From contig NZ_CP024955.1 in the NCBI RefSeq assembly GCF_002804065.1, forward strand, positions 868,001 to 932,000: 64,000 nt of DNA, written 5' to 3'. The notes beneath the pieces were generated by a model. The model made no database searches. It was not told the origin of the DNA and was given only the letters and a program-made list of their open reading frames with translations. The translations under genes and the position numbers were made by a program. Of this stretch, positions 1 through 64,000 are shown piece by piece (position 1 is the first letter of the stretch; the number at the start of each line of letters is the position of its first letter). This DNA is from Kyrpidia spormannii. Its GTDB lineage: Bacteria > Bacillota > Bacilli > Kyrpidiales > Kyrpidiaceae.

Positions 1-2
1 TG

Positions 3-2735
<2,733 letters not shown>

Positions 2736-2774
2736 TGACACGCGCAATCCGATAATATACGGGGAGGGATTGAA

Positions 2775-4172
2775 ATGGCGAAGGTGATCCCGGAGCTTGA
2801 GGAGTACCAGTACGGATTTCGCGATCCGGACATCGCGGTGGTCAAGTTTCAAAAGGGCTTGAACCGCAAAGTGGTGGAAGAGCTGTCGATGATGAAAAAC
2901 GAGCCGGGCTGGATGACCGATTTCCGCCTCCGGTCCCTGGAAATTTTCCTCTCAAAGCCCCTGCCGACCTGGGGTGGCGATCTGTCGGAACTCAATTTTG
3001 ACGACATCACGTACTATGTAAAACCCACCGAGCGGCAGGGCAAGACCTGGGAGGACGTACCCGAAGAGATCAAAACGACCTTCGACCGCCTGGGCATTCC
3101 CGAAGCGGAACGGAAGTTCCTGGCGGGGGTATCCGCCCAGTACGAATCTGAAGTCGTCTATCACAGCATCCAGAAGAATTTGGAGGAGCAGGGTGTCATC
3201 TTTACCGACACCGATACTGCCCTGCGGGAGTACCCCGAGCTGTTCAAAGAGTATTTTGCCACGGTGGTGCCCCCTGAGGACAATAAGTTCGCGGCTCTGA
3301 ATTCTGCGGTGTGGAGCGGCGGAAGCTTTATCTATGTCCCGAAAGGGGTCAAATGCGACGTGCCCCTTCAGGCGTATTTCCGGATTAACTCCGAGAACAT
3401 GGGGCAGTTCGAGCGGACGTTGATCATCGCCGACGAAGACAGTTTCGTGCACTATGTCGAAGGGTGTACGGCGCCGATCTACAGCACCGATTCCCTGCAC
3501 AGCGCGGTGGTGGAGATTATCGTGAAGGATCGGGCCCGATGCCGGTACACCACGATTCAGAATTGGGCGCCCAACATCTACAACCTTGTGACCAAGCGGG
3601 CGGTGGCCTACGCCGACGCCACGATGGAGTGGGTGGATGGCAACATCGGTTCGAAGCTGACCATGAAGTACCCGGCGGTCTATATGATGGGGCCGCGGGC
3701 CAAGGCGACAGTCCTTTCCATCGCGGTGGCGGGCAAGGGGCAGCACCAGGACGCCGGAGCCAAGGTGGTACACGCGGCACCGGACACCACTTCAACGATC
3801 ATTTCGAAGTCGATCAGCAAACAGGGGGGGAAGACGACCTACCGGGGTTTGGCGCATTTTTCGCCCCAGGCCCGGGGGGCCAAAGCGAACATCAAATGTG
3901 ACACCCTCATCCTGGATGAAAACTCGACTTCCGATACCGTGCCGGTGAACGAGATTTTGAATGATGATATCACGCTGGAACATGAGGCCACAGTTTCCCG
4001 GGTGAGTGAAGAGCAGCTCTTCTACTTGATGAGCCGGGGATTGAGCGAGGAAGAGGCCACCCGGATGATTGTGATGGGCTTCATCGAGCCCTTTACCCGG
4101 GAGCTGCCCATGGAGTACGCCGTCGAGATGAACCGGTTGATCAAGTTCGAAATGGAGGGCTCCATCGGCTGA
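2775..4172 (+). CDS. sufB: Fe-S cluster assembly scaffold SufB
   Basis: SufB is the main scaffold on which the SUF complex builds Fe-S clusters. At 465 residues it is the normal length, ending in the typical [15 protein letters not shown]. Strong family text includes [20 protein letters not shown] and [21 protein letters not shown] ggggaggg ribosome site lies just upstream. It follows sufU by 39 bases and appears to be the last classical suf gene of the operon. Confidence 0.97.
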
Positions 4173-4270
4173 TCCGGCGAGGGCCGGAACAGTGCGGTCC
4201 CAGGTGCCGACCGCGCCGGCGGGACTGGCGGCGGAGGCCGGGTGTGGAGCTGGGCAAAGGAGTCGAAAAG

Positions 4271-4585
4271 ATGGCGTTGGTGAAAGTCGCATCGGTTGGA
4301 GAGTTGGAGCCGGGACAGATGAAGCGGGTGCAGTTGGGGGAGGCGGAGCTGGCCCTGTACCGGGTTGGTGACGAGTATTTTGCCACCGCCGACCTCTGTA
4401 CCCACGCCACGGCCTCCCTCAGCGAAGGGACGTTGGAAGGATATATTGTACAGTGTCCGAAACACGGCGGGCGGTTCGACGTGCGGACCGGTGCCGCCGT
4501 CCACCTCCCGGCTTTCACCCCGGTTCAAACCTACGAGGTGACGATCCGGGATGGGGGGGTCTGGATCGACGACGATGATGTGTGA
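4271..4585 (+). CDS. Rieske [2Fe-2S] ferredoxin-like protein
   Basis: A small soluble Rieske protein, about 104 residues. It contains the two ligand boxes CTH (in DLCTHATASL) and CPKH (in VQCPKHGGRF), spaced as in NirD or biphenyl/phenylpropionate dioxygenase ferredoxins. The start at 4271 is preferred because aaaggag lies 8 bases before it; an in-frame start at 4244 lacks such a site. It sits 98 bases after sufB and 22 bases before the Rrf2 gene, so it may be a late gene of the suf operon or a client of it. No oxygenase subunit is nearby, so the partner is unknown. Confidence 0.85.
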   Translation: MALVKVASVGELEPGQMKRVQLGEAELALYRVGDEYFATADLCTHATASLSEGTLEGYIVQCPKHGGRFDVRTGAAVHLPAFTPVQTYEVTIRDGGVWIDDDDV

Positions 4586-4606
4586 CGAGAACGGGAGGTA
4601 TCGCCC

Positions 4607-5056
4607 GTGAAATTATCGAACCGCACCGAGTACGGATTGCGGGCTTTGGTGACGTTGGCGGAGCGCTCCGGCGGAGCTCCCATGTCCACTCGACAAATCG
4701 CGGAGATTGAAGGGATTCCCGAGCCGTTTCTCGATCAGATCATGGTGCTGTTGCGCCGGGCGGGGATCGTGAAAAGCGTGCGGGGGGTCAATGGAGGCTT
4801 TCTACTGGCCCAATCCCCCGACCAGGTGTCTGTGGGGGAAGTGGTCCGGGTGCTGGAAGGATCTCTCCTTTTGATCGGATGTGTCGACGAGGAGAACGGG
4901 GATCTGTGGTGTGAGCGCATCCCCATCTGTCATACCCGGAAGGTGTGGGTGAAACTGAATGAAGGCATCGCCAAGGCCCTGGGGAGTTTGACCCTGGCTG
5001 AAGTGGTGGAAACGGATGAGCCGGCTTCAGCGGCCCGGGCCGGAAAGGGCGGATGA
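4607..5056 (+). CDS. Rrf2-family transcriptional regulator, probably Fe-S-sensing
   Basis: A 149-residue winged-helix regulator of the Rrf2 family. The N-terminal DNA-binding domain begins KLSNRTEYGLRALVTLAE. Three cysteines follow at 10- and 6-residue spacing in the stretch GCVDEENGDLWCERIPIC, the place where IscR/NsrR-type members bind an Fe-S cluster. It starts at GTG after gggaggt. Its place behind suf and a Rieske gene suggests feedback control of Fe-S assembly, although CymR-like cysteine control cannot be excluded. A strong hairpin follows at 5142-5181. Confidence 0.88.
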   Translation: MKLSNRTEYGLRALVTLAERSGGAPMSTRQIAEIEGIPEPFLDQIMVLLRRAGIVKSVRGVNGGFLLAQSPDQVSVGEVVRVLEGSLLLIGCVDEENGDLWCERIPICHTRKVWVKLNEGIAKALGSLTLAEVVETDEPASAARAGKGG

Positions 5057-5141
5057 GGTCGCAACTACCACCGGGTCAACGGGTGGCCGAGAAGAGGAGG
5101 GAGTTGTCCGCCGGGGCACGGGTCCCGAGCGTTTCCCCATG

Positions 5142-5181
5142 ACAAACCCCCTGGACAGAACGCATCTGCCAGGGGGTTTGT
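5142..5181 (+). terminator. Hairpin at end of suf/Rrf2 transcription unit
   Basis: A 13-bp perfect stem (acaaaccccctgg with its complement) is extended by a further caga/tctg pairing around the loop acgca. The T-run after it is short, so it may act in both directions between the Rrf2 gene and the convergent HAD gene. Confidence 0.7.
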
Positions 5182-5255
5182 CGCGTCCAGGGAGTCTCCT
5201 GGTTCGCCCGCTGTGAGGGGCCCGGAGACTTCCGCTCTTGCCTCCGGAACTGGTG

Positions 5256-6392
5256 TTACCGGTTGAGGATGCCGTGTAAGACGTCGGGCAGTTGGGTCAC
5301 ATCGTCCACAATCCAACGGACGCCCCGTTCTTCAAAAGACGCCCGGGCTTCTTGTCCACTGAGGCCCGTCAGGGTGGCGGCGAATCGGCAGCCGATTTTG
5401 CCCGCGGCCAGCCAATCGGCCAAGGAGTCGCCGACGATCAGAATGCGATCCGCCCCGGTCAGGGGCAGGGGGCGCCGTAAAAGCCGCAAAGCGGGTTCGT
5501 CCGGAACAATGGCCCGCAGATAGGTGAAAGGATGGGGTTTAGCCAGCGGTGCATACTGAGGAGCGGCGTTCTCCGCTTCCAGCACGTCGTCCGCCGTCAC
5601 AATCCGGCTGGGTTCAAAGGGGTCGAGCAAGTGGAGCGCCGACAGGGGGATCCGCGTTTCCATCCGCGGCCTTCCGGTCCCCATTCCCAGGAGCAGGTCC
5701 CGATCCCTCAGCCATTCCAGGATTTCCCGGATCTCCTCGGCGGGCCGGATTGGAATTTCATCGTACAAAAAGCCCCGTTTCTCCTCGTGGGGCGCCTGTC
5801 CATATCGTTCTCGGTAATGATCGGCCCCCAGGTACCACTCCTGGAAAACGTGCATCGTGACCGACCACAGGGCGCTCGTCCGGCCGAACTGATCGGTGGT
5901 CACGCCCGTCCACTCCCGGGCCCAGTCGTTTAACGCCCGGAGCAGCCCATGTTGAACTGCGTCGGTGTTCTGAAGGGTGTTCAGAAAGGCGGCAAAATCC
6001 GGTTGGAATCCGATGTCCCGCAACCGCCCCCCGATCTCGGGCAGAATTTGGCCGTCGAGGGGGCACTTCAGCCAAGACTCCACCTGGGCCCGGTCGTGGT
6101 GAAAAAATTGATGTAACCCCCGCAGGAGCTGGTAAGAGAACGACAGATAGACCATGTCCCAGTTGGAGTTGACACCCTTGCCTTTGAGGGCGTGAAGGAT
6201 TTCGTCGTTTAAAAAAACCTTTTCGCGAATCGACCGAATCTCTTCTTCCGACGGGGTCGCGGTAAAAGATCCTTCCAAACCGAGGTATCGGGGGCTGTAC
6301 AAAAGCTCCCACACTGCCAATGCCGATCCGTCAAAATATCGCTCTTCGCTGAGCAAAACGCCGTCTACATCAAAAAGAACCAGTTCGAGCAT
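5256..6392 (-). CDS. HAD-superfamily hydrolase
   Basis: A protein of about 378 residues with HAD motifs. The nucleophile motif is LFDVDGVLL at the N-terminus. A Gly-Thr-Gly-Arg segment (GMGTGRPRM) follows, and the acidic motif GDSLADWLAAGKIGC is near the C-terminus, followed by FAATLTG. The long insert between motif I and the core acts as a cap domain, which makes it larger than usual phosphatases. The ATG at 6392 is preferred because a G-rich site precedes it. The substrate cannot be read from the sequence; phosphoglycolate-phosphatase-like activity is one possibility. Confidence 0.8.
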   Translation of the reverse strand: MLELVLFDVDGVLLSEERYFDGSALAVWELLYSPRYLGLEGSFTATPSEEEIRSIREKVFLNDEILHALKGKGVNSNWDMVYLSFSYQLLRGLHQFFHHDRAQVESWLKCPLDGQILPEIGGRLRDIGFQPDFAAFLNTLQNTDAVQHGLLRALNDWAREWTGVTTDQFGRTSALWSVTMHVFQEWYLGADHYRERYGQAPHEEKRGFLYDEIPIRPAEEIREILEWLRDRDLLLGMGTGRPRMETRIPLSALHLLDPFEPSRIVTADDVLEAENAAPQYAPLAKPHPFTYLRAIVPDEPALRLLRRPLPLTGADRILIVGDSLADWLAAGKIGCRFAATLTGLSGQEARASFEERGVRWIVDDVTQLPDVLHGILNR

Positions 6393-6708
6393 GCCAACCC
6401 CCATCCAGAAACTGACCTGCGGCGCGCCTGTGCGTGATCCTCCGCAGTTGACCTGCCCCGCGGACGGCGCGCCTTCCCACGTCTATAAGAGTACCACGGC
6501 CACTCGGGCGGTGCACGGATTTTTTCCTGAATATCTAACGGAGTTGACCGGGTTTAGGGCCGAAGGAAGGCGCCCGGGCGCTGAGGCGGCAGGAATTTGC
6601 CCCGGCGTGTGGAAATACTTAATGCGCGGGCGATCTGCCGAGGGGCCGGCGTTCGGTGGGTGAACCCGGGCGCCGGCAACCGAGAAAGTACGAAACGGAG
6701 GGCGAAGG
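6393..6708. other. Intergenic stretch between divergent genes
   Basis: About 315 bases lie between the HAD gene (minus) and the enoyl-CoA hydratase (plus). I see a TTGACC at 6544 without a matching -10 box, and several GC-rich short inverted repeats, but no supported gene or RNA element. Promoters for both genes presumably lie here. Confidence 0.4.
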
Positions 6709-7494
6709 ATGAGCCAACGAACAAAGGTTCAGTGGACGAAAGAAGAAGGCTATGCGGTCATCACCGTGGACAACCCGCCTCTCAACGTCATGAGTGAACA
6801 GGTGGGCAGGGAGCTTGGGGAGTGTGTGGACGAGATTGCCGAAGATCCCGAAGTGGTGGCCGTGATTGTCACCGGCGCGGGAACCCGGGCTTTTATGGCT
6901 GGAGCCGATATTAAGGAGTTTCCCCAGCGGATGAAACCCGGGGCCGCCGGAGAGATGTCCCGGCAGCTGCATGACGTGTTGAACCGCTTGGATGACCTGC
7001 CAAAACCGACGATTGCCGCCATTCGCGGCTACGCCCTGGGCGGCGGTCTTGAGCTCGCCCTCGCCTGCGACATGCGCATCGCCGGGGAAAGCGCGCAACT
7101 CGGGGTTCCTGAGGTGAAATTGGGGCTCTTTCCGGGAGCAGGGGGGACCCAGCGCCTGCCGCGCCTGGTTGGCGAGGCCAAAGCGAAAGAGATGATGTTT
7201 ACCGGCGATCCTGTCTCTGCCGCCGAAGCTCGACAGATTGGGCTGGTGAACCAGGTGGTGCCGGACGATCAGGTGATGGAAGCCGCAAAAAACCTGGCCA
7301 AAACGATCACTCAACGCAGCTTGATGTCCCTTGGCCGGATCAAACGACTGGTCGATCAAGGCCTGGAACAATCCCTAAAAGAAGGTCTCCAGCTCGAGGC
7401 GCAACTCTTTGATGAAATTTTTCAGACGGAGGATGTTCGGGAAGGCGTACAGGCATTCCTGGAGAAGCGGGCCCCGAATTTCAAGCACCGCTGA
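6709..7494 (+). CDS. Enoyl-CoA hydratase/isomerase family protein
   Basis: A 261-residue crotonase-fold protein that probably hydrates enoyl-CoA in beta-oxidation or amino-acid breakdown. Visible family marks are the oxyanion-hole segments AGADIKEF and IRGYALGGGLELALACDMRIA, and the catalytic glutamate region PEVKLGLFPGAGGTQRLPR, which carries both acidic residues expected of true hydratases. It starts at ATG after a cggagggcgaagg ribosome site. It stands alone with its own terminator at 7504-7524, so the specific pathway is not shown by context. Confidence 0.9.
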   Translation: MSQRTKVQWTKEEGYAVITVDNPPLNVMSEQVGRELGECVDEIAEDPEVVAVIVTGAGTRAFMAGADIKEFPQRMKPGAAGEMSRQLHDVLNRLDDLPKPTIAAIRGYALGGGLELALACDMRIAGESAQLGVPEVKLGLFPGAGGTQRLPRLVGEAKAKEMMFTGDPVSAAEARQIGLVNQVVPDDQVMEAAKNLAKTITQRSLMSLGRIKRLVDQGLEQSLKEGLQLEAQLFDEIFQTEDVREGVQAFLEKRAPNFKHR

Positions 7495-7503
7495 CCCACG
7501 CCG

Positions 7504-7524
7504 CGGCCGCCTGGCGGCCGTTTT
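7504..7524 (+). terminator. Intrinsic terminator after enoyl-CoA hydratase gene
   Basis: A 7-bp stem cggccgc/gcggccg with a 3-base loop is followed directly by tttt. Confidence 0.75.
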
Positions 7525-7612
7525 CACGAATCGCCGGTGAGATCCGGTCCGGCCGCAGGCGGTGCTGATTCCCCCTACGGCCGACCAACCGGCCGGTTCG
7601 ATTTTTCGGCAA

Positions 7613-8089
7613 TCAGCCGTAGATGCGGCAACTCACATACCCGTAATCCCTGAATAGATCCAGTGGCTGGACGGTCAAAGCGGCCGAGGCCCGGGTGGAG
7701 GCGATGAGAAATTCCGCACTGTCCGGGGAGGCGAGAATCTCCTCCGGGGTCAGAAAGGCGGCCTCGGAGATCTCCCGGCCGTCCGGGCGGGGTTCAATGT
7801 TCGGATCCATGTCTTTTAAAGTCAGAACGATCAATGTGTCGTGCTTGCCGTTTCGCAACACCCCGGATCGGACGGCGATGATCCCGGTAGCCTCTCCCCT
7901 GCAGCCCGTCTCTTCCTGAATCTCCCGGGCAACCGCTTCTTCCAGGGTCTCCCCGCCGTGTACGAACCCCCCGGGCAACGTCCACAGACCTCGTGTGGGC
8001 CCGTAAGTCCTTTTGACCACGAGGATCTTGCCCTTTCGCTCCAGACGGCCCGCCACACCGAGCCATACGTCCTGATCCCGTGTTTCCAC
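7613..8089 (-). CDS. NUDIX hydrolase
   Basis: A NUDIX pyrophosphohydrolase of about 158 residues. The full Nudix box is present: [17 protein letters not shown] continuing into QEETGC, matching GX5EX7REUXEEXGU. The GTG at 8089 is chosen because agaggtggg lies a few bases upstream; a longer frame starts at 8152 without a clear site. The leader phrase [16 protein letters not shown] is like ADP-ribose or NADH-type pyrophosphatases, but substrate cannot be told. Confidence 0.87.
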
Positions 8090-8221
8090 CCTATCCCCAC
8101 CTCTTTCCCACTCCTCGGGTCGGTTTGACATTCGCGGCGATCCTTGGCACACTGAAACCGACTTCGGGCGCTCCGGCGCCGCAAAATAGCGAAAAGATGA
8201 ACCGGAAAGGAAGGCGCCAGG

Positions 8222-8479
8222 ATGATCGCTATGTTGGTGATTTTATCATTGTTGACCCTTGTGGTCACCTTCGGCCTCGGATTTATCATTGACATGTTGA
8301 CGCCGTGGTGGACGAGCCTCGTCTTGTACGCGGCCTTGGTGGTATACGTCTTGATCCGCACGTCGGGGGTACTCCGGCCTTTTGACTGGACACTGGTCAT
8401 CATCGGCGCCGTGGGGGCAACGGCTAGCGGCCTTGTGATCCGGACGCTTAGAAGACGGGGTTTCCGTATGTTCGGCTGA
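8222..8479 (+). CDS. Small membrane protein, YuiB-like
   Basis: An 85-residue protein with three hydrophobic segments (about residues 3-25, 30-46 and 53-74) and a basic tail [10 protein letters not shown]. The first half, with the phrase GLGFIIDML, resembles the Bacillus YuiB family of unknown function. A gaaaggaagg ribosome site precedes the ATG. It is convergent with ppa. The family link is from memory and moderately sure; function is unknown. Confidence 0.7.
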
Positions 8480-8513
8480 CGAGGCGATGCGGAGATCACC
8501 CATTCCCCAGCTG

Positions 8514-8546
8514 AAAAAAACCCCCGTCCTGGTTGTCGGGCGGGGG
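8514..8546 (-). terminator. Intrinsic terminator of ppa
   Basis: Stem cccccg/cggggg at 8521-8546. On the minus strand it is followed by seven T residues (the A-run 8514-8520), placed 14 bases after the ppa stop. Confidence 0.85.
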
Positions 8547-8560
8547 CTGACCTGGAACCC

Positions 8561-9052
8561 TTAACCTTTGTAGCGCTGCCGGGCTTCGTCGAGGAGACGA
8601 CCGGCATCTTCAATTCCTCTCCACCCGTCGACCGTCACCTTTTTTCCTTCTAAGTGCTTATACACGGAAAAGAAATGGGCGATCTCATCGAGGATGTGGG
8701 GTGGAACGTCTTCGAGGGATTGCACTTGTTTCCACCGGGGGTCGTCCGTAGGCACCCCCAGGAGTTTCTCATCCTTCCCTTTGTCGTCCGTCATCAACAG
8801 CACCCCGACCACCCGAGACTCAATGACGCACCCGGGAAAAGTGGGGAAGGTGGTCAGGACCAAGATGTCGAGGGGATCTCCGTCTTCTGCCAATGTCTCT
8901 TGTATGTATCCATACTCGGTGGGATAATGCATCGGTGAATAGAGCACCCGGTCCAGGCGGAAGACGCCTTTCTCTTTGTCGTACTCGTACTTGTTCTGGC
9001 TGCCCGTGGGAATCTCAATAAATGCATCGACGATCAGCTTCTCCGTGGCCAT
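8561..9052 (-). CDS. ppa: Inorganic pyrophosphatase (family I)
   Basis: A soluble pyrophosphatase of about 163 residues that hydrolyses PPi to phosphate and drives biosynthesis. It carries the family signature DGDPLDILV, the substrate-binding phrases IEIPTGSQNKYEYDKEKG and YPTEYGYI, and KHLEGKKVTVDGW at the C-terminus. The ATG at 9052 has agaggagg upstream, better than the in-frame start at 9073. A near-consensus promoter lies at 9085-9113. Confidence 0.96.
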   Translation of the reverse strand: MATEKLIVDAFIEIPTGSQNKYEYDKEKGVFRLDRVLYSPMHYPTEYGYIQETLAEDGDPLDILVLTTFPTFPGCVIESRVVGVLLMTDDKGKDEKLLGVPTDDPRWKQVQSLEDVPPHILDEIAHFFSVYKHLEGKKVTVDGWRGIEDAGRLLDEARQRYKG

Positions 9053-9084
9053 TGTCCATCCTCCTCTGCTCATTTCACGATTGT

Positions 9085-9113
9085 ATTATACCGTATCCCA
9101 TCGGTGGCGACAA
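9085..9113 (-). promoter_or_regulatory. SigA-type promoter of ppa
   Basis: On the minus strand TTGTCG (9108-9113), a 17-base spacer and TATAAT (9085-9090), about 33 bases before the ppa start. Confidence 0.75.
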
Positions 9114-9180
9114 AAGCACCTGGTTTTGCTCTTTCGAATTGATCGCTGGAGTGAAGCTAGTTTATTACAAAAAATCGACC

Positions 9181-9209
9181 TTGACAGAGGTTGGTCGGCG
9201 GACTATAAT
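9181..9209 (+). promoter_or_regulatory. Consensus SigA promoter of DUF485-symporter operon
   Basis: TTGACA at 9181, an exact 17-base spacer and TATAAT at 9204. Both boxes are perfect, so strong basal expression is expected unless repressed. Confidence 0.88.
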
Positions 9210-9247
9210 ATACTATGTAGTGAGAATATTCTTAAAGGAGGGGTCGC

Positions 9248-9598
9248 ATGGTTGATCCGAAGATGAGGTCTGTAGAAAAGCGAGTCGAGGTATCGTATAG
9301 TTGGGAAGAGGTGGCATCTTCTCCAGCGTTCAGGCGGTTGATCGAGGGGAAAAAGCGTTTCCTCGTCCCGGCCGTGGTGTTCTTTCTCCTCTATTATTTC
9401 CTCCTGCCTTCCTTTGCTGGATGGGCCAAGTCGCTGATGGCCGTTAAAGTCTCCGGAGCGATCAACTTTGGGTACGTGTTTGCGCTGTCGCAGTTCGTCA
9501 TGGTGTGGGGCCTAGCCTGGCTATACGTGCGCAAAGCGAACCACTTTGACCGGATGGCCGAAGAAGTGGCCCAGGAAGTGAAAGGAGGGGGCGAATGA
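9248..9598 (+). CDS. DUF485 membrane protein
   Basis: A 116-residue protein with two hydrophobic segments (about 39-57 and 72-95) separated by a short loop, the DUF485/YjcH layout. The phrase [20 protein letters not shown] is characteristic. DUF485 genes are usually paired with acetate/cation symporters, as here; the exact role is unknown but a helper of the transporter is likely. An aaaggagg site precedes the ATG. The stop overlaps the symporter start by 4 bases. Confidence 0.88.
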
Positions 9599-11100
9599 AT
9601 TCCGCATTTATCTTGTTTGGCATTATTGTTCTCATTACTTTGGCAATTACGTATTGGGCGTCGCGCAGAACCCGGACAACCTCGGAGTTTTATGCCGCCG
9701 GCAGGTCCCTCACGGGGTGGCAGAACGGACTGGCCATCTCTGGGGACTACATGAGCGCAGCGTCGTTTCTCGGGATTTCGGGTATGATCGCGTTAAGTGG
9801 CTATGACGGGTTTATGTACTCGGTGGGCTGGCTGGTTGCGTATCTCACTGTGCTCTTGATCGTGGCTGAACCGTTGCGCAATTCTGGTAAATATACCATG
9901 GCCGACGTGGTGTCGTTCCGGTTCAGCCCGGCCCCGGTGCGATCAATGGCGGCCCTGAGCACCTTAGTGATCAGTACGTTTTATATGATCGCCCAGATGG
10001 TAGGCGCCGGCGGTTTGATTCATTTGCTGCTCGGCCTCGATTACACCATGGCGATCTTGATCATCGGCGTGCTGATGGTCCTGTACGTGGTGTTCGGGGG
10101 AATGCTCGCCACCACTTGGGTGCAGATCGTGAAAGCGGTACTGCTCATGGGCGGAACGATTGTCATCAGTTTCCTGGTGCTGATGAATTTTCACTTCAGC
10201 GTCGGGGAAATGTTTCAGGCTGTGGTCGACAAGTACGGCCCCTCCTATTTGGAGCCGGGGTTGCGCTTTAAGAATCCCATTGACCAAATTTCTTTGGGTT
10301 TAGCGCTGGTCTTGGGGACGGCGGGATTGCCCCACATTCTGATCCGGTTTTATACTGTGCCCACCGCCAAGGAAGCGCGCAAATCGGTAGTGTGGGCCAC
10401 GGTGATCATCGGGGCGTTCTATCTCATGACCACGTTTCTCGGTTTTGGGGCTGCTGCCTTGGTGGGTAAAAACGAAATTCTCAAGCTGGACAAAGGCGGC
10501 AACATGGCGGCGCCACTTTTGGCCCAGCACCTCGGCGGCGACTTCTTGATGGCTTTCATCGCCGCGGTGGCTTTTGCCACGATTCTGGCGGTGGTGGCCG
10601 GACTGACCATTGCGGCCTCATCGGCCTTCGCCCATGATTTTTATTCCAACGTCATCCGCCGGGGACAGGCGACGGAAAGTGAGCAGGTTCGGGTGGCGCG
10701 GTATACGTCCCTGGTGGTGGGCGTAGCGGCCATTGCCTTGGGTATCTTGGCCCGGAACTGGAATGTGGCGTACATGGTGGCTTTGGCTTTTGCGGTGGCG
10801 GCCAGCGCCAATGTGCCGGTGCTCATCTTCTCCCTCTTCTGGAAACGGTTTAACACCGCCGGAGCGGTGACGGGGATGGCCGTGGGACTGATTTCTTCCC
10901 TCGTCCTGGTGTTTATCAGCCCGGCGGTGATGGATGCGAAATCGGCCATTTTCCCGCTCCAAAACCCCGGGGTGGTGAGTATTCCCCTGGGATTCTTGGC
11001 CGCGTGGTTGGGGACGTACGTGCAGCCTGCTGAAAAAGACTCGCATCGCAGGTTTGCCGAACTGTTTGTACGTTCTCAAACGGGGATCGGTGCAGAATAG
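9595..11100 (+). CDS. Sodium:solute symporter, acetate permease type (ActP-like)
   Basis: A 501-residue membrane transporter of the SSS family with about 13 hydrophobic segments. ActP-like text includes [15 protein letters not shown] in TM2, [10 protein letters not shown], and [20 protein letters not shown]. Pairing with DUF485 and the acetate genes elsewhere in the window suggest uptake of acetate or another short monocarboxylate with a cation. It is about 500 residues, slightly shorter than E. coli ActP. A terminator follows at 11165. Confidence 0.9.
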
Positions 11101-11164
11101 AGACCGGCGGTATGAAACGCCGGGGTGACGACTGGGTGGAATTGTCCGAAATCTGAACTTCGGG

Positions 11165-11187
11165 CCGCGCCGGTGGCGCGGTTTTTT
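11165..11187 (+). terminator. Intrinsic terminator after symporter
   Basis: Stem ccgcgcc/ggcgcgg with loop ggt followed by six T. Confidence 0.85.
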
Positions 11188-11269
11188 ATTCGGGTCTTTT
11201 CTTTTGCAGGCGTACAGCGGAACGTGGTACCATGACGGAGAGATGAAAGCGGGAGGAGGAGATGGGTTA

Positions 11270-12313
11270 TTGAGTCGGTGGATGGTGTGGCTATTGGTCA
11301 TTTCTCTGCCCTTGACGGTGATCGGCGAGTGGTTGCATTGGTCTGAGATCTTGTTGTTTTGGCTGGCATGTCTCGCCATTATTCCCCTGGCCGGACTCAT
11401 GGGACAGGCGACAGAGAGCATTGCAATTCTTAGTGGGCCTCGCATCGGGGGGCTTTTGAACGCCACCTTTGGGAATGCCGTGGAGCTGATCATCGGCTTT
11501 TTTGCGATTCGGCAAGGTCTGGTTCAGGTGGTGCAGGCTTCTCTTACCGGATCTATCCTCGGCAATTTGCTCCTGGTGGCGGGGCTGAGCTTTTTGATCG
11601 GAGGCATCCGATATCCCATCCAGACCTTTAACCGCCTGGCCGCGGGGACCAATGCCTCCATGATGCTGATCGGCGTGGTCATCGCTTTGGTCATTCCTGC
11701 TATTTTCACCCTACAGCGGCCAGCAATTGGGGTGGAACTGAGCGTTGGAGTGGCGGCCATCACTTGGGTGCTTTACCTGTTAGGTCTATTTTTCAGCCTA
11801 TTTACCCACCGGAACATTTTTAACTACGCCCAAGATCTACCAGATGAAGAAGCTCCTTGGGGCATGGCGCGGTCCGTCGGGGTGCTGGTGGTCGCCACTT
11901 TGGCTGTGGCCTATGAAAGTGAGATATTGGTGGGAACGATTGAGCACGTATCGAAAGCTTTTGGTTGGTCGGACGTGTTTATCGGGGTGATTGTGGTGGC
12001 CATCATCGGCAATGCGGCGGAGCACAGTTCCGCTGTATTGATGGCATGGCGGGACCGGATGGATGTGAGCCTGGAGATCGCCATCGGCAGCAGCCTGCAA
12101 ATTGCAATGTTCGTCGCCCCGCTGTTGGTGTTCACCAGTCTGGCCGTGGGGAATCCGATGACCTTGGTGTTCTCCTGGCCAGAGATCGCGGCCATGGTTC
12201 TCGGGGTGGCGTTGATTACCCTCCTCTCCTTGGATGGCAAATCGAATTGGCTGGAGGGGGCAATGGCGCTCGGGGCCTACGTGATTATGGGGATAGGGTT
12301 TTATCTGATTTAA
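11270..12313 (+). CDS. Ca2+/H+ antiporter, CaX family
   Basis: A cation exchanger of about 347 residues with roughly 11 membrane segments in two repeats. Each repeat bears the CaX alpha motif: LLNATFGNAVELIIGFFAI and GNAAEHSSAVLMAWRDRM, with the family's key acidic residues. A TTG start at 11270 follows gggaggaggag. An ATG at 11243 is in frame but too close to its possible site, so the start is uncertain. The likely role is calcium export driven by protons, as for Bacillus YfkE. Confidence 0.9.
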   Translation: MSRWMVWLLVISLPLTVIGEWLHWSEILLFWLACLAIIPLAGLMGQATESIAILSGPRIGGLLNATFGNAVELIIGFFAIRQGLVQVVQASLTGSILGNLLLVAGLSFLIGGIRYPIQTFNRLAAGTNASMMLIGVVIALVIPAIFTLQRPAIGVELSVGVAAITWVLYLLGLFFSLFTHRNIFNYAQDLPDEEAPWGMARSVGVLVVATLAVAYESEILVGTIEHVSKAFGWSDVFIGVIVVAIIGNAAEHSSAVLMAWRDRMDVSLEIAIGSSLQIAMFVAPLLVFTSLAVGNPMTLVFSWPEIAAMVLGVALITLLSLDGKSNWLEGAMALGAYVIMGIGFYLI

Positions 12314-12326
12314 CAAGGACGGGAAC

Positions 12327-12348
12327 GGGCCCGGAAGAACCCGGACCC
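12327..12348 (-). terminator. Weak hairpin between convergent genes
   Basis: Minus-strand stem gggtccgg/ccgggccc (one G-T pair) with a 6-base loop. The T content after it is modest. It lies after the transglycosylase stop and near the antiporter stop. Confidence 0.45.
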
Positions 12349-12366
12349 TCACGGCGGGCAGAGCTT

Positions 12367-13275
12367 TTATACATAGCGTGCGTACAGTTGCTGGATGCGC
12401 CGGACGTAGGCCTGGGTCTCCTGATACGGAGGGATGCCCCCGTAACGGTCCACGGCTCCGGGCCCGGCGTTGTAGGCGGCCGTCGCCTTCAGCACGTCCC
12501 CGCCGTACCGATCCAGAAGGCTTCGCAAGTATTGGGCTCCTCCATCCAGGTTTTGGGCGGGGTCGAGAGGATCGACCCCCAAAGCCCGGGCCGTGCTGGG
12601 CATCAGTTGCATCAGCCCCAGGGCACCGGCTGGAGAACGGGCCGCCGGATTGCCGCCGCTCTCGGCCATCATGACCGCCCGGAGCAGGGCCGGATCTAGG
12701 CCCCGCCGGGCGGCGACATCCTGGATGAGGGCATCCCAGCGCCCGGTGCTGGGTGGGGCCGGGGATCCGTTCGCCACCGGGGCGGAAGCTACGGTTTCGG
12801 ATATGGCACCGAACAACATGGGCAAGACCGGCCCGGCCCCGGTGGAAGATCCAGAGGCCGAGAGGGCTTGGATCACGAAGGGCAAAAGGTCCGCGCCAAA
12901 ACTGTCTCCTTGGCTCAGAGGGCTGCTTGGATCTGAAGAGCCTCCGGCATCTGGCAGAGCCGCCATCCGCTCTGCGGCCCAGATACGCACCAGGTCGAGC
13001 CACGCCTTGATCCCCGCGGCGGAACCTTGGGACGGGGCATTGGAGGAAACCGCCTGGGGTGTTGTGGTACTCCCGGCTTCCTTTTGGGGTGCGGACAGAG
13101 CTCCAGTCGTCGCCCCAGGGCGCAACCCGAGTGCTTGATCTAGATGATCGCTAAAGGTCGAGCGACTGTGGGCTCCCGTTGGCCGAGCTGTGGTGGAGCC
13201 ATGCGGCGAGGGAGTGTCGGTCGGGATTCGGGGGGCTCCAGCCAGGCCAATTTCCGACATGAGGTCCATCGCCAT
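12367..13275 (-). CDS. Lytic transglycosylase (SLT domain)
   Basis: A 302-residue cell-wall enzyme that cleaves the glycan strand of peptidoglycan. The C-terminal 120 residues form the SLT fold, with the catalytic glutamate in [10 protein letters not shown], then [18 protein letters not shown] and [12 protein letters not shown]. The first 170 residues are a low-complexity Ala/Ser/Pro/Gly region with no visible signal peptide, as in Bacillus CwlQ-type proteins. A ggaaggag site precedes the ATG. Confidence 0.9.
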
Positions 13276-13423
13276 CGCTCCTTCCGGAAAGACGGTTTTG
13301 CTGGCACAGTCGAACCAGTATTCGTCCGGTGGGGGCGATTCTCCTGCTCGACGCCAGGCCCGTCGCCTCGGCCCTCACCTGGCCTGTCCGAGCGGAATTA
13401 CTTCAGGCTGAGACCGGTCGTTC

Positions 13424-14629
13424 TCAGCGGAGAACCACTTGATACCCTTTCTCCTGTAAGGTGCGCTCCACGTGACCGACGTGATCCGGGTCCCGGGTCT
13501 CCAGTTCCAATTCCACTTCTGTGAACCCCGGGGGAATCGAGGGGCCCATCCTCCGATGAGACACCGTGAGAACATTGGCCCGAAGTTCCGCGATGACGCT
13601 GAGGAGCCCCTGAAGGGCGCCAGGGCGATCCGGGATCACCGTTTGAAGGCGCACATAGCGTCCAGCTTCGGCCAGGCCGTACTGCAGAATGCGGCTCAGC
13701 ACGGTGCCGTCCACGTTCCCGCCGCTGACCACCGCCGCGACTTTTTTTCCGGCCAAGGGCAGTTTGTGGAACAGGAGCGCGGCGGGGGCGGCGGCACCGG
13801 ATCCTTCGACCAAGAGTTTGTAGCGTTCGAGCAAAAGCAACATTGTCCTCGCGATTTCCACATCGCTTACGACGATCACGTCGTCCACGTATGCTTGCAC
13901 CATTCGGAGGGTGAGTCGACCGGGTTTTTTCACGGCAATCCCGTCGGCCAGGGTGTTCGCGGAGTAAAGCCCCACGGGTGTTCCGGCTTTGAGAGAAGCT
14001 TTCATGGAAGCGGCGCCCTCCGCCTCCACGCCGTATATTTGAATCGTCGGTTTGATGGATTTGGCCGCCAGGGCAATGCCGGCGATGAGCCCTCCACCGC
14101 CTACGGGAACGACAATAGCCTCTAGATCGGGACATTGTTCCAGGATTTCTAAGCCCACCGTTCCCTGACCCGCCACGATGTCGGGGTCGTCAAAGGCGTG
14201 AACGAACACCGCTCCAGTTTCCTCCCGGTATTGTTGGGCGAAAGTCTGGGCGGCGTCATAATCCGCGCCGTGCAGGAGCACCCGGGCGCCGTAATCGGTG
14301 GTAGCTTTGATCTTGGAAAGAGCGGCACCTTCGGGCATCACCACGGTGCTGGGAATCCCCGCCCGGGCAGCGGCATAGGCTACCCCCTGGGCGTGGTTTC
14401 CCGCCGATGCGGCGATTACCCCATGTTTTTTCGCGTCTTCAGACAGACGACGGATTTTGTTGTACGATCCGCGGATTTTGAAGGATCCAGTCTTTTGGAG
14501 ATTTTCAAGCTTCAGCCACACCTCGCACCCTGCCAGACGGCTAAAGGTGTGTGTCAGATGCAGCGGCGTCTTCCGGGCGATGTCCCCAAGGGTTTGCCGG
14601 GCCTCCTGGATGTCGGACAAGCTGAGCAT
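13424..14629 (-). CDS. ilvA: Threonine ammonia-lyase (threonine dehydratase)
   Basis: A PLP enzyme of about 401 residues that converts threonine to 2-oxobutyrate, the first step to isoleucine. The PLP lysine is in LENLQKTGSFKIRGSYNK; the glycine loop is PVGGGGLIAG. A C-terminal ACT domain (about residues 325-400) suggests allosteric control, as in biosynthetic or catabolic single-ACT forms. The ATG at 14629 has gggaggggttcga before it. No ilv neighbours are visible, so ilvA versus tdcB is not fully settled. Confidence 0.88.
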   Translation of the reverse strand: MLSLSDIQEARQTLGDIARKTPLHLTHTFSRLAGCEVWLKLENLQKTGSFKIRGSYNKIRRLSEDAKKHGVIAASAGNHAQGVAYAAARAGIPSTVVMPEGAALSKIKATTDYGARVLLHGADYDAAQTFAQQYREETGAVFVHAFDDPDIVAGQGTVGLEILEQCPDLEAIVVPVGGGGLIAGIALAAKSIKPTIQIYGVEAEGAASMKASLKAGTPVGLYSANTLADGIAVKKPGRLTLRMVQAYVDDVIVVSDVEIARTMLLLLERYKLLVEGSGAAAPAALLFHKLPLAGKKVAAVVSGGNVDGTVLSRILQYGLAEAGRYVRLQTVIPDRPGALQGLLSVIAELRANVLTVSHRRMGPSIPPGFTEVELELETRDPDHVGHVERTLQEKGYQVVLR

Positions 14630-14667
14630 TCGAACCCCTCCCAGCGAGAAAATCAACCTTTTTCCTA

Positions 14668-14696
14668 TTGCCGCTCACTGCTGTCTATGTTATAAT
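14668..14696 (+). promoter_or_regulatory. Promoter of T-box-hisC-aroA transcript
   Basis: TTGCCG, a 17-base spacer and TATAAT at 14691. Transcription would start near 14703, just before the T-box stem I. Confidence 0.78.
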
Positions 14697-14719
14697 GCTC
14701 GCCAAGTAGAAGGCTGATG

Positions 14720-14979
14720 GCGATGCAGGAGAGAGTAGGCGTCGAGAACCCACAGGGAGGGAGCGCCTGAGACTGGAAGCGTTCCCGGGGAAACGCCGCT
14801 GAAGTTCACTCCTGGGCCGTCCGGGGGAAAGGCCCGTGGGGCCGAGTAGTTCGGACCGGAGCGTCCTCGTTATTGGACGGCGTCCTTTTTTTGGGGCGCG
14901 TGAGTGGACGGCGACTGTGCCGTCAACTAGGGTGGTACCGCGGAGCCGTGCTTCGCCCCTTGGGGTGCGGCTCCTTTTT
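14720..14979 (+). promoter_or_regulatory. T-box leader, specifier TTC (tRNA-Phe)
   Basis: Stem I is closed by caggag (14726-14731) and ctcctg (14809-14814). The AGTA motif at 14734-14737 lies on the 5' side, and the specifier loop holds TTC at 14805-14807 followed by A, a phenylalanine codon. The T-box sequence tagggtggtaccgcgg ends at 14943; its TGGT would pair with an ACCA tRNA end, fitting tRNA-Phe. The terminator is ggagccg/cggctcc with five T at 14975-14979. Uncharged tRNA-Phe would favour readthrough into hisC-aroA. Confidence 0.92.
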
Positions 14980-15038
14980 CATTTTATCAAAGTTGCGGCG
15001 AAGGTTCAGCATGACCCAGGGTGGAAGGAGTGAAGGAG

Positions 15039-16175
15039 ATGGCCGGAATCATCGGATCCCGGGCGCGGCCCGCCATTATGGGCATTGAGCCTTACGTACC
15101 GGGGAAACCGATTGAAGAGGTCCAGCGAGAGTTTGGCTTGAAAGATGTGGTGAAGCTGGCGTCCAACGAGAACCCCCTCGGGCCGTCTCCGAAGGTTCAG
15201 GAAGTGCTGGTTAAGGCTGCAGCCAATCTACACCGCTACCCGGACGGAGGAGCCGTGATATTGCGCCGGGCCCTCGCCGAGTACCACGGGGTGCCTGAGG
15301 CGGGGGTCCTTGTGGGCAACGGTTCAGATGAGCTGATTAAGTTGATTGCAGAGTCCTTTGTAGAGCCCGGGGATGAAGTCATCGTGCCGTCGCCGTCCTT
15401 TTCGGAGTATTGGTTCGCCACCCAGGTGATGGCAGGCAGGACGGTTCCGGTTTCCCTCGACGAAAGCTTTCAGTACGATCCCGAACGCATTCTCAAGGCG
15501 GTGACGCCGAGGACCAAGCTGATGTATTTGTGCACGCCGAACAACCCGACGGGCACGTACATTCCGGAGAAAGCTTTGACGGATTTGGTTCGCCGGGTTC
15601 CGGAGCACGTGCTGGTGGTCCTCGATGAGGCGTACCACGAGTACGTCGAGGCGGAAGATTACGGTCGGGGGTTGCCTCTCATTCGGGAAGGGGCCCATGT
15701 GGTGGTCCTCCGCACTTTTAGCAAGTTGTACGCCTTGGCGGCCCTGCGTGTGGGATACGCCCTGGCCGATCCGGACGTTATCCAGTTGATCAATCGGGTG
15801 CGGGAACCTTTCAACGTCAATGCCGTGGCTCAGGCGGCGGCGGTTGCGGCCCTCGGGGATGAGGAGCACCGCCGGAAAAGCTTCGAAGTCAACCGGGCGG
15901 GGAAGCGGCAGTTGTATGAAGGGCTGGAAGCTCTGGGATGCCGATGTGTTCCCACCGAGGCGAATTTCATCCTCGTTGAGGTCCCGCATTCGTCCACCGC
16001 GGTGTTTGAAGGCCTTCTGCGGCGGGGAGTGATCGTCCGGGACGGGGCAGCCTTCGGGTTGCCGCGGTATCTGCGGATTAGCATTGGAACCGAGGCGGAA
16101 AACGCCCGGCTTCTGGAAGAGATGGCCGAAGTTTTTCGGACTTGGGACGCCCGCCCGGCGGGGTTGGCGGATTAA
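15039..16175 (+). CDS. hisC: Histidinol-phosphate/aromatic aminotransferase
   Basis: A class II PLP aminotransferase of about 378 residues. Family text includes [14 protein letters not shown], the [11 protein letters not shown] pocket, the DEAYHEYV motif and the PLP lysine in [17 protein letters not shown]. HisC of this type also makes phenylalanine and tyrosine in Bacillus. The Phe T-box upstream and aroA downstream favour the aromatic role here. The ATG at 15039 is set by aaggag eight bases upstream; a GTG at 15021 is possible but less likely. Confidence 0.9.
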
Positions 16176-16203
16176 ACCGAAGATCGCGAGGAGGGTACTG
16201 GCG

Positions 16204-17301
16204 ATGAAAGGAGAAACCATGGAACAGCTGCGGACGCAGTTGGACGAGATCAATATGGACCTGCTGCGGCTCCTCAGTCGGCGGGCGGACATCGTGCAGC
16301 GGATTGGTCGGGTGAAACAGGCCCAAGGAGTTCAGCGGTTTGATCCGTTGCGGGAAAAGGAGATGTTGGACCGCATTGTGGCGGCCAACCCCGGTCCCTT
16401 CGACGACAGCACCATTCGGCACTTGTTTAAACAGATTTTCCAAGCGTCCCTGCAATTGCAGGAAGAAGAGAAGATGCACTTGTTGGTAAGCCGGAAGCGC
16501 CGGGCGGAAGACACCGTGGTGGAAGTCAAGGGTGTCCGCATCGGCGACGGCCACCCCATCGTGGTGGCGGGGCCCTGTTCCGTGGAGACCCGGGAGCAGA
16601 TGGAGACGGTGGGCCAGGGCCTGCGGGCTCAGGGTATTGTCGTGATTCGGGGCGGAGCCTACAAGCCCCGGACGTCCCCGTATGATTTTCAGGGACTCGG
16701 CCGTGAAGGGTTGGTGATGTTGCGGGAAACTGCCGACAAGTACGGCATGGTGGCGGTCAGCGAGATCGTCAATCCGGCTGACATTGAGATGGCCACGCAA
16801 TATGTGGACATCATCCAGATCGGGGCTCGTAATATGCAGAATTTCGAGCTCTTGAAGGCGGCGGGGTCCGTGCGGACGCCAGTTCTGCTCAAGCGGGGGC
16901 TTTCCGCGACCATCGAGGAGCTGTTGTTTGCGGCGGAGTACATCATGTCCCGGGGGAACGATCAGATCATTCTTTGCGAGAGGGGCATTCGCACCTATGA
17001 AAAGGCGACCCGCAATACCCTGGATATTTCGGCGGTGCCGATCCTGAAGCAGGAAAGTCATCTGCCGGTCTTTGTCGATATCAGTCATTCCACCGGCCGG
17101 AAGGACATTATGATACCTGTGGCTAAGGCAGCACTGGCGGCGGGGGCGGACGGAATCATGGTGGAAGTGCATCCCGAGCCCAGTGTAGCGTTATCGGATG
17201 CGAAACAGCAGATCAATCTCGAACAGTTCGGCCAGCTCATGGACGCCCTGCGGGAAGCGAGGTACCTTCCGCCTGTCGCCGAAAGGGTGGCAACGCGCTG
17301 A
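16204..17301 (+). CDS. aroA: Chorismate mutase-DAHP synthase fusion (AroA/AroG of Bacillus type)
   Basis: A bifunctional shikimate-pathway enzyme of about 365 residues. The N-terminal 90 residues are an AroQ-type chorismate mutase that in this family mainly gives feedback control. The rest is the type I-beta DAHP synthase that joins PEP and erythrose-4-phosphate, with [32 protein letters not shown] and [17 protein letters not shown]. The start at 16204 has gaggaggg; an ATG at 16219 with aaaggag is an alternative. It is co-transcribed with hisC under the Phe T-box. Confidence 0.95.
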
Positions 17302-17350
17302 GGCTTGCCTCCCCGGGTGAGAATCGGGGGACGGCATCGTCCCGGGGAGA

Positions 17351-17391
17351 AAAAAGGGCCGCTTTGGCCGGTGCCCACCGGCCAAGGCGGC
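17351..17391. terminator. Bidirectional terminator between aroA and acuC
   Basis: A long stem (gccgctttggccggtg with caccggccaaggcggc, one mismatch-like G-T pair). On the minus strand it is followed by a T-run (the A-run near 17350-17355), and on the plus strand by ctctta. It serves the convergent aroA and acuC ends. Confidence 0.85.
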
Positions 17392-17397
17392 TCTTAC

Positions 17398-18573
17398 TTA
17401 TGTATAAAATGGCGTTCCCATCAAAGCTCTGCGGAGAGTGATGCGGTTCCGGTTTTCGATTTCCACCCGGCGGGGGATGGGGGGAAAAGCGTCCGGGGCA
17501 TCGATAAAGCGGTCCGGCAGGAGATCCGGAGAATAAGGGCTCCAGCGCTCCAACCACAGGTCCGGAATCACTTCTGGAATGGGTTGATGGGAGAGTTCCG
17601 CCCAGAGCAACGTCCAAGCCCGGGGTACGACTCGCCAAATTTCGTATCCTCCTCCACCCACCGCCACCCAGCGTCCATCGCATGCCTCGTGGGCGAGTTG
17701 ATGGACCAATTTCGGAATCTCTCGATAGAGGCGGGTGGTGGCCGAAAGGTGGGTCAAGGGGTCGAGGTGATGTCCATCGCAGCCGTTCTGACTGATGATA
17801 ATATCGGGCTCAAAGCGGCTGATCAGAATCGGAAGAGCTTGGTGAAGCAGTTCGAGCCAGGAGTCATCCTCGGTGAACGGCTCCAAGGGCACGTTGACCG
17901 AATAGCCGTATCCAGCCCCGGTACCCCGTTCATGAATATCTCCAGTTCCTGGATAGAGATATTTTCCGGTTTCGTGAAAAGAGATGGTGAGAACGCCCGG
18001 GTCGTCATAAAACAGCCACTGCACCCCGTCTCCGTGATGGGCATCCGTGTCGATATAAGCCACTCGGGCGTCGAATTCCTTTCTTAGCCATGCGATGGCC
18101 ACGCCGATGTCATTGTACACACAAAACCCAGACGCCATATGGCGCTGGGCGTGGTGAAGGCCGCCAGCCAGACTGAAGGCGTGCTCAGCCTTGCCCTCCA
18201 TCACCAGTCGCGCTGCCATGAGCGTCCCCCCGGTGATCAAAGCGGATGCTTCGTGCATATCCGGAAAAATTGGAGTATCCTCGGTGCCCAGGCCGAAGGA
18301 TTCCCAGGACGGTTCTCCCCCACCCGGCGGCACGGGTGGTTCGTCGCCCTGTCCTGCTCGTTTCACGGCCTCTATGTAATGCCGGTCGTGAACCAATGCC
18401 AGTTCCTCCTCGGTGGCCGGTTGAGGGGCTCGAACGTGTTCCGGGCGCAGGAGTCCCGATTCCTGCATGAGATCCCAGGTCATGCGCAGGCGCAGGGGAT
18501 CGAAGGGATGCTCGGGGCCGAATCGATAGCGGAGAACTTCCGGACTGTAGACGATGACGGCGCGGTCTTTCAT
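17398..18573 (-). CDS. acuC: Acetoin utilization protein AcuC (class I HDAC-like deacetylase)
   Basis: A 391-residue Zn deacetylase. Catalytic marks are LAGGLHHAQRH, the metal-binding YIDTDAHHGDG and the C-terminal VGGGGYEI. In Bacillus, AcuC removes the acetyl group that AcuA places on acetyl-CoA synthetase, restoring activity. It is the last gene of acuABC; its start overlaps the acuB stop by 4 bases. The divergent acsA at 20096 encodes the likely substrate. Confidence 0.95.
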   Translation of the reverse strand: MKDRAVIVYSPEVLRYRFGPEHPFDPLRLRMTWDLMQESGLLRPEHVRAPQPATEEELALVHDRHYIEAVKRAGQGDEPPVPPGGGEPSWESFGLGTEDTPIFPDMHEASALITGGTLMAARLVMEGKAEHAFSLAGGLHHAQRHMASGFCVYNDIGVAIAWLRKEFDARVAYIDTDAHHGDGVQWLFYDDPGVLTISFHETGKYLYPGTGDIHERGTGAGYGYSVNVPLEPFTEDDSWLELLHQALPILISRFEPDIIISQNGCDGHHLDPLTHLSATTRLYREIPKLVHQLAHEACDGRWVAVGGGGYEIWRVVPRAWTLLWAELSHQPIPEVIPDLWLERWSPYSPDLLPDRFIDAPDAFPPIPRRVEIENRNRITLRRALMGTPFYT

Positions 18574-19214
18574 TCTCCCCGGCCCCCGTCGGAAAAAGGT
18601 CCCAGCACCCGATGTCCCGCAGCTTTGATGTCGTCGATGATGCGCCGGGGATCCATCGTTTGTACCCGGAGCACGAGATGGCGGGTATCGGGAGTTTTCC
18701 CGGGAAATATCAGGACCGAAGAGGCATTGATCCGCCTGGCCCGAAGAATGTCGGCCACATCGGCGAGCCCGCCCGGGCGATTGGGCAGTTCCACCTCGAT
18801 GCGGCTGGAGGGTTCCAACACGCCCATCATGCCGAGCAGGGTGTGCAAAATGTCCCTTTCCGTAAGAATGCCCACGACGCGGTCCTGATCGAGAACCGGA
18901 AGGCAGCTCACTTTTCGACGATACATTTCGGCGGCGGCGTCTTCGATAAAATTCCAGGGCTCTACGGTGACGACGTCTCGCTTCATACAGTGTTCAATGC
19001 GAAGGCCCTGAACTTTTGCTTCCCAATCCGGGTCGAGAACGGAAGGGCAAACGTCCCGCATGTCCCGGTCGGACACGATGCCGACGAGTCGCTCGTTTTC
19101 TACAACCGGAAGGTGGCGGATGCGCCGAAGCCGTGTGAGTTGCAAGGCATCGGTCAGGGCCGTTTCCGGGGTGACCGTCACGACGTTCCGGGTCATGATC
19201 TGCTCGACAAGCAT
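18570..19214 (-). CDS. acuB: AcuB, CBS-domain and ACT-domain protein
   Basis: A 214-residue protein with two CBS domains (about 1-60 and 75-130; phrases MLVEQIMTRNVVTVTPETAL and RVVGILTERDILHTLLGMM) and a C-terminal ACT-like region (about 140-210). CBS pairs bind adenine nucleotides. In Bacillus the acuABC genes control acetyl-CoA synthetase, but the role of AcuB itself is not known. It starts 13 bases after acuA and overlaps acuC. Confidence 0.92.
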   Translation of the reverse strand: MLVEQIMTRNVVTVTPETALTDALQLTRLRRIRHLPVVENERLVGIVSDRDMRDVCPSVLDPDWEAKVQGLRIEHCMKRDVVTVEPWNFIEDAAAEMYRRKVSCLPVLDQDRVVGILTERDILHTLLGMMGVLEPSSRIEVELPNRPGGLADVADILRARRINASSVLIFPGKTPDTRHLVLRVQTMDPRRIIDDIKAAGHRVLGPFSDGGRGE

Positions 19215-19227
19215 CGAACATCTCTCC

Positions 19228-19896
19228 TTATTGGGGTGGCAGGGTAAAGCGCAGGCGGTGAAATCTTTCTACCGACTCCGGGGGCACCCGATTCCCGATC
19301 CGCGCCATGAGCATATTGGCGGGATGGGCCGCAATCTCTGGATCATCGGTGGGGTAGACCTCCATGCCGGCGCTCCCCATGACTTTCTTCATCACGTCTC
19401 GATACTCCCAGATGTCTAAACCGGTTTCTTCTAAATCCCAATGCCAGTAGTATTCAGTGGAAATGACGATGTAGTTTTCCATAGCTGGGTCCCGGAAGGC
19501 CACTTCAAGGAGGGCTTTGGCCAATCCGGAGTGGCGATAAGGGGCGGCGACTTCCACGGCGCCCAACTCCAACAAATCGCCCATATTCCCCTCTGCCCAT
19601 CGTTCCAAAGGATCAGGGTAAAGAAACGTGACATAGCCCACGACGAGTTGGGATCGGCGGGCCGCGATGATCCGGCCTTCAGGCAGTTCGGCAATCCGAA
19701 TCAAAGCTTGTTGCTGGCGATCCGCCGGGCGAAAAGCTTTGAGCCCCTGGTGAAATACTAAGGATCGAAGCGTCGGCGCCGGCACTGGACCTTCGACGAT
19801 GAGATCGCCTTCTTCTCCGGGGATCACTTTGCTGTGATACTGCTTCGATTGATGAGGATCAACCGCACCGCCGGTGCGGTTCTGGGACTCGGCCAT
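19228..19896 (-). CDS. acuA: AcuA, acetyl-CoA synthetase acetyltransferase (GNAT)
   Basis: A GNAT protein of about 222 residues. The acetyl-CoA binding segment is VEVAAPYRHSGLAKALLEVA, followed by VISTEYYWHWDLEETGLD, a typical AcuA phrase. AcuA acetylates the catalytic-loop lysine of AcsA and switches it off. The ATG at 19896 is chosen because ggaggt lies 6-7 bases before it; a longer frame opens at 19968. It is the first gene of acuABC and divergent from acsA. Confidence 0.93.
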   Translation of the reverse strand: MAESQNRTGGAVDPHQSKQYHSKVIPGEEGDLIVEGPVPAPTLRSLVFHQGLKAFRPADRQQQALIRIAELPEGRIIAARRSQLVVGYVTFLYPDPLERWAEGNMGDLLELGAVEVAAPYRHSGLAKALLEVAFRDPAMENYIVISTEYYWHWDLEETGLDIWEYRDVMKKVMGSAGMEVYPTDDPEIAAHPANMLMARIGNRVPPESVERFHRLRFTLPPQ

Positions 19897-19981
19897 CGGG
19901 GGACCTCCATCGTCGTCGGACTTTGTCGCCATTATACTTGAACCGCTAAAGGAGCTAAAGGGGGCCAAAAGAAGGAACCGA

Positions 19982-20010
19982 AAACATTCTATGAAAAGAC
20001 GACAATGTTT
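19982..20010. promoter_or_regulatory. Inverted repeat in acuA-acsA intergenic region
   Basis: Seven-base arms aaacatt (19982-19988) and aatgttt (20004-20010) are separated by 15 bases, just upstream of the acsA -35 box. It could be an operator for a shared regulator. I see no good CcpA cre match here. Confidence 0.4.
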
Positions 20011-20014
20011 CGAG

Positions 20015-20044
20015 TTGCGACTGAGAAATACCTCGTGCTAAAAT
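20015..20044 (+). promoter_or_regulatory. Probable acsA promoter
   Basis: TTGCGA, an 18-base spacer and TAAAAT at 20039-20044. The -10 lies inside gctaaaattaa, an 11-base string also found upstream of the second acs gene near 63702. Confidence 0.6.
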
Positions 20045-20095
20045 TAACATTGTGTGGATTAATGCTTGATTTTTGCTGAATTGGGGGAGAGCGGC

Positions 20096-21826
20096 ATGGA
20101 TAAACCTTTGGATCACAACGAACGCATCCCGGTAGTTAAAGGTAATTTTAATCTCAAAGACTACGAAGAAGCCCGGCGCACATTTCGATGGGAAGACGTA
20201 GAACCCCGGTTCACGTGGCACCGGACGGGAAAGGTGAATGCTGCTTACGAATGCATCGATCGCCACGTCGACGAGGGACGAGGCGACAAAGTGGCGCTTT
20301 TGTACAGTGATGCCCAGCGAAACGAATCCTACACCTTTCGCCAGCTGAGGGATTTGTCCAACCGGTTTGGCAATGCCCTCCGAAAGCTTGGGGTTAAAAA
20401 GGGCGATCGGGTGTTTATTTTCATGTCGCGAAGCCCTGAGCTCTATGTGGCTTTTCTCGGGGCATTGAAGGTGGGGGCGATTGTCGGTCCGCTGTTCGAG
20501 GCCTTTATGGAAGCGGCGGTTCGGGATCGCCTGCAGGACAGTCAGGCAAAAGTGGTGGTTACGAACGAACGTTTAAAAGGTCGGATTCCGATTCAAGATC
20601 TGTCTCACCTCGAGCACGTGGTGGTGCAAGGACTCACGGGGACCCCGGGTCCCAAGGAGCAATCGTTTGAAGCGCTGATGGAGGAGGCTTCCCAGGAACT
20701 GGCCATCGAGTGGGTGGACCGGGAGGACGGGTTAGTTCTTCACTATACGTCCGGTTCCACGGGTAAACCAAAGGGTGTGCTCCACGTCCATAATGCGATG
20801 ATTCAACACTATATCACGGGACTGTGGGTTCTCGATCTGCACCCCGAGGACATCTATTGGTGTACGGCGGACCCTGGGTGGGTGACCGGAACCTCGTATG
20901 GGATTTTCGCCCCGTGGCTCAACGGCGTGACCAACGTGGTGCGAGGGGGTCGGTTCAGTCAAGAAGATTGGTATAAAACTCTTCAAGATCATCGGGTGAC
21001 TGTGTGGTACACGGCCCCCACCGCTTTGCGCATGCTCATGGGAGCGGGGGAGGAGTTGGTCCGGCAGTATGATCTGTCGTCGGTGCGTCACATTCTGTCT
21101 GTGGGTGAGCCGCTGAACCCCGAGGTCGTCAGGTGGGGATTGAAGGTCTATGGCCGCCGGATTCACGACACCTGGTGGATGACCGAAACGGGGGCTCAAT
21201 TGATCTGTAACTATCCGTGCATGGATATAAAGCCGGGATCGATGGGCAAACCGTTTCCGGGAATCGACGCGGCCATTGTGGATGACGAAGGTCGGGAACT
21301 CCCTCCGTACCAGATGGGGAACTTGGCCATTCGCCGGGGATGGCCCTCCATGATGCGGGCGATCTGGAATAACCCGGCGAAGTATCAGGAGTATTTTCGC
21401 TTAGAAGGCTGGTACATCTCGGGGGATTCGGCTTACCGGGATGAAGACGGATATTTTTGGTTCCAGGGGCGGGTCGACGATGTGATCAACACCTCCGGGG
21501 AGCGGGTCGGTCCCTTTGAAGTAGAGAGCAAATTGGTGGAACACCCTGCGGTGGCGGAAGCCGGGGTGATCGGGAAACCCGATCCTGTGCGGGGTGAGAT
21601 CATCAAGGCGTTTATCGCGCTGCGCCAGGGATATGAGCCCTCCGAGGAACTCAAGCAGGAAATCCGGGACTTTGTGAAAAATGGCCTGGCTGCTCACGCG
21701 GCGCCGAGGGAAATCGAGTTCCGGGACAAACTTCCCAAGACCCGGAGCGGAAAGATCATGCGCCGGGTGCTGAAGGCGTGGGAGCTGGGTCTGCCCACCG
21801 GAGACCTCTCGACGATGGAAGACTGA
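20096..21826 (+). CDS. acsA: Acetyl-CoA synthetase AcsA
   Basis: An acyl-adenylate-forming ligase of about 576 residues that makes acetyl-CoA from acetate, ATP and CoA. It shows LHYTSGSTGKPKGVLHVH (ATP loop), TADPGWVTGTSYGIFAPW, DTWWMTETGAQLICNYP and the C-terminal PKTRSGKIMRRVLKAWEL, whose lysine is the site that AcuA acetylates in Bacillus. It is very like Bacillus AcsA in text and ends DLSTMED as that protein does. The ATG at 20096 follows gggggaga. It is divergent from acuABC and has a strong terminator downstream. Confidence 0.97.
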   Translation: MDKPLDHNERIPVVKGNFNLKDYEEARRTFRWEDVEPRFTWHRTGKVNAAYECIDRHVDEGRGDKVALLYSDAQRNESYTFRQLRDLSNRFGNALRKLGVKKGDRVFIFMSRSPELYVAFLGALKVGAIVGPLFEAFMEAAVRDRLQDSQAKVVVTNERLKGRIPIQDLSHLEHVVVQGLTGTPGPKEQSFEALMEEASQELAIEWVDREDGLVLHYTSGSTGKPKGVLHVHNAMIQHYITGLWVLDLHPEDIYWCTADPGWVTGTSYGIFAPWLNGVTNVVRGGRFSQEDWYKTLQDHRVTVWYTAPTALRMLMGAGEELVRQYDLSSVRHILSVGEPLNPEVVRWGLKVYGRRIHDTWWMTETGAQLICNYPCMDIKPGSMGKPFPGIDAAIVDDEGRELPPYQMGNLAIRRGWPSMMRAIWNNPAKYQEYFRLEGWYISGDSAYRDEDGYFWFQGRVDDVINTSGERVGPFEVESKLVEHPAVAEAGVIGKPDPVRGEIIKAFIALRQGYEPSEELKQEIRDFVKNGLAAHAAPREIEFRDKLPKTRSGKIMRRVLKAWELGLPTGDLSTMED

Positions 21827-21850
21827 TTGGGGAATGCCGCCGTTGTAACA

Positions 21851-21897
21851 AGACGCAGAGGGCCGGGATCCATGCCCGGCCTTCTGCGTCTTTTTTC
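21851..21897 (+). terminator. Strong intrinsic terminator of acsA
   Basis: A 17-bp stem (21851-21867 with 21875-21891, one G-T pair), a 7-base loop, then tttttt. Confidence 0.93.
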
Positions 21898-21943
21898 TTT
21901 ATCCAGCTCCACAGGCATTGCTATCGTGAGATCCTTCGATGCA

Positions 21944-22120
21944 TCACGTCAGGTCTGGCATCTCGTTGTCGTCGGGATTCTTGCGGTCGGAAAAAGCCGG
22001 GTTTTCATCCCGGAATCGGGAAACCACGCGTTGCCCTTCCTCCCAAGGGGTGGATTTTCCTAGTGTAAACTCCTGATTATCCGCCATTCCGTAAGGGCCT
22101 TCCGGAAACTCTTCAGGCAT
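21944..22120 (-). CDS. Small conserved cytosolic protein (unknown function)
   Basis: A hydrophilic protein of about 58 residues starting MPEEFPEGPYG, with the central phrase GKSTPWEEGQR and an acidic/Asn-rich end NPDDNEMPDLT. These phrases resemble small Bacillales proteins usually labelled as cytosolic proteins of unknown function. An in-frame extension reaches 22252 but lacks the family text. The ribosome site (gggatgg) is weak, so the start is uncertain. It is divergent from the aminotransferase operon at 22342. Between 22121 and 22341 I see no other element. Confidence 0.55.
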   Translation of the reverse strand: MPEEFPEGPYGMADNQEFTLGKSTPWEEGQRVVSRFRDENPAFSDRKNPDDNEMPDLT

Positions 22121-22341
22121 GATGTCGTGCCGCCATCCCGTTGCGGGCGTAAACCTCTGCCTTTTCTTTCCCGGCCAAAACCTCACCGCCGGCCCCCCTT
22201 TCCGGATGATGGTCCCATCGCTTTCACCTTTCCCCGGGATTCGCCGATTCATACCCGGACGCCGGGCTGTGGACCGATCTCAAGGGCGAGGAGCATGAAG
22301 AATTTGGCATCGGGGAAGCTAAAGGCGTGGAGGTGAAGAGG

Positions 22342-23742
22342 ATGGCGAGCCCCGTGGCTGTAAAGGACCTGTATGATTCGTATATCAATCCCGGCATGGC
22401 GAAGTTGCACCATTTAATGGGGTTGTCCGCCGGGGAGCTCCGTGGGGAGGGAAGTCTCGTGTATGACGAGGACGGGAGGCGTTATATAGACTGCGTGTCT
22501 GGATATGGATCATTGCCCTTCGGACACCGTCCGGGCCCGGTGTTGGAAGCGGTGCGCCGGCAGATGGACCGGATGGCCCTCTCGTCGAAAGTCATGCCCG
22601 GCCGTCCGGTGGGAGAGTTGGCCGAGGCCCTAGCTGGGTGGACTCCCGGGGATTTGCAGTACAGCTTTTTTTGTAACAGTGGTGCGGAGGCGGTGGAAGG
22701 GGCTCTAAAATTGGCCCGGGCAGTGACGGGGCGTCCGGGGTTTGTCGCGGCGGAAGGGGGGTTTCATGGGAAAACCTTTGGGGCGCTTTCGGTGTCCGGC
22801 CGGCAGCGGTATCGAGCCCCCTTTCATCCTTTGCTTCCCGGTGTGACGTTGGTGCCGTTCGGGGATGTGGAGGCGCTAAAAAGGGCGGTGTCCCAGGAGA
22901 CGGCCGCGGTGATCCTTGAGCCGATTCAAGGGGAGGGCGGGGTCCATCCGGCGCCCCGGGGCTACCTGACGGCCGCCAGGGAGATCTGCAACCGCGCCGG
23001 GGCACTGTTGATCCTGGACGAGGTGCAGACGGGTCTCGGGAGAACGGGGATGCCGTTTGCGGCGGAACGGGATGGCGTGGTCCCCGATGTGATGTGTCTG
23101 GCCAAGGCCCTCGGGGGTGGGGTGATGCCCATTGGCTGTTTCATCGCCAGGCCGGAGGCGGCCCGTGCTTTCTGGGAAGATCCTTTGATTCATACTTCCA
23201 CCTTTGGGGGGAATCCCCTGGCAGCTGCGGCGGGACTTGCGACCCTGGATTGGCTGCAACGGGAGGATCTGCCCGGGGCGGCGGCAGAAACGGGACGATG
23301 GCTCAAAGGCGAGTTTGAGGAGATGGCCAAACGGTATCCGGGCTGGATCCGCGAGGTGCGCGGAGAAGGACTTTTGCTCGGCGTTGAATTTGTCGATGAG
23401 GCCCGGGGAGGACTCGTCATGAGCGGGTTGGTGGAGAAGGGTGTTCTCACGGCGTTTACCTTGAATGAGTACCGGGTGGTTCGGGTGGAGCCATCTTTGA
23501 CGATTGATCGCGGCTTGTTGATCCAGGTGCTGGAAGCGTGGGATGCGGTGCTCGGCTATTGGTACGGGCAGCTAGACCCAGGGGAACTTGAAGCGACGGG
23601 GTGGGAACCCGATCGGCAGGTCCTTGGCCCGGACTCGGAAAGTGGAGGCGAATCAAGAGAGACGGCTCGAAACGCGGGGAAGGAGGGGGATGGAAATGCC
23701 GGTGGTTCAGGTGAGGGAGTCGTTCGCAGGGCCTTGGCATGA
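22342..23742 (+). CDS. Class III aminotransferase (PatA/acetylornithine type)
   Basis: A PLP aminotransferase of about 466 residues. It shows SFFCNSGAEAVEGALKLAR, the LLILDEVQTGLGRTG box, the PLP lysine in CLAKALGGGVMPIG, and STFGGNPLA. It is closest in style to putrescine or long-chain amine aminotransferases that act on a primary amine/aldehyde pair. The last 50 residues (Gly/Glu/Ser-rich) lie beyond the usual end and overlap the next gene by 47 bases. The start at 22342 has ggaggtg before it. The AAR-like reductase two genes on suggests an aldehyde substrate. Confidence 0.9.
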   Translation: MASPVAVKDLYDSYINPGMAKLHHLMGLSAGELRGEGSLVYDEDGRRYIDCVSGYGSLPFGHRPGPVLEAVRRQMDRMALSSKVMPGRPVGELAEALAGWTPGDLQYSFFCNSGAEAVEGALKLARAVTGRPGFVAAEGGFHGKTFGALSVSGRQRYRAPFHPLLPGVTLVPFGDVEALKRAVSQETAAVILEPIQGEGGVHPAPRGYLTAAREICNRAGALLILDEVQTGLGRTGMPFAAERDGVVPDVMCLAKALGGGVMPIGCFIARPEAARAFWEDPLIHTSTFGGNPLAAAAGLATLDWLQREDLPGAAAETGRWLKGEFEEMAKRYPGWIREVRGEGLLLGVEFVDEARGGLVMSGLVEKGVLTAFTLNEYRVVRVEPSLTIDRGLLIQVLEAWDAVLGYWYGQLDPGELEATGWEPDRQVLGPDSESGGESRETARNAGKEGDGNAGGSGEGVVRRALA

Positions 23743-24178
23743 GGTTTTTGACTGGGTGGCGAATTTTGAGCGATACCCCGAATTTGTCCCGGATTTGACC
23801 AAAGTGGTGGTCTTGGAACGGGGTGAAGATTGGACCATCAGTCGATGGGAGGCGAAGATTGGAGGGACTCCCCTCGGGTGGACGGAGAGGGATGTGTGGG
23901 TGAGGGAGAAAGAGGGCGGGCGCATCGTTTTTGAACAATTGGAAGGGGATTTGAAACGCTTTTCCGGCCACTGGAAAGTGGCTTGTGAGGGCTTAGGATC
24001 GACGGCCGAGTTTCGATGTGAATTCGAGATCGGCCTTCCCGGACTTGCGATTATGCTTCACCCCGTAGCCGGACTGAAACTCCGGCAAAGCATGGCAGGG
24101 CTGCTTCGGAATCTGAAAATCCGTGTGGAGGCCGCAGAAGATGGAACATCAATTCGCTTTCTTGATTCACCCCTTTGA
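23696..24178 (+). CDS. SRPBCC/START-like protein (COQ10/aromatase type)
   Basis: A soluble helix-grip protein of about 160 residues. It begins MPVVQVRESFAGPWHEVFDW with the typical ANFERYPEFVPDLTKV segment of COQ10/polyketide-cyclase proteins that hold a lipid or aromatic ligand in a cavity. It ends with a long amphipathic helix LRQSMAGLLRNLKIRVEAA. The ATG at 23696 is 9 bases after aaggagg. It overlaps both neighbours, indicating tight coupling. The ligand is unknown; a long-chain acyl or aldehyde intermediate is my inference. Confidence 0.82.
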   Translation: MPVVQVRESFAGPWHEVFDWVANFERYPEFVPDLTKVVVLERGEDWTISRWEAKIGGTPLGWTERDVWVREKEGGRIVFEQLEGDLKRFSGHWKVACEGLGSTAEFRCEFEIGLPGLAIMLHPVAGLKLRQSMAGLLRNLKIRVEAAEDGTSIRFLDSPL

Positions 24179-25289
24179 TCGCCGGGACATCACGCGCAAA
24201 CTTCCTGCCCTGGCCGCTTTGCCCGACCCGACCCTGGACCGGTTACTGCGTCACCTGCCGCCATTACTCGTCGATCGCATCGATGGGGTGACGGGGGCGC
24301 AAGGAGTGAAGACGTCGGGGTGGCTTGTGGGCACACCGTTGACCTCCCAGCAACTTTTGGAGCTGCCTTGGCCCGTGGTCTACCGAAAACTCCTTGCGGC
24401 CGGGAAAAAGGCGGTCCGACTGGGCGCCAAAGTGTTGGGGTTGGGGGCGTTCACCGCCGTCGCCGGGGACGCCGGGGTCAGTTTAGCCCGCAGACTGCCC
24501 ATCGCGGTGACGACCGGGAATTCCTACACCGTGGCCATAGCGTTGAAAGCGGCGGACGTGGGGGCGCGGTGGATGGGCTGGGATCCGGACAGGGCGGGGT
24601 GGGTGGTGATGGGTGCCACGGGGGGCGTGGGGAGGGTGTCGGTGGAGATCCTTGCCTCCCGGGGTCGGAAGGTGTTCGCCCATGTGCGGGACGATCGCAA
24701 GGCGGGCGAGTTTCTGGAGTATTTTCGCCAACGGGGTTTGGAGGGCAGAATTGAGATGGATCATGATGTGCGCCGCATCCTATCCCAGGCGCCGCTGGTG
24801 ATCACCTGTTCCAGCGCGTTGGAAGCGGTGGTTCAGCCCCAGGATCTGCTTCCGGGTGCGGTGGTTTGCGACGTGGCCCGTCCCAGGGACGTTTCCCGTC
24901 AAGTGGCCGATCATCGCCCGGATGTACTCGTGATCGACGGAGGTTTGGTCAAAGTGCCGGGCGGCTACCCGGGGACTTTGGACCTGGGTTTGCCGGCGGA
25001 TACAGTGTACGCATGCATGGCGGAAACCATGGTCTTGGCCATGGAGGGTCGGCTGGAACACTTTTCTTTGGGCAGAAACCTCACCGCCGACCGGGTTCGG
25101 GAGATTGCTGAACTTGCCAAAAAGCACGGGTTTGAGCTCGCCGCTTTTCGAAGTTTTGAGCGTGCCCTGACCCGGGAGGCGGTGGAGAGAATCCGGCGGG
25201 AGGCGGACTTCCGTCGGGGCGAGGCTGCCCCGGGACCGGGCGCGGATGGGCGTTTGACCGGGGATCGGCCTGATCCTGTGGGGGTCTAG
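24141..25289 (+). CDS. Acyl-ACP reductase (AAR)-like NAD(P) oxidoreductase
   Basis: A protein of about 382 residues of a type often labelled as shikimate dehydrogenase-like. It aligns by eye along its length with cyanobacterial long-chain acyl-ACP reductase, which makes fatty aldehydes. Points of match are TTGNSYTVAIAL, the Rossmann GATGGVG starting at G158, VLVIDGGLVKVPG, and TVYACMAETMVLAMEG. That last segment puts a cysteine at 292, next to the place of the catalytic Cys294 of the Synechococcus enzyme; FSLGRNLT and AKKHGFEL follow. A 45-residue Pro/Gly-rich tail is extra. The start at 24141 (ggagg upstream) overlaps the SRPBCC gene. Function as an acyl reductase is inferred, not shown. Confidence 0.75.
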   Translation: MEHQFAFLIHPFDRRDITRKLPALAALPDPTLDRLLRHLPPLLVDRIDGVTGAQGVKTSGWLVGTPLTSQQLLELPWPVVYRKLLAAGKKAVRLGAKVLGLGAFTAVAGDAGVSLARRLPIAVTTGNSYTVAIALKAADVGARWMGWDPDRAGWVVMGATGGVGRVSVEILASRGRKVFAHVRDDRKAGEFLEYFRQRGLEGRIEMDHDVRRILSQAPLVITCSSALEAVVQPQDLLPGAVVCDVARPRDVSRQVADHRPDVLVIDGGLVKVPGGYPGTLDLGLPADTVYACMAETMVLAMEGRLEHFSLGRNLTADRVREIAELAKKHGFELAAFRSFERALTREAVERIRREADFRRGEAAPGPGADGRLTGDRPDPVGV

Positions 25290-25357
25290 GGCATAGAGCG
25301 GGATTTGGAGGTTCAGGCATTCGCACGCCGGGGGGAACCCAGGGCGGGGCCCGGGCG

Positions 25358-26191
25358 TTAATCAGCCTCTTCGAGGGTGGACAGCCGGGCCAGAGTTTCG
25401 GCGGAGCGGGCGATCTGCCCAAGGGAGGCGGCCAGCTCCTGCACCGCCGCCGCCTGCTCTTGGGTGTGGCGGGTGGACATCTGGATATCCGCGATCATCC
25501 GCTCCACGGCCTGTTGGATGTCAGAAAGCTTCCCTTCGATATCTTTGGAGGCGGACTGACTGCGCTGGGCGAGGCGCCGGATCTCATCGGCGACCACGGC
25601 GAATCCCCGGCCCTGTTCTCCCGCCCGGGCCGCCTCGATGGCGGCATTGAGACCAAGGAGATTGGACTGGGCGGCGACTTCGTGGATGAATCCAAGAACG
25701 GAGGAGGTGACTTGGATTCGTTCCTGGGCGACCATGGCGTTGTTGCTGATATCTGTGTTGGCTGCGGCCACCTCGCTGGCGGTCCGGGATAGGGAATCGG
25801 CGTTCGCCGACAGTTGCTCGACTAACGCCGACAGCTCCTGGGCGTGTCCCTGAAGAATATCCTGCCGCTCCGTCAATACGATGACGGTGATAATCCCCAC
25901 CATTTCTCCAGATTCCTCGAGGATCGGCTCGGCCACGGCGTAGTAGGAGTAGCCGAATTTTTCCTTAGAACGCCGATCGACGACCCGTTGTCGAGCCTGC
26001 AAAGCTTGGTAAGTGACGGTGTTGCGATGGGCGCCGAGGGCTTCGCCGGGCTGGAGCGGCATCGGAACCCTCGGGTGCTCGTAGACAGCGGTTATCCGTT
26101 CCGTGTCGGTGACCACCACGGTGCAAGGTTCAAGAAAAAGACGCTGAATCAGCGGTGCTGACCGTAAAACAGCATCAAGCGCAGAAGACAT
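25358..26191 (-). CDS. Soluble methyl-accepting chemotaxis-type protein
   Basis: A cytosolic chemoreceptor of about 277 residues without membrane segments. The N-terminal 115 residues form a PAS/GAF-like sensor region. The C-terminal signalling hairpin carries the conserved tip [23 protein letters not shown] flanked by coiled-coil heptads. The layout is like Bacillus YfmS or HemAT-type soluble receptors, though I see no haem-binding signature. The start at 26191 follows ggaggt by 8 bases. No che genes are near. The stimulus is unknown. Confidence 0.88.
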
Positions 26192-26346
26192 GGGCACTTA
26201 CCTCCGATGAAAGCTTCGTCGGGCGGATCCGATCCATTCCGCCCGTCTAAGCTTCATCACCAGGTCGAGTTGTTCCTTGCAAAAAAATGTGTGAATAGAT
26301 GATGAGAATTTGGTGAACGACCATCGGCCCCGATAATCTGCTCTTT

Positions 26347-26703
26347 TCACGGGGCTTTGTGCAGGAGCAGATGCACGGTGCGACCTTCAGAACGGCGCTG
26401 TGTGAGCGAAGGAATCACCGGATGGGGAAGGTGGATCCGGTGGCTCCAACTCTGGGTCCGACGATGAAAGAGAGGGGGCTGATCCCGTTCCACCTGGTTA
26501 TATGTTCGCGCCTGAAGATACACCATCTCCGGTTCCACCCGGATTTCGACTGCATCCGGGTCACACCAGGTGGGAGTTTGCACAATCAGTTCGATGGTTT
26601 TTCCACGATCGGACATCTCGTAGCCCGGCATTTCCGGAAAAGACGAGCTTAGAATTGTCCATGGGAACTGGGAGCCCATCCAGCGCATGGGCGGCCACAT
26701 GAT
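26347..26703 (-). CDS. Hsp20/alpha-crystallin-like protein (diverged)
   Basis: A protein of about 118 residues. From residue 25 the text YEMSDRGKTIELIVQTPTW, then VEIRVEPEMVYLQA and RIHLPHPV, follows the beta-sandwich pattern of small heat-shock or spore-coat Hsp20-like proteins. The usual GVL motif is not clear. The ATG at 26703 has ggaggaggt upstream; a longer frame to 26877 lacks support. It is divergent from the SDR gene. A chaperone-like role is only a guess from fold pattern. Confidence 0.62.
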   Translation of the reverse strand: MMWPPMRWMGSQFPWTILSSSFPEMPGYEMSDRGKTIELIVQTPTWCDPDAVEIRVEPEMVYLQARTYNQVERDQPPLFHRRTQSWSHRIHLPHPVIPSLTQRRSEGRTVHLLLHKAP

Positions 26704-26845
26704 CCGGACCTCCTCCCCGGAAAGGTTTCTTTCTATCAGGGTACGACAGAGACTGTGCAGGAGTGTGGGCGGCTGGTGTCTTTGCCACTGGAAGCCGTTT
26801 ATAATGAACATGTCGAACCACTGGATTTCCGAAGGAGAGGTGTCC

Positions 26846-27601
26846 ATGAAACTGCAGGGGAAAACCGCGCTGATCACGGGAGCTGGGTCGGGGATGGGCC
26901 GGGCGATGGCGGCACTCTTTGCTGCGGAAGGAGCGGCGGTGGCGGTGGTGGACGTGGTGGAGGACCGGGTGCGGGAAGTGGTGGAATCGATCCAGAATCA
27001 GGGTGCACAGGTGATCGGGATCACCGCGGATGTATCCAAGCAGGAAGAGATCGACCGCATGGTCGAGACCGCTACCGGTCGCTTTGGACGACTGGATATC
27101 CTATGTAACAACGCCGGGGTCATGGATGGCTTTCATCCCGTCGGCGAGGTGAGCGATGAACTATGGGATCGGGTGATGGGCATTAATCTGGAGGGGCCCT
27201 TTCGAACCTGTCGCTTGGTGGTGCCGATGATGGTCAAGCAGGGCGGAGGCGTCATCGTCAACACCGCTTCAGTAGGTGGGCTGTTCGGTGGCCGGGCCGG
27301 GACGGCCTATACCGTCTCTAAACACGGGCTGATCGGACTTACGAAAAGTATCGCCTGGTACTATCACGATCAAGGGATCCGATGTAATGCGATTTGTCCG
27401 GGGGGCATTGAGACGGCCATCGGAGCGGGGCCCAACCCCAGCGAGATCGGATTTTCCTATGTGCAACGCGGTCTCGCGACGTCCCCGCCGCCCGGATCTC
27501 CTGAAGATGTGGCCCATCTCGCCCTTTTTCTGGTGTCCGACGATTCCAAGTATATCAACGGGGCGACAGTGGTGATCGACGGCGGATGGACGACCTATTG
27601 A
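26846..27601 (+). CDS. Short-chain dehydrogenase/reductase (SDR)
   Basis: A classical SDR of about 251 residues. It has the cofactor motif TGAGSGMG, the structural CNNAGVMDG, the serine region VNTASVGG, the catalytic Tyr/Lys pair in AYTVSKHGL, and the C-terminal DGGWTTY. The start at 26846 is set by gaaggagaggtg; upstream in-frame codons are non-conserved. A TATAAT lies at 26800-26805 with a poor -35. The substrate is unknown; FabG-like or sugar/alcohol dehydrogenase activity are options. Confidence 0.9.
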   Translation: MKLQGKTALITGAGSGMGRAMAALFAAEGAAVAVVDVVEDRVREVVESIQNQGAQVIGITADVSKQEEIDRMVETATGRFGRLDILCNNAGVMDGFHPVGEVSDELWDRVMGINLEGPFRTCRLVVPMMVKQGGGVIVNTASVGGLFGGRAGTAYTVSKHGLIGLTKSIAWYYHDQGIRCNAICPGGIETAIGAGPNPSEIGFSYVQRGLATSPPPGSPEDVAHLALFLVSDDSKYINGATVVIDGGWTTY

Positions 27602-27639
27602 ACAGATCGCCCGCCCATTCCCCTTTTTGGGCGTGAATC

Positions 27640-27674
27640 GGCCCGGTCCCCCGCTGACAAAGCCGGACCGGGCC
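27640..27674. terminator. Hairpin between convergent SDR and DUF1641 genes
   Basis: A 10-bp perfect stem ggcccggtcc/ggaccgggcc with a 15-base loop; no clear T-run on either side. Confidence 0.5.
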
Positions 27675-27704
27675 AGGCGATTGACTCCCGTTCAATGACC
27701 CCTG

Positions 27705-28304
27705 TTATCCTTTAGATGAGGTTCCAAACCAGTGCTTGAGGAACAAACGCAGCACCCGAATTCCCGTTTGCATCTCCGGCTCTTTCAGCATCCCCAAAAG
27801 GCCCATGGCGCCGATTCGGGCCGCCGGAGTCCGGGCGTCCTCGGCCATTGCCAGGTTCAGGGCCGTTTCCACCCGGTCCAGAGTTTCTACCCCTCGTAGC
27901 ATTTTCTGAGTGACCAACTCCAAGGTCGGTTCGGTCATGGCGTCGGTGAGAATTCCCGCCGTCTCTGCCAAGTCGAGCAGCTTGTTGAGGGAACCGTTTT
28001 TCTCCATCTGCACGATGCGGTCCAGCAGTCTTCCCAGGGATTCCGAGGCTGCCAGGAGTTTGTCCAGCAGTCCCGGGAGGCGGGAATCGGATAGGACGTC
28101 GAGTAACACTGACGCCTTTTCCAACTTCTCGGTCATGTGATCGATGGTTTCATCGGTCATGGCGTCCGCCGCCATATGGGCCAGGGTTAACGCCGTATCC
28201 AGGGTGCCTAGTTTGGCCAACAGCCCTTCGACGGCTGCCACGCGGTCTTCGGTCAGTTGGAGTTCGGCCAGGGAGCGGTTTGGCTGATCCAGTTGCGCTT
28301 CCAC
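27705..28304 (-). CDS. DUF1641 protein
   Basis: A largely helical protein of about 199 residues with repeated Leu/Asp/Ala-rich helices (for example LLDLAETAGILTDAMTEPTL) and the C-terminal DUF1641 segment IGAMGLLGMLKEPEMQTG. The GTG at 28304 is 8 bases after aaggagg. It follows the SQR-like gene by 20 bases, so they are likely co-translated. DUF1641 proteins commonly sit with sulfide:quinone or formate-linked oxidoreductases; the role is unknown, perhaps membrane docking of the flavoprotein. Confidence 0.85.
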   Translation of the reverse strand: MEAQLDQPNRSLAELQLTEDRVAAVEGLLAKLGTLDTALTLAHMAADAMTDETIDHMTEKLEKASVLLDVLSDSRLPGLLDKLLAASESLGRLLDRIVQMEKNGSLNKLLDLAETAGILTDAMTEPTLELVTQKMLRGVETLDRVETALNLAMAEDARTPAARIGAMGLLGMLKEPEMQTGIRVLRLFLKHWFGTSSKG

Positions 28305-28324
28305 CTGTGCTTCCTCCTTCCGCC

Positions 28325-29464
28325 TCACATAATCCCCTGCAGGTTGACCCAATGCATATTATTGTACGACAATTTCGCCCAATGAACAGGTTTCGACGGT
28401 GTGACCGGGCTGGGCGGGTTGGCATAATCAAAGGCGATATAGGTGGCCTTATCCAGGCCGGTCTCGATGAAGCAGAACACTTTACCGTGGTACAGCCGTT
28501 CACCGGGTCCGCCCCGGATCCGGTCCACCAGATTGGCGGCCAGAATCTCCGATTCGAAATGGGCCACAGACCCTGCTTTCGAAATGGGCAAGTTGGTGGC
28601 GTCACCGATGACGAAAATGTCCGCCTGATCCGCCAGATTCAGACGATTGCGATCGGTGGGCATCCAGCCTTCCTCATCGGAGAACCCGCTCTTCTGGGAG
28701 AAAGTCGACCCTTTATGAGGCGGGATGACAACCAACAAGTCGAAGGGGATGCGCCGTCCGTCGATGGAGACGAGTTCCTTTTTCTTCGTGTCGACCTCCT
28801 CCATCAGGAAGAAGGTCTCGATATGCACGCCTCGGGACTCAAACTCCCGCTGGGCCATGTTCGCCACCGACTCGGTGCCATAGGGTCGGGCGAGGGGATA
28901 ACAGTAGGTAATGTCCGTTTTGTCACGGATTCCTTTTTTCCGGGCCCAGTCTTCGAACATCATCGTGAACTCCAGGGGTGCCACCGGGCACTTGTGCGGC
29001 AGTCCGACTGCAATGACCACTTTCCCGCCCCGGAAGGTGTCCATGGCCTGTTGAAGCTTCAGTGCTCCGTCCACCGTATAGAAAATGTGTCCCGCCTCCA
29101 GCAGCCCTGGAATCTGGTCGGGCTGAGGATGAGACCCGGTGGCGATGACGGCGTAATCATAGGGAAAGCGTTGTCCTCCGTCGGTGGTGACCACTTTGCG
29201 CTCCGCGTCGATGTGCACCGCCTCGCCAAAAATCAGCCTCACCGAGGGATGCAAGACATCTTTGACTTTGCGCATGAGTTCTTCCGGCTTTTTCAAACGG
29301 AACGGGATATACAGCAGGCCCGGTTGATACAGGTGATCTTCTTTGTTGCTGATGACCGTGACCCGAAGTTCTCCGCCGGCAATCTCCGGGGCCGCATCCC
29401 GGGCTAAGCGGTTGGCGAGCATCGTTCCCGCAGTGCCACCGCCCACGATAACAACCTCTTTCAT
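28325..29464 (-). CDS. Sulfide:quinone oxidoreductase-like flavoprotein
   Basis: An FAD oxidoreductase of about 379 residues. The N-terminal FAD motif is VVIVGGGTAGTMLANRLA; VIATGSHPQPDQIPG and FVIGDATNLPISKAGSVAHF complete the fold. Cysteines occur in GLPHKCPVAP (about 165) and GKVFCFIETG (about 345), matching two of the redox cysteines of SQR, while the first family cysteine seems absent. The C-terminus has the amphipathic end typical of membrane-surface enzymes. The ATG at 29464 follows aggaggt. Neighbouring TusA and persulfide genes support a sulfide or polysulfide role. Confidence 0.85.
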   Translation of the reverse strand: MKEVVIVGGGTAGTMLANRLARDAAPEIAGGELRVTVISNKEDHLYQPGLLYIPFRLKKPEELMRKVKDVLHPSVRLIFGEAVHIDAERKVVTTDGGQRFPYDYAVIATGSHPQPDQIPGLLEAGHIFYTVDGALKLQQAMDTFRGGKVVIAVGLPHKCPVAPLEFTMMFEDWARKKGIRDKTDITYCYPLARPYGTESVANMAQREFESRGVHIETFFLMEEVDTKKKELVSIDGRRIPFDLLVVIPPHKGSTFSQKSGFSDEEGWMPTDRNRLNLADQADIFVIGDATNLPISKAGSVAHFESEILAANLVDRIRGGPGERLYHGKVFCFIETGLDKATYIAFDYANPPSPVTPSKPVHWAKLSYNNMHWVNLQGIM

Positions 29465-29532
29465 CCTGTGCACCTCCTGCGTCCTATGGATTTCAAGCCA
29501 CTTCCAGTCCGTGTACTCCCGGCGGCGCCTTT

Positions 29533-29775
29533 CTACTTCATCTGGACTCGAATGCGCCAGTAAGTGCCCGTCGGGTCGTTCACCTCTTCACTTCCCAAAA
29601 ATGTGTGCCCCATCTTTTCTGCCCACTGCGGTACGTCTTTGAGGGATCCCTTGTCATTGCTCCACAACTCCACCACTTCACCGGAGGTGGTGTGTTTCGA
29701 TTTCTTGATTAACTCCATCAACGGTCCGGGACAAAACGCCCCTCGGGCATCGATTACAACTGCTTGCTGCGCCAT
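29533..29775 (-). CDS. TusA-family sulfur carrier protein
   Basis: An 80-residue TusA-like protein with the carrier motif FCPGPLMELIKK, whose cysteine would hold a persulfide. It precedes the SQR-like gene on the same strand by about 70 bases. TusA proteins in such clusters shuttle sulfane sulfur between sulfide oxidation, rhodanese and biosynthesis; this one is more likely part of dissimilatory sulfur traffic than tRNA thiolation, given context. Confidence 0.88.
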   Translation of the reverse strand: MAQQAVVIDARGAFCPGPLMELIKKSKHTTSGEVVELWSNDKGSLKDVPQWAEKMGHTFLGSEEVNDPTGTYWRIRVQMK

Positions 29776-29847
29776 CCTTCAGCCTCCCGTTCACAAAAAT
29801 GTAACGCGTGTGTCTTTATCGTATCGAAAAAGAAAAGAAGCGATAAT

Positions 29848-29860
29848 AGGGGAATCCCCT
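29848..29860. promoter_or_regulatory. Palindrome 1 in sulfur-gene divergent region
   Basis: aggggaatcccct, five-base arms around aat, in the region shared by the divergent TusA and rhodanese-MBL genes. Confidence 0.5.
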
Positions 29861-29894
29861 CATTTCACCGAAAGGACAAAAGGCAGACACAATT

Positions 29895-29907
29895 AGGGAA
29901 ATTCCCT
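29895..29907. promoter_or_regulatory. Palindrome 2 in sulfur-gene divergent region
   Basis: agggaaattccct, six-base arms around one base, 47 bases centre to centre from palindrome 1 and similar in form, so they look like paired operator sites. Confidence 0.5.
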
Positions 29908-29973
29908 GATAGAGAACTTTGACCGGGAGCTGCTACACTGAAGCCAATCTAAGCTCTCCAGGGAGGGTTGCCC

Positions 29974-31107
29974 ATGGTTTTCTCCATCAGCACCGATGAA
30001 TTGTATCGACGAATCGAACAGGGAGAACCGATATTTATCCTGGATGTTCGGAATACTGATGAATATTCAAACTGGAAAATCGAAGGTCGCAATGTACAAT
30101 CCATCAATGTTCCCTACTTTGACTTCATGGAAGATGAAGACAAAGCGGTCTCCCAGGTTCCAAAGGACAAGGATCTCGTGGTGATCTGCGCTCATCAAGG
30201 ATCCTCCGCCTATGTGGCGGACGTCCTCGACCGCCGGGGATACCGGGCTGTATACGTGCAGGGAGGCATGGCGGCCTGGGGGAATACCTATCACGTCGTG
30301 CCGGTGGTGGAAGAACCGGATTGGACACTTTTGCAGATTAATCGGGTTGGCAAAGGCTGTCTGTCCTATTTCATGTTCTCGAAAGGCGAGGCGGTGGTGG
30401 TGGAGCCACTGCGCAATGTTAATCTTTACACCGAGTTGGCAGAGAAATACGGAGTAACGATCCGGCATATTCTGGATTCCCATATGCACGCCGATCACAT
30501 TTCCACCGGCCCGGAGCTGGCGGCTCGAACCGGGGCGACGTATTACCTGAACTCTTCCGAAGGCTCGAAGGTCCGTTTTGAGCCCCTCGAGAAATATGAA
30601 AAATTGCAATCCGGAAATATCGAAGTGGAGGTCTTGGTGGTGAAAACGCCGGGGCACACCCCGGGAAGCCTCTCCTTCTTTGTCAACCAGAAATATCTCC
30701 TGTCCGGGGATACGATCTTTGTCGGCGGACTCGGGCGGCCAGATTTGGGCGGCAAGGCCCGGGAATGGGCGGAAGATCTTTATGATACGGTATTCGGCAA
30801 GGTGGCGGCGCTTGCCGATGATGTGATCGTCTTGCCTTCCCATTACGCGAGCTTTGCCGAACTGAACGACAAAGGGGTCGTGGCCGACACCCTCGGCAAT
30901 ATCCGGAGCCGAAACGAAATTATGCACTTGGCCGACCGCCAGCGTTTCATTGAAACGGTGGTGGAGTCGGACAGTGCCCTGAAACCGCCGAATTATCTGG
31001 ACGTCCTCGCCATTAACCGGGGGGACTTCCAGGTTGACGCGGCCCGGGCCGACGAACTGGAGATGGGTCCCAATCGGTGTGCAGCTCATCACGCCGCCGC
31101 TTCTTGA
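29974..31107 (+). CDS. Rhodanese-metallo-beta-lactamase fusion (persulfide dioxygenase-like)
   Basis: A two-domain protein of about 377 residues. Residues 1-105 are a rhodanese with active-site VVICAHQGSSAYVADVL. Residues 120-350 are a metallo-beta-lactamase fold with SHMHADHISTGPELA (the HxHxDH metal motif), VVKTPGHTPGS and LSGDTIFVGGLGRPDL, as in ETHE1/CstB-type persulfide dioxygenases. Here the rhodanese comes first, opposite to CstB. It probably oxidises glutathione-like or low-molecular-weight persulfides to sulfite. The ATG at 29974 has gggaggg upstream. It is divergent from the TusA-SQR genes and ends with a strong terminator. Confidence 0.9.
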   Translation: MVFSISTDELYRRIEQGEPIFILDVRNTDEYSNWKIEGRNVQSINVPYFDFMEDEDKAVSQVPKDKDLVVICAHQGSSAYVADVLDRRGYRAVYVQGGMAAWGNTYHVVPVVEEPDWTLLQINRVGKGCLSYFMFSKGEAVVVEPLRNVNLYTELAEKYGVTIRHILDSHMHADHISTGPELAARTGATYYLNSSEGSKVRFEPLEKYEKLQSGNIEVEVLVVKTPGHTPGSLSFFVNQKYLLSGDTIFVGGLGRPDLGGKAREWAEDLYDTVFGKVAALADDVIVLPSHYASFAELNDKGVVADTLGNIRSRNEIMHLADRQRFIETVVESDSALKPPNYLDVLAINRGDFQVDAARADELEMGPNRCAAHHAAAS

Positions 31108-31202
31108 CCGGTTTCTTCCCCGGGCCTGCCGGCCCGGGTCCGGGGGACAAGGAAACCTGCGGGAAGTTTGTCATTCCCTCGGCCGCAAGGCGGGCCGAGC
31201 TC

Positions 31203-31246
31203 AAAAGAGTGCAGAGCAGAAAGTTTTTCTGCCTTGCACTCTTTTT
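31203..31246 (+). terminator. Intrinsic terminator after rhodanese-MBL gene
   Basis: An 11-bp stem aaaagagtgca/tgcactctttt with an inner gcagaaa/tttctgc pairing and T-rich 3' side. It separates the sulfur gene from the two-component genes. Confidence 0.88.
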
Positions 31247-31290
31247 GTATGCTGGGCACAATGGGGATGAAGGGCAGAGGAGGGCAGAGG

Positions 31291-32295
31291 ATGGCAGAAG
31301 AGCCGTTTCGCGCATTGGTGGACGGCATGAAAGAAGGCGTTATCGTCATGGATCGGGATCGCACGATTCACTACATGAACCCAGCCGCCGAGGTGTTGAC
31401 GGGATGGCGGGTTGGAGAGCGGGCTCCGTATTGCGCCTATTGTACGGCGCGGTCGGTGCTGCCCGGGGAGGAGCGATGTCTGCTTGCCCAGAACCAGTCC
31501 CTCCCATATTTTGAGTCGGAAATGGCCGTCTACCGAGGGAAACACCGGTCTTTTCAGATGAGTTTGGCGCCGATGTCCGATCCGGGGGAAGAAGGCCGGC
31601 TGGTTCTTCTGATCCGCACGGTCTTGCCCAAAGAGGAGGATCACAAGTGGAGGCTTTCCCAGCTGTTACTCCGGGAGACGATTGCAGCCCAGGAAGCAGA
31701 GAGGCGACGCATTGCCCGGGAGCTGCACGACAACGTTTCACAAAAGCTGTTTAGCGCCTACCTGGCGACTCACGGCATCCGAATGCGGCTCACGGACCCA
31801 GAGCTGGCCGAGTACTGCCGTAACGTGGCGGAAACCCTCCAGGAAGTCATGGAAGACGTCAAAGCCGTGTCCCGAAGCCTGCACCCCGCTACGTTGGATC
31901 TGCTGGGGATCGTACCCACAGTCCGGGCCTTCTGCCGTCAATGGTCGAGTCACACTTTGCGATGCGATTTTGACACCAATATCCCGGACGATCGGCGGTA
32001 TGCCCCGGACCTTGAACTGAATGTGTATCGAATCATTCAGGAGGCAACGGTGAATGCGGTGAAACACGCCGATTGTACCAAACTGGATGTGAAACTGATG
32101 GAAGATGACCACCGGCTTCTCGTGCAGGTGACGGACAATGGCAAGGGTTTGAGGCTGCCCGCCAAGGAAGGCCTCGGTATTCGCCATATGCGGGAGCGGG
32201 CCCAGGTATTGGGCGGGGTATTCTGTCTGACCTCCGAACTGGGGCGAGGAACGACGGTGCAATGTACAGTGCCTCTCAGGGGGGATGGATGGTGA
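31291..32295 (+). CDS. Sensor histidine kinase with PAS domain (NarL-system type)
   Basis: A soluble kinase of about 334 residues. A PAS domain (about 5-115) is followed by a HisKA_3 box with the phospho-histidine in RRRIARELHDNVSQKLFS, and a HATPase domain with NAVKHADCTKL and GKGLRLPAKEGLGIRHM. There are no membrane segments. The PAS has three cysteines in PYCAYCTARSVLPGEERC, which could bind an Fe-S cluster or sense redox as in NreB/AirS. The ATG at 31291 has agaggagg. It overlaps the regulator gene. Confidence 0.9.
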   Translation: MAEEPFRALVDGMKEGVIVMDRDRTIHYMNPAAEVLTGWRVGERAPYCAYCTARSVLPGEERCLLAQNQSLPYFESEMAVYRGKHRSFQMSLAPMSDPGEEGRLVLLIRTVLPKEEDHKWRLSQLLLRETIAAQEAERRRIARELHDNVSQKLFSAYLATHGIRMRLTDPELAEYCRNVAETLQEVMEDVKAVSRSLHPATLDLLGIVPTVRAFCRQWSSHTLRCDFDTNIPDDRRYAPDLELNVYRIIQEATVNAVKHADCTKLDVKLMEDDHRLLVQVTDNGKGLRLPAKEGLGIRHMRERAQVLGGVFCLTSELGRGTTVQCTVPLRGDGW

Positions 32296-32960
32296 GTGAG
32301 CGGCGGATCCGGGTACTCATTGTCGACGACCATTCCATTGTACGCCGGGGCATCGCGTTCATGTTGTCCACCCAGCCGGACATGGAGGTGGTGGGCGAGG
32401 CGGCGGACGGCCGGGAGGCAGTCCAGAAGGTGTTGGCGTTAAAGCCTCACGTGGTTCTGATGGATCTTTCCATGCCCCAGGGTTTGGACGGGATCGCGGC
32501 CACCGAGGAGATCAAAGATCAGTTTCCCGAGGTCAAAGTGATCGTTTTAACGATGTATGACGAAGACGTGTACCTTTGCCGGTTGTTGCGCAACGGGGTG
32601 GAAGGCTTCCTCCTGAAACAAACCGCCGGGGAAAATCTGATTCAAGCGATCCGCCAAGTGATGAACGGTGATTATTGGTTTGAGAGCGAATTGCCGAAAG
32701 AGATCGTGGACGAGATGAAACAGCGCCCCGAGCCGGAGAACTGCGACGAGGACGCCGTCATCCTGACGGAGCGGGAGCGGGAGGTGCTGGTGTTTCTCGC
32801 CCGGGGGTATCAAAACCGGGAAGTGGCCAAGGAACTGAACATCAGTGTGAAAACGGTGGAAAACCATAAAGCAAACATGATGCGCAAGCTGGGCGTCTCC
32901 ACGGTGCGGGAAGTGATCGAATACGGCCGCCGGAATCGGCTGCTCGATCTATACCGATGA
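32289..32960 (+). CDS. Response regulator, NarL/LuxR family
   Basis: A regulator of about 223 residues. The receiver domain begins RVLIVDDHSIVRRGI and has the phospho-Asp in HVVLMDLSMPQGLDG. The C-terminal HTH is LTEREREVLVFLARGYQNRE and VKTVENHKANMMRKLGV. It is the cognate partner of the kinase, whose stop overlaps its start by 7 bases. Targets are unknown; the adjacent sulfur genes are candidates. Confidence 0.94.
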   Translation: MVSERRIRVLIVDDHSIVRRGIAFMLSTQPDMEVVGEAADGREAVQKVLALKPHVVLMDLSMPQGLDGIAATEEIKDQFPEVKVIVLTMYDEDVYLCRLLRNGVEGFLLKQTAGENLIQAIRQVMNGDYWFESELPKEIVDEMKQRPEPENCDEDAVILTEREREVLVFLARGYQNREVAKELNISVKTVENHKANMMRKLGVSTVREVIEYGRRNRLLDLYR

Positions 32961-33477
32961 AGGAGGTTCGTAGATTCCGAACTGCTCCCAAAGATCCTCC
33001 ATCTCGTGCAGAATTTCCGCTGTCTGTTTGGATAGGCGATTTGACACAGCGCGGAGTAATCCCGTCAGAAAGGATAGGGGCGCGACGAAAGAGTCCATGT
33101 GGGAGGGAATGCCTGTGGGCGTGAAAAAAGACTCGTCGGCCAGAGGCGCGAGGGGAGACGAAGGATAATCCGTTATCGCCATGATCCACGTTCCTCTTTT
33201 TTTTGCGTACCGCAGGTGTTCCACCGTCCAGTGGGCGTAACGGGAGAACCCAATGCCCACCATCACATCACCAGGTCCAAAGCGCTGTAAAAGGTCGATC
33301 ATTCGCGGGTCTCCAGTAAATAACACCACGTCTTTTCCCAAAAGATGAAGGTAAAATTGCAAGAATTGCCCAAGGGAAACGGTGCTCCGAGCGCAGACGA
33401 TTCCAATCCGCGAGGCGGAGATCAGCCGTTCCCTGGCCCGAAAAAAGGTTTCTACGTCCAACCTTTCGATCATTAGA
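32949..33477 (-). pseudogene. RpiR/MurR-type regulator remnant (SIS domain only)
   Basis: The 174 readable residues form a SIS sugar-phosphate-binding domain (from ARERLISASRIGIVCARST through GDVMVGIGFSRYAHWTVEHL). The N-terminal HTH of about 100 residues that the family carries is missing. Its 5' break coincides with the break of the divergent symporter remnant that begins at 33478. No ribosome site precedes the ATG at 33473. Its stop overlaps the response regulator end by 12 bases. It is probably non-functional as a regulator. Confidence 0.75.
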
Positions 33478-34311
33478 GCGATGTTCTGGGCACTTATCTT
33501 CTTCTGTGTGATGTTTGGGATTGCCCTGGTGGGCTTGGGGGAACGGGGCCGTCCGTTTGTCAGTCTTATGGAAATCGTATCTCAAGCTTCGTTCCGCTTG
33601 GTCAACCTGGTGATGACCGTGGCGCCCATCGGCGTGTTTGCCCTGATGGCGGCTACCATCGGAACTTACGGGGTACAGTTGGTGATCCCCCTGTTGCGGC
33701 TGATCGGAACGGCCTATGTGGCGCTGGCCATTGTGGTGTTTGTGATTTTTCCGATCGTTGCGTGGTTTTTGCGAATCCGTATCATTGAAGTCTACAAAAT
33801 GGTTTGGGATCTCATGATCATCGGGGCGTCGACCGGCAGCACAGAAACCGTGGTGCCGCAGTTGATGGATCGACTGGAGCGATTTGGTGCGCCCAAGTCC
33901 ATTACTTCTTTTGTCATCCCGGCGGGATTGCCGCTCAATTCTGATGGGACGACTCTATATCTCACGATCGCTGCACCTGTTATCGCTCAGTTGTTCGGAA
34001 TTCATATGACGTTTTGGCATCAGGTGATGATGATCTTGTTCTTCATCGTGACCAGTAAAGGGGTGGCCGCGGTTCCCTCGTCGTCCATGGTGATTTTGTT
34101 GGCTACGGCGACGGCGGTGGGTTTGCCCGCAGAAGGGGTGGCGCTGATCCTAGGGGTCGATCGGGTGATCGACATGGCGCGGACGGCGGTGAATGTCATG
34201 GGCCATGTTTTTTCCTCGACGGTGGTGGCTCGTTGGGAAGGCGTGTTTGGGCAGAAGGATCCGGAAGTCACGGTGCAGTCGAGCACCCGGGAAGAAGCAG
34301 AGCCCGTGTAA
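33478..34311 (+). pseudogene. Dicarboxylate/amino acid:cation symporter (DAACS) remnant
   Basis: The readable part, about 277 residues, matches the C-terminal two-thirds of DctA/GltP transporters. It has VMTVAPIGVFALMAAT, the STGSTETVVPQLMDRLERFG hairpin, FVIPAGLPLNSDGTTLYL, TSKGVAAVP and LGVDRVIDMARTAVNVMG. The family is about 420 residues, so the first 140-150 residues (three to four helices) are gone. The frame runs upstream into antisense of the RpiR remnant, showing a rearranged junction near 33478. Confidence 0.78.
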
Positions 34312-34330
34312 GGGTGGCTTTGGAGAGGGA

Positions 34331-35465
34331 TTAACTCTGGTGCTGTCGAGCAGGTTTCTTGTTTCGATGTCGACGGGACCATAAGGTTGTCCCGCCTGTG
34401 TAGAGTAAAAATAGCCCAGCGACGATCCAAAAGAGTGCGTCTGGGCCGAATATACTCATGACGAAGGTTCCGCCCATGGGCCCGGCGACCATACCGGCGC
34501 CAAAATGGATAACGGCCAACCGATTGGCCCGTGGGAGCTCCCGCCCGTCGACTAGATCCTGAAGGTATGCCAGGCTCAGGCTGAACAGCGAGCCGGCGGC
34601 GGCTCCGGCCAGACCGAACCCCAGGGAGAAACCCGCTGTTGAAGACGCGTAGGCGGTGGTGATCAGCAGGGCGGCGCCAACGGCGCTGCAAACGATGAGA
34701 GTCTTTCCGCGGCCGAACCGGTCGCTCCACCACCCGAGAGGCATTTGAAAGATCAAGCTACCGATCACGAACAACGACAGCGCCAAAGAGACCCCGGATA
34801 AGCTCCATCCCCGGGAGGCTGCATACAACGGGAGACCCGCGTTAAAAGCCGATTCCATAAATCCGAACGCAAAGGGCAAGGCCAAGGCGGGAAGGGCTGA
34901 GCGATACAGGCCCGGCACCCCACACAATCGGGTACGCCCGCTCATCAAGGACGGTTCATGGGGGAGTGGATCCGGACGCACATCTTGGATGCGGAGGATG
35001 GGTACTCCAGCTGCCAACAGTACGCCAGCGGCGAACAAAAAAGGGACGGGTTCTCCCCACAGGAGGGTGTTGACCCCGAGGGGCCCCACGGCGAACCCAA
35101 CTCCCGTGGAGAACCCGTACAGTGCCATCTGCCTCCCCCTGCGGGCGGGATCCGCCAAAAGTCCTAACCAAGTTTGGGTGCCGTAATGGACAGCTCCAAG
35201 CGCCGTCCCCAAAACAAACCGCAGAACCAACCAAACTGAAGCCTCTTGGAACGTCGGAAACAAGAGGGCAGACAGTGCGGCGGCCCCGAGGCCGGCGCAC
35301 ACCGTCATCCGAAATCCGATCCGGCGGGCCACTCGCTCCATGAACAGCATGGAAAAGAGCAACCCGGCATAAATGGTGACCGTGGCTGCCGCCCCTGTCG
35401 CAGTTCCTCGGGCTGCTTCCAGAGCGTTGCCAGTGCCCTGTGGATCTAGAGCGGCCAGTAGGGGG
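34331..35465 (-). pseudogene. MFS transporter, C-terminal part (split by IS607 element)
   Basis: About 377 residues of a major facilitator protein starting within TM1 (PLLAALDPQG) and including FMERVARRIGFRM (loop 2-3 motif), GWWSDRFGRGKTL in the second half, and a basic tail. It is joined in sequence to the insertion at 35464-35465. When joined to the N-terminal piece at 37593-37719 the frame is restored and gives a 419-residue protein of normal MFS length. An in-frame TTG at 35362 might yield a truncated product, unlikely to be active. Confidence 0.85.
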
Positions 35466-35532
35466 CTCGCAACTGCTCACATAAACCTTAATGAAGATTG
35501 ATATTCCTCATCATTTTGTGTAATATTATCTC

Positions 35533-36174
35533 ATGAAGGTTTCCATTGGTAGAGCCGCCAAAGAGTTGGGAGTTGCCCCGGAGACCCTTCGCCGCTGGGA
35601 AGCGGAAGGGAAAATCCGGGTGGAGCGGACACCCGGAGGTCACCGTCGGTATGACCTGGCCAGTCTTCGCGGATGGGCCCGCAAGGAACCGGAACCGAAA
35701 GAGCGGATCACTCTCGCCTATGCCCGGGTCTCCAGTCACGACCAGAAGGGGGATTTGGAACGGCAAGTGGAGTTGCTGGAGACGTTCTGCGCCGCAAACG
35801 GGTGGCGGTTTGAGGTGGTCCGCGACTTGGGTTCCGGGCTCAACTACAACAAAAGGGGCCTGCGGGAACTCATTCGCCGGATCTGTTCCGGGGAGGTGGG
35901 CCGGTTGGTGGTCACCCACAAGGACCGCCTGCTTCGGTTCGGGTCGGAGTTGGTCTTCTCCTTGTGCGAGCATTTCGGAACGGAGGTGGTCATCATCAAT
36001 GCCTCGGAAGAGGCGACCTTCGAGGAAGAGTTGGTGCAGGACGTGCTGGAGATCATCACGGTGTTTTCGGCCCGGCTGTACGGGAGCCGGAGCCGGAAGA
36101 ACCGGGACATCCTGAAGACGTTGAAGGAGGCAGCCGATGCGATTTGCCCTGAAAATGCGCCTGGAAGTGGGTGA
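35533..36174 (+). CDS. tnpA: IS607-type serine recombinase TnpA
   Basis: A 213-residue transposase. The N-terminal MerR-like HTH is GRAAKELGVAPETLRRWEAE with the wing GGHRRYD. The serine recombinase catalytic domain has the nucleophile S67 in AYARVSSHDQKGDLERQ and the helper arginine region THKDRLLRFGSELV. The order HTH first, catalytic domain second is the IS607 hallmark. It ends inside the tnpB start (38-base overlap). All main catalytic residues look intact. Confidence 0.95.
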   Translation: MKVSIGRAAKELGVAPETLRRWEAEGKIRVERTPGGHRRYDLASLRGWARKEPEPKERITLAYARVSSHDQKGDLERQVELLETFCAANGWRFEVVRDLGSGLNYNKRGLRELIRRICSGEVGRLVVTHKDRLLRFGSELVFSLCEHFGTEVVIINASEEATFEEELVQDVLEIITVFSARLYGSRSRKNRDILKTLKEAADAICPENAPGSG

Positions 36175-37498
36175 ACACACCGCGGCGGTGCTGGACGGGC
36201 AGTCGCGGATCGCCAACTGGCTGTACAATCACCTGCTCGAAGAGGCGAACACCTTGCGGGAGAAGTTCCGGAGCACCCAGGCCCCGGAAGCGGCCAGGGT
36301 GCTGTACACCAAGCGGGGCCTGCGCAACCGGATTCCGATGCTGAAGAAGGAATATCCGTTCCTGCGGACGGTGTATTCGTCGGTGCTGAAGAACGCGGCC
36401 CTGCGGCTGAGCGGAGCGATCCGGAAATACCAGAAGGCCCGTCGCGAAAAGGGGGCGAAGAAGGTCGGCTGGCCGAAGTTCCGGTCGTGGAAGCGGGAGT
36501 GGTTTTCGTTGCAATACGACGAGCCCTGGAAGGGCTTCGGACTGGAGTACGGGACTTTGCGGTTATCCCTGGGGAAAGTCCTGGACGAAAAGACAGGCAA
36601 GGAGAAGCAAGCCCAGGTGACCGCCCGTCTGGCGGAACCCTTGCCCGATTGGTTCGAACCGGGAATGGTTCGCCAGCTTCGGATCGTCAAGGAAGGGAAG
36701 CTGTTCTACGCGGTGTTCACGGTGGAGAGGCCTGTACCGGCCCGGCGGCCTGTGGGACGGGTGATCGCGATTGACCCGAACCACAAGAACCTGGGCTACG
36801 GAGTGGGGACCGACGGGGTGGCGACGGAAATCCAAAACCCGTGGTTTCTCAAGATTCTGGACCGGCGGATTGACGAGGTAAAGTCTCTTCGGGACCGGTG
36901 CAAGAGGAAGTCGGTTCGGGTGGTACGGGAAGACGGATCGGAGGTGTGGTTGCCGTCGCGAAGGTGGAAGAAGCTGAACGAGCGGCTGGAAGAGCTGTGG
37001 CGGGTGCGCCGAGAGCAGACGAAGGTGTACCTGTGGACGGTGGCCAACCGGTTGTACCGGGAGTATGACGGGGTGTATGTGGGGAATTACACGCCGCACG
37101 GCGGGGGGATCAGCACAGGAATGCGCCGGGCGATGAACAACCAGTCGCTTATTGGTCGGTTCAAAGAGGCCCTGGAGTGGGTGGCGACCCGGTCGGGCAA
37201 GGTGTACGGGGAGTGGGACGAAGACGGGTCGACCCGGACGTGTTGCCAGTGCCACTACAAAGTGCCGGTCGGGATTCCTCCGGAGGTTCGGGAGTGGACC
37301 TGTCCGGAGTGCGGGACGTACCACATCCGGGACGAGAATTCATCGATCAACGGGCTTAAGCAAGTGCTTGAAAAGCTAGAGGTGCCTGGCTCGGGCCGTC
37401 TGGGAGGCAAGATTGCCGTATGCACCAGGCGGGCTTGGCGGTTCGACGGTCTAGGGATCCAAGAGATTTCGGGGGCCGCCGGCGGGCGGGTGAGTTGA
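36137..37498 (+). CDS. tnpB: TnpB RNA-guided nuclease-family protein of IS607 element
   Basis: A 453-residue TnpB. The RuvC-I aspartate is D213 in VIAIDPNHKNLGYGV. The zinc finger has CCQCHYKV and CPECGTYHI, and RuvC-III has D399 in RDENSSINGL. Where the RuvC-II glutamate is expected (EDL-type motif) this protein reads VYVGNYTP with N317 and no acidic residue; E344 or E347 in the next helix could substitute. TnpB uses a guide RNA from the element's 3' end to cut empty target sites. Whether this copy can cut is open. Confidence 0.93.
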   Translation: MRFALKMRLEVGEHTAAVLDGQSRIANWLYNHLLEEANTLREKFRSTQAPEAARVLYTKRGLRNRIPMLKKEYPFLRTVYSSVLKNAALRLSGAIRKYQKARREKGAKKVGWPKFRSWKREWFSLQYDEPWKGFGLEYGTLRLSLGKVLDEKTGKEKQAQVTARLAEPLPDWFEPGMVRQLRIVKEGKLFYAVFTVERPVPARRPVGRVIAIDPNHKNLGYGVGTDGVATEIQNPWFLKILDRRIDEVKSLRDRCKRKSVRVVREDGSEVWLPSRRWKKLNERLEELWRVRREQTKVYLWTVANRLYREYDGVYVGNYTPHGGGISTGMRRAMNNQSLIGRFKEALEWVATRSGKVYGEWDEDGSTRTCCQCHYKVPVGIPPEVREWTCPECGTYHIRDENSSINGLKQVLEKLEVPGSGRLGGKIAVCTRRAWRFDGLGIQEISGAAGGRVS

Positions 37499-37592
37499 TC
37501 ACGCCGCCAGCCGCCAAGAAATCAAATGAGGGACATGACAGTCCTGAACCCAGATCCTGCGCAAAAAGAGATTTGTGTAGGTTTGGGAGAGC
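37499..37592 (+). ncRNA. Probable 3' part of TnpB omega (reRNA) scaffold
   Basis: The segment from the tnpB stop to the right end is non-coding and contains short GC stems near 37501-37516. In TnpB systems the guide RNA scaffold covers the tnpB 3' end and the right end, with the guide read from the flank. The guide here would start at about 37593-37595. This is inferred from position; I could not fold it. Confidence 0.4.
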
Positions 37593-37719
37593 GGATGAGC
37601 ATTCCTTGGCTTGTGGTCGCTGCACCCACCGCCGTCGTAATCGACCAGAATGCGCGGTGATTCTGTAAATCGCGGGGATGAGATTCTTTGAGCGGGTCAT
37701 TTCGGATCCGTTTCGACAT
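37593..37719 (-). pseudogene. MFS transporter, N-terminal part (split by IS607 element)
   Basis: It starts at ATG 37719 with caaggagg upstream and codes MSKRIRNDPLKESHP then HRAFWSITTAVGAATTSQGM-LI, the start of TM1, up to the element. Forty-two codons are complete before the break, and the next codon is made from the shared GG and 35462-35464. This confirms that the C-terminal piece at 34331-35465 belongs to the same gene. Confidence 0.85.
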
Positions 37720-38238
37720 GGCTGTCCTCCTTGGAGCGCGTTGAGGTGAGAGAGTTTAATAACATACAAAATCCCACATCCTCAAAAGACGTGGGACCTG
37801 CCTGTCTTTACGGAATTACGATTTGGCTGGATCTTAATTCCATCGATGAAGTTGAATCTCGTTCATTATGCCATGAGATGCATAGATGAAGCAATACTAG
37901 CGAAAAAAGGGGAGCCCCAGGTGAATGTCCCTTCTCCTATGTCTATTACTCATTGAATGTCGCGACCTTTCGCAGAGGACGCAAAGGCCATTGGGCGGTT
38001 GGATGGCTGTGCAGGTGCATCAAGAGGGAGTATCGTTGAATCGGTACGTGCTGCACAAGCTAAGCCCGTGAATATTGGCGTACCACGATGAGAAAAAAAC
38101 TGGGGAAACCGGGGTTTTGTTATCCTCCAAACACACTAGACTCGTGCAATTGCCCCAGGCACAAGGCAGATTGGGAATCACAAGGTTGGAGGCTCTTTTG
38201 CTAAATGAAACAAGGCTTTCGGGGATGTTCACGATGAG
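37720..38238. other. AT-richer intergenic stretch, no gene seen
   Basis: About 520 bases between the MFS start and the tRNA cluster, visibly less GC-rich than its surroundings. It holds a hairpin at 37772-37796 (tcccacatc with gacgtggga, one mismatch). On the minus strand this hairpin is followed by attttgtatgtt, so it could be a leader or terminator element ahead of the MFS gene. A spurious frame at 38020-38268 begins inside tRNA-Lys. No other gene is supported. Confidence 0.45.
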
Positions 38239-38314
38239 TGGTGGGCCGTGAGGGAATCGAACCCCCAACCATCCGATTAAGAGTCGGGTGCTCTACCAAT
38301 TGAGCTAACGGCCC
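38239..38314 (-). tRNA. tRNA-Lys (anticodon CTT)
   Basis: The minus strand folds as a cloverleaf: acceptor gggccgt with acggccc, D-arm tagctcaattggtagagca, anticodon loop ctCTTaa, T-loop ggttcgattcc, discriminator A and encoded CCA. It is last of the three tRNAs in transcription order. Confidence 0.95.
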
Positions 38315-38318
38315 GAGG

Positions 38319-38394
38319 TGGTGACCCTAATGGGATTCGAACCCATGTTACCGCCGTGAGAGGGCGGCGTCCTAAACCACTAGACGATAGGGCC
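38319..38394 (-). tRNA. tRNA-Glu (anticodon CTC)
   Basis: Acceptor ggccctat, D-arm cgtctagtggtttaggacg, anticodon loop ctCTCac, T-loop ggttcgaatcc and encoded CCA. It lies 4 bases before tRNA-Lys. The gene for its charging enzyme, gltX, lies just upstream in the same direction. Confidence 0.94.
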
Positions 38395-38399
38395 GACAA

Positions 38400-38473
38400 T
38401 GGCTGCGGGACTAGGACTCGAACCTAGACTACCTGATCCAGAGTCAGGCGTGCTACCATTGCACCATCCCGCA
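38400..38473 (-). tRNA. tRNA-Gln (anticodon CTG)
   Basis: Acceptor tgcggga with tcccgca, D-arm ggtgcaatggtagcacg, anticodon loop ctCTGga, T-loop ggttcgagtcc, discriminator G and encoded CCA. It is the first tRNA after the promoter at 38494-38523. Confidence 0.94.
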
Positions 38474-38493
38474 CTGTGCTTGACACGTTCTTC

Positions 38494-38523
38494 ATTATAA
38501 TCTCCGGAGCCCGTTTTCGTCAA
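38494..38523 (-). promoter_or_regulatory. Promoter of tRNA Gln-Glu-Lys cluster
   Basis: Minus strand TTGACG (38518-38523), an 18-base spacer and TATAAT (38494-38499), about 20 bases before tRNA-Gln. Confidence 0.8.
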
Positions 38524-38579
38524 CCCCTGGAGCACAACGAATTTTGTACGTGTATCACTGCTCTCTTCCTATCAGAGAA

Positions 38580-38620
38580 GGGTCGTGCCACAGGGACGGC
38601 GTCCCTCTGCGGCGCGACCC
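38580..38620 (-). terminator. Terminator-like hairpin after gltX
   Basis: Stem gggtcgtgccacagggac with gtccctctgcggcgcgaccc (two small mismatches) and loop ggc, 12 bases after the gltX stop; the minus-strand tail is only partly T-rich. Confidence 0.65.
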
Positions 38621-38632
38621 CGGTCTTCACAA

Positions 38633-40135
38633 TTAAAGCCCAGTTGGGGTGGTGGAATGGGTCGTTTGACTTCGCAGATATTGAATGGCTTGGGCGAGAC
38701 GGTCAAGGGTTGCCTCGCGTCCCAACAGTGCCATCACCTCAAACAGTCCCGGCCCCACGGTTCGTCCGGTCAAAGCGAGGCGGGTCGGGTGGATCAACTC
38801 TCCGCCCTTGATCCCCCGCTTAGCAATGAGGTCGCGGTAAAGGGTCTCCAATGTCGCCGTGTCCCACGATTCAGCCCCTTCTAAGACCTTGCGGGCCTCT
38901 TGCAAGAGGTCGGCCGTCTCCGGCCGCTGCAAATGTTTACGCACTCCTTTTGGATCGTACTCGGTAACCGGCCGATAAAAGTACGAGACCGCATCCACCG
39001 CCTCGACCAACGTGTGCACCCGCTCGCGCACCGCATCCAGGCGGGCTTGAGCGGCCTGGATTTCAGCCTCGGTGGCCGTCGGTGAAACGAAGCCCGCCTC
39101 CTCGAAAAATGGTCGGGCATACTCCCACACTTTATCTAAGGGCATTGTCCGAAGATAGTGGCCGTTGATCCATTCCAGTTTGCGAATGTCATAGACGGCC
39201 GCGTGTTTCACTATCCGATCGATGGAAAAGCGCGCCACCGCCTTGTCCAAACTGATGATCTCTTCCTCGTCCCCGGGGGACCACCCCAGAAGTAGGCAGT
39301 AATTCACCAAAGCCTGAGGGAGAAACCCGAGGCTGCGAAATTCATCCACCGACGTGGCCCCGTGGCGCTTGCTCAGTTTGGTCCGGTCCGGGGCTAGGAT
39401 CATGGGCACGTGGGCAAAGGCCGGCACTCGACCGTCCAAAAGTTGAAATAGCACCACGTGGCGCGGCGTGTTCGACAGGTGCTCTTCTGCCCGGATCACA
39501 TGGGTGATCCCCATCTCCAGATCGTCCACCACTGTGGCAAAATGATACGTAGGCCACCCGTCGCTCTTGAAAATGACAAAATCGTCCAGTTGATCGGGCG
39601 CAAATTCCACTCGCCCCCGGACCAGGTCGTCGACGACCACCGGCTGATCCTGATCGACCCGTAGACGGTATACCGGCCGCTGGCCGGCCGCTTCCCGGGC
39701 AGCTCGCTCCTCGGGCGCTAGGTGGCGGCAGGTCCCCGGGTACCGCGGCGTTCGCCCTTCCTTTAGGGCGGACTCCCGGGCTGCCTTCAGCTCCTCGGCA
39801 GAACAATAACAGGGATACGCGAGCCCCCGCTGGATCAAGTTGTCCAGATGTCGCCGATAGATCTCCAGCCTTTGGGACTGTCGATAAGGACCAAATGCTC
39901 CGCCCTCCTCGATCCCTTCGTCAAAAGAGAGCCCGAGCCACCGAAAACCTTCCAGAATCTGGCGCAAGTGAACTTCGGAGGATCGGGCCAAATCCGTATC
40001 GTCGATGCGCAACACCATCCGCCCCCCGGTGTGTCGGGCGAACAGCCAGTTCAACAACGCCGTGCGAACCCCCCCGAGATGCAAGGCCCCGGTGGGACTC
40101 GGGGCGAATCTCACACGTACACTGCCGTCAGTCAT
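38633..40135 (-). CDS. gltX: Glutamyl-tRNA synthetase
   Basis: A class I aminoacyl-tRNA synthetase of about 500 residues. The HIGH-like box is APSPTGALHLGGVRTALLNW and the KMSKS-like box is RTKLSKRHGATSV. The C-terminal helical anticodon domain is present. The start at 40135 is preceded by ggaggga at about 10 bases; a GTG two codons earlier is an alternative. It sits directly upstream of tRNA-Gln and tRNA-Glu genes; whether it also charges tRNA-Gln (non-discriminating) cannot be told here. Confidence 0.96.
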   Translation of the reverse strand: MTDGSVRVRFAPSPTGALHLGGVRTALLNWLFARHTGGRMVLRIDDTDLARSSEVHLRQILEGFRWLGLSFDEGIEEGGAFGPYRQSQRLEIYRRHLDNLIQRGLAYPCYCSAEELKAARESALKEGRTPRYPGTCRHLAPEERAAREAAGQRPVYRLRVDQDQPVVVDDLVRGRVEFAPDQLDDFVIFKSDGWPTYHFATVVDDLEMGITHVIRAEEHLSNTPRHVVLFQLLDGRVPAFAHVPMILAPDRTKLSKRHGATSVDEFRSLGFLPQALVNYCLLLGWSPGDEEEIISLDKAVARFSIDRIVKHAAVYDIRKLEWINGHYLRTMPLDKVWEYARPFFEEAGFVSPTATEAEIQAAQARLDAVRERVHTLVEAVDAVSYFYRPVTEYDPKGVRKHLQRPETADLLQEARKVLEGAESWDTATLETLYRDLIAKRGIKGGELIHPTRLALTGRTVGPGLFEVMALLGREATLDRLAQAIQYLRSQTTHSTTPTGL

Positions 40136-40252
40136 CGTCACAAACTCCCTCCGCAATGATCACCCGTTGCATCCGATCAAATCCTCTTCCCATGATAGAT
40201 GTTTGGGCCGGGAAAAGGCAAGTCCGGGCGGTCAGAGCCAGGTTGAGAGGTT

Positions 40253-40282
40253 TTGCCGATTCCGGGGGCGATGCGGTATCAT
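40253..40282 (+). promoter_or_regulatory. Probable promoter of glcD-like gene
   Basis: TTGCCG, an 18-base spacer and TATCAT, about 100 bases before the start at 40381. Confidence 0.55.
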
Positions 40283-40380
40283 GATTCTATGAAATACAAG
40301 TCGAGTCCGAATCGCGTGGACTTTAGAAGAAAATGCATCATTGTTCGGATTCTTGCCAACTGAAAGGAGTGAAACGGTGG

Positions 40381-41757
40381 ATGAACGTGTCCGGCGCCAT
40401 CCATGACCTGCGCGCCCTGCTGGCTGACCCGGACCGAGTCACGGTGAACGAAACAATCTTGGAGCACCATAGTCACGATCTGACTTATCACGCCCCCCAT
40501 CTTCCGGAAGCGGTGGTATTTCCCACCGACACCCAGGAGGTGAGCCGCATTGTACGATTTGCCAATGAAAACGGGATTCCTGTGGTACCCTTTGGGGTTG
40601 GCAGCAGCCTGGAAGGGCACGTCATCCCCGTTCGGGGCGGCATCACGTTGGATTTGAGCCGAATGAATCAAATTCTGGAGATCCGGCCCCAGGACTTTCT
40701 CGTCCGCGTCCAGCCCGGAGTCACCCGAAGCCAACTCAACCAAGCCTTGCGGAGGCACGGATTATTTTTCCCCGTTGATCCGGGGGCGGATGCCACCCTC
40801 GGTGGCATGGCCGCCACCAACGCCAGTGGAACCAACGCGGTGCGCTACGGGGCGATGCGGGGGCAGGTGTTGGGCCTGGAGGTGGTGCTTCCGGACGGGC
40901 GGATCATTCACACCGGGGGACTGTCGGTCAAGTCTTCGGCAGGGTATTATTTAACTGGGTTGTTCGTCGGCTCGGAAGGAACCTTGGGCGTGATTACCGA
41001 GGTGATTTTGCGCGTCTACGGCATCCCGGAGCATACGGCGGCGGCCAGGGCCGTGTTTCCGGATGTCGAGTCGGCCGGACGAGCGGCGGTGGCTCTGATT
41101 GGATCGGGGATGACGGTGGGGCGGGTGGAGCTGGTGGATGCCAAAACCATCGTGGCGGTGAATCGCTTCAAAGGCACCGATTACCTGGAAAGTCCGACCC
41201 TGTTTCTCGAATTTGGCGGCGGACGAAAGGCGGTAGAAGAAGATATCCGCCTGGCTGAAGAGTTGGTGAATAGTGAGGGTTGCCAGACCTTTGTCTATGA
41301 ACACGACCCCGAGGCGGTGGCTAAGCTTTGGGAGGCCCGCCATCACGCGGCGTTGGCGCTGATGGCAATGGCGCCGGGGAAAAAGATGATGACCACCGAT
41401 GTCTGTGTCCCCATTTCCCATCTGCCGGGTGCTTTGCATGCGGCTCGCGAGTTGATGGAGACGCGGGGGATGGATGGATTTATTCTCGGGCACGTGGGGG
41501 ATGGCAATTATCACGCCGGGTTCGCTGTAGATGCTGACAACCCCGAAGACATCGCCCGGGCGGAAGAGGTGAATGCCGCGATTGTGCGCTATGCCTTGGA
41601 GCGGGGTGGAACCTGCACTGGAGAACACGGGGTCGGTATGGGGAAACGCAAGTATTTGCCGGAAGAGCATGGAGAGGCGGTTGAACTGATGCGGGGAATC
41701 AAGGCGTTGATCGATCCCAAAGGGATTATGAATCCCGGCAAGGTGATTCCAGACTGA
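40381..41757 (+). CDS. FAD-linked oxidase, GlcD/D-lactate dehydrogenase type
   Basis: A flavoprotein of about 458 residues that oxidises D-lactate or glycolate (2-hydroxyacids). The FAD domain shows PFGVGSSLEGHVIPVRGG, DPGADATLGGMAATNASGTN and KSSAGYYLTGLFVGSEGTLG. The C-terminal cap has GHVGDGNYHAGF and CTGEHGVGMGKRKYL. An aaaggag site lies upstream of ATG 40381. No GlcE/GlcF subunits follow, which favours a D-lactate dehydrogenase. It lies 69 bases before the E1alpha gene, so lactate oxidation to pyruvate and on to acetyl-CoA is a plausible unit. Confidence 0.88.
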   Translation: MNVSGAIHDLRALLADPDRVTVNETILEHHSHDLTYHAPHLPEAVVFPTDTQEVSRIVRFANENGIPVVPFGVGSSLEGHVIPVRGGITLDLSRMNQILEIRPQDFLVRVQPGVTRSQLNQALRRHGLFFPVDPGADATLGGMAATNASGTNAVRYGAMRGQVLGLEVVLPDGRIIHTGGLSVKSSAGYYLTGLFVGSEGTLGVITEVILRVYGIPEHTAAARAVFPDVESAGRAAVALIGSGMTVGRVELVDAKTIVAVNRFKGTDYLESPTLFLEFGGGRKAVEEDIRLAEELVNSEGCQTFVYEHDPEAVAKLWEARHHAALALMAMAPGKKMMTTDVCVPISHLPGALHAARELMETRGMDGFILGHVGDGNYHAGFAVDADNPEDIARAEEVNAAIVRYALERGGTCTGEHGVGMGKRKYLPEEHGEAVELMRGIKALIDPKGIMNPGKVIPD

Positions 41758-41826
41758 TGAGCGGTGCGCCGACCGGGATGTGCCGACGGACCCGCTCGGC
41801 CGGGGTCCACGAAAGGGGAGAAGAGG

Positions 41827-42912
41827 ATGGAAGTGTATCGGGCGGACGAGCCCAAACCGCTGTATCGGGTGCTCGATGAAGAAGGTTCACCCGTGGGACC
41901 TGTACCGGATCTCGCGGAAGACCGGCTTGTCGGGATGTATCGGGGGATGGTCCTTGCTCGCACCTTTGACGAACGCGCTTTGAATCTGCAGCGGCAGGGA
42001 CGGATCGGGACGTATGCGCCCTTTAGCGGTCAGGAGGCGGCCCAGATCGGCAGTTTCGCGGTCCTAGAAAAGGACGACTGGGTGTTTCCGAGCTATCGCG
42101 AACTGGCCGGGCTGATTTATCACGGATTGCCCATGGAGCGGGCGTTGCTTTACAGCATGGGTCATCCGGACGGGGCCAAGGTGCCGGAGGATTCTCGCAT
42201 GTTTCCCGTGCAGATCGTCATTGCCTCGCAACTCCTCCACGCCGTGGGGGCGGGATGGGCCTGCCGCCTGAAGGGCGAGCGGAGCGTTGCCGTTTCGTAT
42301 TTTGGCGATGGCGCGACCTCCGAAGGGGATTTTCATGAAGCGCTGAACCTCGCCTCGGTGTTCAGTGTGCCGGTGGTTTTCTTTTGTCAGAACAATGGGT
42401 GGGCGATCAGTGTCCCCGTGTCTCATCAAATGAGGTCGGCGACTGTGGCGCAACGGGCGGTGGCGTACGGGATCGAAGGGATTCGCGTGGACGGAAACGA
42501 TGTTCTGGCCGTCTATGAAGGGATGCTCCGGGCTGTAGATCGGGCCCGGGCCGGGGAGGGGCCGACCTTGGTTGAGGCGGTGACCTACCGGTTGGGACCA
42601 CACACCACAGCGGACGACCCCACCCGATACCGGGATGAAGAGGAGCTGAAAAGGTGGCGGGAACAGCGGGATCCCATCGTGCGATTCCGGAAGTTTCTTG
42701 AAAAACGGGGGATCTGGTCCGAAGAGCAGGAGCGCACTGAGTGGGAGCGAGCAAGGCGCATGGTGGACGAGGCGGTGGTTCGGGCGGAGTCTTATCCTAA
42801 AGCGGATCCATCTTTCGCTTTTGAGCACGTATACGCCTTGATGACCCCCGACCTGTCCAACCAGAGGGACGAGTGGAGGGCCCGCGCCTCCCGGAGGGAG
42901 GGAATGCAATGA
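41827..42912 (+). CDS. 2-oxoacid (pyruvate) dehydrogenase E1 alpha subunit
   Basis: A thiamine-diphosphate subunit of about 361 residues. The ThDP motif is YFGDGATSEGDFHEALNLAS then VFFCQNNGWAISVP, with the phosphorylation-loop-like RLGPHTTADDPTRYR. It decarboxylates pyruvate or branched-chain oxoacids and passes the acyl group to E2. The start at 41827 has gggagaagagg. Its stop overlaps the E1 beta start (ATGA). The pyruvate role is favoured by the neighbouring lactate dehydrogenase but branched-chain substrate is possible. Confidence 0.92.
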   Translation: MEVYRADEPKPLYRVLDEEGSPVGPVPDLAEDRLVGMYRGMVLARTFDERALNLQRQGRIGTYAPFSGQEAAQIGSFAVLEKDDWVFPSYRELAGLIYHGLPMERALLYSMGHPDGAKVPEDSRMFPVQIVIASQLLHAVGAGWACRLKGERSVAVSYFGDGATSEGDFHEALNLASVFSVPVVFFCQNNGWAISVPVSHQMRSATVAQRAVAYGIEGIRVDGNDVLAVYEGMLRAVDRARAGEGPTLVEAVTYRLGPHTTADDPTRYRDEEELKRWREQRDPIVRFRKFLEKRGIWSEEQERTEWERARRMVDEAVVRAESYPKADPSFAFEHVYALMTPDLSNQRDEWRARASRREGMQ

Positions 42913-43889
42913 GAGAGATGACGATGATCCAGGCCATTCACGAGGCGATGAAGATGGCCTTGGAGAGCGACGATCGGGTGATGGTGCTCGGGGAAGACGT
43001 CGGGAAGAATGGCGGAGTGTTTCGGGCCACCGAGGGGCTTCAGGCCCACTTCGGGCCGGATCGGGTGGTGGACACCCCCTTGGCGGAGTCGGCGATTGTG
43101 GGGGCGGCCGTCGGGCTGGCCGTGGCGGGGATGCGGCCGATCGCGGAGATTCAATTTCTGGGATTCATCTATGAGGCGATGGACCAAATCGCCGGTCAGG
43201 CGGCGCGAATCCGTTTTCGCTCCGGGGGGCAGTATTCGGCGCCGATAGTGATTCGAGCGCCTTTTGGCGGGGGCGTGCGAACCCCAGAGTTGCATTCGGA
43301 CAGTTTGGAGGCTTTGTTTTTGCACACGCCGGGCCTCAAAGTGGTCATGCCCAGCAATCCCCGGGATGCGAAGGGGCTGCTTCTGGCGGCGGTTCGCGAT
43401 CCGGATCCCGTCTTGTACCTGGAGCCGCTAAAACTGTACCGGGCCTTTCGCGGAGAAGTTCCTGAACAGTGGTACGAGGTGCCTATCGGCCGGGCCCAGG
43501 TGGTGATCCCGGGGCAGGACGTGACCGTTATTGCTTGGGGCCCCACGGTCCCCGTGGCGGTGCGGGCGGCCCGGTCGGCCCAGGAGGCTTGGGGCCATTC
43601 CTGTGAGGTGATCGATCTGCGCACGATAGCGCCCATGGACACGGAAACCCTGGTGGCTTCGGTGGAGAAAACGGGGCGGGTGGTCGTGGTTCACGAAGCT
43701 GTGCGCAGCGGCGGGGTGGGGGCAGAAGTGGCGGCGCGGCTGGCGGAGAGCGCGTTTCTTTCCTTGGCGGCGCCGATGGTTCGAGTGACGGGTTATGACA
43801 CTCCATATCCGCCCCCGGCCATTGAGGACGCCTGGTTGCCGAGCGTTGATCGGGTCGTGGAAGCGATTCACCGCGTTGCAGCATTTTAA
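42909..43889 (+). CDS. 2-oxoacid (pyruvate) dehydrogenase E1 beta subunit
   Basis: A 326-residue transketolase-like subunit pairing with E1 alpha. It shows MVLGEDVGKNGGVFRATEGL, FGPDRVVDTPLAESAIVG and the C-terminal GYDTPYPPPAIEDAWLP. It forms the ThDP site at the alpha-beta interface. It overlaps E1 alpha by 4 bases and is followed by E2 after 42 bases. Confidence 0.95.
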   Translation: MREMTMIQAIHEAMKMALESDDRVMVLGEDVGKNGGVFRATEGLQAHFGPDRVVDTPLAESAIVGAAVGLAVAGMRPIAEIQFLGFIYEAMDQIAGQAARIRFRSGGQYSAPIVIRAPFGGGVRTPELHSDSLEALFLHTPGLKVVMPSNPRDAKGLLLAAVRDPDPVLYLEPLKLYRAFRGEVPEQWYEVPIGRAQVVIPGQDVTVIAWGPTVPVAVRAARSAQEAWGHSCEVIDLRTIAPMDTETLVASVEKTGRVVVVHEAVRSGGVGAEVAARLAESAFLSLAAPMVRVTGYDTPYPPPAIEDAWLPSVDRVVEAIHRVAAF

Positions 43890-43931
43890 GACCGTCCAAA
43901 GGTTTCTTCGGCTTTGGGAATGGAGGTTGCC

Positions 43932-45308
43932 ATGCTTTACCAGTGGAGATTGCCCGATGTGGGGGAAGGGATTCACGAGGCGGAAATCGTTCGTTGGCGA
44001 GTGCAGCCCGGTGAGGTGGTCACCGAGGATCAGGTGCTGCTCGAGGTCCAGACTGACAAGGCGACGGTGGAGATCCCAAGCCCAGTTGCGGGAAAGGTCG
44101 TGGAGGTACATGGGGACGAAGGACAGGTGGTGCCTGTCGGAACGGTGTTGGTGGAGATCGAGACCGAGGAGGGACAAGTGCCGGGACTGAGAGGGGTTGC
44201 GGCGGCCAACGGCATGGCGGCGGGATCTGCTACCAGTGGCGTTGTGGGCCGGGAATCGGAGCGGCAGGTGCCGCCGGGCAGTCCGGGTACTGGCAATGGA
44301 TTTCAGCGAGCCAAGGCGGCCCCGGTGGTGAGGCGGCTCGCCCGGGAACTCGGGATCGATATCAATCAGGTACCCGGGACGGGCCCGGGGGGCCGAGTTC
44401 TGGAGGAGGACGTGCGGGCCTTTGCCGCCCGGGGAGGTGACCGGGATCTGGGGGTCGGCACTCCCGGCCCGGAGGTTCAGGTTGGGGAAGGTAGTCCGGA
44501 GACGGGCGCTCAAACGTTGTCCACTGCGGAACCGAAGGGACAAGAGGCCGTCTCCCCAGTTGGCGCCCGGGAAGCAGAGGGTTCCTTCGCTCCAGGGCAA
44601 GACGCGGACGAGCAGAGGATCCCTCTTCGGGGGGTTCGCCGGGTCATCGCGGAACATATGGTGCGGTCAAAATTTACGATCCCCCATGTGACGGGGATGG
44701 ACGAAGCAGACGTGACCGAGTTGGTGGCTTTCCGGCGGCAAGTGGAGGAAAGTGCCGCCGAGGGGCAGGTCAAGATCACGTATCTGCCTTTTATCGTGAA
44801 GGCTGTGGTGGCCGGGTTAAAAGCGTATCCGTATTTCAACGCGGTTCTCGATGACGAACGCCGGGAGATTGTCGTCAAGCGCCGCTACCACATCGGTATT
44901 GCGGTGGATGCGCCGGATGGTCTGTTGGTTCCGGTCGTTCACGATGCCGATCGCAAAAGTGTGCTGGAGATCGCGGAAGAGATCGAAGAGCTGAAGGAGA
45001 AGGCCCGGTCGGGGTCCTTGTCTCCGGACGAGATGCGGGGCGGGACGTTTACAATCAGCAATATCGGTTCGTTCGGCGGCCTGTTTGCCACTCCGATTAT
45101 TCACTATCCCCAGGCGGCGATCCTAGCCACGGGGAAGATCGTCCGGCGGCCTGTGATGTTGGAGGATGACCGGGTGGTGGGGCGATGGATGATGCCGATT
45201 TCCCTGACCTTTGACCATCGAATCATCGATGGGGCCGCGGCCACTCGGTTTATGGGATACATCATGCAGCTTCTCGGCAACCCAACGCAATTGATGGTTC
45301 GGATCTAA
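43932..45308 (+). CDS. Dihydrolipoamide acyltransferase E2 of 2-oxoacid dehydrogenase
   Basis: An acyltransferase of about 458 residues with one lipoyl domain (lipoyl lysine in EVQTDKATVEIPSPVAG), a peripheral subunit-binding domain (VRRLARELGIDINQVPGTG), a Gly/Glu-rich linker, and the catalytic core ending in LTFDHRIIDGAAATRF with the active His. The start at 43932 has ggagg 6 bases before it. No E3 lipoamide dehydrogenase is in the window. Specificity (pyruvate or branched-chain) is not decided by sequence. Confidence 0.95.
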   Translation: MLYQWRLPDVGEGIHEAEIVRWRVQPGEVVTEDQVLLEVQTDKATVEIPSPVAGKVVEVHGDEGQVVPVGTVLVEIETEEGQVPGLRGVAAANGMAAGSATSGVVGRESERQVPPGSPGTGNGFQRAKAAPVVRRLARELGIDINQVPGTGPGGRVLEEDVRAFAARGGDRDLGVGTPGPEVQVGEGSPETGAQTLSTAEPKGQEAVSPVGAREAEGSFAPGQDADEQRIPLRGVRRVIAEHMVRSKFTIPHVTGMDEADVTELVAFRRQVEESAAEGQVKITYLPFIVKAVVAGLKAYPYFNAVLDDERREIVVKRRYHIGIAVDAPDGLLVPVVHDADRKSVLEIAEEIEELKEKARSGSLSPDEMRGGTFTISNIGSFGGLFATPIIHYPQAAILATGKIVRRPVMLEDDRVVGRWMMPISLTFDHRIIDGAAATRFMGYIMQLLGNPTQLMVRI

Positions 45309-45429
45309 GAGGGGCTGAGCCATTTCCGAGGGTTGGAGACCGACGACGCAGAATCGGATAGGTGCCAGATGCACAATTGATCGGTCTGCGGTATACTACC
45401 TCTGTGGGTATTCGGAAGGAGGATTAGGC

Positions 45430-45750
45430 ATGTCGAAAGAAGTGACGGATGCCACGTTCGCCAGTCGAGTCGAGCAGGTGGCCGGGCCGGTATTGGTGGA
45501 CTTTTGGGCGCCTTGGTGCGGGCCTTGCCGGATGTTGGCTCCAGTTCTTGATGAACTTGAAAAAGAATGGGCTGGAAAACTGGAGATTTATCGGTTGAAT
45601 GTCGACGATAATCCGAGCACGGCGGGCCGTTTCGGAATCATGAGCATCCCCACCCTGCTCTTGTTCAAAAATGGGCAGGTGGTCCAGCAGGTGATCGGTT
45701 ATCAGAACAAAGCCCGCTTGTCGGCGACCCTTCGGCCCCATTTGAGCTAA
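45430..45750 (+). CDS. trxA: Thioredoxin
   Basis: A 106-residue thioredoxin with the WAPWCGPCRMLAPVLDELE active site and the cis-proline in MSIPTLLLFKNG. It is a general disulfide reductant. An aggagg site is upstream. It stands between E2 and the proline T-box. A promoter at 45757 for proC follows directly, so trxA probably ends its own transcript without a clear terminator. Confidence 0.96.
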   Translation: MSKEVTDATFASRVEQVAGPVLVDFWAPWCGPCRMLAPVLDELEKEWAGKLEIYRLNVDDNPSTAGRFGIMSIPTLLLFKNGQVVQQVIGYQNKARLSATLRPHLS

Positions 45751-45756
45751 AGGGCC

Positions 45757-45785
45757 TTGATCGCCGGAGTCGAGTATTCTATAGT
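45757..45785 (+). promoter_or_regulatory. Promoter of T-box-proC
   Basis: TTGATC, a 17-base spacer and TATAGT at 45780, starting only a few bases after the trxA stop. Confidence 0.7.
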
Positions 45786-45799
45786 GTGAGGTAATAGAA

Positions 45800-46059
45800 G
45801 GGGCAAGGCGAAGACGAGGACCAGTACAGAGGTGTAAGACGGCCCCAGAGAACGGGCTCGTGGCTGGGAGGCCCGCGCCGTCCCCTTTGGACCCCCCCTC
45901 GGAGCTGCTGCCGGAGCGGACCGCCGTGGATCCGCGAAGGTGAGCCGTGGCCGGGCGTTAACCGGATCCGGGTTGTCCGGGATGAGGGGGCCGATGAGGC
46001 CAACGAAGGTGGTACCGCGGAAGGGGCTCTTCCGTCCTTTAAGACGGGAGAGCTTTCTT
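45800..46059 (+). promoter_or_regulatory. T-box leader, probable proline specifier
   Basis: The T-box core aaggtggtaccgcgg is at 46006-46020, followed by terminator stem gctcttccgtc/gacgggagagc (46026-46053) and tttctt. The 5' side has ccAGTAcagagg near 45821-45832. A C-run at 45892-45898, just 5' of cctcg that can pair with cgagg upstream, offers a CCC (Pro) specifier. TGGT fits an ACCA tRNA end. The specifier register is not exact by eye, but the proC target agrees. Confidence 0.85.
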
Positions 46060-46101
46060 ATTGCCGCGAGGTTCGGATCGCGTGGAGAGGAGAGCCGGGT
46101 A

Positions 46102-46947
46102 ATGATCGAGAAGAATCTATCTTTTCTCGGCGCTGGGGCGATTGCCGAGGCATTGATTCGGGGATTGTTGGATGCCGGGGCGGCCCGGGCGGACCGGATT
46201 CGGGTCGCCAATCGCTGGAACGGGCAAAAAAAGGACAGCCTGGCTCGGCGGTACGGCGTGGTGGCGGTGGAGCGCCCTGAAGCGATTCGCCGGGGCGAGG
46301 TGCTGATTCTGGCCATGAAACCGAAAGACGCCGGAGACGCGTTGGTCGAGGTGAGGGATCACCTGCAGGGCCAGCCCCTGATCCTTTCGGTTTTGGCTGG
46401 CATTCCGACGGAATGGATCGAGCGGCAGCTCGGGGGACAGATTCCAGTCATCCGGGCCATGCCAAACACCTCTTGTCGGGTGAGGGAATCGGCCACGGCC
46501 CTGGCCCCGGGCCGTTACGCAACGGCGGAACAGATGAATCTGGCGGAACAGATCTTTGCTGCTGTCGGCCGAGTGGTGGTGGTGCCAGAAAGCCAGATGG
46601 ATGCGGTCACGGGGTTGTCGGGAAGCGGTCCCGCTTACGTATATTACCTGGCTGAAGCACTGATGGCATCGGGCAGGGAGATGGGTTTGGACGAGAAGGT
46701 ATGCCGGGGGTTGGTGGAACAGACGCTTTACGGAGCGGCGCTCATGCTCCGCAATACCGAGGAGTCGCCGGAGACCCTGCGGCGGCAAGTCACCTCCCCG
46801 GGAGGGACCACGGAAGCGGGAATCCAGGTGTTGGAGCTGCGCCACGTGGCGGAGGCCCTCCGGGAGGCGGTGCGAAGGGCGGCGGAGAGGAGCCGGGAGT
46901 TGCAAGAGGCTTTTGCTGAGTCTGCGGCCTCGGAGGCCGATGGGTAA
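46102..46947 (+). CDS. proC: Pyrroline-5-carboxylate reductase
   Basis: The last enzyme of proline synthesis, about 281 residues. The N-terminal cofactor motif is LSFLGAGAIAEALIRGL; VIRAMPNTSCRV and the C-terminal TGLSGSGPAYVYYLAEAL and VTSPGGTTEAGIQVLE are diagnostic. The start at 46102 follows gagaggag; in-frame codons upstream run through the T-box and are not real. Expression would rise when tRNA-Pro is uncharged. Confidence 0.96.
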   Translation: MIEKNLSFLGAGAIAEALIRGLLDAGAARADRIRVANRWNGQKKDSLARRYGVVAVERPEAIRRGEVLILAMKPKDAGDALVEVRDHLQGQPLILSVLAGIPTEWIERQLGGQIPVIRAMPNTSCRVRESATALAPGRYATAEQMNLAEQIFAAVGRVVVVPESQMDAVTGLSGSGPAYVYYLAEALMASGREMGLDEKVCRGLVEQTLYGAALMLRNTEESPETLRRQVTSPGGTTEAGIQVLELRHVAEALREAVRRAAERSRELQEAFAESAASEADG

Positions 46948-46994
46948 GCGGCCGCTCTTGACAGTGGCGACCCTCTGAGCGGTCAAAGCCGGAA

Positions 46995-47023
46995 AGCCGC
47001 CCGCATTGGATCGTAGGGCGGCT
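46995..47023. terminator. Hairpin between convergent proC and pncB
   Basis: Stem agccgccc/gggcggct with a 13-base loop; T-runs are weak on both sides. Confidence 0.55.
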
Positions 47024-47058
47024 CGGCCAGTGAGGTGGGCCTGCCCGGTTTGACGCGG

Positions 47059-48540
47059 CTACTGGACTTTCTCCATCCGGCGCCTATGGATCTCTGCCAT
47101 CCAGCGCTCGTAAAGGGCATCTGACAGATCGACGTGGGGTTCGTGGGGCATGTGGAGCCGCCGGTGCTCCGGCGAGAGCTGTGCCAAGGATTGGGCAGCC
47201 GTCTGTCGGGCTGTATCCGGCGTAATCTTATCGATCAGTCGACGACCGTCGCGGTACACCGGGCGGAGCAGTCGGATGGCTTCGTAATCGGTGACCACCT
47301 TTTGTTTCCAGCGATATTCCGGATGAATCATTCGCAGAGGACCTTTTGGGTCTTCTTCGTCCTCCAAAATGATGAGGTCGCCGACAAACTGTCCATCCTT
47401 CAAAAGGCGCACCACGTTCTTGCGGCCGGGCAAGGTGACCTTGGTGGGGTTTTCCGAGAGTTTGATCGGGGTGCTCAGGTGGCGTTCCCCGTTTTCCTCC
47501 CATTCAATTGCCGCCAGCTTGTAGACTCCGCCCAATGCGGGGTCGGACCGCGCGGTGATCAAGTTCGTCCCGACGCCAAAGGCGTCGATGGGCGCGCCTT
47601 GGGCCAAAAGGTCTCGAATAACGAACTCATCCAGATCCGAGGAAGCGATAATCTGGGCGCCCGGAAACCCGGCCTCATCCAGAGCCTTTCGACAGACTCG
47701 GGACAGATAGGCGAGGTCCCCGCTGTCGATGCGCACCCCAATCGGTTCGTATCCCTTCTCCCGGAGCTTTCGGAACACAGCAATGGCGTTGGGCAAGCCA
47801 CTGCGCTCCACGTCGGTGGTGTCTACGACAAGAAGACATTGGTCGGGAAATGCCTCGGCGTAGGCGGTAAAAGCCTCAAGTTCCGCTTCCTTCGCCTGAT
47901 CCGGAGACTGGACGTCACGGTGAAAAGCGAGAACAAAGCTATGGGCCATGGTTCCCGTAATGGGTATCCCGAATCGGCGTCCCGCTTCAGTTGTCGCGGT
48001 TTTACTGACTCCCCCGATGTATGCGGCCCGGGCCCCGTCGATGGCGGCGTCCACCCCTTGGGCCCGGCGGGCTCCCATTTCGATCACAGGTTTGCCGGCG
48101 GCTGCCTCCACCATCCGGTGAGCGGCGGTGGCGATGAGGCTCTGATGGTTCACGTACGTAAGGAGCATCGTTTCCAAAAGTTGAACCTCGAATAATTTCC
48201 CCTCCACCCGCAGCATGGGTTCCCGGGGAAACATCACCGTTCCTTCTTCGGGCGCGTAGATTGTCCCGTGAAATCGAAAGCGGCGCAACAAGTCCCAGAA
48301 TTGCTCGTCTCGGATCTGAGGGGCTACACTTTGTAAATATCGGATTTCGTCCTCTCCGAAACGAAAATTCTCGATACCTTGCAGGACCCCCTCCAGGCCG
48401 ACGAAAAGGACGTACGGGTGCTCGAAGGGTCCCTTTCTGTAAAAAAGATCGAATACAGCTGTGCGCTCGTGGATTCCGGCGCGAAAATACCCATAGGCCA
48501 TCGTCAGTTCGTAAAAATCAAAGAGCAGCGGAAAACTCAC
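47059..48540 (-). CDS. pncB: Nicotinate phosphoribosyltransferase
   Basis: An NAD-salvage enzyme of about 493 residues that makes nicotinate mononucleotide from nicotinate and PRPP. Text marks are [51 protein letters not shown] and [20 protein letters not shown]. The GTG at 48540 is chosen because aaaggagg lies 7 bases before it; the frame continues upstream to 48702 without family text. Confidence 0.93.
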
Positions 48541-48789
48541 CGGTGCTCCTCCTTTCGTGCCCCAAACCGGTGACCCCCGGGCCAACTCCGGGTTCTGGAT
48601 TGCAACCTTCGGGATCTCATTAGAATTGTAGCACAATCCGCTGCAAAACACCCATTGCTCCCACTTCCATGGCACCCACGGAAAATAAAAACAGATAGCC
48701 ACGTTTCAGTCCGTGTGATATAATACATAACTAATAATGACAGATTTAACGTCAACGTATGGGAAAAACTCCGCCGGGGGTGAGGTGGG

Positions 48790-49821
48790 GTGGACCGACA
48801 ACTGTTTGATCGGATCGATGAGGCCGGCACCCCGGTGGATTTGCGGAGGCTCCATGCTGCGGCGGTCCGAACGATTACAGACCCCCGTATGCTGTCGACC
48901 TTCCATGACCGTTTATTCTGCCGCGTCGTCGCATTGGCTGAGGAAGCTTTGGAACGGGACGGCTGGGGTCTGGCCCCCGCTCGTTACTGTTGGCTTGAAC
49001 TTGGCAGCGGGGCCAGGCGAGAGCAGATGATCAGCACCGACCAGGACAATGCCCTGGTTTACGACTCGCCCGAAGGAGCCGAACATGCCGTGGAAGGCTA
49101 TTTTGCAGAGATGGCCAGGCGCGTGGTCGGGGGGCTGGATGACGCGGGGTACCCTCTGTGCCGGGGCTATGTCATGGCGGTGAACCCCCGGTGGCGGGGC
49201 ACACCAGAACAATGGGCCCGCCGGATCCAGGGATACCTGGATTACCCGGATTGGAGCAATGTACGGCTGTTGTTAATTGCCGCCGATCAGCGTCCGGCCT
49301 GCGGAGACGCGGGGCTCGGTCATCGCGTGAGGAAAGGGGTTGTTTCCGCCCTTCGGGATGCCCGCTATGCCCTGTGGTCGGCGGCAGATCACGGCTGGCG
49401 GGTTGGGCGGGCGGCCCTGACCGCCCTGGGGCGCCTCCGTACCGGGGCCGAGGAGCGGCAGGGGATGGTGGATATCAAAACCGGGTTATACGCCCCTTTG
49501 GTGGGCAGCGTCCGACTTTGGGCCCTGCGGGCGGGGATCGAGGAACCGGGGACCCGCGAGCGGATCGAGGTACTCGAAAAGAGCGGACTTTGGAGTGCTG
49601 AAGAGGCTCGGGCGGCGGCTGAGGCCCTTCGGATCTGCCTTGCCCTTCGCTGGAAAAGGCATCGGGATTGTCTCCTCGCAGACCGGCCGCCGGATGATTG
49701 GGTGGATCCTGCGGAGTTGCCGCGGGACATGGTGGACCAGCTTTTCCGGGCTCTGTCTGCGACCCGGGCCCTTCAGAAACGAACCTATCAGTATTTTCAG
49801 CATCTCTACCGGCGGGGGTGA
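48790..49821 (+). CDS. DUF294-type nucleotidyltransferase
   Basis: A 343-residue protein with a GlnD-like nucleotidyltransferase core: YCWLELGSGARREQMISTDQ then DNALVYD gives the GS and DxD features. It is followed by a helical DUF294 C-terminal domain (about 190-335). CBS domains found in many relatives are absent. It starts at GTG 48790 after ggtgaggtgg. A TATAAT lies at 48719-48724 with no clear -35. It is paired with the exonuclease gene 7 bases on and lies near amtB, so a signalling role is possible but not shown. Confidence 0.82.
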   Translation: MDRQLFDRIDEAGTPVDLRRLHAAAVRTITDPRMLSTFHDRLFCRVVALAEEALERDGWGLAPARYCWLELGSGARREQMISTDQDNALVYDSPEGAEHAVEGYFAEMARRVVGGLDDAGYPLCRGYVMAVNPRWRGTPEQWARRIQGYLDYPDWSNVRLLLIAADQRPACGDAGLGHRVRKGVVSALRDARYALWSAADHGWRVGRAALTALGRLRTGAEERQGMVDIKTGLYAPLVGSVRLWALRAGIEEPGTRERIEVLEKSGLWSAEEARAAAEALRICLALRWKRHRDCLLADRPPDDWVDPAELPRDMVDQLFRALSATRALQKRTYQYFQHLYRRG

Positions 49822-49828
49822 AGAAAGC

Positions 49829-50581
49829 GTGAAGCCGCAGCGTCTGGGATGGTTTCAACGGCTGTTGAAAAATCGCGATGTCACGGCACTGCTCGCCGCG
49901 TCCGCTGAGGGTTCTGTTGCCACTGAGGCGGCTCTGCGCCAAATGGTCCGGGAAATCAACCGCCGGGATATCTGGGAAGAGCCCTTGGATCGCTTGACCT
50001 ACGTGGTGTTTGATACGGAAACCACGGGGTTCGATTGGCGTACCGACGCCTTGATTGAGATCGGTGCCGTACGGGTGGAAAATGGGCAAGTCCGCGAAGA
50101 TCAAACGTTCTCATCACTGATCGCTCTTGAACCCGGTCGCCGAGTCCCGGAGGTGGTCCGGCGGATCACCGGGCTGAGTGAACAAGAACTCTGGCGAGCT
50201 CCCAAAGTCCAAGACGTATTGTCGCGGTTCATGGCGTTTTCCTCAGACGCTGTTTTGGTCGCTCATCACGCCGGACACGATGTTAATTTCCTTAACGTTC
50301 CATTAAACCAATTCTACGGCATTGAGTTGCCCCGTCGGGTCGTGGACACCGCCCAAGTGGCCCGGCGACTGTGGCCCGACAGCGGCGAGGCCACTTTGGA
50401 CTATCTCATTGAACGCATGGCGATTCCGCCGCTGACTCGTCACCGGGCTTTGAACGACGCCCTGTTGACTGCCCGGATATGGAGTGTATTTCTCACCTTA
50501 TTTACAAGAAAAGGTCTGACAAAATGGGGAGAGTTTTTTACGTGGATGAAAACGGACGTTGTTATTGGTGATGAATATTGA
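49829..50581 (+). CDS. DEDDh 3'-5' exonuclease (DnaQ-like)
   Basis: A 250-residue exonuclease. Exo I is VVFDTETTGFDWRTDALIEI, Exo II LVAHHAGHDVNFL, and Exo III has the HRALNDALLTARI DEDDh histidine. The N-terminal 60 residues are a basic helix region. It starts at GTG 49829 shortly after the DUF294 gene. This nucleotidyltransferase-exonuclease pair recurs in bacteria, and the exonuclease could remove a nucleotide mark or degrade an RNA/DNA signal. The amtB promoter overlaps its stop. Confidence 0.88.
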   Translation: MKPQRLGWFQRLLKNRDVTALLAASAEGSVATEAALRQMVREINRRDIWEEPLDRLTYVVFDTETTGFDWRTDALIEIGAVRVENGQVREDQTFSSLIALEPGRRVPEVVRRITGLSEQELWRAPKVQDVLSRFMAFSSDAVLVAHHAGHDVNFLNVPLNQFYGIELPRRVVDTAQVARRLWPDSGEATLDYLIERMAIPPLTRHRALNDALLTARIWSVFLTLFTRKGLTKWGEFFTWMKTDVVIGDEY

Positions 50582-50606
50582 CATCTGCGGTTATTGTATA
50601 TATCAT
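50578..50606 (+). promoter_or_regulatory. Promoter of amtB
   Basis: TTGACA, a 17-base spacer and TATCAT at 50601, overlapping the exonuclease stop codon, 45 bases before the amtB start. Confidence 0.78.
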
Positions 50607-50650
50607 ATAAAGTGTCTCTTTCATATCCGCGAGATTGAGGAGGGTGGGCA

Positions 50651-52066
50651 ATGATCAAATGGGCGAGATGGGGGTTCCTGCCGGCTCTGGTCCTTCTCGC
50701 ACCGTCTGTGGTCTTGGCGGCGGATCCGACCGTCAAGGATGTCGCCCAGGCGGTGGACACAGTGTGGGTTGCGGTGACCGCGTTCTTGGTGTTTTTCATG
50801 CAGGCCGGTTTTGCCCTGTTGGAGGCCGGATCGACCCGAATGAAAAATGCCGGCCACATCGCCGGGAAAAACATCTTGAGTTTTGGCTTGGCGGCGCTGG
50901 TCTTCTGGGCGGTGGGGTTTGCCATCAGTTTTGGGCAGGGAAATGCGTTCGTCGGAACTCAGGGGTGGTTTCTCAACGTCAGTGATGATATGGTGAATCA
51001 AGTTTTCGGTTCGTTGTCTTACAGCGACGTCCCCCTTGGCGCCAAGTACATGTTTGAAGTCGTGTTCGCAGGGGTATCACTGGCTATCTTTTGGGGCGGC
51101 ATCGCCGAACGGGCTAAACTGATCGTGTACTTCATTTTCGGGATTTTGTTTTCAGCCCTCATCTATCCCGTTGTGGCGCACTGGATTTGGGGCGGCGGCT
51201 GGCTGTCCGGTCTCGGGATGCAGGATTTTGCCGGATCGACGGTGGTCCATCTTCAAGGCGGAGTCGCGGCTCTGGTGGGGGCGATGCTGCTCGGTCCGCG
51301 CATCGGCAAATACGGCAAGGATGGCAGCGTTCATTCCCTGCCCGGGCACAATACCGTATACTCCGTCCTCGGCGTCATCATCCTGTGGTTCGGCTGGTTC
51401 GGGTTCAACCCCGGCAGCACCTTGTCGGCATTGAACGTTTCTTTTGCGTATATCGCTATGACGACCAATCTGGCGGCGGCAGCCGGGGGCGTGGCGGCGT
51501 TGTTGACCGCGTGGGCCGTTCTCGGTAAGCCGGACATTCCAATGATGCTCAACGGGGTCCTAGCTGCTTTGGTGGCCATCACGGCGAGTTGCGCGTTTGT
51601 GGAGCCCTGGGCGGCAGTGGTCATCGGGGCGGTGGCCGGGGTGGTCATGGTCCTCTCGGTGCAGTTTTTTGAGAGGGTAGCCCGGGTGGACGATCCGGTG
51701 GGAGCCTTTTCGGTTCACGGTGTGGCCGGGATCTGGGGGACTTTGTCCACGGGGTTTTTTGCATCTCCGGATTTGGTGAAATCTGTGGGCGTCGGCGCGC
51801 CGGGCCTGTTCTACGGCGGCGGGCTGCACCAGCTTGGCGTGCAGGCGGCCGGGGTACTGGCGGCCGGGGTGTATGTGTTCGTGGTGTCGTTCATCATTCT
51901 CTATGCGATCAAGGCCACCGTTGGTCTGCGGATCAGCCGGGAAGAGGAGATCATCGGCCTGGATGTCAGTGAACACGGCGCATCGGGGTATCCGGAACAA
52001 CTGCCCCACGGCGGTGAGTTCTCCCAAGGGGGATCTTCCGGAACTCGCGCGACACCCACGGCTTGA
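50651..52066 (+). CDS. amtB: Ammonium transporter AmtB
   Basis: A 471-residue Amt/MEP/Rh channel protein. A signal peptide (residues 1-24, ending VVLAA) precedes 11 membrane helices. Family text: FFMQAGFALLEAGSTRMKN, the aromatic gate region, DFAGSTVVHLQGGVAALVGA with a pore histidine, and VHGVAGIWGTLSTGFF with the second. The C-terminal tail LRISREEEIIGLDVSEHGASG is the GlnK-contact segment, but no glnK gene is adjacent. A gaggagggtggg site and a clear promoter and terminator make it a single-gene unit. Confidence 0.95.
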   Translation: MIKWARWGFLPALVLLAPSVVLAADPTVKDVAQAVDTVWVAVTAFLVFFMQAGFALLEAGSTRMKNAGHIAGKNILSFGLAALVFWAVGFAISFGQGNAFVGTQGWFLNVSDDMVNQVFGSLSYSDVPLGAKYMFEVVFAGVSLAIFWGGIAERAKLIVYFIFGILFSALIYPVVAHWIWGGGWLSGLGMQDFAGSTVVHLQGGVAALVGAMLLGPRIGKYGKDGSVHSLPGHNTVYSVLGVIILWFGWFGFNPGSTLSALNVSFAYIAMTTNLAAAAGGVAALLTAWAVLGKPDIPMMLNGVLAALVAITASCAFVEPWAAVVIGAVAGVVMVLSVQFFERVARVDDPVGAFSVHGVAGIWGTLSTGFFASPDLVKSVGVGAPGLFYGGGLHQLGVQAAGVLAAGVYVFVVSFIILYAIKATVGLRISREEEIIGLDVSEHGASGYPEQLPHGGEFSQGGSSGTRATPTA

Positions 52067-52144
52067 TTTGGATCGCATTTAACGAAGCTGTCGAAAGAAG
52101 GACACCGAGGCGCTCCAAAGGGGGATGGGAGACGATCGGTGACG

Positions 52145-52186
52145 GGGTGGTGAGTAGATTTCACCACCCTTCTCGTCTTTTTTCGT
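52145..52186 (+). terminator. Intrinsic terminator of amtB
   Basis: Stem gggtggtga/tcaccaccc with a 7-base loop, followed by ttctcgtctttttt. Confidence 0.85.
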
Positions 52187-52189
52187 CCC

Positions 52190-52978
52190 TCACATTCCGC
52201 TGGTGCCGAACTCCCAACAACTGAGGCTCAAGGACCCATATTGGTAATACTGGCATAATCGCCGGGCCGCGCGGTCCCCGTCGGCCGAACCCATGGCGAT
52301 CAGGAGAGGAACAAAATGTTCGTTTCGCGGAACGGCCATGTGGGCATAAGGGGCCTCGGACTTATAGCGAAAAAGTGCTCGGGTGTCCCAATTCTCGATC
52401 CGATCTCGTAGCCAGTCGTCAAAGCTCTGCGCCCAGTCTGCCGGAAGTCCGTCTTGTTCTCGGCTCCAATCGAGAGACCACAGATTGTGCACCGTCCCAC
52501 CGCTGCCTAGGATCAGCGCGTCCCGACGAAGGGGAGCGAGGGCCCGACCGATGGCGTACTGCTTTTCCGGGGGTAGGGCGGGATTGACGGACAGGGTCGC
52601 CACGGGCACGTCCGCATGGGGGAACAGGAGGCGAAGCACCACCCAGGCGCCGTGATCGAGCCCGCGGCCTCGATCGATTTTGGCGGGAATACCAGCCTCG
52701 TCAAGAAGGGTTCGAGCTTCTTCGGCCACTTCCGGCGCTCCTTGGGCGGGGTAGACAATCCGATAAAGGTCATCGGGAAATCCGAAAAAATCGTAGATCA
52801 TCCCGAATTGCTCGGGGGCGCCAATGAGCTGCACGGGAGATTCCCAGTGGGCGGTGAATAGGAGCACCGCCTTGGGTTTTGGAAAACGGGAAGCAACGCT
52901 TTGCAGAAGCTGTGTGTATGGGTTGTTTTCAATGGCCAAAGTGGGGGCTCCATGGGCAATGAAATACGCCGGGTTCAC
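52190..52978 (-). CDS. LigB/DODA-type extradiol dioxygenase
   Basis: A protein of about 262 residues of the 4,5-DOPA dioxygenase/YgiD class. Metal and active-site histidines are in FIAHGAPTL, LFTAHWES, GLDHGAWVVL and NEHFVPLLIAMG. Such enzymes cut catechol-type rings with iron or zinc; the natural substrate here is unknown. It starts at GTG 52978, 7 bases after aaggagg. It has no catechol-pathway neighbours. Confidence 0.9.
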   Translation of the reverse strand: MNPAYFIAHGAPTLAIENNPYTQLLQSVASRFPKPKAVLLFTAHWESPVQLIGAPEQFGMIYDFFGFPDDLYRIVYPAQGAPEVAEEARTLLDEAGIPAKIDRGRGLDHGAWVVLRLLFPHADVPVATLSVNPALPPEKQYAIGRALAPLRRDALILGSGGTVHNLWSLDWSREQDGLPADWAQSFDDWLRDRIENWDTRALFRYKSEAPYAHMAVPRNEHFVPLLIAMGSADGDRAARRLCQYYQYGSLSLSCWEFGTSGM

Positions 52979-53053
52979 CAAAGTCCCTCCTTATCGTCAC
53001 ACTCTTTGGGTATCCTGGCGCCTTCTGGGGAGAAGGGCCGGTCGCCCGAAGGA

Positions 53054-53518
53054 TTAGGAAGGCTGAGGGGTTGGAGTCGGCAGAGCGTACCCTTCTTTGT
53101 ACTTCTCCTCAATAAAAGCCCGAATGTCCTTCGCCCTTTTGCCATCTCTCCACAGCCCTATGGACTGAGCTGCGATTTCCAAACAGACGCCGCAGCCGGC
53201 GCCGTGGCTATTCCAAACCACCGACCCGTCCGGATTAACAGCGCGGATGAAGCAGTCCCTGTTGCTTTTATGCCCCGCGCTTTCCCCACATCCGCAATAG
53301 CATGGGATCCATTGCAACAGTTCGGTGGATTTGCCGGCGGCTGCATAGATTTGGCGGACCGCTTCCTGCTGGTTGTTTAAAAAGGTCGGCAATACTTCAG
53401 CAGAGGCTGTAGTTTCCAGGATATCGCCCTGATAGGAGGAAGAGGAACCACAGGCCACAAGAAAGGTGGATGACAAAAGAAAAACAATGCTGAGGTGGAG
53501 GATTTTTGAACGCCTCAT
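53054..53518 (-). CDS. PCYCGC-motif lipoprotein
   Basis: A 154-residue secreted lipoprotein. The signal peptide has lipobox FLVACGSSS (Cys at about 23). The core shows WIPCYCGCGESAGHKSNRDCF and HGAGCGVCLEIA, the PCYCGC-domain pattern. With seven or more Cys outside the membrane it could bind a metal or haem or take part in redox work. The function is unknown. An agaggtag site precedes the ATG. Confidence 0.9.
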   Translation of the reverse strand: MRRSKILHLSIVFLLSSTFLVACGSSSSYQGDILETTASAEVLPTFLNNQQEAVRQIYAAAGKSTELLQWIPCYCGCGESAGHKSNRDCFIRAVNPDGSVVWNSHGAGCGVCLEIAAQSIGLWRDGKRAKDIRAFIEEKYKEGYALPTPTPQPS

Positions 53519-53803
53519 TTCTGCTACCTCTTTCTGACAGACTCGCCTTCACTCTCTCCAATGTCGTATCGCATAGGTAAAATGCGGAACAGGGGAGATA
53601 TGATGGCTTGGTTAGCTCGACACGGTTAGGCTAACATAAGAAAAGGGTGTGGGTAAACCACCAAAACCCTTCAGACCACGCCGAGTTCTTGGAAATGCCG
53701 AATGGAACTCCCGCGGATGTGCCAAATGCGGCCCCTTGACACGGCTGAGAAATTCACGTAAGGTGAAGGTAATTGTAAACCGAATACTCGCGATGGATCC
53801 TTA
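53519..53803. other. Intergenic stretch before SAM riboswitch, possible promoter
   Basis: No gene is seen. TTGACA at 53736-53741 with a 17-base spacer to a weak TAAGGT at 53759-53764 could start the riboswitch transcript. The region 53560-53700 is AT-richer and shows nothing recognisable. Confidence 0.45.
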
Positions 53804-53953
53804 CTCTTATCCAGAGTTGGCGGAGGGACGGGCCCGATGATGCCGCGGCAACCGGTCGGAACACCGGCACGGTGCCAATTCCTGCGGGGAGACCCCGGAA
53901 GATGAGAGAGGGGGACAATAGTCCGACCTCTTTCCACCGGAAAGGGGTTTTTT
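53804..53953 (+). promoter_or_regulatory. SAM-I (S-box) riboswitch with terminator
   Basis: The aptamer starts ctcttatccagag, continues with ggcggagggacgggcccgatg, ccgcggcaacc and cacggtgccaattcctgcgg, and closes with gaagatgagag at about 53908. The terminator is cctctttcc/ggaaagggg (53927-53947) with six T. SAM binding should stop transcription before metF. Confidence 0.96.
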
Positions 53954-54007
53954 GGTGGGTTTAGGGGATGGAGGCGAGGAAGACGCGCGGAGTGGGGGGA
54001 TCTGGGG

Positions 54008-54901
54008 ATGTACAATGTGCACGGTTTACGGGAAAAGTTAGCCCTCGGCAAGTTTGTGACCACGGTGGAGTTGGAGCCGCCCAAGGGGGCGGATCCCTTG
54101 CCCACCATGGAAGCGGCCAAATTCCTCCGGGGCAAGGTGGATGCGGTGAATATCGCGGACAGTCCCATGGCCACCCTGCGGATGAGCCCCATCGCCCTGG
54201 CTCACATCGTCCAGGAGGATCTGGGCCTTGAAGCGATTTTTCACCTGACCTGTCGGGACCGCAACCTGCTCGGCCTTCAGAGCGAATTGTTGGGTGCGGC
54301 GGCCCTGGGGGTGAGGAACATCCTCACCTTGACCGGGGATTCTCCCAGCCGGGGGGATCATCCCGAGGTTAAAGGGGTGTTTGAGACCGATTCCATCGGT
54401 TTGGCCCGGCTGGCTGAACGACTGAACCAAGGCTACGACTTGACCGGCCACGAACTGAGCGGCCCGACCCGGTTCTTGATCGGCGGGGTGGCCAATCCCG
54501 GGGCGGAAGATTTGGACGCCGAAGTGGCCAAATTGGCGGCCAAGGTGGAAGCCGGGGTTCGCTTCGTCCAGACCCAGCCGGTGTTCGATATCGAGACGGC
54601 CTTGCGTTTCTGGGAGCGCACCCGCCACCTGCCGGTCCACATCCTGTTCGGACTTCTGCCGCTCAAGTCCGCCCGCCAAGCCCGCTATTTTAACGAGAAG
54701 GTACCCGGGGTGCGGGTGGGGGAAGACGTGATTCAGAAAGTGGAAGAAGGCGGCCGGGCTGCGGGGATCGCCCTCTGCCGGGAGTTGTACGGGGGACTGA
54801 GGGAGTTCGCGGCCGGCGCCCATCTCTTTCCCATCGGGGACCTGCGGGCGGTGTACGAGATCCTGGATATCGACACCGATTTTCGCCGGGCTGCGATTTA
54901 A
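54008..54901 (+). CDS. Methylenetetrahydrofolate reductase (MetF-type)
   Basis: A 297-residue TIM-barrel protein that reduces methylene-THF to methyl-THF. Text: VTTVELEPPKGADPLPTMEA, ALGVRNILTLTGDSPSRGDH, GARVNPGAED-like VANPGAEDLDAEVAKL, and RFVQTQPVFDIETALRFWE. The SAM-I riboswitch upstream links it to methionine supply. It is of the acetogen/Bacillota MetF type; in an autotroph it might also serve C1 flux, which is not shown. The ATG at 54008 has a G-rich site. Confidence 0.9.
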   Translation: MYNVHGLREKLALGKFVTTVELEPPKGADPLPTMEAAKFLRGKVDAVNIADSPMATLRMSPIALAHIVQEDLGLEAIFHLTCRDRNLLGLQSELLGAAALGVRNILTLTGDSPSRGDHPEVKGVFETDSIGLARLAERLNQGYDLTGHELSGPTRFLIGGVANPGAEDLDAEVAKLAAKVEAGVRFVQTQPVFDIETALRFWERTRHLPVHILFGLLPLKSARQARYFNEKVPGVRVGEDVIQKVEEGGRAAGIALCRELYGGLREFAAGAHLFPIGDLRAVYEILDIDTDFRRAAI

Positions 54902-54915
54902 AGGGCACCAGCCCG

Positions 54916-54954
54916 GATGGAGCGGTGCGGAAGGGCTCGACGCTCCGCTCCATC
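54916..54954. terminator. Hairpin between convergent metF and trpS
   Basis: Stem gatggagcgg/ccgctccatc with a 19-base loop; no strong T-run. Confidence 0.5.
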
Positions 54955-54994
54955 CCGCCCGACGGCCCTGCAACCCCGAGCGGGTTCCCAGTTT

Positions 54995-56065
<1,071 letters not shown>

Positions 56066-56106
56066 TTACATTCGGCAAAATAGTCGATGGCGAGGGGGGA
56101 CGGGGG

Positions 56107-57009
56107 TTGGCCGAGGTTCATGTGGAGAAAAAGACGGCCGGGCGGATGTTGCAACCGGCCACGGGGTATCTGACAGGATTCACCCATTCGTTGAACCCGT
56201 ACATCGGGTGCGCCTTTGGCCGACCGGTGGACAACCTCGGCCGGGACACCGTCGGTTGCCCCTACTGTTACGTGCGGCGCCTGCCGGTGGCTTTACTCCA
56301 TCCAAAACCCTGGGGGACCTGGGTGACGGTCAAAGAGGGTGCCCCGGAACGCCTTCGCCGGGAGCTGCGGCGCAGCCGGGTTCGGGGAGAGACACTCAGA
56401 ATCTTCCTGGGCTCCTCCACAGACCCCTATCAGCCAGTGGAAGGGCGATGGAAGATCACCCGGGAGCTGCTTCGGGTGATCGCGGAAGAAGGAGGCGTCG
56501 ACCAACTGGTGGTTCAAACCCGTTCCCCCATGGTCCTCCGGGATGTGGATCTCCTGCGAGCCCTGGGCAAAAAAGTGCGGGTCAGTCTCACCGTGGAGAC
56601 CGATGACGAGAAGGTCCGCCGCCTGCTCACCCCGACCTCGCCGCCGGTCTCCGGTCGCCTTCGGGCCTTGGCGCGATTGCGGAGGGCCGGCGTGCCCACT
56701 CAAGCGGCGGTGTCCCCGGTTTTGCCCATGAACCCGTACAGGCTGGCCCGGCTGCTGGCCGAGGCGGCGGACCGGGTAGTCCTGGATACCTTTCACCTGG
56801 GAGACGGATCCGGTGGAAAGCGGAGCCGGTTGCTGGGCATGCCCCGGCGGCTTGAAGCGGCCGGTTATGAGGGGTGGTTTGACCCGGATCTTCATCTGCG
56901 CCTGATCCCGATCTTCGTAGGCATTCTCGGCCCCGGACGGGTTGGACTGGGAGCTGCAGGATTTGCTGGAATGAACCTCACGTCACCACCGCACCCTAGG
57001 GGGGAGTGA
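56107..57009 (+). CDS. Radical SAM protein, spore-photolyase-like (SplB-related)
   Basis: A radical SAM protein of about 300 residues. The N-terminal phrase TGFTHSLNPYIGC leads into the cluster motif. The cysteines read C-x15-C-x2-C (IGCAFGRPVDNLGRDTVGC then PYCYV) in place of the usual C-x3-C-x2-C. Downstream are LRIFLGSSTDPYQPVEGRW and LVVQTRSPMVLRDVD, as in SplB/Rv2578c-type proteins. A TTG start at 56107 after gggggacgggg is likely; the frame reaches 56053. The function is unknown; DNA repair or RNA modification are options. Confidence 0.82.
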   Translation: MAEVHVEKKTAGRMLQPATGYLTGFTHSLNPYIGCAFGRPVDNLGRDTVGCPYCYVRRLPVALLHPKPWGTWVTVKEGAPERLRRELRRSRVRGETLRIFLGSSTDPYQPVEGRWKITRELLRVIAEEGGVDQLVVQTRSPMVLRDVDLLRALGKKVRVSLTVETDDEKVRRLLTPTSPPVSGRLRALARLRRAGVPTQAAVSPVLPMNPYRLARLLAEAADRVVLDTFHLGDGSGGKRSRLLGMPRRLEAAGYEGWFDPDLHLRLIPIFVGILGPGRVGLGAAGFAGMNLTSPPHPRGE

Positions 57010-57028
57010 AAGGAAAGGAGCGGGTCGG

Positions 57029-57520
57029 GTGGATACTCTGGGACATGGGTTTTGGATGTACGCGATATTTCGAAAACGAAGAGACGTTCCTTTTTTGGTG
57101 GCCGGGGCCCTGGCGCCAGATCTGTGGTTGTGGAGTGCCGGGCTGTTCATGATCCTGACGGGCCGAGGGGGCACGTTGCTCCGGCAGGGCCTGGACGGGT
57201 TGATGGGGCGGCCGTGGGTGTTTGCCGGGGACAGCCTGAGTCATTCCCTCCCCCTATGGAGCGCAGTGATGGTGGCGGCTCTCATCGGCCGATTTCGGGC
57301 CGCGGCAGCGGTGGCCGCCGGGGCCGCGCTCCATATTGCCGTGGACCTGTTTACCCACCGCCAATTTGCACCGGCCTACCTGTATCCTTTTTGGTCCCGG
57401 CCGATCGCCGGCTGGGTGGAATCCGGATCCTGGTGGTTTGTCGGGGGGGATTTGGCCGCCATGGCCGCAGTTTTCCTCTTTCATTGGCTTCGCCAGCGGG
57501 ATACAATGAAAACTGGGTGA
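57029..57520 (+). CDS. Membrane protein with metal-dependent hydrolase-like His motif
   Basis: A 163-residue integral protein with about four hydrophobic segments. The text [33 protein letters not shown] and [12 protein letters not shown] gives a spaced set of His/Asp residues as in YdjM/DUF457-like membrane hydrolases. It starts at GTG 57029 after aaaggag. It lies between the radical SAM gene and uvrC, with only 5 bases to the uvrC start, so the three may be one transcript. The substrate is unknown. Confidence 0.75.
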
Positions 57521-57525
57521 GTGGA

Positions 57526-59301
57526 ATGATCGAGGAACATCGTTGGCTGAAGGAGAAATTGGCCCTCCTTCCCGGCAAACCCGGCGTCTATCTGATGAAG
57601 GACGCCGAGGGCCGGGTGATTTACGTCGGGAAGGCGAAAACGTTAAAAAATCGCGTGCGTTCGTATTTTACGGGTAGCCATGATGCGAAAACCCAGAAAC
57701 TCGTCTCGGAAATCCGGGATTTTGAATACATCGTGACGGACAATGCGGTGGAAGCGCTGATTCTGGAGTGCAATCTGATCAAGCAGCACCAACCCCCCTT
57801 CAACATCATGCTCCGGGATGATAAGTCCTACCCGTATATCAAGATTACCCGGGAGGAACACCCCCGCCTGGAGATCGTCCGGCGGATGGCCAAGGACGGA
57901 GCGTCCTACTTTGGCCCGTATCCGAACTCCGGTTCGGCGATGGAGACCAAGCGCTTGTTGGATCGCCTCTACCCGTTGCGCAAGTGCCGGAATCTCAAGA
58001 AAAAGGTCTGTTTGTACTACCACATCGGCCAGTGTCTGGCCCCGTGTGAGTATCCCGTGGACCCGGAACGGTATGAGGCGATCCGCAAGGACATTGGGCG
58101 GTTCCTGAACGGGGGCCACGGGGAGATTGTCGAGGAGCTGGAGCGGCGGATGCACGAGGAAGCCGAAGCTCTGCGCTTTGAGCGGGCGAAGGAGCTCCGG
58201 GATTTGATCCAGCACATCGGGCGGGTGATGGAGAAGCAGAAGATCGTGTTTCAAGATCAGGTGGACAGGGATGTTTTCGGATTTTATGCGGAACGGGGAA
58301 GGATGTGCGTCCAGGTCTTTTTTATCCGGGGTGGGAAATTGATCGAACGGGCGGTGCAGATTTTTCCTTTTTACAACGATCCCTTAGAGGATTTTGGCTC
58401 TTACGTGGCGCAATTTTATTTTGAGGAGACCGAGCGGCCCAAGGAGGTTTACCTGCCCGAAGGGGTGGAGACAGACGTGCTGGGGGAATGGCTGGGGGCC
58501 CGGGTGGTGGTGCCCAAGCGCGGCCCCAAGCGGCAGTTGGTGGAGATGGCCTGTGAGAACGCCCGGATCGCGCTCCAGGAGAAACTGGCTCTGGAGGAGC
58601 GGGATCTGGAGCGCACGGTGGGGGCGGTGCGGGAGTTGGGGGACGTGTTGGCCATCGCCGCGCCCCGGCGGATCGAGGCTTTTGACAACTCCAACCTGCA
58701 AGGGACGGACCCCGTGGCAGCCATGGTGGTGTTTGTGGACGGACAGCCGGCGAAAAAAGAGTATCGGAAATTCAAGATCAAAACCGTTCAGGGGCCGGAT
58801 GATTACGCCTCCATGCGGGAGGTGATTCGGCGGCGATATACCCGGGTGTTGCGGGAGAAGTTGCCGCTGCCAGATTTGATCGTGGTGGATGGGGGCCGGG
58901 GGCAGATCGGAGCGGCCTTAGAGGTGCTGCAGGACGAGCTGGACCTGGAAATCCCGGTGTGCGGATTGGCGAAAGACGACCGCCATCGGACGGACCAATT
59001 GTTCCTCGGAGATGATCCGGTACCGGTGCCCATCGACCGGCACAGTCAGGGATTTTATCTGCTTCAGCGCATTCAGGAGGAAGTTCACCGGTTTGCCATT
59101 ACTTTTCATCGGCAAACCCGGGGCAAGCGGATCATGCATTCGGTATTAGATGATATTCCGGGCATTGGCGAGAAGCGAAAACGAAAGCTTTTGCAACACT
59201 TCGGCTCGGTGGAGGCGATTCGCCAAGCTTCGGTGGAGGAATTTCGCCAGGCGGGCATCGGGGACCGGTTGGCGGAGCAGATCTTGCAAGCCTTGAAATA
59301 A
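57526..59301 (+). CDS. uvrC: Excinuclease ABC subunit C
   Basis: The nucleotide-excision-repair nuclease, 591 residues. It has the N-terminal GIY-YIG domain ([20 protein letters not shown]), a UVR helix pair ([20 protein letters not shown]), the RNase H-like domain ([33 protein letters not shown]) and C-terminal HhH motifs ([18 protein letters not shown]). The true start is ATG 57526. The same frame is open far upstream, antiparallel to nothing but in another frame of the membrane-protein gene, so the long form is not real. Confidence 0.97.
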
Positions 59302-59373
59302 TCCGGCGAGGCGGGAGGCCCGCGTCGGTGTTGACTGTTTCGATATACGAACCATCTGGGGGGCCGCCGGCAG

Positions 59374-60924
59374 ATGAAGCCTGTGTATATTGTGTTTTTT
59401 ATCGCGGTTCTGGCGGGTACCTTGTTGATTAGCTACTGGGCCGCCCAGAGGGGGCGGACCCTCCCCCAATTCTATCGATTTTCCGGGAGTTTAGGAGGAG
59501 TGCAGAACGGGCTGGCCATGGCTGGCGATTTTATGAGCGCCGCGTCTTTTTTGGGCGTGACCGGGGCCATCGCCTTGCACGGATTCGACGGTCTCCTTTA
59601 TGCGGCGGGATTTTGGAGTTCATACGCCCTGTTGTTCGCGGTGGCGGAACCGGTGCGGCGGCTGGGTCGCTATACCCTGGCGGACGTGGTGTGTGCCCGA
59701 TTTCCGTCCCGGCGAATGCGGGGGTTGGTGGCGGTGGATACGGTCCTGATCTCAACCCTGTATCTGGTTCCGCAGTTGGTTGCGGCGGGTTGGCTGATGC
59801 ATTTGTTGCTGGATGTGCCTTATCCCGTTGCCGTGGCGGCTACGGGTATATTGATGACGATGTATGTGATTTTCGGGGGCATGGTGTCCACCTCATGGGT
59901 TCAAATCATCAAGGCTGGGCTGCTGGTGACGGGCACCTTTTTGGTCGCCTTGATGGTGTTATCGTCGTTTCATTGGGACTTTGGTCGGCTGGTCGCCGCG
60001 GCTAAGGAGCACAGTCCGTGGGGGAGTGGATTGTTCGCCCCAGGGAACCTGCTGGAAAATCCCCTCAACGAAGTGTCTCTGTTCTTGTCCCTTTTTCTCG
60101 GAACGGCGGGGCTCCCTCACATCCTGATGCGATTTTTTACGGTGCCGAACGAGTCTGCGGTGAGGGCCACCCTATGGACCGCGACCTCGGTGATCGGCGC
60201 GTTTTATGTATTGACGGTGGTACTCGGACTTGGCGCTTTGGCCCTCGTGGGCGGAGCGGCGATCCGAGGACTCGATCCCACGGGGAATTTTACGGCGTTA
60301 GCGGTGGCCCAAGCAGTGGGGGGAGACTTTTTCACGGCGTTTCTGTCGGCCGTGGCCTTTGCCACCATTCTTGCCGTGGTGACGGGGCTTCTCCTGGCTG
60401 CCACCACGGCGGTCTCTCACGATCTCTATCATAAGCTGTACCGGGGCGGTCGATCCTCAGATCGGGAACAATTGCGGGTGGCGAAGTTTGCGGCGCTCGT
60501 CCTGGGTCTCGGTGCGGTGGCGATCTCCCTGGGCATGGGCCGGGTCAACGTGGCAACCCCGGTGTCCTTGGTTTTTGTCGTTGCCGCGGCGACGAACCTC
60601 CCGCTTCTGTTCTTTACATTGTTCTGGCGGCGGTTTACGGAACGGGGCGCCATGATTGGAGTCGTGGCGGGGCTCGTGGCTTCCTTGACTTTGGTGTTTT
60701 TCAGCCCGGCAGGGTTTCTTCCTGTCACGCTACCGTTTTTAGAAAAGATTCACTTGGATGAACCCGGGATTGTGGCCATCCCCATCGGCTTTTTGGCCGC
60801 TGTCATTGGAACGTGGGTCGGGGGCGATCGGCCGGACCCCACGCGTTTTGAAGTTCTCCGCGGGCACGTGCGGCAAGGGGAAACGACAGGCACTGCGTCG
60901 GGGGGTGAGGGGTCGTGGGCCTGA
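59374..60924 (+). CDS. Sodium:solute symporter, acetate permease type (second copy)
   Basis: A 516-residue SSS transporter with about 13 membrane segments. It shares with the first symporter the text [33 protein letters not shown] and [20 protein letters not shown]. There is no DUF485 partner. It is followed by LytS/LytT-type regulators (10-base overlap with lytS) and then an acetyl-CoA synthetase gene, so it is probably an acetate or pyruvate importer under that system's control. Confidence 0.9.
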   Translation: MKPVYIVFFIAVLAGTLLISYWAAQRGRTLPQFYRFSGSLGGVQNGLAMAGDFMSAASFLGVTGAIALHGFDGLLYAAGFWSSYALLFAVAEPVRRLGRYTLADVVCARFPSRRMRGLVAVDTVLISTLYLVPQLVAAGWLMHLLLDVPYPVAVAATGILMTMYVIFGGMVSTSWVQIIKAGLLVTGTFLVALMVLSSFHWDFGRLVAAAKEHSPWGSGLFAPGNLLENPLNEVSLFLSLFLGTAGLPHILMRFFTVPNESAVRATLWTATSVIGAFYVLTVVLGLGALALVGGAAIRGLDPTGNFTALAVAQAVGGDFFTAFLSAVAFATILAVVTGLLLAATTAVSHDLYHKLYRGGRSSDREQLRVAKFAALVLGLGAVAISLGMGRVNVATPVSLVFVVAAATNLPLLFFTLFWRRFTERGAMIGVVAGLVASLTLVFFSPAGFLPVTLPFLEKIHLDEPGIVAIPIGFLAAVIGTWVGGDRPDPTRFEVLRGHVRQGETTGTASGGEGSWA

Positions 60925-62732
60925 CCTTCTCATTGTTGTCACGAACCAGCCTGCTTTTGGTGGCAGGGTTTCTCGTGAGCCGTACGCCAGCATTTCGCAG
61001 GCTATTGGAACGGCGCTGGAGTCCCTTCGGCTACACGGCCCATGCCCTGTTGTTCGCAGTCCTTGCGGTGGCAGGGGTGGAGGGCGGCATTCTCCTCCAT
61101 GGCGGCAGGGTAACGGAACACGGGTGGATCTGGCACCTGGGCCCGGACCAGGAACTCTTGGGGCCGGGGCTCGTGGCGGTGGTGATCGCAGGACTTCTGG
61201 GTGGCATTCGGGTCGGCGGTCTGTCTGGGTTGTTGGTTGCGCTCTTTGTCGCCCAAATCGGCGGATGGGCACACGGGGCAGACGTGATGTTGTATCCTTT
61301 GGCCGGGGTATTATCAGGAATGACGGCGAGGTTTTTCTCCGATGAACGGGTCATCGCCCCGGAAAAGGCATTCTTTATCGGCATGTTTTTTCCCGTTCTT
61401 CACATGGCGCTGTTGTTGATTTGGCGGCCGGGCCCCGAGACCATCCAGCTGGTCAGCGATGTGGGTTTGCCCCTCACCCTGACCAACAGCGTGGCCATCG
61501 GGGTGTTTACGGCGATTGTCCGAGTGGCGGTGCACGAGTATGAGCAGGGGGCAGCTCTTCAGACGGAGAAAGCTCTTCGTGTGGCGGAGCAGACCCTTCC
61601 ACAACTTCGGCGGGGCCTGAGTTATGACACCGCCGAGGTCATTGCCCGGTTTTTGCTTCATGAGCTCGACGTGGCGGCGGTCTCTCTGACCGACCGGGAG
61701 AAGGTGCTGGCCCATGAGGGATTGGGACGGGACCACCACGGACCGGGCACGGGCATTCGCACCGAAGCCGGCTCGGCGGCCCTCCGGACCGGGACGATTC
61801 AGGTGGCTCCGAACCGAGCGGCCCTCGGGTGTTCCCAGCCCTCTTGTCCCTTGGCGGCGGCGATTATGGTGCCCCTTCGCCGATCTGGGGAAACGATCGG
61901 CCTGGTGAATCTGATGTTCCGGCATCCCCAGCAGCTAAGGGCGGCGGACATCGCCCTGGCGGAGGGGTTGGGTCGGCTCATTTCTCATCAACTGGATGCC
62001 ATTTTTGCCGAGGAGATGCGAGAATTGCTTCGCCAGTCGCAATTGCGCCACTTGCAGGCTCAAATCGAACCCCATTTTCTGTTCAACACCCTGAATCTGA
62101 TCGGTGGGCTCATCCGCGTCAACCCTCCCCTTGCCCGGCATATCGTCGTGCAATTGGGGAATTTTGTCCGCATGAACTTGAGGGCCGCACGGTATCCGCT
62201 GATTCCCCTCGCCCAGGAACTGCAACACCTCCGGGCTTATTTAGAAATCGTCAAAGCTCGGTTCGCCGACCAATTGACCGTGTTTCTCGACGTGGACGAA
62301 TCGCTGGTGGACGGGGTGCAGATCCCTCCGTTGACGTTACAGCCCCTGGTGGAAAATGCGGTGAAACACGGGGTTCGATCAAGGGCTGTCCGGGGAAGGG
62401 TGGGTGTTTTTGTGCGTGCGGAAGGTGGGGACCTTGTCATTGAAGTTCAGGACAACGGCACCGGCGTCGATCCCGTTCTTCTTCCCCGGTTGGGGGTGAT
62501 GCCCATTGAGCGGGAAGACGGGACGGGGGGCGGGCTGTACAATGTGAACCAACGTTTGATCGGATTGTTAGGCCCCGGGGCGGCCCTTCAGTTTGACCAG
62601 GCTCTTGAAGGAGGGCTTCGAGTTCGGTTTCGATTACCCCGGATCGCGCAAGGGAACGGGGCAGAGGCGGGAGAAGGGAGGCCGTCATCGGCGGAATCTT
62701 CGGCGGATCAGATACTCGAAGCGAGAGGGTGA
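60915..62732 (+). CDS. LytS-type sensor histidine kinase
   Basis: A 605-residue sensor. Residues 1-200 hold about six membrane segments of the 5TM-5TMR_LYT type (for example LLGGIRVGGLSGLLVALFVA). A GAF-like domain (about 225-360) follows, with two Cys in LGCSQPSCPLAAA. The His_kinase domain has LQAQIEPHFLFNTLNLIGGL (phospho-His), and the ATPase domain has VENAVKHGVRSR and GGGLYNVNQRL. It starts at GTG 60915, overlapping the symporter. BtsS/YpdA/LytS relatives sense pyruvate or other small acids. Confidence 0.92.
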   Translation: MGLTFSLLSRTSLLLVAGFLVSRTPAFRRLLERRWSPFGYTAHALLFAVLAVAGVEGGILLHGGRVTEHGWIWHLGPDQELLGPGLVAVVIAGLLGGIRVGGLSGLLVALFVAQIGGWAHGADVMLYPLAGVLSGMTARFFSDERVIAPEKAFFIGMFFPVLHMALLLIWRPGPETIQLVSDVGLPLTLTNSVAIGVFTAIVRVAVHEYEQGAALQTEKALRVAEQTLPQLRRGLSYDTAEVIARFLLHELDVAAVSLTDREKVLAHEGLGRDHHGPGTGIRTEAGSAALRTGTIQVAPNRAALGCSQPSCPLAAAIMVPLRRSGETIGLVNLMFRHPQQLRAADIALAEGLGRLISHQLDAIFAEEMRELLRQSQLRHLQAQIEPHFLFNTLNLIGGLIRVNPPLARHIVVQLGNFVRMNLRAARYPLIPLAQELQHLRAYLEIVKARFADQLTVFLDVDESLVDGVQIPPLTLQPLVENAVKHGVRSRAVRGRVGVFVRAEGGDLVIEVQDNGTGVDPVLLPRLGVMPIEREDGTGGGLYNVNQRLIGLLGPGAALQFDQALEGGLRVRFRLPRIAQGNGAEAGEGRPSSAESSADQILEARG

Positions 62733-62738
62733 GGCAGC

Positions 62739-63608
62739 ATGAAGGTGATGGTGGCGGAGGACGAACGGGTAGCCAGGGAGGAGTTGACCTACTTGTTGTC
62801 CTGCCACCCGGACGTAACTTTGTGTCCGGGTGCCGAGAATGGGTCGGAACTTCTGGAGCTAGTGGACCAATACCACCCCGATGTGGTGTTTTTGGATATT
62901 CATATGCCCTCTTTGTCTGGCATTGAGGCGGCCCGTCGGTGGCGGAACGGGTCTTGGAAAGGTCGAGCCCCCCAGGTGGTGTTTGTCACCGCTTATGAAC
63001 AGTATGCGGTAGAAGCTTTTGGGCTAGATGCCGTGGATTATCTGCTCAAACCTTATGATGAAGAACGCCTGGGCGAGACCTTGGAACGGATCCGCCGGCG
63101 CCTTGCGTCCCGGGGCCGGGATGGGGGTGGCCATGCGGTCGGCATGGGGACGGTCCCGGGGATTGTCCGGGCAGGTGGGGATACGGCCGGTCAAGAGCGG
63201 GGTGGGGAGGGGGCAGCCATGGGTCTACTCACCACCGCGGTTCCGGGAGGCGGAGGGTTCCGTCGTCCCAAACTTTTGGTCGATGATGGAGAAAAAACGG
63301 TCGTTCTGCACCCGGGGGCGGTTCAATATGCGGTTCGCAACGGTCGAGCCGTGGAAATTCATACGGATTCGCTCACGGTGAGTGCGAAATGGACCCTGGC
63401 GGAACTGGAAGAGCGATTGGCGGGACTCAATTTTTTCCGGACCCACCGCAGCTATCTGGTGAATCTGGAATACGTATCCGCCATTGAACCTTGGTTCAAC
63501 GGTGCGTATACAGTGGTCCTCAACGATCGGGCCCGCACCAAGATTCCCGTCAGCCGAAATGCCGTAAAGGAGTTGTTCGAACGACTCGGCGGCAGACGTT
63601 CCAGTTGA
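62739..63608 (+). CDS. LytTR-family response regulator
   Basis: A 289-residue regulator. The receiver domain begins MVAEDERVAREELTYLL with the phospho-Asp in VVFLDIHMPSLSG and LLKPYDEERLGE. A Gly-rich linker of about 55 residues joins it to a LytTR DNA-binding domain (VVLHPGAVQYAVRNGRAVEI, FFRTHRSYLVNLEYV, IPVSRNAVKELFERLG). It is the cognate partner of the LytS kinase 6 bases upstream and probably controls the neighbouring symporter or acs gene. Confidence 0.94.
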   Translation: MKVMVAEDERVAREELTYLLSCHPDVTLCPGAENGSELLELVDQYHPDVVFLDIHMPSLSGIEAARRWRNGSWKGRAPQVVFVTAYEQYAVEAFGLDAVDYLLKPYDEERLGETLERIRRRLASRGRDGGGHAVGMGTVPGIVRAGGDTAGQERGGEGAAMGLLTTAVPGGGGFRRPKLLVDDGEKTVVLHPGAVQYAVRNGRAVEIHTDSLTVSAKWTLAELEERLAGLNFFRTHRSYLVNLEYVSAIEPWFNGAYTVVLNDRARTKIPVSRNAVKELFERLGGRRSS

Positions 63609-63845
63609 CACGATTTCGCCACATTCGGGCCAGCCCGGCGGCATTTTAGGCTCCCGGGTGTGCATTTCGCGCAAAAAGTACGCCAATGTCCCGAATCTTA
63701 CGCTAAAATTAAACTAGTTCCCCTATACCGCACTTGTGCGGAGATTCCGCATGCCCAAGCGGTTGCGGAATCCCGCACACCCCGGGGTCGGTGCCGTGAC
63801 ATCAGGGTGGGGGAAAGATGGACCAACGAAGGAGGTCTGGGGAGG
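63609..63845 (+). promoter_or_regulatory. Structured leader region before second acs gene
   Basis: About 235 bases without a gene. It has gctaaaattaa (63702-63712), also found at the acsA promoter. Two perfect adjacent hairpins follow: ccgcac/gtgcgg (63728-63741) and attccgca/tgcggaat (63744-63771), then a GC-rich segment. The paired stems suggest a folded 5' untranslated region or operator; no known riboswitch class is recognised. Confidence 0.5.
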
Positions 63846-64000
63846 GTGCAGCAAGAGGAGTTCGATAGCCTGCTCAAAGAAACACGCCGGTTTGAACCGT
63901 CGGAAGAGTTCCGCAATCAGGCGAACTTCCGGGATCCGACCGTGTATGACCGGGCCCGGCAGGATCCGGAGGGATACTGGGCGGAACAAGCCCGTCACTT
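63846..64000 (+). CDS. Acetyl-CoA synthetase, N-terminal part (3' end outside window)
   Basis: Fifty-one codons are visible: a GTG start, then QQEEFDSLLKETRRFEPS, then EEFRNQANFRDPTVYDRAR and DPEGYWAEQARH, the typical start of long-form acetyl-CoA synthetases (Acs, about 650 residues). The GTG at 63846 is about 9 bases after aaggaggt. This would be a second acetate-activating enzyme, of the other Acs length class than AcsA at 20096. It lies downstream of the symporter-LytS-LytT genes. Confidence 0.85.
   Translation, partial: MQQEEFDSLLKETRRFEPSEEFRNQANFRDPTVYDRARQDPEGYWAEQARH

Follow-up and report, generated by a model that had tools for sequence, protein, structure and literature searches.

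An unfused acyl-ACP reductase and aminotransferase operon in Kyrpidia spormannii: a candidate amine-forming module among spore-forming Bacillota

In Kyrpidia spormannii, three overlapping genes encode a class III aminotransferase (AT), an SRPBCC protein and a relative of the acyl-ACP reductases (AAR), and we consider with moderate confidence that this operon constitutes an unfused AAR-plus-transaminase module, which would convert an acyl thioester to an aldehyde and then to an amine with the participation of the SRPBCC protein and of a conserved protein of about 300 amino acids, most likely upon expression in the forespore. More broadly, and quite tentatively, many spore-forming Bacillota could share an undescribed pathway from acyl thioester to amine, composed of AAR, of a YgjG-like AT accompanied by SRPBCC or else of a fused AT, of the partner of about 300 amino acids and of a HTH regulator, operating in the forespore in the Kyrpidia/Tumebacillus line and yielding a new spore amine or aminolipid. 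What is new here is the unfused version, probably assembled apart from the fusions, the AT-SRPBCC pair, the partner protein, for which the label 'DUF304' was coined in this analysis, and the link with spore-formers. The setting of the trio thereby proves wider than the initial annotation of the locus saw.

Organisation of the locus

The window designates the whole stretch of 64,000 nucleotides that was analysed. The three overlapping ORFs claimed at 22342-25289 were all found at these places (Table 1), the AT and SRPBCC genes overlapping by 53 nt and the SRPBCC and AAR genes by 38 nt, and the motifs previously read in the third protein, namely TTGN (residues 124-127), GATGGVG and ACMAE with Cys292, are all present. 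The upstream neighbour of the operon is the acetate-CoA ligase gene acsA (20066-21826), the hairpin of which is the upstream boundary of the operon, and the gene downstream of AAR lies on the opposite strand. Regarding the translational coupling of the trio put forward by the initial annotation, the overlaps are real in Kyrpidia but the AT/SRPBCC overlap falls inside a poorly conserved C-terminal tail of the AT (about 50 amino acids; window 23580-23742), which is found in Kyrpidiaceae only and is absent from other Bacilli. As the AT ends earlier in the trios of these other Bacilli, where most genes are set apart by short gaps, coupling by overlap is not general.

Table 1. Features of the operon and of the 'DUF304' genes (window coordinates unless a locus is given)
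Feature	Position	Strand	Support or remark
Terminator-like hairpin, strong	21850..21892	+	18-bp stem and T run, 3' of acsA
Putative forespore (sigma-G/sigma-F-like) promoter	22293..22321	+	Predicted; about 20-50 nt upstream of the AT gene
AT, class III (PLP) aminotransferase, 466 aa	22342..23742	+	PF00202, E 8.9e-102
AT active-site Lys255, in LAKALGGG	codon 23104-23106	+	K255 invariant in 12 trio genomes
SRPBCC / Polyketide_cyc hydrophobic-cavity protein, 162 aa	23690..24178	+	PF03364, E 3e-20
Predicted AAR-like NADPH-dependent thioester reductase, 382 aa	24141..25289	+	PigE and SeAAR matches; residue mapping; model
AAR Rossmann GATGGVG	24612-24632	+	AAR residues 158-164
AAR catalytic Cys292, in ACMAE	codon 25014-25016	+	Residue mapping to SeAAR
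'DUF304', Kyrpidia	G000:C1:101269-102183 (L251:8261-9208)		About 101 kb; outside the window
'DUF304', clostridial example	L042:9076-9984		

Identity of the three proteins

The third protein is genuinely related to AAR and belongs to the AAR superfamily. In profile searches, no Pfam family exceeded its cut-off, Shikimate_DH scoring 22.8 bits for a gathering threshold of 24.3 bits; with NCBIfam models, the reductase half of PigE gave 196 bits, the AAR model TIGR04058 78.3 bits and HemA 31 bits, which places AAR and PigE ahead of both shikimate dehydrogenase and HemA. TIGR04058 is an equivalog of the cyanobacterial long-chain AAR, the cut-off of which (449.7 bits) is not reached by the Kyrpidia protein. 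Among solved structures, the sequence search of the PDB retrieved PigE (4ppm, E 1.7e-37) and SeAAR (6jzq, E 3e-17) as best matches, and the AlphaFold model (pLDDT 90.3) adopts the three-domain AAR fold, with SeAAR 6jzq as top PDB match in Foldseek (TM 0.74-0.85).

When the SeAAR residues reported in the structure paper (PMC7089970) are mapped by alignment, C294 falls on C292 in Kyrpidia, and this cysteine is invariant in alignments of 18 and of 44 relatives. The dinucleotide loop GxxGxxG is kept (G158/G161/G164) and the NADPH-phosphate contacts R189, R193 and R314 correspond to R183, K187, which is a conservative change, and R312, while the replacement of Y247 by R247 counts against the reading favoured here. 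The AAR-like character and the position of Cys292 announced by the initial annotation are thus borne out by the residue alignment and by the profile searches and structure prediction it had proposed. Neither a best match to shikimate or glutamyl-tRNA reductases, nor a variable cysteine, nor a lost gene order, which it had named as adverse outcomes, was observed. It had also seen no aldehyde-deformylating oxygenase (ADO), and this holds for the complete genome, a single contig of 3,352,175 bp in which PF11266 found no match under a search that was positive in Synechococcus elongatus; the missing ADO excludes an AAR-ADO alkane pathway.

The closest solved chain to the AT is the putrescine aminotransferase of E. 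coli (4uox, E 4e-109), the AT half of PigE giving E 3e-89, and its 434 bits against the putrescine aminotransferase equivalog NF008570 lie below the cut-off of 612 bits. The SRPBCC protein matches TTHA0849 (2d4r, E 6.5e-10). Both residues expected of the pair of enzymes, i.e. the class III AT lysine K255 and the AAR cysteine C292, are invariant.

Conservation of the trio and of the AT-SRPBCC pair

Twelve genomes from four Bacilli families, with protein identities falling to about 36-57%, preserve the order AT-SRPBCC-AAR, in every case as separate genes, which rules out chance as well as a peculiarity of Kyrpidia. Outside fusions, a strong AAR match was found in 13 of 400 Bacilli genomes, 12 of which have the trio, Tumebacillus avium (L071; same coordinates as G565) being among the carriers. 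One Bacilli locus (L144, from G455) holds a diverged AAR (41% identity) with neither AT nor SRPBCC nearby; its relatives have the trio.

Of the 399 genomes sampled across the phylum, 237 (59%; E <= 1e-10, fusions included) contain AAR relatives and 38 an SRPBCC orthologue. The supposition that clostridial AAR always stands beside an AT was rejected, the trio being found in only one of 80 named loci (L071, Tumebacillus). SRPBCC orthologues come after the AT in both Bacilli and Clostridia, and in all 18 clostridial loci examined the AT is just upstream of SRPBCC, away from AAR. Since AAR accompanies SRPBCC in 36 of these 38 genomes (Fisher p 4e-7, without correction for relatedness) and the two others are assemblies 82% and 63% complete, AT-SRPBCC seems to need AAR and not the reverse. 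Besides, many AAR genomes have neither SRPBCC nor a recognised fusion, which is a point against the favoured reading, and the amine step cannot therefore be assumed family-wide.

Two further observations concern individual records. In one clostridial genome, AT and SRPBCC are separated by an inserted HNH-type ORF (L188:6413-7717), which resembles an IscB-type protein carried by a transposon. AAR-like matches were also obtained in two phage records, DQ115832.1 (1.5 kb, cyanophage AS-1) and MT835709.1 (21 kb, faecal), which are possibly host DNA.

Fusions and descent

AT-AAR fusions in the TamH order (866-976 amino acids) were confirmed in more than 10 Bacillota genomes (L145-L147, L227-L237) and are widespread in this phylum, beyond the three that have been published. 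By match pattern, about 51 genomes look fusion-bearing, only a minority of which were checked ORF by ORF, and their overlap with SRPBCC genomes is zero, as if fused AT-AAR and AT-SRPBCC were alternatives. In the trees, where deep nodes are weak, the trio AARs form a clade (support 0.97) that is nested among the lone AARs and lies outside that of the fusions; the trio ATs are placed near YgjG, together with the ATs of the clostridial pairs and apart from the fused ATs. Because neither enzyme of the trio branches with its fused counterpart, the two activities were probably brought together independently in the unfused trio; a common origin by gene fission from PigE/TamH-type fusions is not supported by these trees, given with the same weak deep nodes. 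As the closest characterised AT is YgjG and the trio ATs are apart from the fused ones, descent does not by itself point to a fatty aldehyde as the substrate.

The partner protein 'DUF304'

'DUF304' matches no Pfam or NCBIfam family and is present in 290 of the 399 phylum genomes, i.e. in 232 of the 237 with AAR and in 58 without it. The predicted structure (pLDDT 91) has two domains and a Rossmann-like fold, loosely like AAR and amino-acid dehydrogenases; sequence homology with AAR was not supported (hhalign E 0.37), the likeness being one of loose fold only (TM 0.5, rmsd 8). In the literature searched for its function, only one remark was found, on a Thermus 'quinate 5-dehydrogenase' family that is perhaps not the same.

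The locus of the lone clostridial AAR is fixed, with the order dusB, HTH protein (about 177 amino acids), 'DUF304', AAR, greA and lysS. The small HTH protein heads the HTH-'DUF304'-AAR operon at L042:8523-9071 and in more than 40 clostridial loci, and probably regulates it; upstream of the clostridial HTH genes, sigma-A rather than sigma-G scores were obtained. In Kyrpidia, as in the Bacilli relatives L252-L254, this locus reads dusB-'DUF304'-greA-lysS and AAR is missing from it, so that AAR appears to have moved from the dusB-greA locus to AT-SRPBCC. In G352 and G314 (L258, L259), HTH and 'DUF304' are followed by an AT-AAR fusion, in the place held by the lone AAR in Clostridia, and these loci connect AT, AAR and 'DUF304' in the Rosetta-stone manner; the latter probably belongs to the same pathway as the trio.

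Promoter and link with sporulation

The putative promoter of the operon lies in an island conserved at the expected place in an alignment of four Kyrpidiaceae, the -10 element being a perfect CATNHTA in two of them and a poor fit in this genome. Compared with shuffles, the region upstream of the AT scores z 4.2 for sigma-G, 3.0 for sigma-F and 0.3 for sigma-A, and the sigma-E and sigma-K consensus scores are not above shuffles. No sigma-70-type promoter was detected in 21700-26700 and a sigma-A promoter before the operon was accordingly rejected. As the sigma-G score, together with that of sigma-A, is also increased by vegetative promoters such as that of greA, used as a control, the pattern before the AT is suggestive only.

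SpoIVA was present in all 24 AAR genomes sampled, in 19 of 20 genomes with 'DUF304' only and in 18 of 36 with neither; AAR thus tracks spore-formers. Spore-forming is ancestral in Bacillota and this correlation is therefore confounded by descent, while AAR carriers outside the phylum, in Armatimonadota and Anaerolineales MAGs, argue against a strictly spore-bound role. Besides, the trio of Tumebacillus and of some of its relatives is immediately preceded by a GerA-family germination gene (PF03323, E 3e-156), 14 nt before the AT in L071 and L138, and in one Clostridia family the AT-SRPBCC pair comes after spoIVA. The related K. tusciae T2 is an endospore former (PMC3236038). Altogether, the trio genes are possibly expressed in the forespore.

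Proposed pathway and alternative explanations

In the pathway we favour, AAR would take an acyl chain from acyl-ACP or acyl-CoA onto Cys292 and reduce it with NADPH to an aldehyde. From this aldehyde the class III AT would form a primary amine, glutamate being the probable donor. The role of the SRPBCC protein would be to bind or shield the greasy intermediate or product, and 'DUF304', encoded elsewhere in the genome, would probably join in. A long acyl chain, the carriage of a lipid and an aminolipid product may all be envisaged and, with forespore expression as the most likely timing, the amine would form part of the spore or act as a signal. Reduction followed by transamination, as proposed by the initial annotation, stands as the most likely chemistry, having been shown for the relatives PigE and TamH (PMC8341465, PMC9594044).

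Several other explanations have to be weighed against this one. The weak Shikimate_DH and HemA profile matches might suggest that the third protein is a relative of shikimate dehydrogenase or glutamyl-tRNA reductase with an unrelated function; these scores are below curated cut-offs, AAR and PigE match much more closely in both sequence and fold, Cys292 is invariant, and this identity can practically be discarded. Class III ATs being reversible and an acetate-CoA ligase gene adjoining the operon, the AT could also deaminate an amine to an aldehyde, from which the AAR-like enzyme would form an acyl thioester; such a catabolic direction is very improbable, since reduction is the direction taken by the known AAR and PigE/TamH enzymes, the NADPH-binding residues are conserved, and acsA has its own terminator and is not found beside the clostridial AT-SRPBCC pairs. 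That about 200 sampled genomes have AAR without an SRPBCC gene leaves some room, albeit small, for another use of the aldehyde, towards an alcohol, a hydrocarbon or a wax, with the AT merely co-transcribed, but AT-SRPBCC almost never occurs without AAR, AT-AAR fusions stand at the same HTH-'DUF304' locus and ADO is lacking, all of which make it quite improbable.

The same chemistry could otherwise serve a short or branched small-molecule route, where the AT, working as putrescine aminotransferase does on short omega-amines or aldehydes, would deliver a small amine or a polyamine-like compound and not a lipid. The AT is indeed closest to YgjG, its sister in the tree, and PMC10829540 cites for YgjG a small hydrophobic pocket suited to diamines; we nevertheless hold this route for unlikely, because the linked SRPBCC protein has a hydrophobic cavity, acyl thioesters of medium and long chain are the substrates of the known AAR relatives, and the ATs of PigE and TamH, which are also YgjG-like, accept fatty aldehydes.

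If the favoured pathway is right, a chemistry known from antibiotic clusters would extend to what resembles core metabolism in many spore-formers, both anaerobic and thermophilic. With AAR in 59% of the sampled phylum genomes and nearly always with 'DUF304', a testable pathway would lie behind a weak dehydrogenase-like annotation. Should the spore link be real, the amine could affect spore membranes or germination. The trio would also be a source of separate, probably thermostable enzymes turning fatty acids into amines.

Comparison with known systems

The initial annotation knew of no role described for AAR in Bacillota and took the type of pathway to be undescribed; neither point can be maintained, since both the chemistry and a Bacillota AAR partner have already been described. 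PigE reduces a thioester and then transaminates the aldehyde (PMC8341465), TamH together with TamA converts fatty acids to amines (PMC9594044), and KecF was proposed to carry out both steps (PMC6498172). In 2024, transaminase-AAR fusions of the Bacillota Thermaerobacter and Thermincola were expressed and found active as transaminases, and PpKTFusion belongs to the same known or proposed amine-making systems (PMC10829540). On the trio and the AT-SRPBCC pair, no paper was found in the literature searched.

Compared with SeAAR (6JZQ), which works with ADO, the Kyrpidia AAR shares the fold, the catalytic cysteine, the dinucleotide loop and the NADPH-phosphate contacts; however, ADO is absent from Kyrpidia, the ADO-contact residue R73 is replaced by Pro, R79 is variable, Y247 is an Arg and the identity is about 24%. 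E. coli YgjG (PatA) is the closest characterised AT by sequence but is not linked to a reductase. PigE (prodigiosin, 4ppm) combines both activities and has the cysteine in a CMAET motif, whereas it is an AAR-AT fusion from a pigment cluster with PigD, ACP and PKS and no SRPBCC, and the Kyrpidia AT groups with YgjG and not with PigE. In TamH, KecF, PpKTFusion and the Thermaerobacter and Thermincola fusions, a class III AT and an AAR likewise act in sequence, but in a single polypeptide and mostly in PKS/NRPS-type clusters, while the trio consists of separate genes and its AAR falls in the group of the lone clostridial AARs.

What the first reader, a model, noticed from the sequence alone, without database searches (positions are those of the whole stretch)
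36137..37498. TnpB lacks the expected RuvC-II acidic residue
RuvC-I D213 and RuvC-III D399 and both zinc knuckles are intact, but the RuvC-II strand reads VYVGNYTP (N317) instead of an E-containing motif. Either the active site is rearranged, with E344 or E347 in the next helix taking over (such rearrangements are known in TnpB families), or this copy is a dead nuclease that binds without cutting.
Basis: partly seen in the sequence, partly recalled or inferred. Interest (0 to 1): 0.55.

Follow-up and report, generated by a model that had tools for sequence, protein, structure and literature searches.

The report
TnpB with a relocated catalytic glutamate
This gene-cutting protein of a bacterial jumping gene looks as if it lost one of its three catalytic acids, but the missing acid has moved to another part of the chain, an arrangement already known from Fanzor enzymes, so it is probably a working nuclease.

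Summary
The ORF (36137-37498, +) is the TnpB of an IS607-type element (35462-37594). Of 50 other TnpBs aligned, 49 have Glu at column 316 and none of those has Glu at 362; the window's family (11 of 11) is the reverse, with G316 and E362. E362 lies exactly six residues before the first zinc cysteine, the published "Ealt" position of Fanzors and some IS607 TnpBs; solved Fanzor2 L79 also aligns Gly at 316 and Glu at 362. E344 and E347 are not conserved (5 and 1 of 11), and 317 is Asp in 9 of 11. Nine intact tnpB copies have pairwise dN/dS 0.17-0.29, similar right ends that fold into hairpins, and the window copy sits in a site that is empty in a same-genus genome. So: a relocated active-site residue, most likely an active RNA-guided nuclease. 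The unusual part is RuvC-I: D-P-N instead of DPG or D(hydrophobic)G, so both published search patterns for Ealt proteins miss this small family. Activity was not tested.

The parts
35462..37594 (+). whole IS607-type element; left end GGGGCTCG..., right end ...GAGCGG
   Evidence: similarity to other copies stops at these bases (in L118 and L001 the BLAST match does not reach the left end); ends lined up in 10 left and 12 right copies; the empty site in G001, 602035-602542, reads left flank + GGGG + right flank
35533..36174 (+). TnpA serine recombinase, MerR-type helix-turn-helix at N-terminus
   Evidence: NF033518 transpos_IS607 1.7e-67; PF00239, PF00376
36137..37498 (+). TnpB, 453 aa, overlaps the end of tnpA
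   Evidence: fold matches ISDra2 TnpB 8h1j Z 28.7, rmsd 2.8, 355 aligned
36773..36781 (+). RuvC-I: D213-P214-N215 (DPN in 11 of 11)
37082..37084 (+). G316, the column of the canonical RuvC-II Glu
   Evidence: E in 49 of 50 other TnpBs; Gly in Fanzor2 L79
37085..37087 (+).
37220..37222 (+). E362, relocated RuvC-II Glu (Ealt), six residues before C369
   Evidence: 11 of 11; Glu in 1 of 50 other TnpBs, L040, which also lacks the canonical Glu; aligns to the Glu of L79 VNEYLTTKTC; published definition PMC10711439
37241..37312 (+). zinc-binding cysteines C369, C372, C389, C392
   Evidence: PF07282 at 340-405, 3.2e-13
37331..37333 (+). RuvC-III D399
   Evidence: 11 of 11, 50 of 50 others
37400..37594 (+). 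putative omega-RNA (reRNA) region: end of tnpB plus non-coding right end (inferred)
   Evidence: mean column identity 93% in 12 copies; 64 predicted pairs, 6 with a change on both sides, 3 of these 6 wholly or partly inside the tnpB frame of most copies
37595..37614 (+). flank directly after the right end = predicted guide of this copy (inferred from the TnpB model, not shown)
   Evidence: position only

Best explanation
An RNA-guided TnpB nuclease of an IS607-type element whose RuvC-II glutamate has moved from the end of a RuvC strand (G316 here) to the loop after the next strand, E362, six residues before the zinc finger. D213, E362 and D399 would form the metal site and cut DNA matching the guide encoded just past the right end, next to a G-rich motif; its likely role is to cut the emptied donor site so that the element is kept. 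Shown here: the sequence swap, its conservation, the fold, purifying selection, element ends and one empty site. Inferred: metal binding by E362, cleavage, guide, motif, and role in element retention.
For: Column swap 316/362: 49 of 50 other TnpBs have Glu at 316 and none of these at 362. E362, D213, D399 and G316 are invariant in 11 of 11 family members from seven genomes or records; E362 is also in 6 of 6 further fragments that cover it. HMMER aligns solved Fanzor2 L79 (9b0l) with Gly at 316 and Glu at 362; the model matches 9b0l at Z 20.0, rmsd 4.3, 366 aligned. Published passages: Ealt is a Glu six residues upstream of the zinc finger, found in Fanzors and some TnpBs (PMC10711439); in Fanzor SpuFz1 E541 with D383, N385 and D606 coordinates two Mg ions (PMC10432273). 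dN/dS 0.17-0.29 over 36 pairs of nine intact tnpB copies. Four near-full tnpB copies in the genome, the window's included; the insertion is absent from a same-genus genome at that site.
Against: No biochemical data on this family. The tools gave no model coordinates, so distances D213-E362-D399 were not measured. The model rests on 40 sequences, 36 of them canonical, mean pLDDT 83.9, with loop 321-330 under 50. D-P-N at RuvC-I is in neither published Ealt group. Nine of the 11 family sequences (window included) are at least 80% identical to the window's, so independent support for E362 in the family rests mainly on the two at 42-43% and on pieces. One fragment (L089) has Asp, not Gly, at 316. 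Copies in relatives are partly broken (L003, L124, L125), and of the four near-full copies of G000 one has a stop in tnpA and one has no tnpA match at 1e-40. The compared TnpBs were found with patterns from P0001 and are not a random sample.
Confidence: 0.83

Rival explanations
1. A nuclease-dead TnpB that still binds RNA and DNA and acts as a guided repressor or transposition regulator (TldR-like).
For: No acid at the canonical RuvC-II position.
Against: All three acids are present if E362 counts, and they are kept in 11 of 11; still inside a mobile element with an open tnpA; dN/dS low in all 36 pairs, although selection for binding alone would also lower it.
Confidence: 0.08
2. One reading: E344 or E347 in the helix after RuvC-II supplies the third acid.
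For: Both are Glu in the window copy.
Against: E344 is Glu in 5 of 11 and Lys, Gly or Asp in the rest; E347 is Glu in 1 of 11. Both lie inside helix 328-353.
Confidence: 0.02
3. D317 is the family's RuvC-II acid (one residue late), and the window copy with N317 is a recently disabled member.
For: 317 is Asp in 9 of 11 and in 7 of 7 further fragments that cover it; Asn needs one base change from GAT.
Against: Among 50 other TnpBs, 49 of them with the Glu at 316, column 317 is Asp in 32 and Thr, Ser, Asn or His in 18, so it does not behave as a catalytic column; Asn occurs again in L001 and in the separate Ealt protein L040 (VGNVSS); E362 remains.
Confidence: 0.05

Closest known systems
Ealt IS607 TnpBs, including cyanobacterial 'pro-Fanzors' (PMC10711439)
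   Same: IS607 TnpA partner; Glu six residues before the zinc finger, canonical Glu absent; spacing of the C-terminal motif fits the published pattern
   Different: RuvC-I is DPN, not DPG; the DPN family was found in Bacillota genomes, a Meiothermus, a Cupriavidus plasmid and a MAG titled Actinomycetes (there a piece without RuvC-I), and in 0 of 194 cyanobacterial genomes at E 1e-20, a search without positive control. The canonical position is Gly here and Pro in the three pro-Fanzors read (by eye)
Ealt TnpBs with D(hydrophobic)G: here Ktedonobacter (L184, L192, L198, L205), Thiothrix L075 and L040
   Same: VGD or VGN at RuvC-II and an Ealt Glu; the Ktedonobacter pair is next to the DPN clade in the tree (98/92)
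   Different: RuvC-I DLG instead of DPN
Fanzor2 L79 (PDB 9b0l) and Fanzor1 SpuFz1
   Same: Gly at the canonical site and Glu at Ealt in L79; SpuFz1 has N385 two residues after D383, both reported to coordinate Mg, as N215 follows D213
   Different: eukaryotic/viral; L79 has DPG. I did not see the SpuFz1 sequence
ISDra2 TnpB (8h1j, 8exa, 8bf8)
   Same: fold, D213 and D399 equivalents, zinc finger; 8h1j Z 28.7, rmsd 2.8 over 355 residues
   Different: Glu at the canonical strand end, none at Ealt; IS200/IS605 element (recalled)
ISFba1 IS607 TnpB (8iaz; PMC11061315)
   Same: IS607 TnpB; RNA-guided cutter whose activity depends on D194, E290 and D371 in the passages read; Z 23.9, rmsd 3.7 over 367 residues
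   Different: E290 lies 81 residues before D371, so it is canonical by spacing (inference); RAGATH-18 guide RNA, while no Rfam family reached its gathering score in the window's right end

Membership tests
IS607 element | serine-recombinase TnpA with N-terminal HTH | tested here: met
   NF033518 226.6 bits, cut-off 110; PF00376, PF00239
IS607 element | insertion at a GG crossover without target duplication | tested here: met
   empty site ...TAG-GGGG-ATGAG... in G001 against ...TAG-GGGGCTCG... and ...GCGG-ATGAG...; one site only, exact crossover ambiguous within the G's
RNA-guided TnpB | family profile above curated cut-off | tested here: met
   NF040570 147.5 bits, cut-off 100
RNA-guided TnpB | RNA-guided DNA cleavage | not testable with these tools
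   no assay
Ealt TnpB | no Glu at the canonical RuvC-II column; Glu six residues before the first zinc Cys | tested here: met
   pattern with any RuvC-I triplet met by 11 of 11; columns 316 and 362
pro-Fanzor (DPG + Ealt) | DPG at RuvC-I | tested here: not met
   DPN in 11 of 11; published DPG pattern matches 0 of 11, the D{P}G pattern 0 of 11 (spacer read as 120 to 160)
pro-Fanzor (DPG + Ealt) | one clade with cyanobacterial pro-Fanzors | tested here: inconclusive
   tree puts Ktedonobacter proteins closer (98/92), but DPN+DPG held together is not rejected, p-AU 0.484
nuclease-dead TnpB (TldR-like) | loss of RuvC acids | tested here: not met
   D213, E362, D399 kept in 11 of 11

The most novel reading that the evidence does not exclude
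The family is a third branch of the Ealt enzymes with a four-residue D-N-E-D metal site: N215 of the DPN motif binds metal as N385 of Fanzor SpuFz1 is reported to do, and the branch shares its relocated glutamate by descent with the lineage that gave rise to Fanzors, outside cyanobacteria.
Probability: 0.3. Interest if true: 0.5.

Novelty: new variant of a known kind. Interest (0 to 1): 0.3.

Why it matters
It shows how a missing catalytic residue can be a misread: the acid has moved, and the enzyme should not be filed as dead. The family also carries a RuvC-I motif (DPN) that both published search patterns for Ealt TnpBs exclude by construction, so such proteins can be overlooked in surveys of Fanzor relatives. 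If active, it would be a compact (453 aa) bacterial enzyme in which the role of the extra Asn can be tested directly; some relatives bear record titles that hint at hot places (CF.Solf and HOT.MB MAGs, Meiothermus; inference from names).

Tried and rejected
Rejected: N317 as the missing acid (off by one); E344 and E347 (not conserved); D317 as the family's acid (the column varies also where the canonical Glu exists). Filing it as a pro-Fanzor (DPG not met).

Led nowhere: viral-contig scan with alignment A1, 33 stretches, none a relative; the viral-contig scan with P0001 gave 45 loci at 21-53% identity of the best segment, and the phage and plasmid searches listed one close relative, the Cupriavidus record at 42%, the other listed rows being 22-32% (40 of 86 plasmid records listed). 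0 of 299 genomes of the phylum of L039 at E 1e-25 and 0 of 194 cyanobacteria at 1e-20, both without a positive control in the set. PDB searches with one and with three pro-Fanzors listed no chain named SpuFz1. Paper searches 'rearranged catalytic site' and 'rearranged' + 'glutamate' with TnpB found none; no search for the DPN motif in print was made and supplementary tables could not be read, so 'new' means only that I did not see it. Of the 4 of 249 genomes, three lie at the contig places of G291, G176 and G065 and are taken to be the same genomes under other handles.

Rows dropped or chosen: alignment A2 took 39 of 52 non-redundant rows; the count was therefore repeated on all 52, with the same outcome (36 of 36, 49 of 50, where the exception is L040, which one search listed apart). 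L194 was set aside as a chance match of the pattern. L230 (pro-Fanzor) lacks the zinc cysteines and fails the Ealt pattern; it was kept in the tree for its DPG and aligned Glu. The tree took 7 of the 11 DPN rows.

Whether Ealt arose once is open: in the tree with trait columns removed, L040/L075 fall apart from the other Ealt rows, but holding all Ealt rows together gives a slightly higher likelihood (p-AU 0.534).

Full report
What is there. The ORF at 36137-37498 (+) encodes a 453-aa TnpB, matched by NF040570 guided_TnpB at 6.2e-43 and, at its C-terminus, by PF07282. It overlaps the end of a serine-recombinase TnpA, 35533-36174, matched by the IS607 transposase model at 1.7e-67. Similarity to other copies of the element ends at 35461/35462 and 37594 (in two of the twelve loci, L118 and L001, the BLAST match does not reach the left end), and the ends line up in 10 left and 12 right ends. 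A same-genus genome, G001, has the corresponding site without the element: left flank, GGGG, right flank. So this is one copy of an IS607-type element that either inserted after the two genomes parted or was lost from the other.

Checking the observation. D213, D399, the two cysteine pairs and VYVGNYTP are all as described. The numbering of the missing acid is not. HMMER alignments to ISDra2 TnpB and to the designed nuclease 9yyg put G316, not N317, on the strand-end glutamate. Fifty-two non-redundant full-length TnpBs from the search for related loci were aligned with the window protein; leaving out its close kin L001 and L002, 49 of 50 have Glu in column 316; column 317 is D 32, T 7, S 6, N 3, H 2. 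A first count on 36 of these rows gave 36 of 36. The rows were drawn by patterns from the window protein and are not a random sample of TnpBs.

Where the acid went. Column 362 is Arg in 33 of the 50, and Glu in one: L040, which is also the one with Gly at 316. In the window's own family, 11 sequences from G000 (4 copies), G001 (2), two Bacillota MAGs, G291, a Cupriavidus plasmid and G176, the residues D213, P214, N215, G316, E362, the four cysteines and D399 are invariant; E344 is Glu in 5 of 11, E347 in 1 of 11, and 317 is Asn in 2 and Asp in 9. Nine of the eleven, the window included, are at least 80% identical to it, so the weight rests on the two at 42-43%. Eight further pieces of broken or cut copies agree: E362 in 6 of the 6 that cover it, G316 in 6 of 7 (L089, a fragment, has Asp), Asp at 317 in 7 of 7.

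What it matches. E362 is followed by exactly six residues and then C369. A published survey defines this as Ealt: Fanzors, and some TnpBs, have the RuvC-II glutamate six residues before the zinc finger instead of about 50 (PMC10711439, passages read). The solved mimivirus Fanzor2 L79 aligns with Gly at 316 and Glu at 362. In Fanzor SpuFz1, E541 together with D383, N385 and D606 coordinates two magnesium ions (PMC10432273, outline and passages read). Another paper places the Glu in the loop between the fifth strand and the zinc domain, and calls this the classic pattern of Fanzor, TnpB and Cas12a alike, which sits ill with the Ecan/Ealt division (PMC11423790, passages read). The AlphaFold model (mean pLDDT 83.9) has strand 312-316, helix 328-353 containing E344 and E347, strand 356-360, then E362. 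It matches ISDra2 TnpB (8h1j) with Z 28.7, rmsd 2.8, 355 aligned, ISFba1 TnpB (8iaz) with Z 23.9, rmsd 3.7, 367 aligned, and Fanzor2 (9b0l) with Z 20.0, rmsd 4.3, 366 aligned. Coordinates were not supplied, so no distances were measured. Two further papers that I recall as describing rearranged TnpB/Fanzor sites were not held.

Is it alive. Pairwise dN/dS among nine intact tnpB copies (codons 10-437) is 0.17-0.29 in all 36 pairs. This shows constraint on the protein, not cleavage as such. Not all elements are whole: of the four near-full copies in G000, one has a stop in tnpA and one has no tnpA match at 1e-40, and L003, L124 and L125 carry broken tnpB. The right end, 37400-37594, has a mean column identity of 93% in 12 copies and folds into hairpins with 6 of 64 pairs changed on both sides in at least one sequence. 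Three of the six lie wholly or partly in the tnpB frame; the other three (columns 134-145, 135-144, 158-183) lie past the stop in the window copy, but in L003 and L173, the two that carry the change at 134-145 and 135-144, the frame runs on into that hairpin. So this is weak evidence for an omega-RNA. No Rfam family reached its gathering score there.

What is unusual. RuvC-I reads DPN. The two patterns of the published survey require DPG or D(not P)G; each matches 0 of the 11 family members, while the same pattern with DPN matches 11 of 11. Ktedonobacter (four proteins read), Thiothrix L075 and L040 have DLG with an Ealt glutamate, and three cyanobacterial TnpBs next to IS607 TnpAs, of 30 such loci fetched, have DPG, two of them with a full Ealt pattern. 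In a 54-row tree built without the trait columns, the DPN clade is firm (100/99), the Ktedonobacter pair is next to it (98/92), and the pro-Fanzors join these (97/92); DPN + DPG as one clade is not rejected (p-AU 0.484). The sample is small and branches are long. The family looks rare: 4 of 299 genomes of the window's phylum at E 1e-15, its own included, one of the four with broken pieces only, and 1 of 111 in the phylum of Meiothermus at 1e-25, the source genome itself.

Verdict. The arrangement is known. What may be new is the DPN form of it.

Noticed in passing
window genome G000, C1:263762, 548199, 2567762, 2843301, 3003172, 3075638, 3208203, 3216315: The genome holds 11 IS607 TnpA matches at E 1e-40, eight of them at places other than this family's copies, so further IS607 groups are present.
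   Followed up: no
window 53804-53908 (+): SAM riboswitch, 87.1 bits.
   Followed up: no
window 38242-38473 (-): Three tRNA genes in a row, beginning about 650 bases beyond the element's right end.
   Followed up: no
L184, L192, L198, L205 (Ktedonobacter racemifer): 18 matches in one genome that span about 70-393 of the family profile; the four read have DLG at RuvC-I, VGDL at RuvC-II and an Ealt glutamate.
   Followed up: partly
L230 (cyanobacterial genome G392): A DPG-type TnpB with the Ealt glutamate aligned but without the zinc cysteines (TSKTVSWTGE), next to an IS607 TnpA; G392 has 8 IS607 TnpA matches.
   Followed up: no
L239, L241 (Bacillota), L207 (cyanobacterium): IS607 TnpAs followed by long TnpB-like ORFs that read GIDTN, GIDVN or GLDIN where RuvC-I is expected (by eye) and lack the zinc-finger cysteine pattern.
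   Followed up: no
L172, L177-L179 / record NZ_CP068436.1: Three near-identical copies of the 43% relative on one Cupriavidus necator megaplasmid; the collection's table lists no gene at the one looked up.
   Followed up: partly
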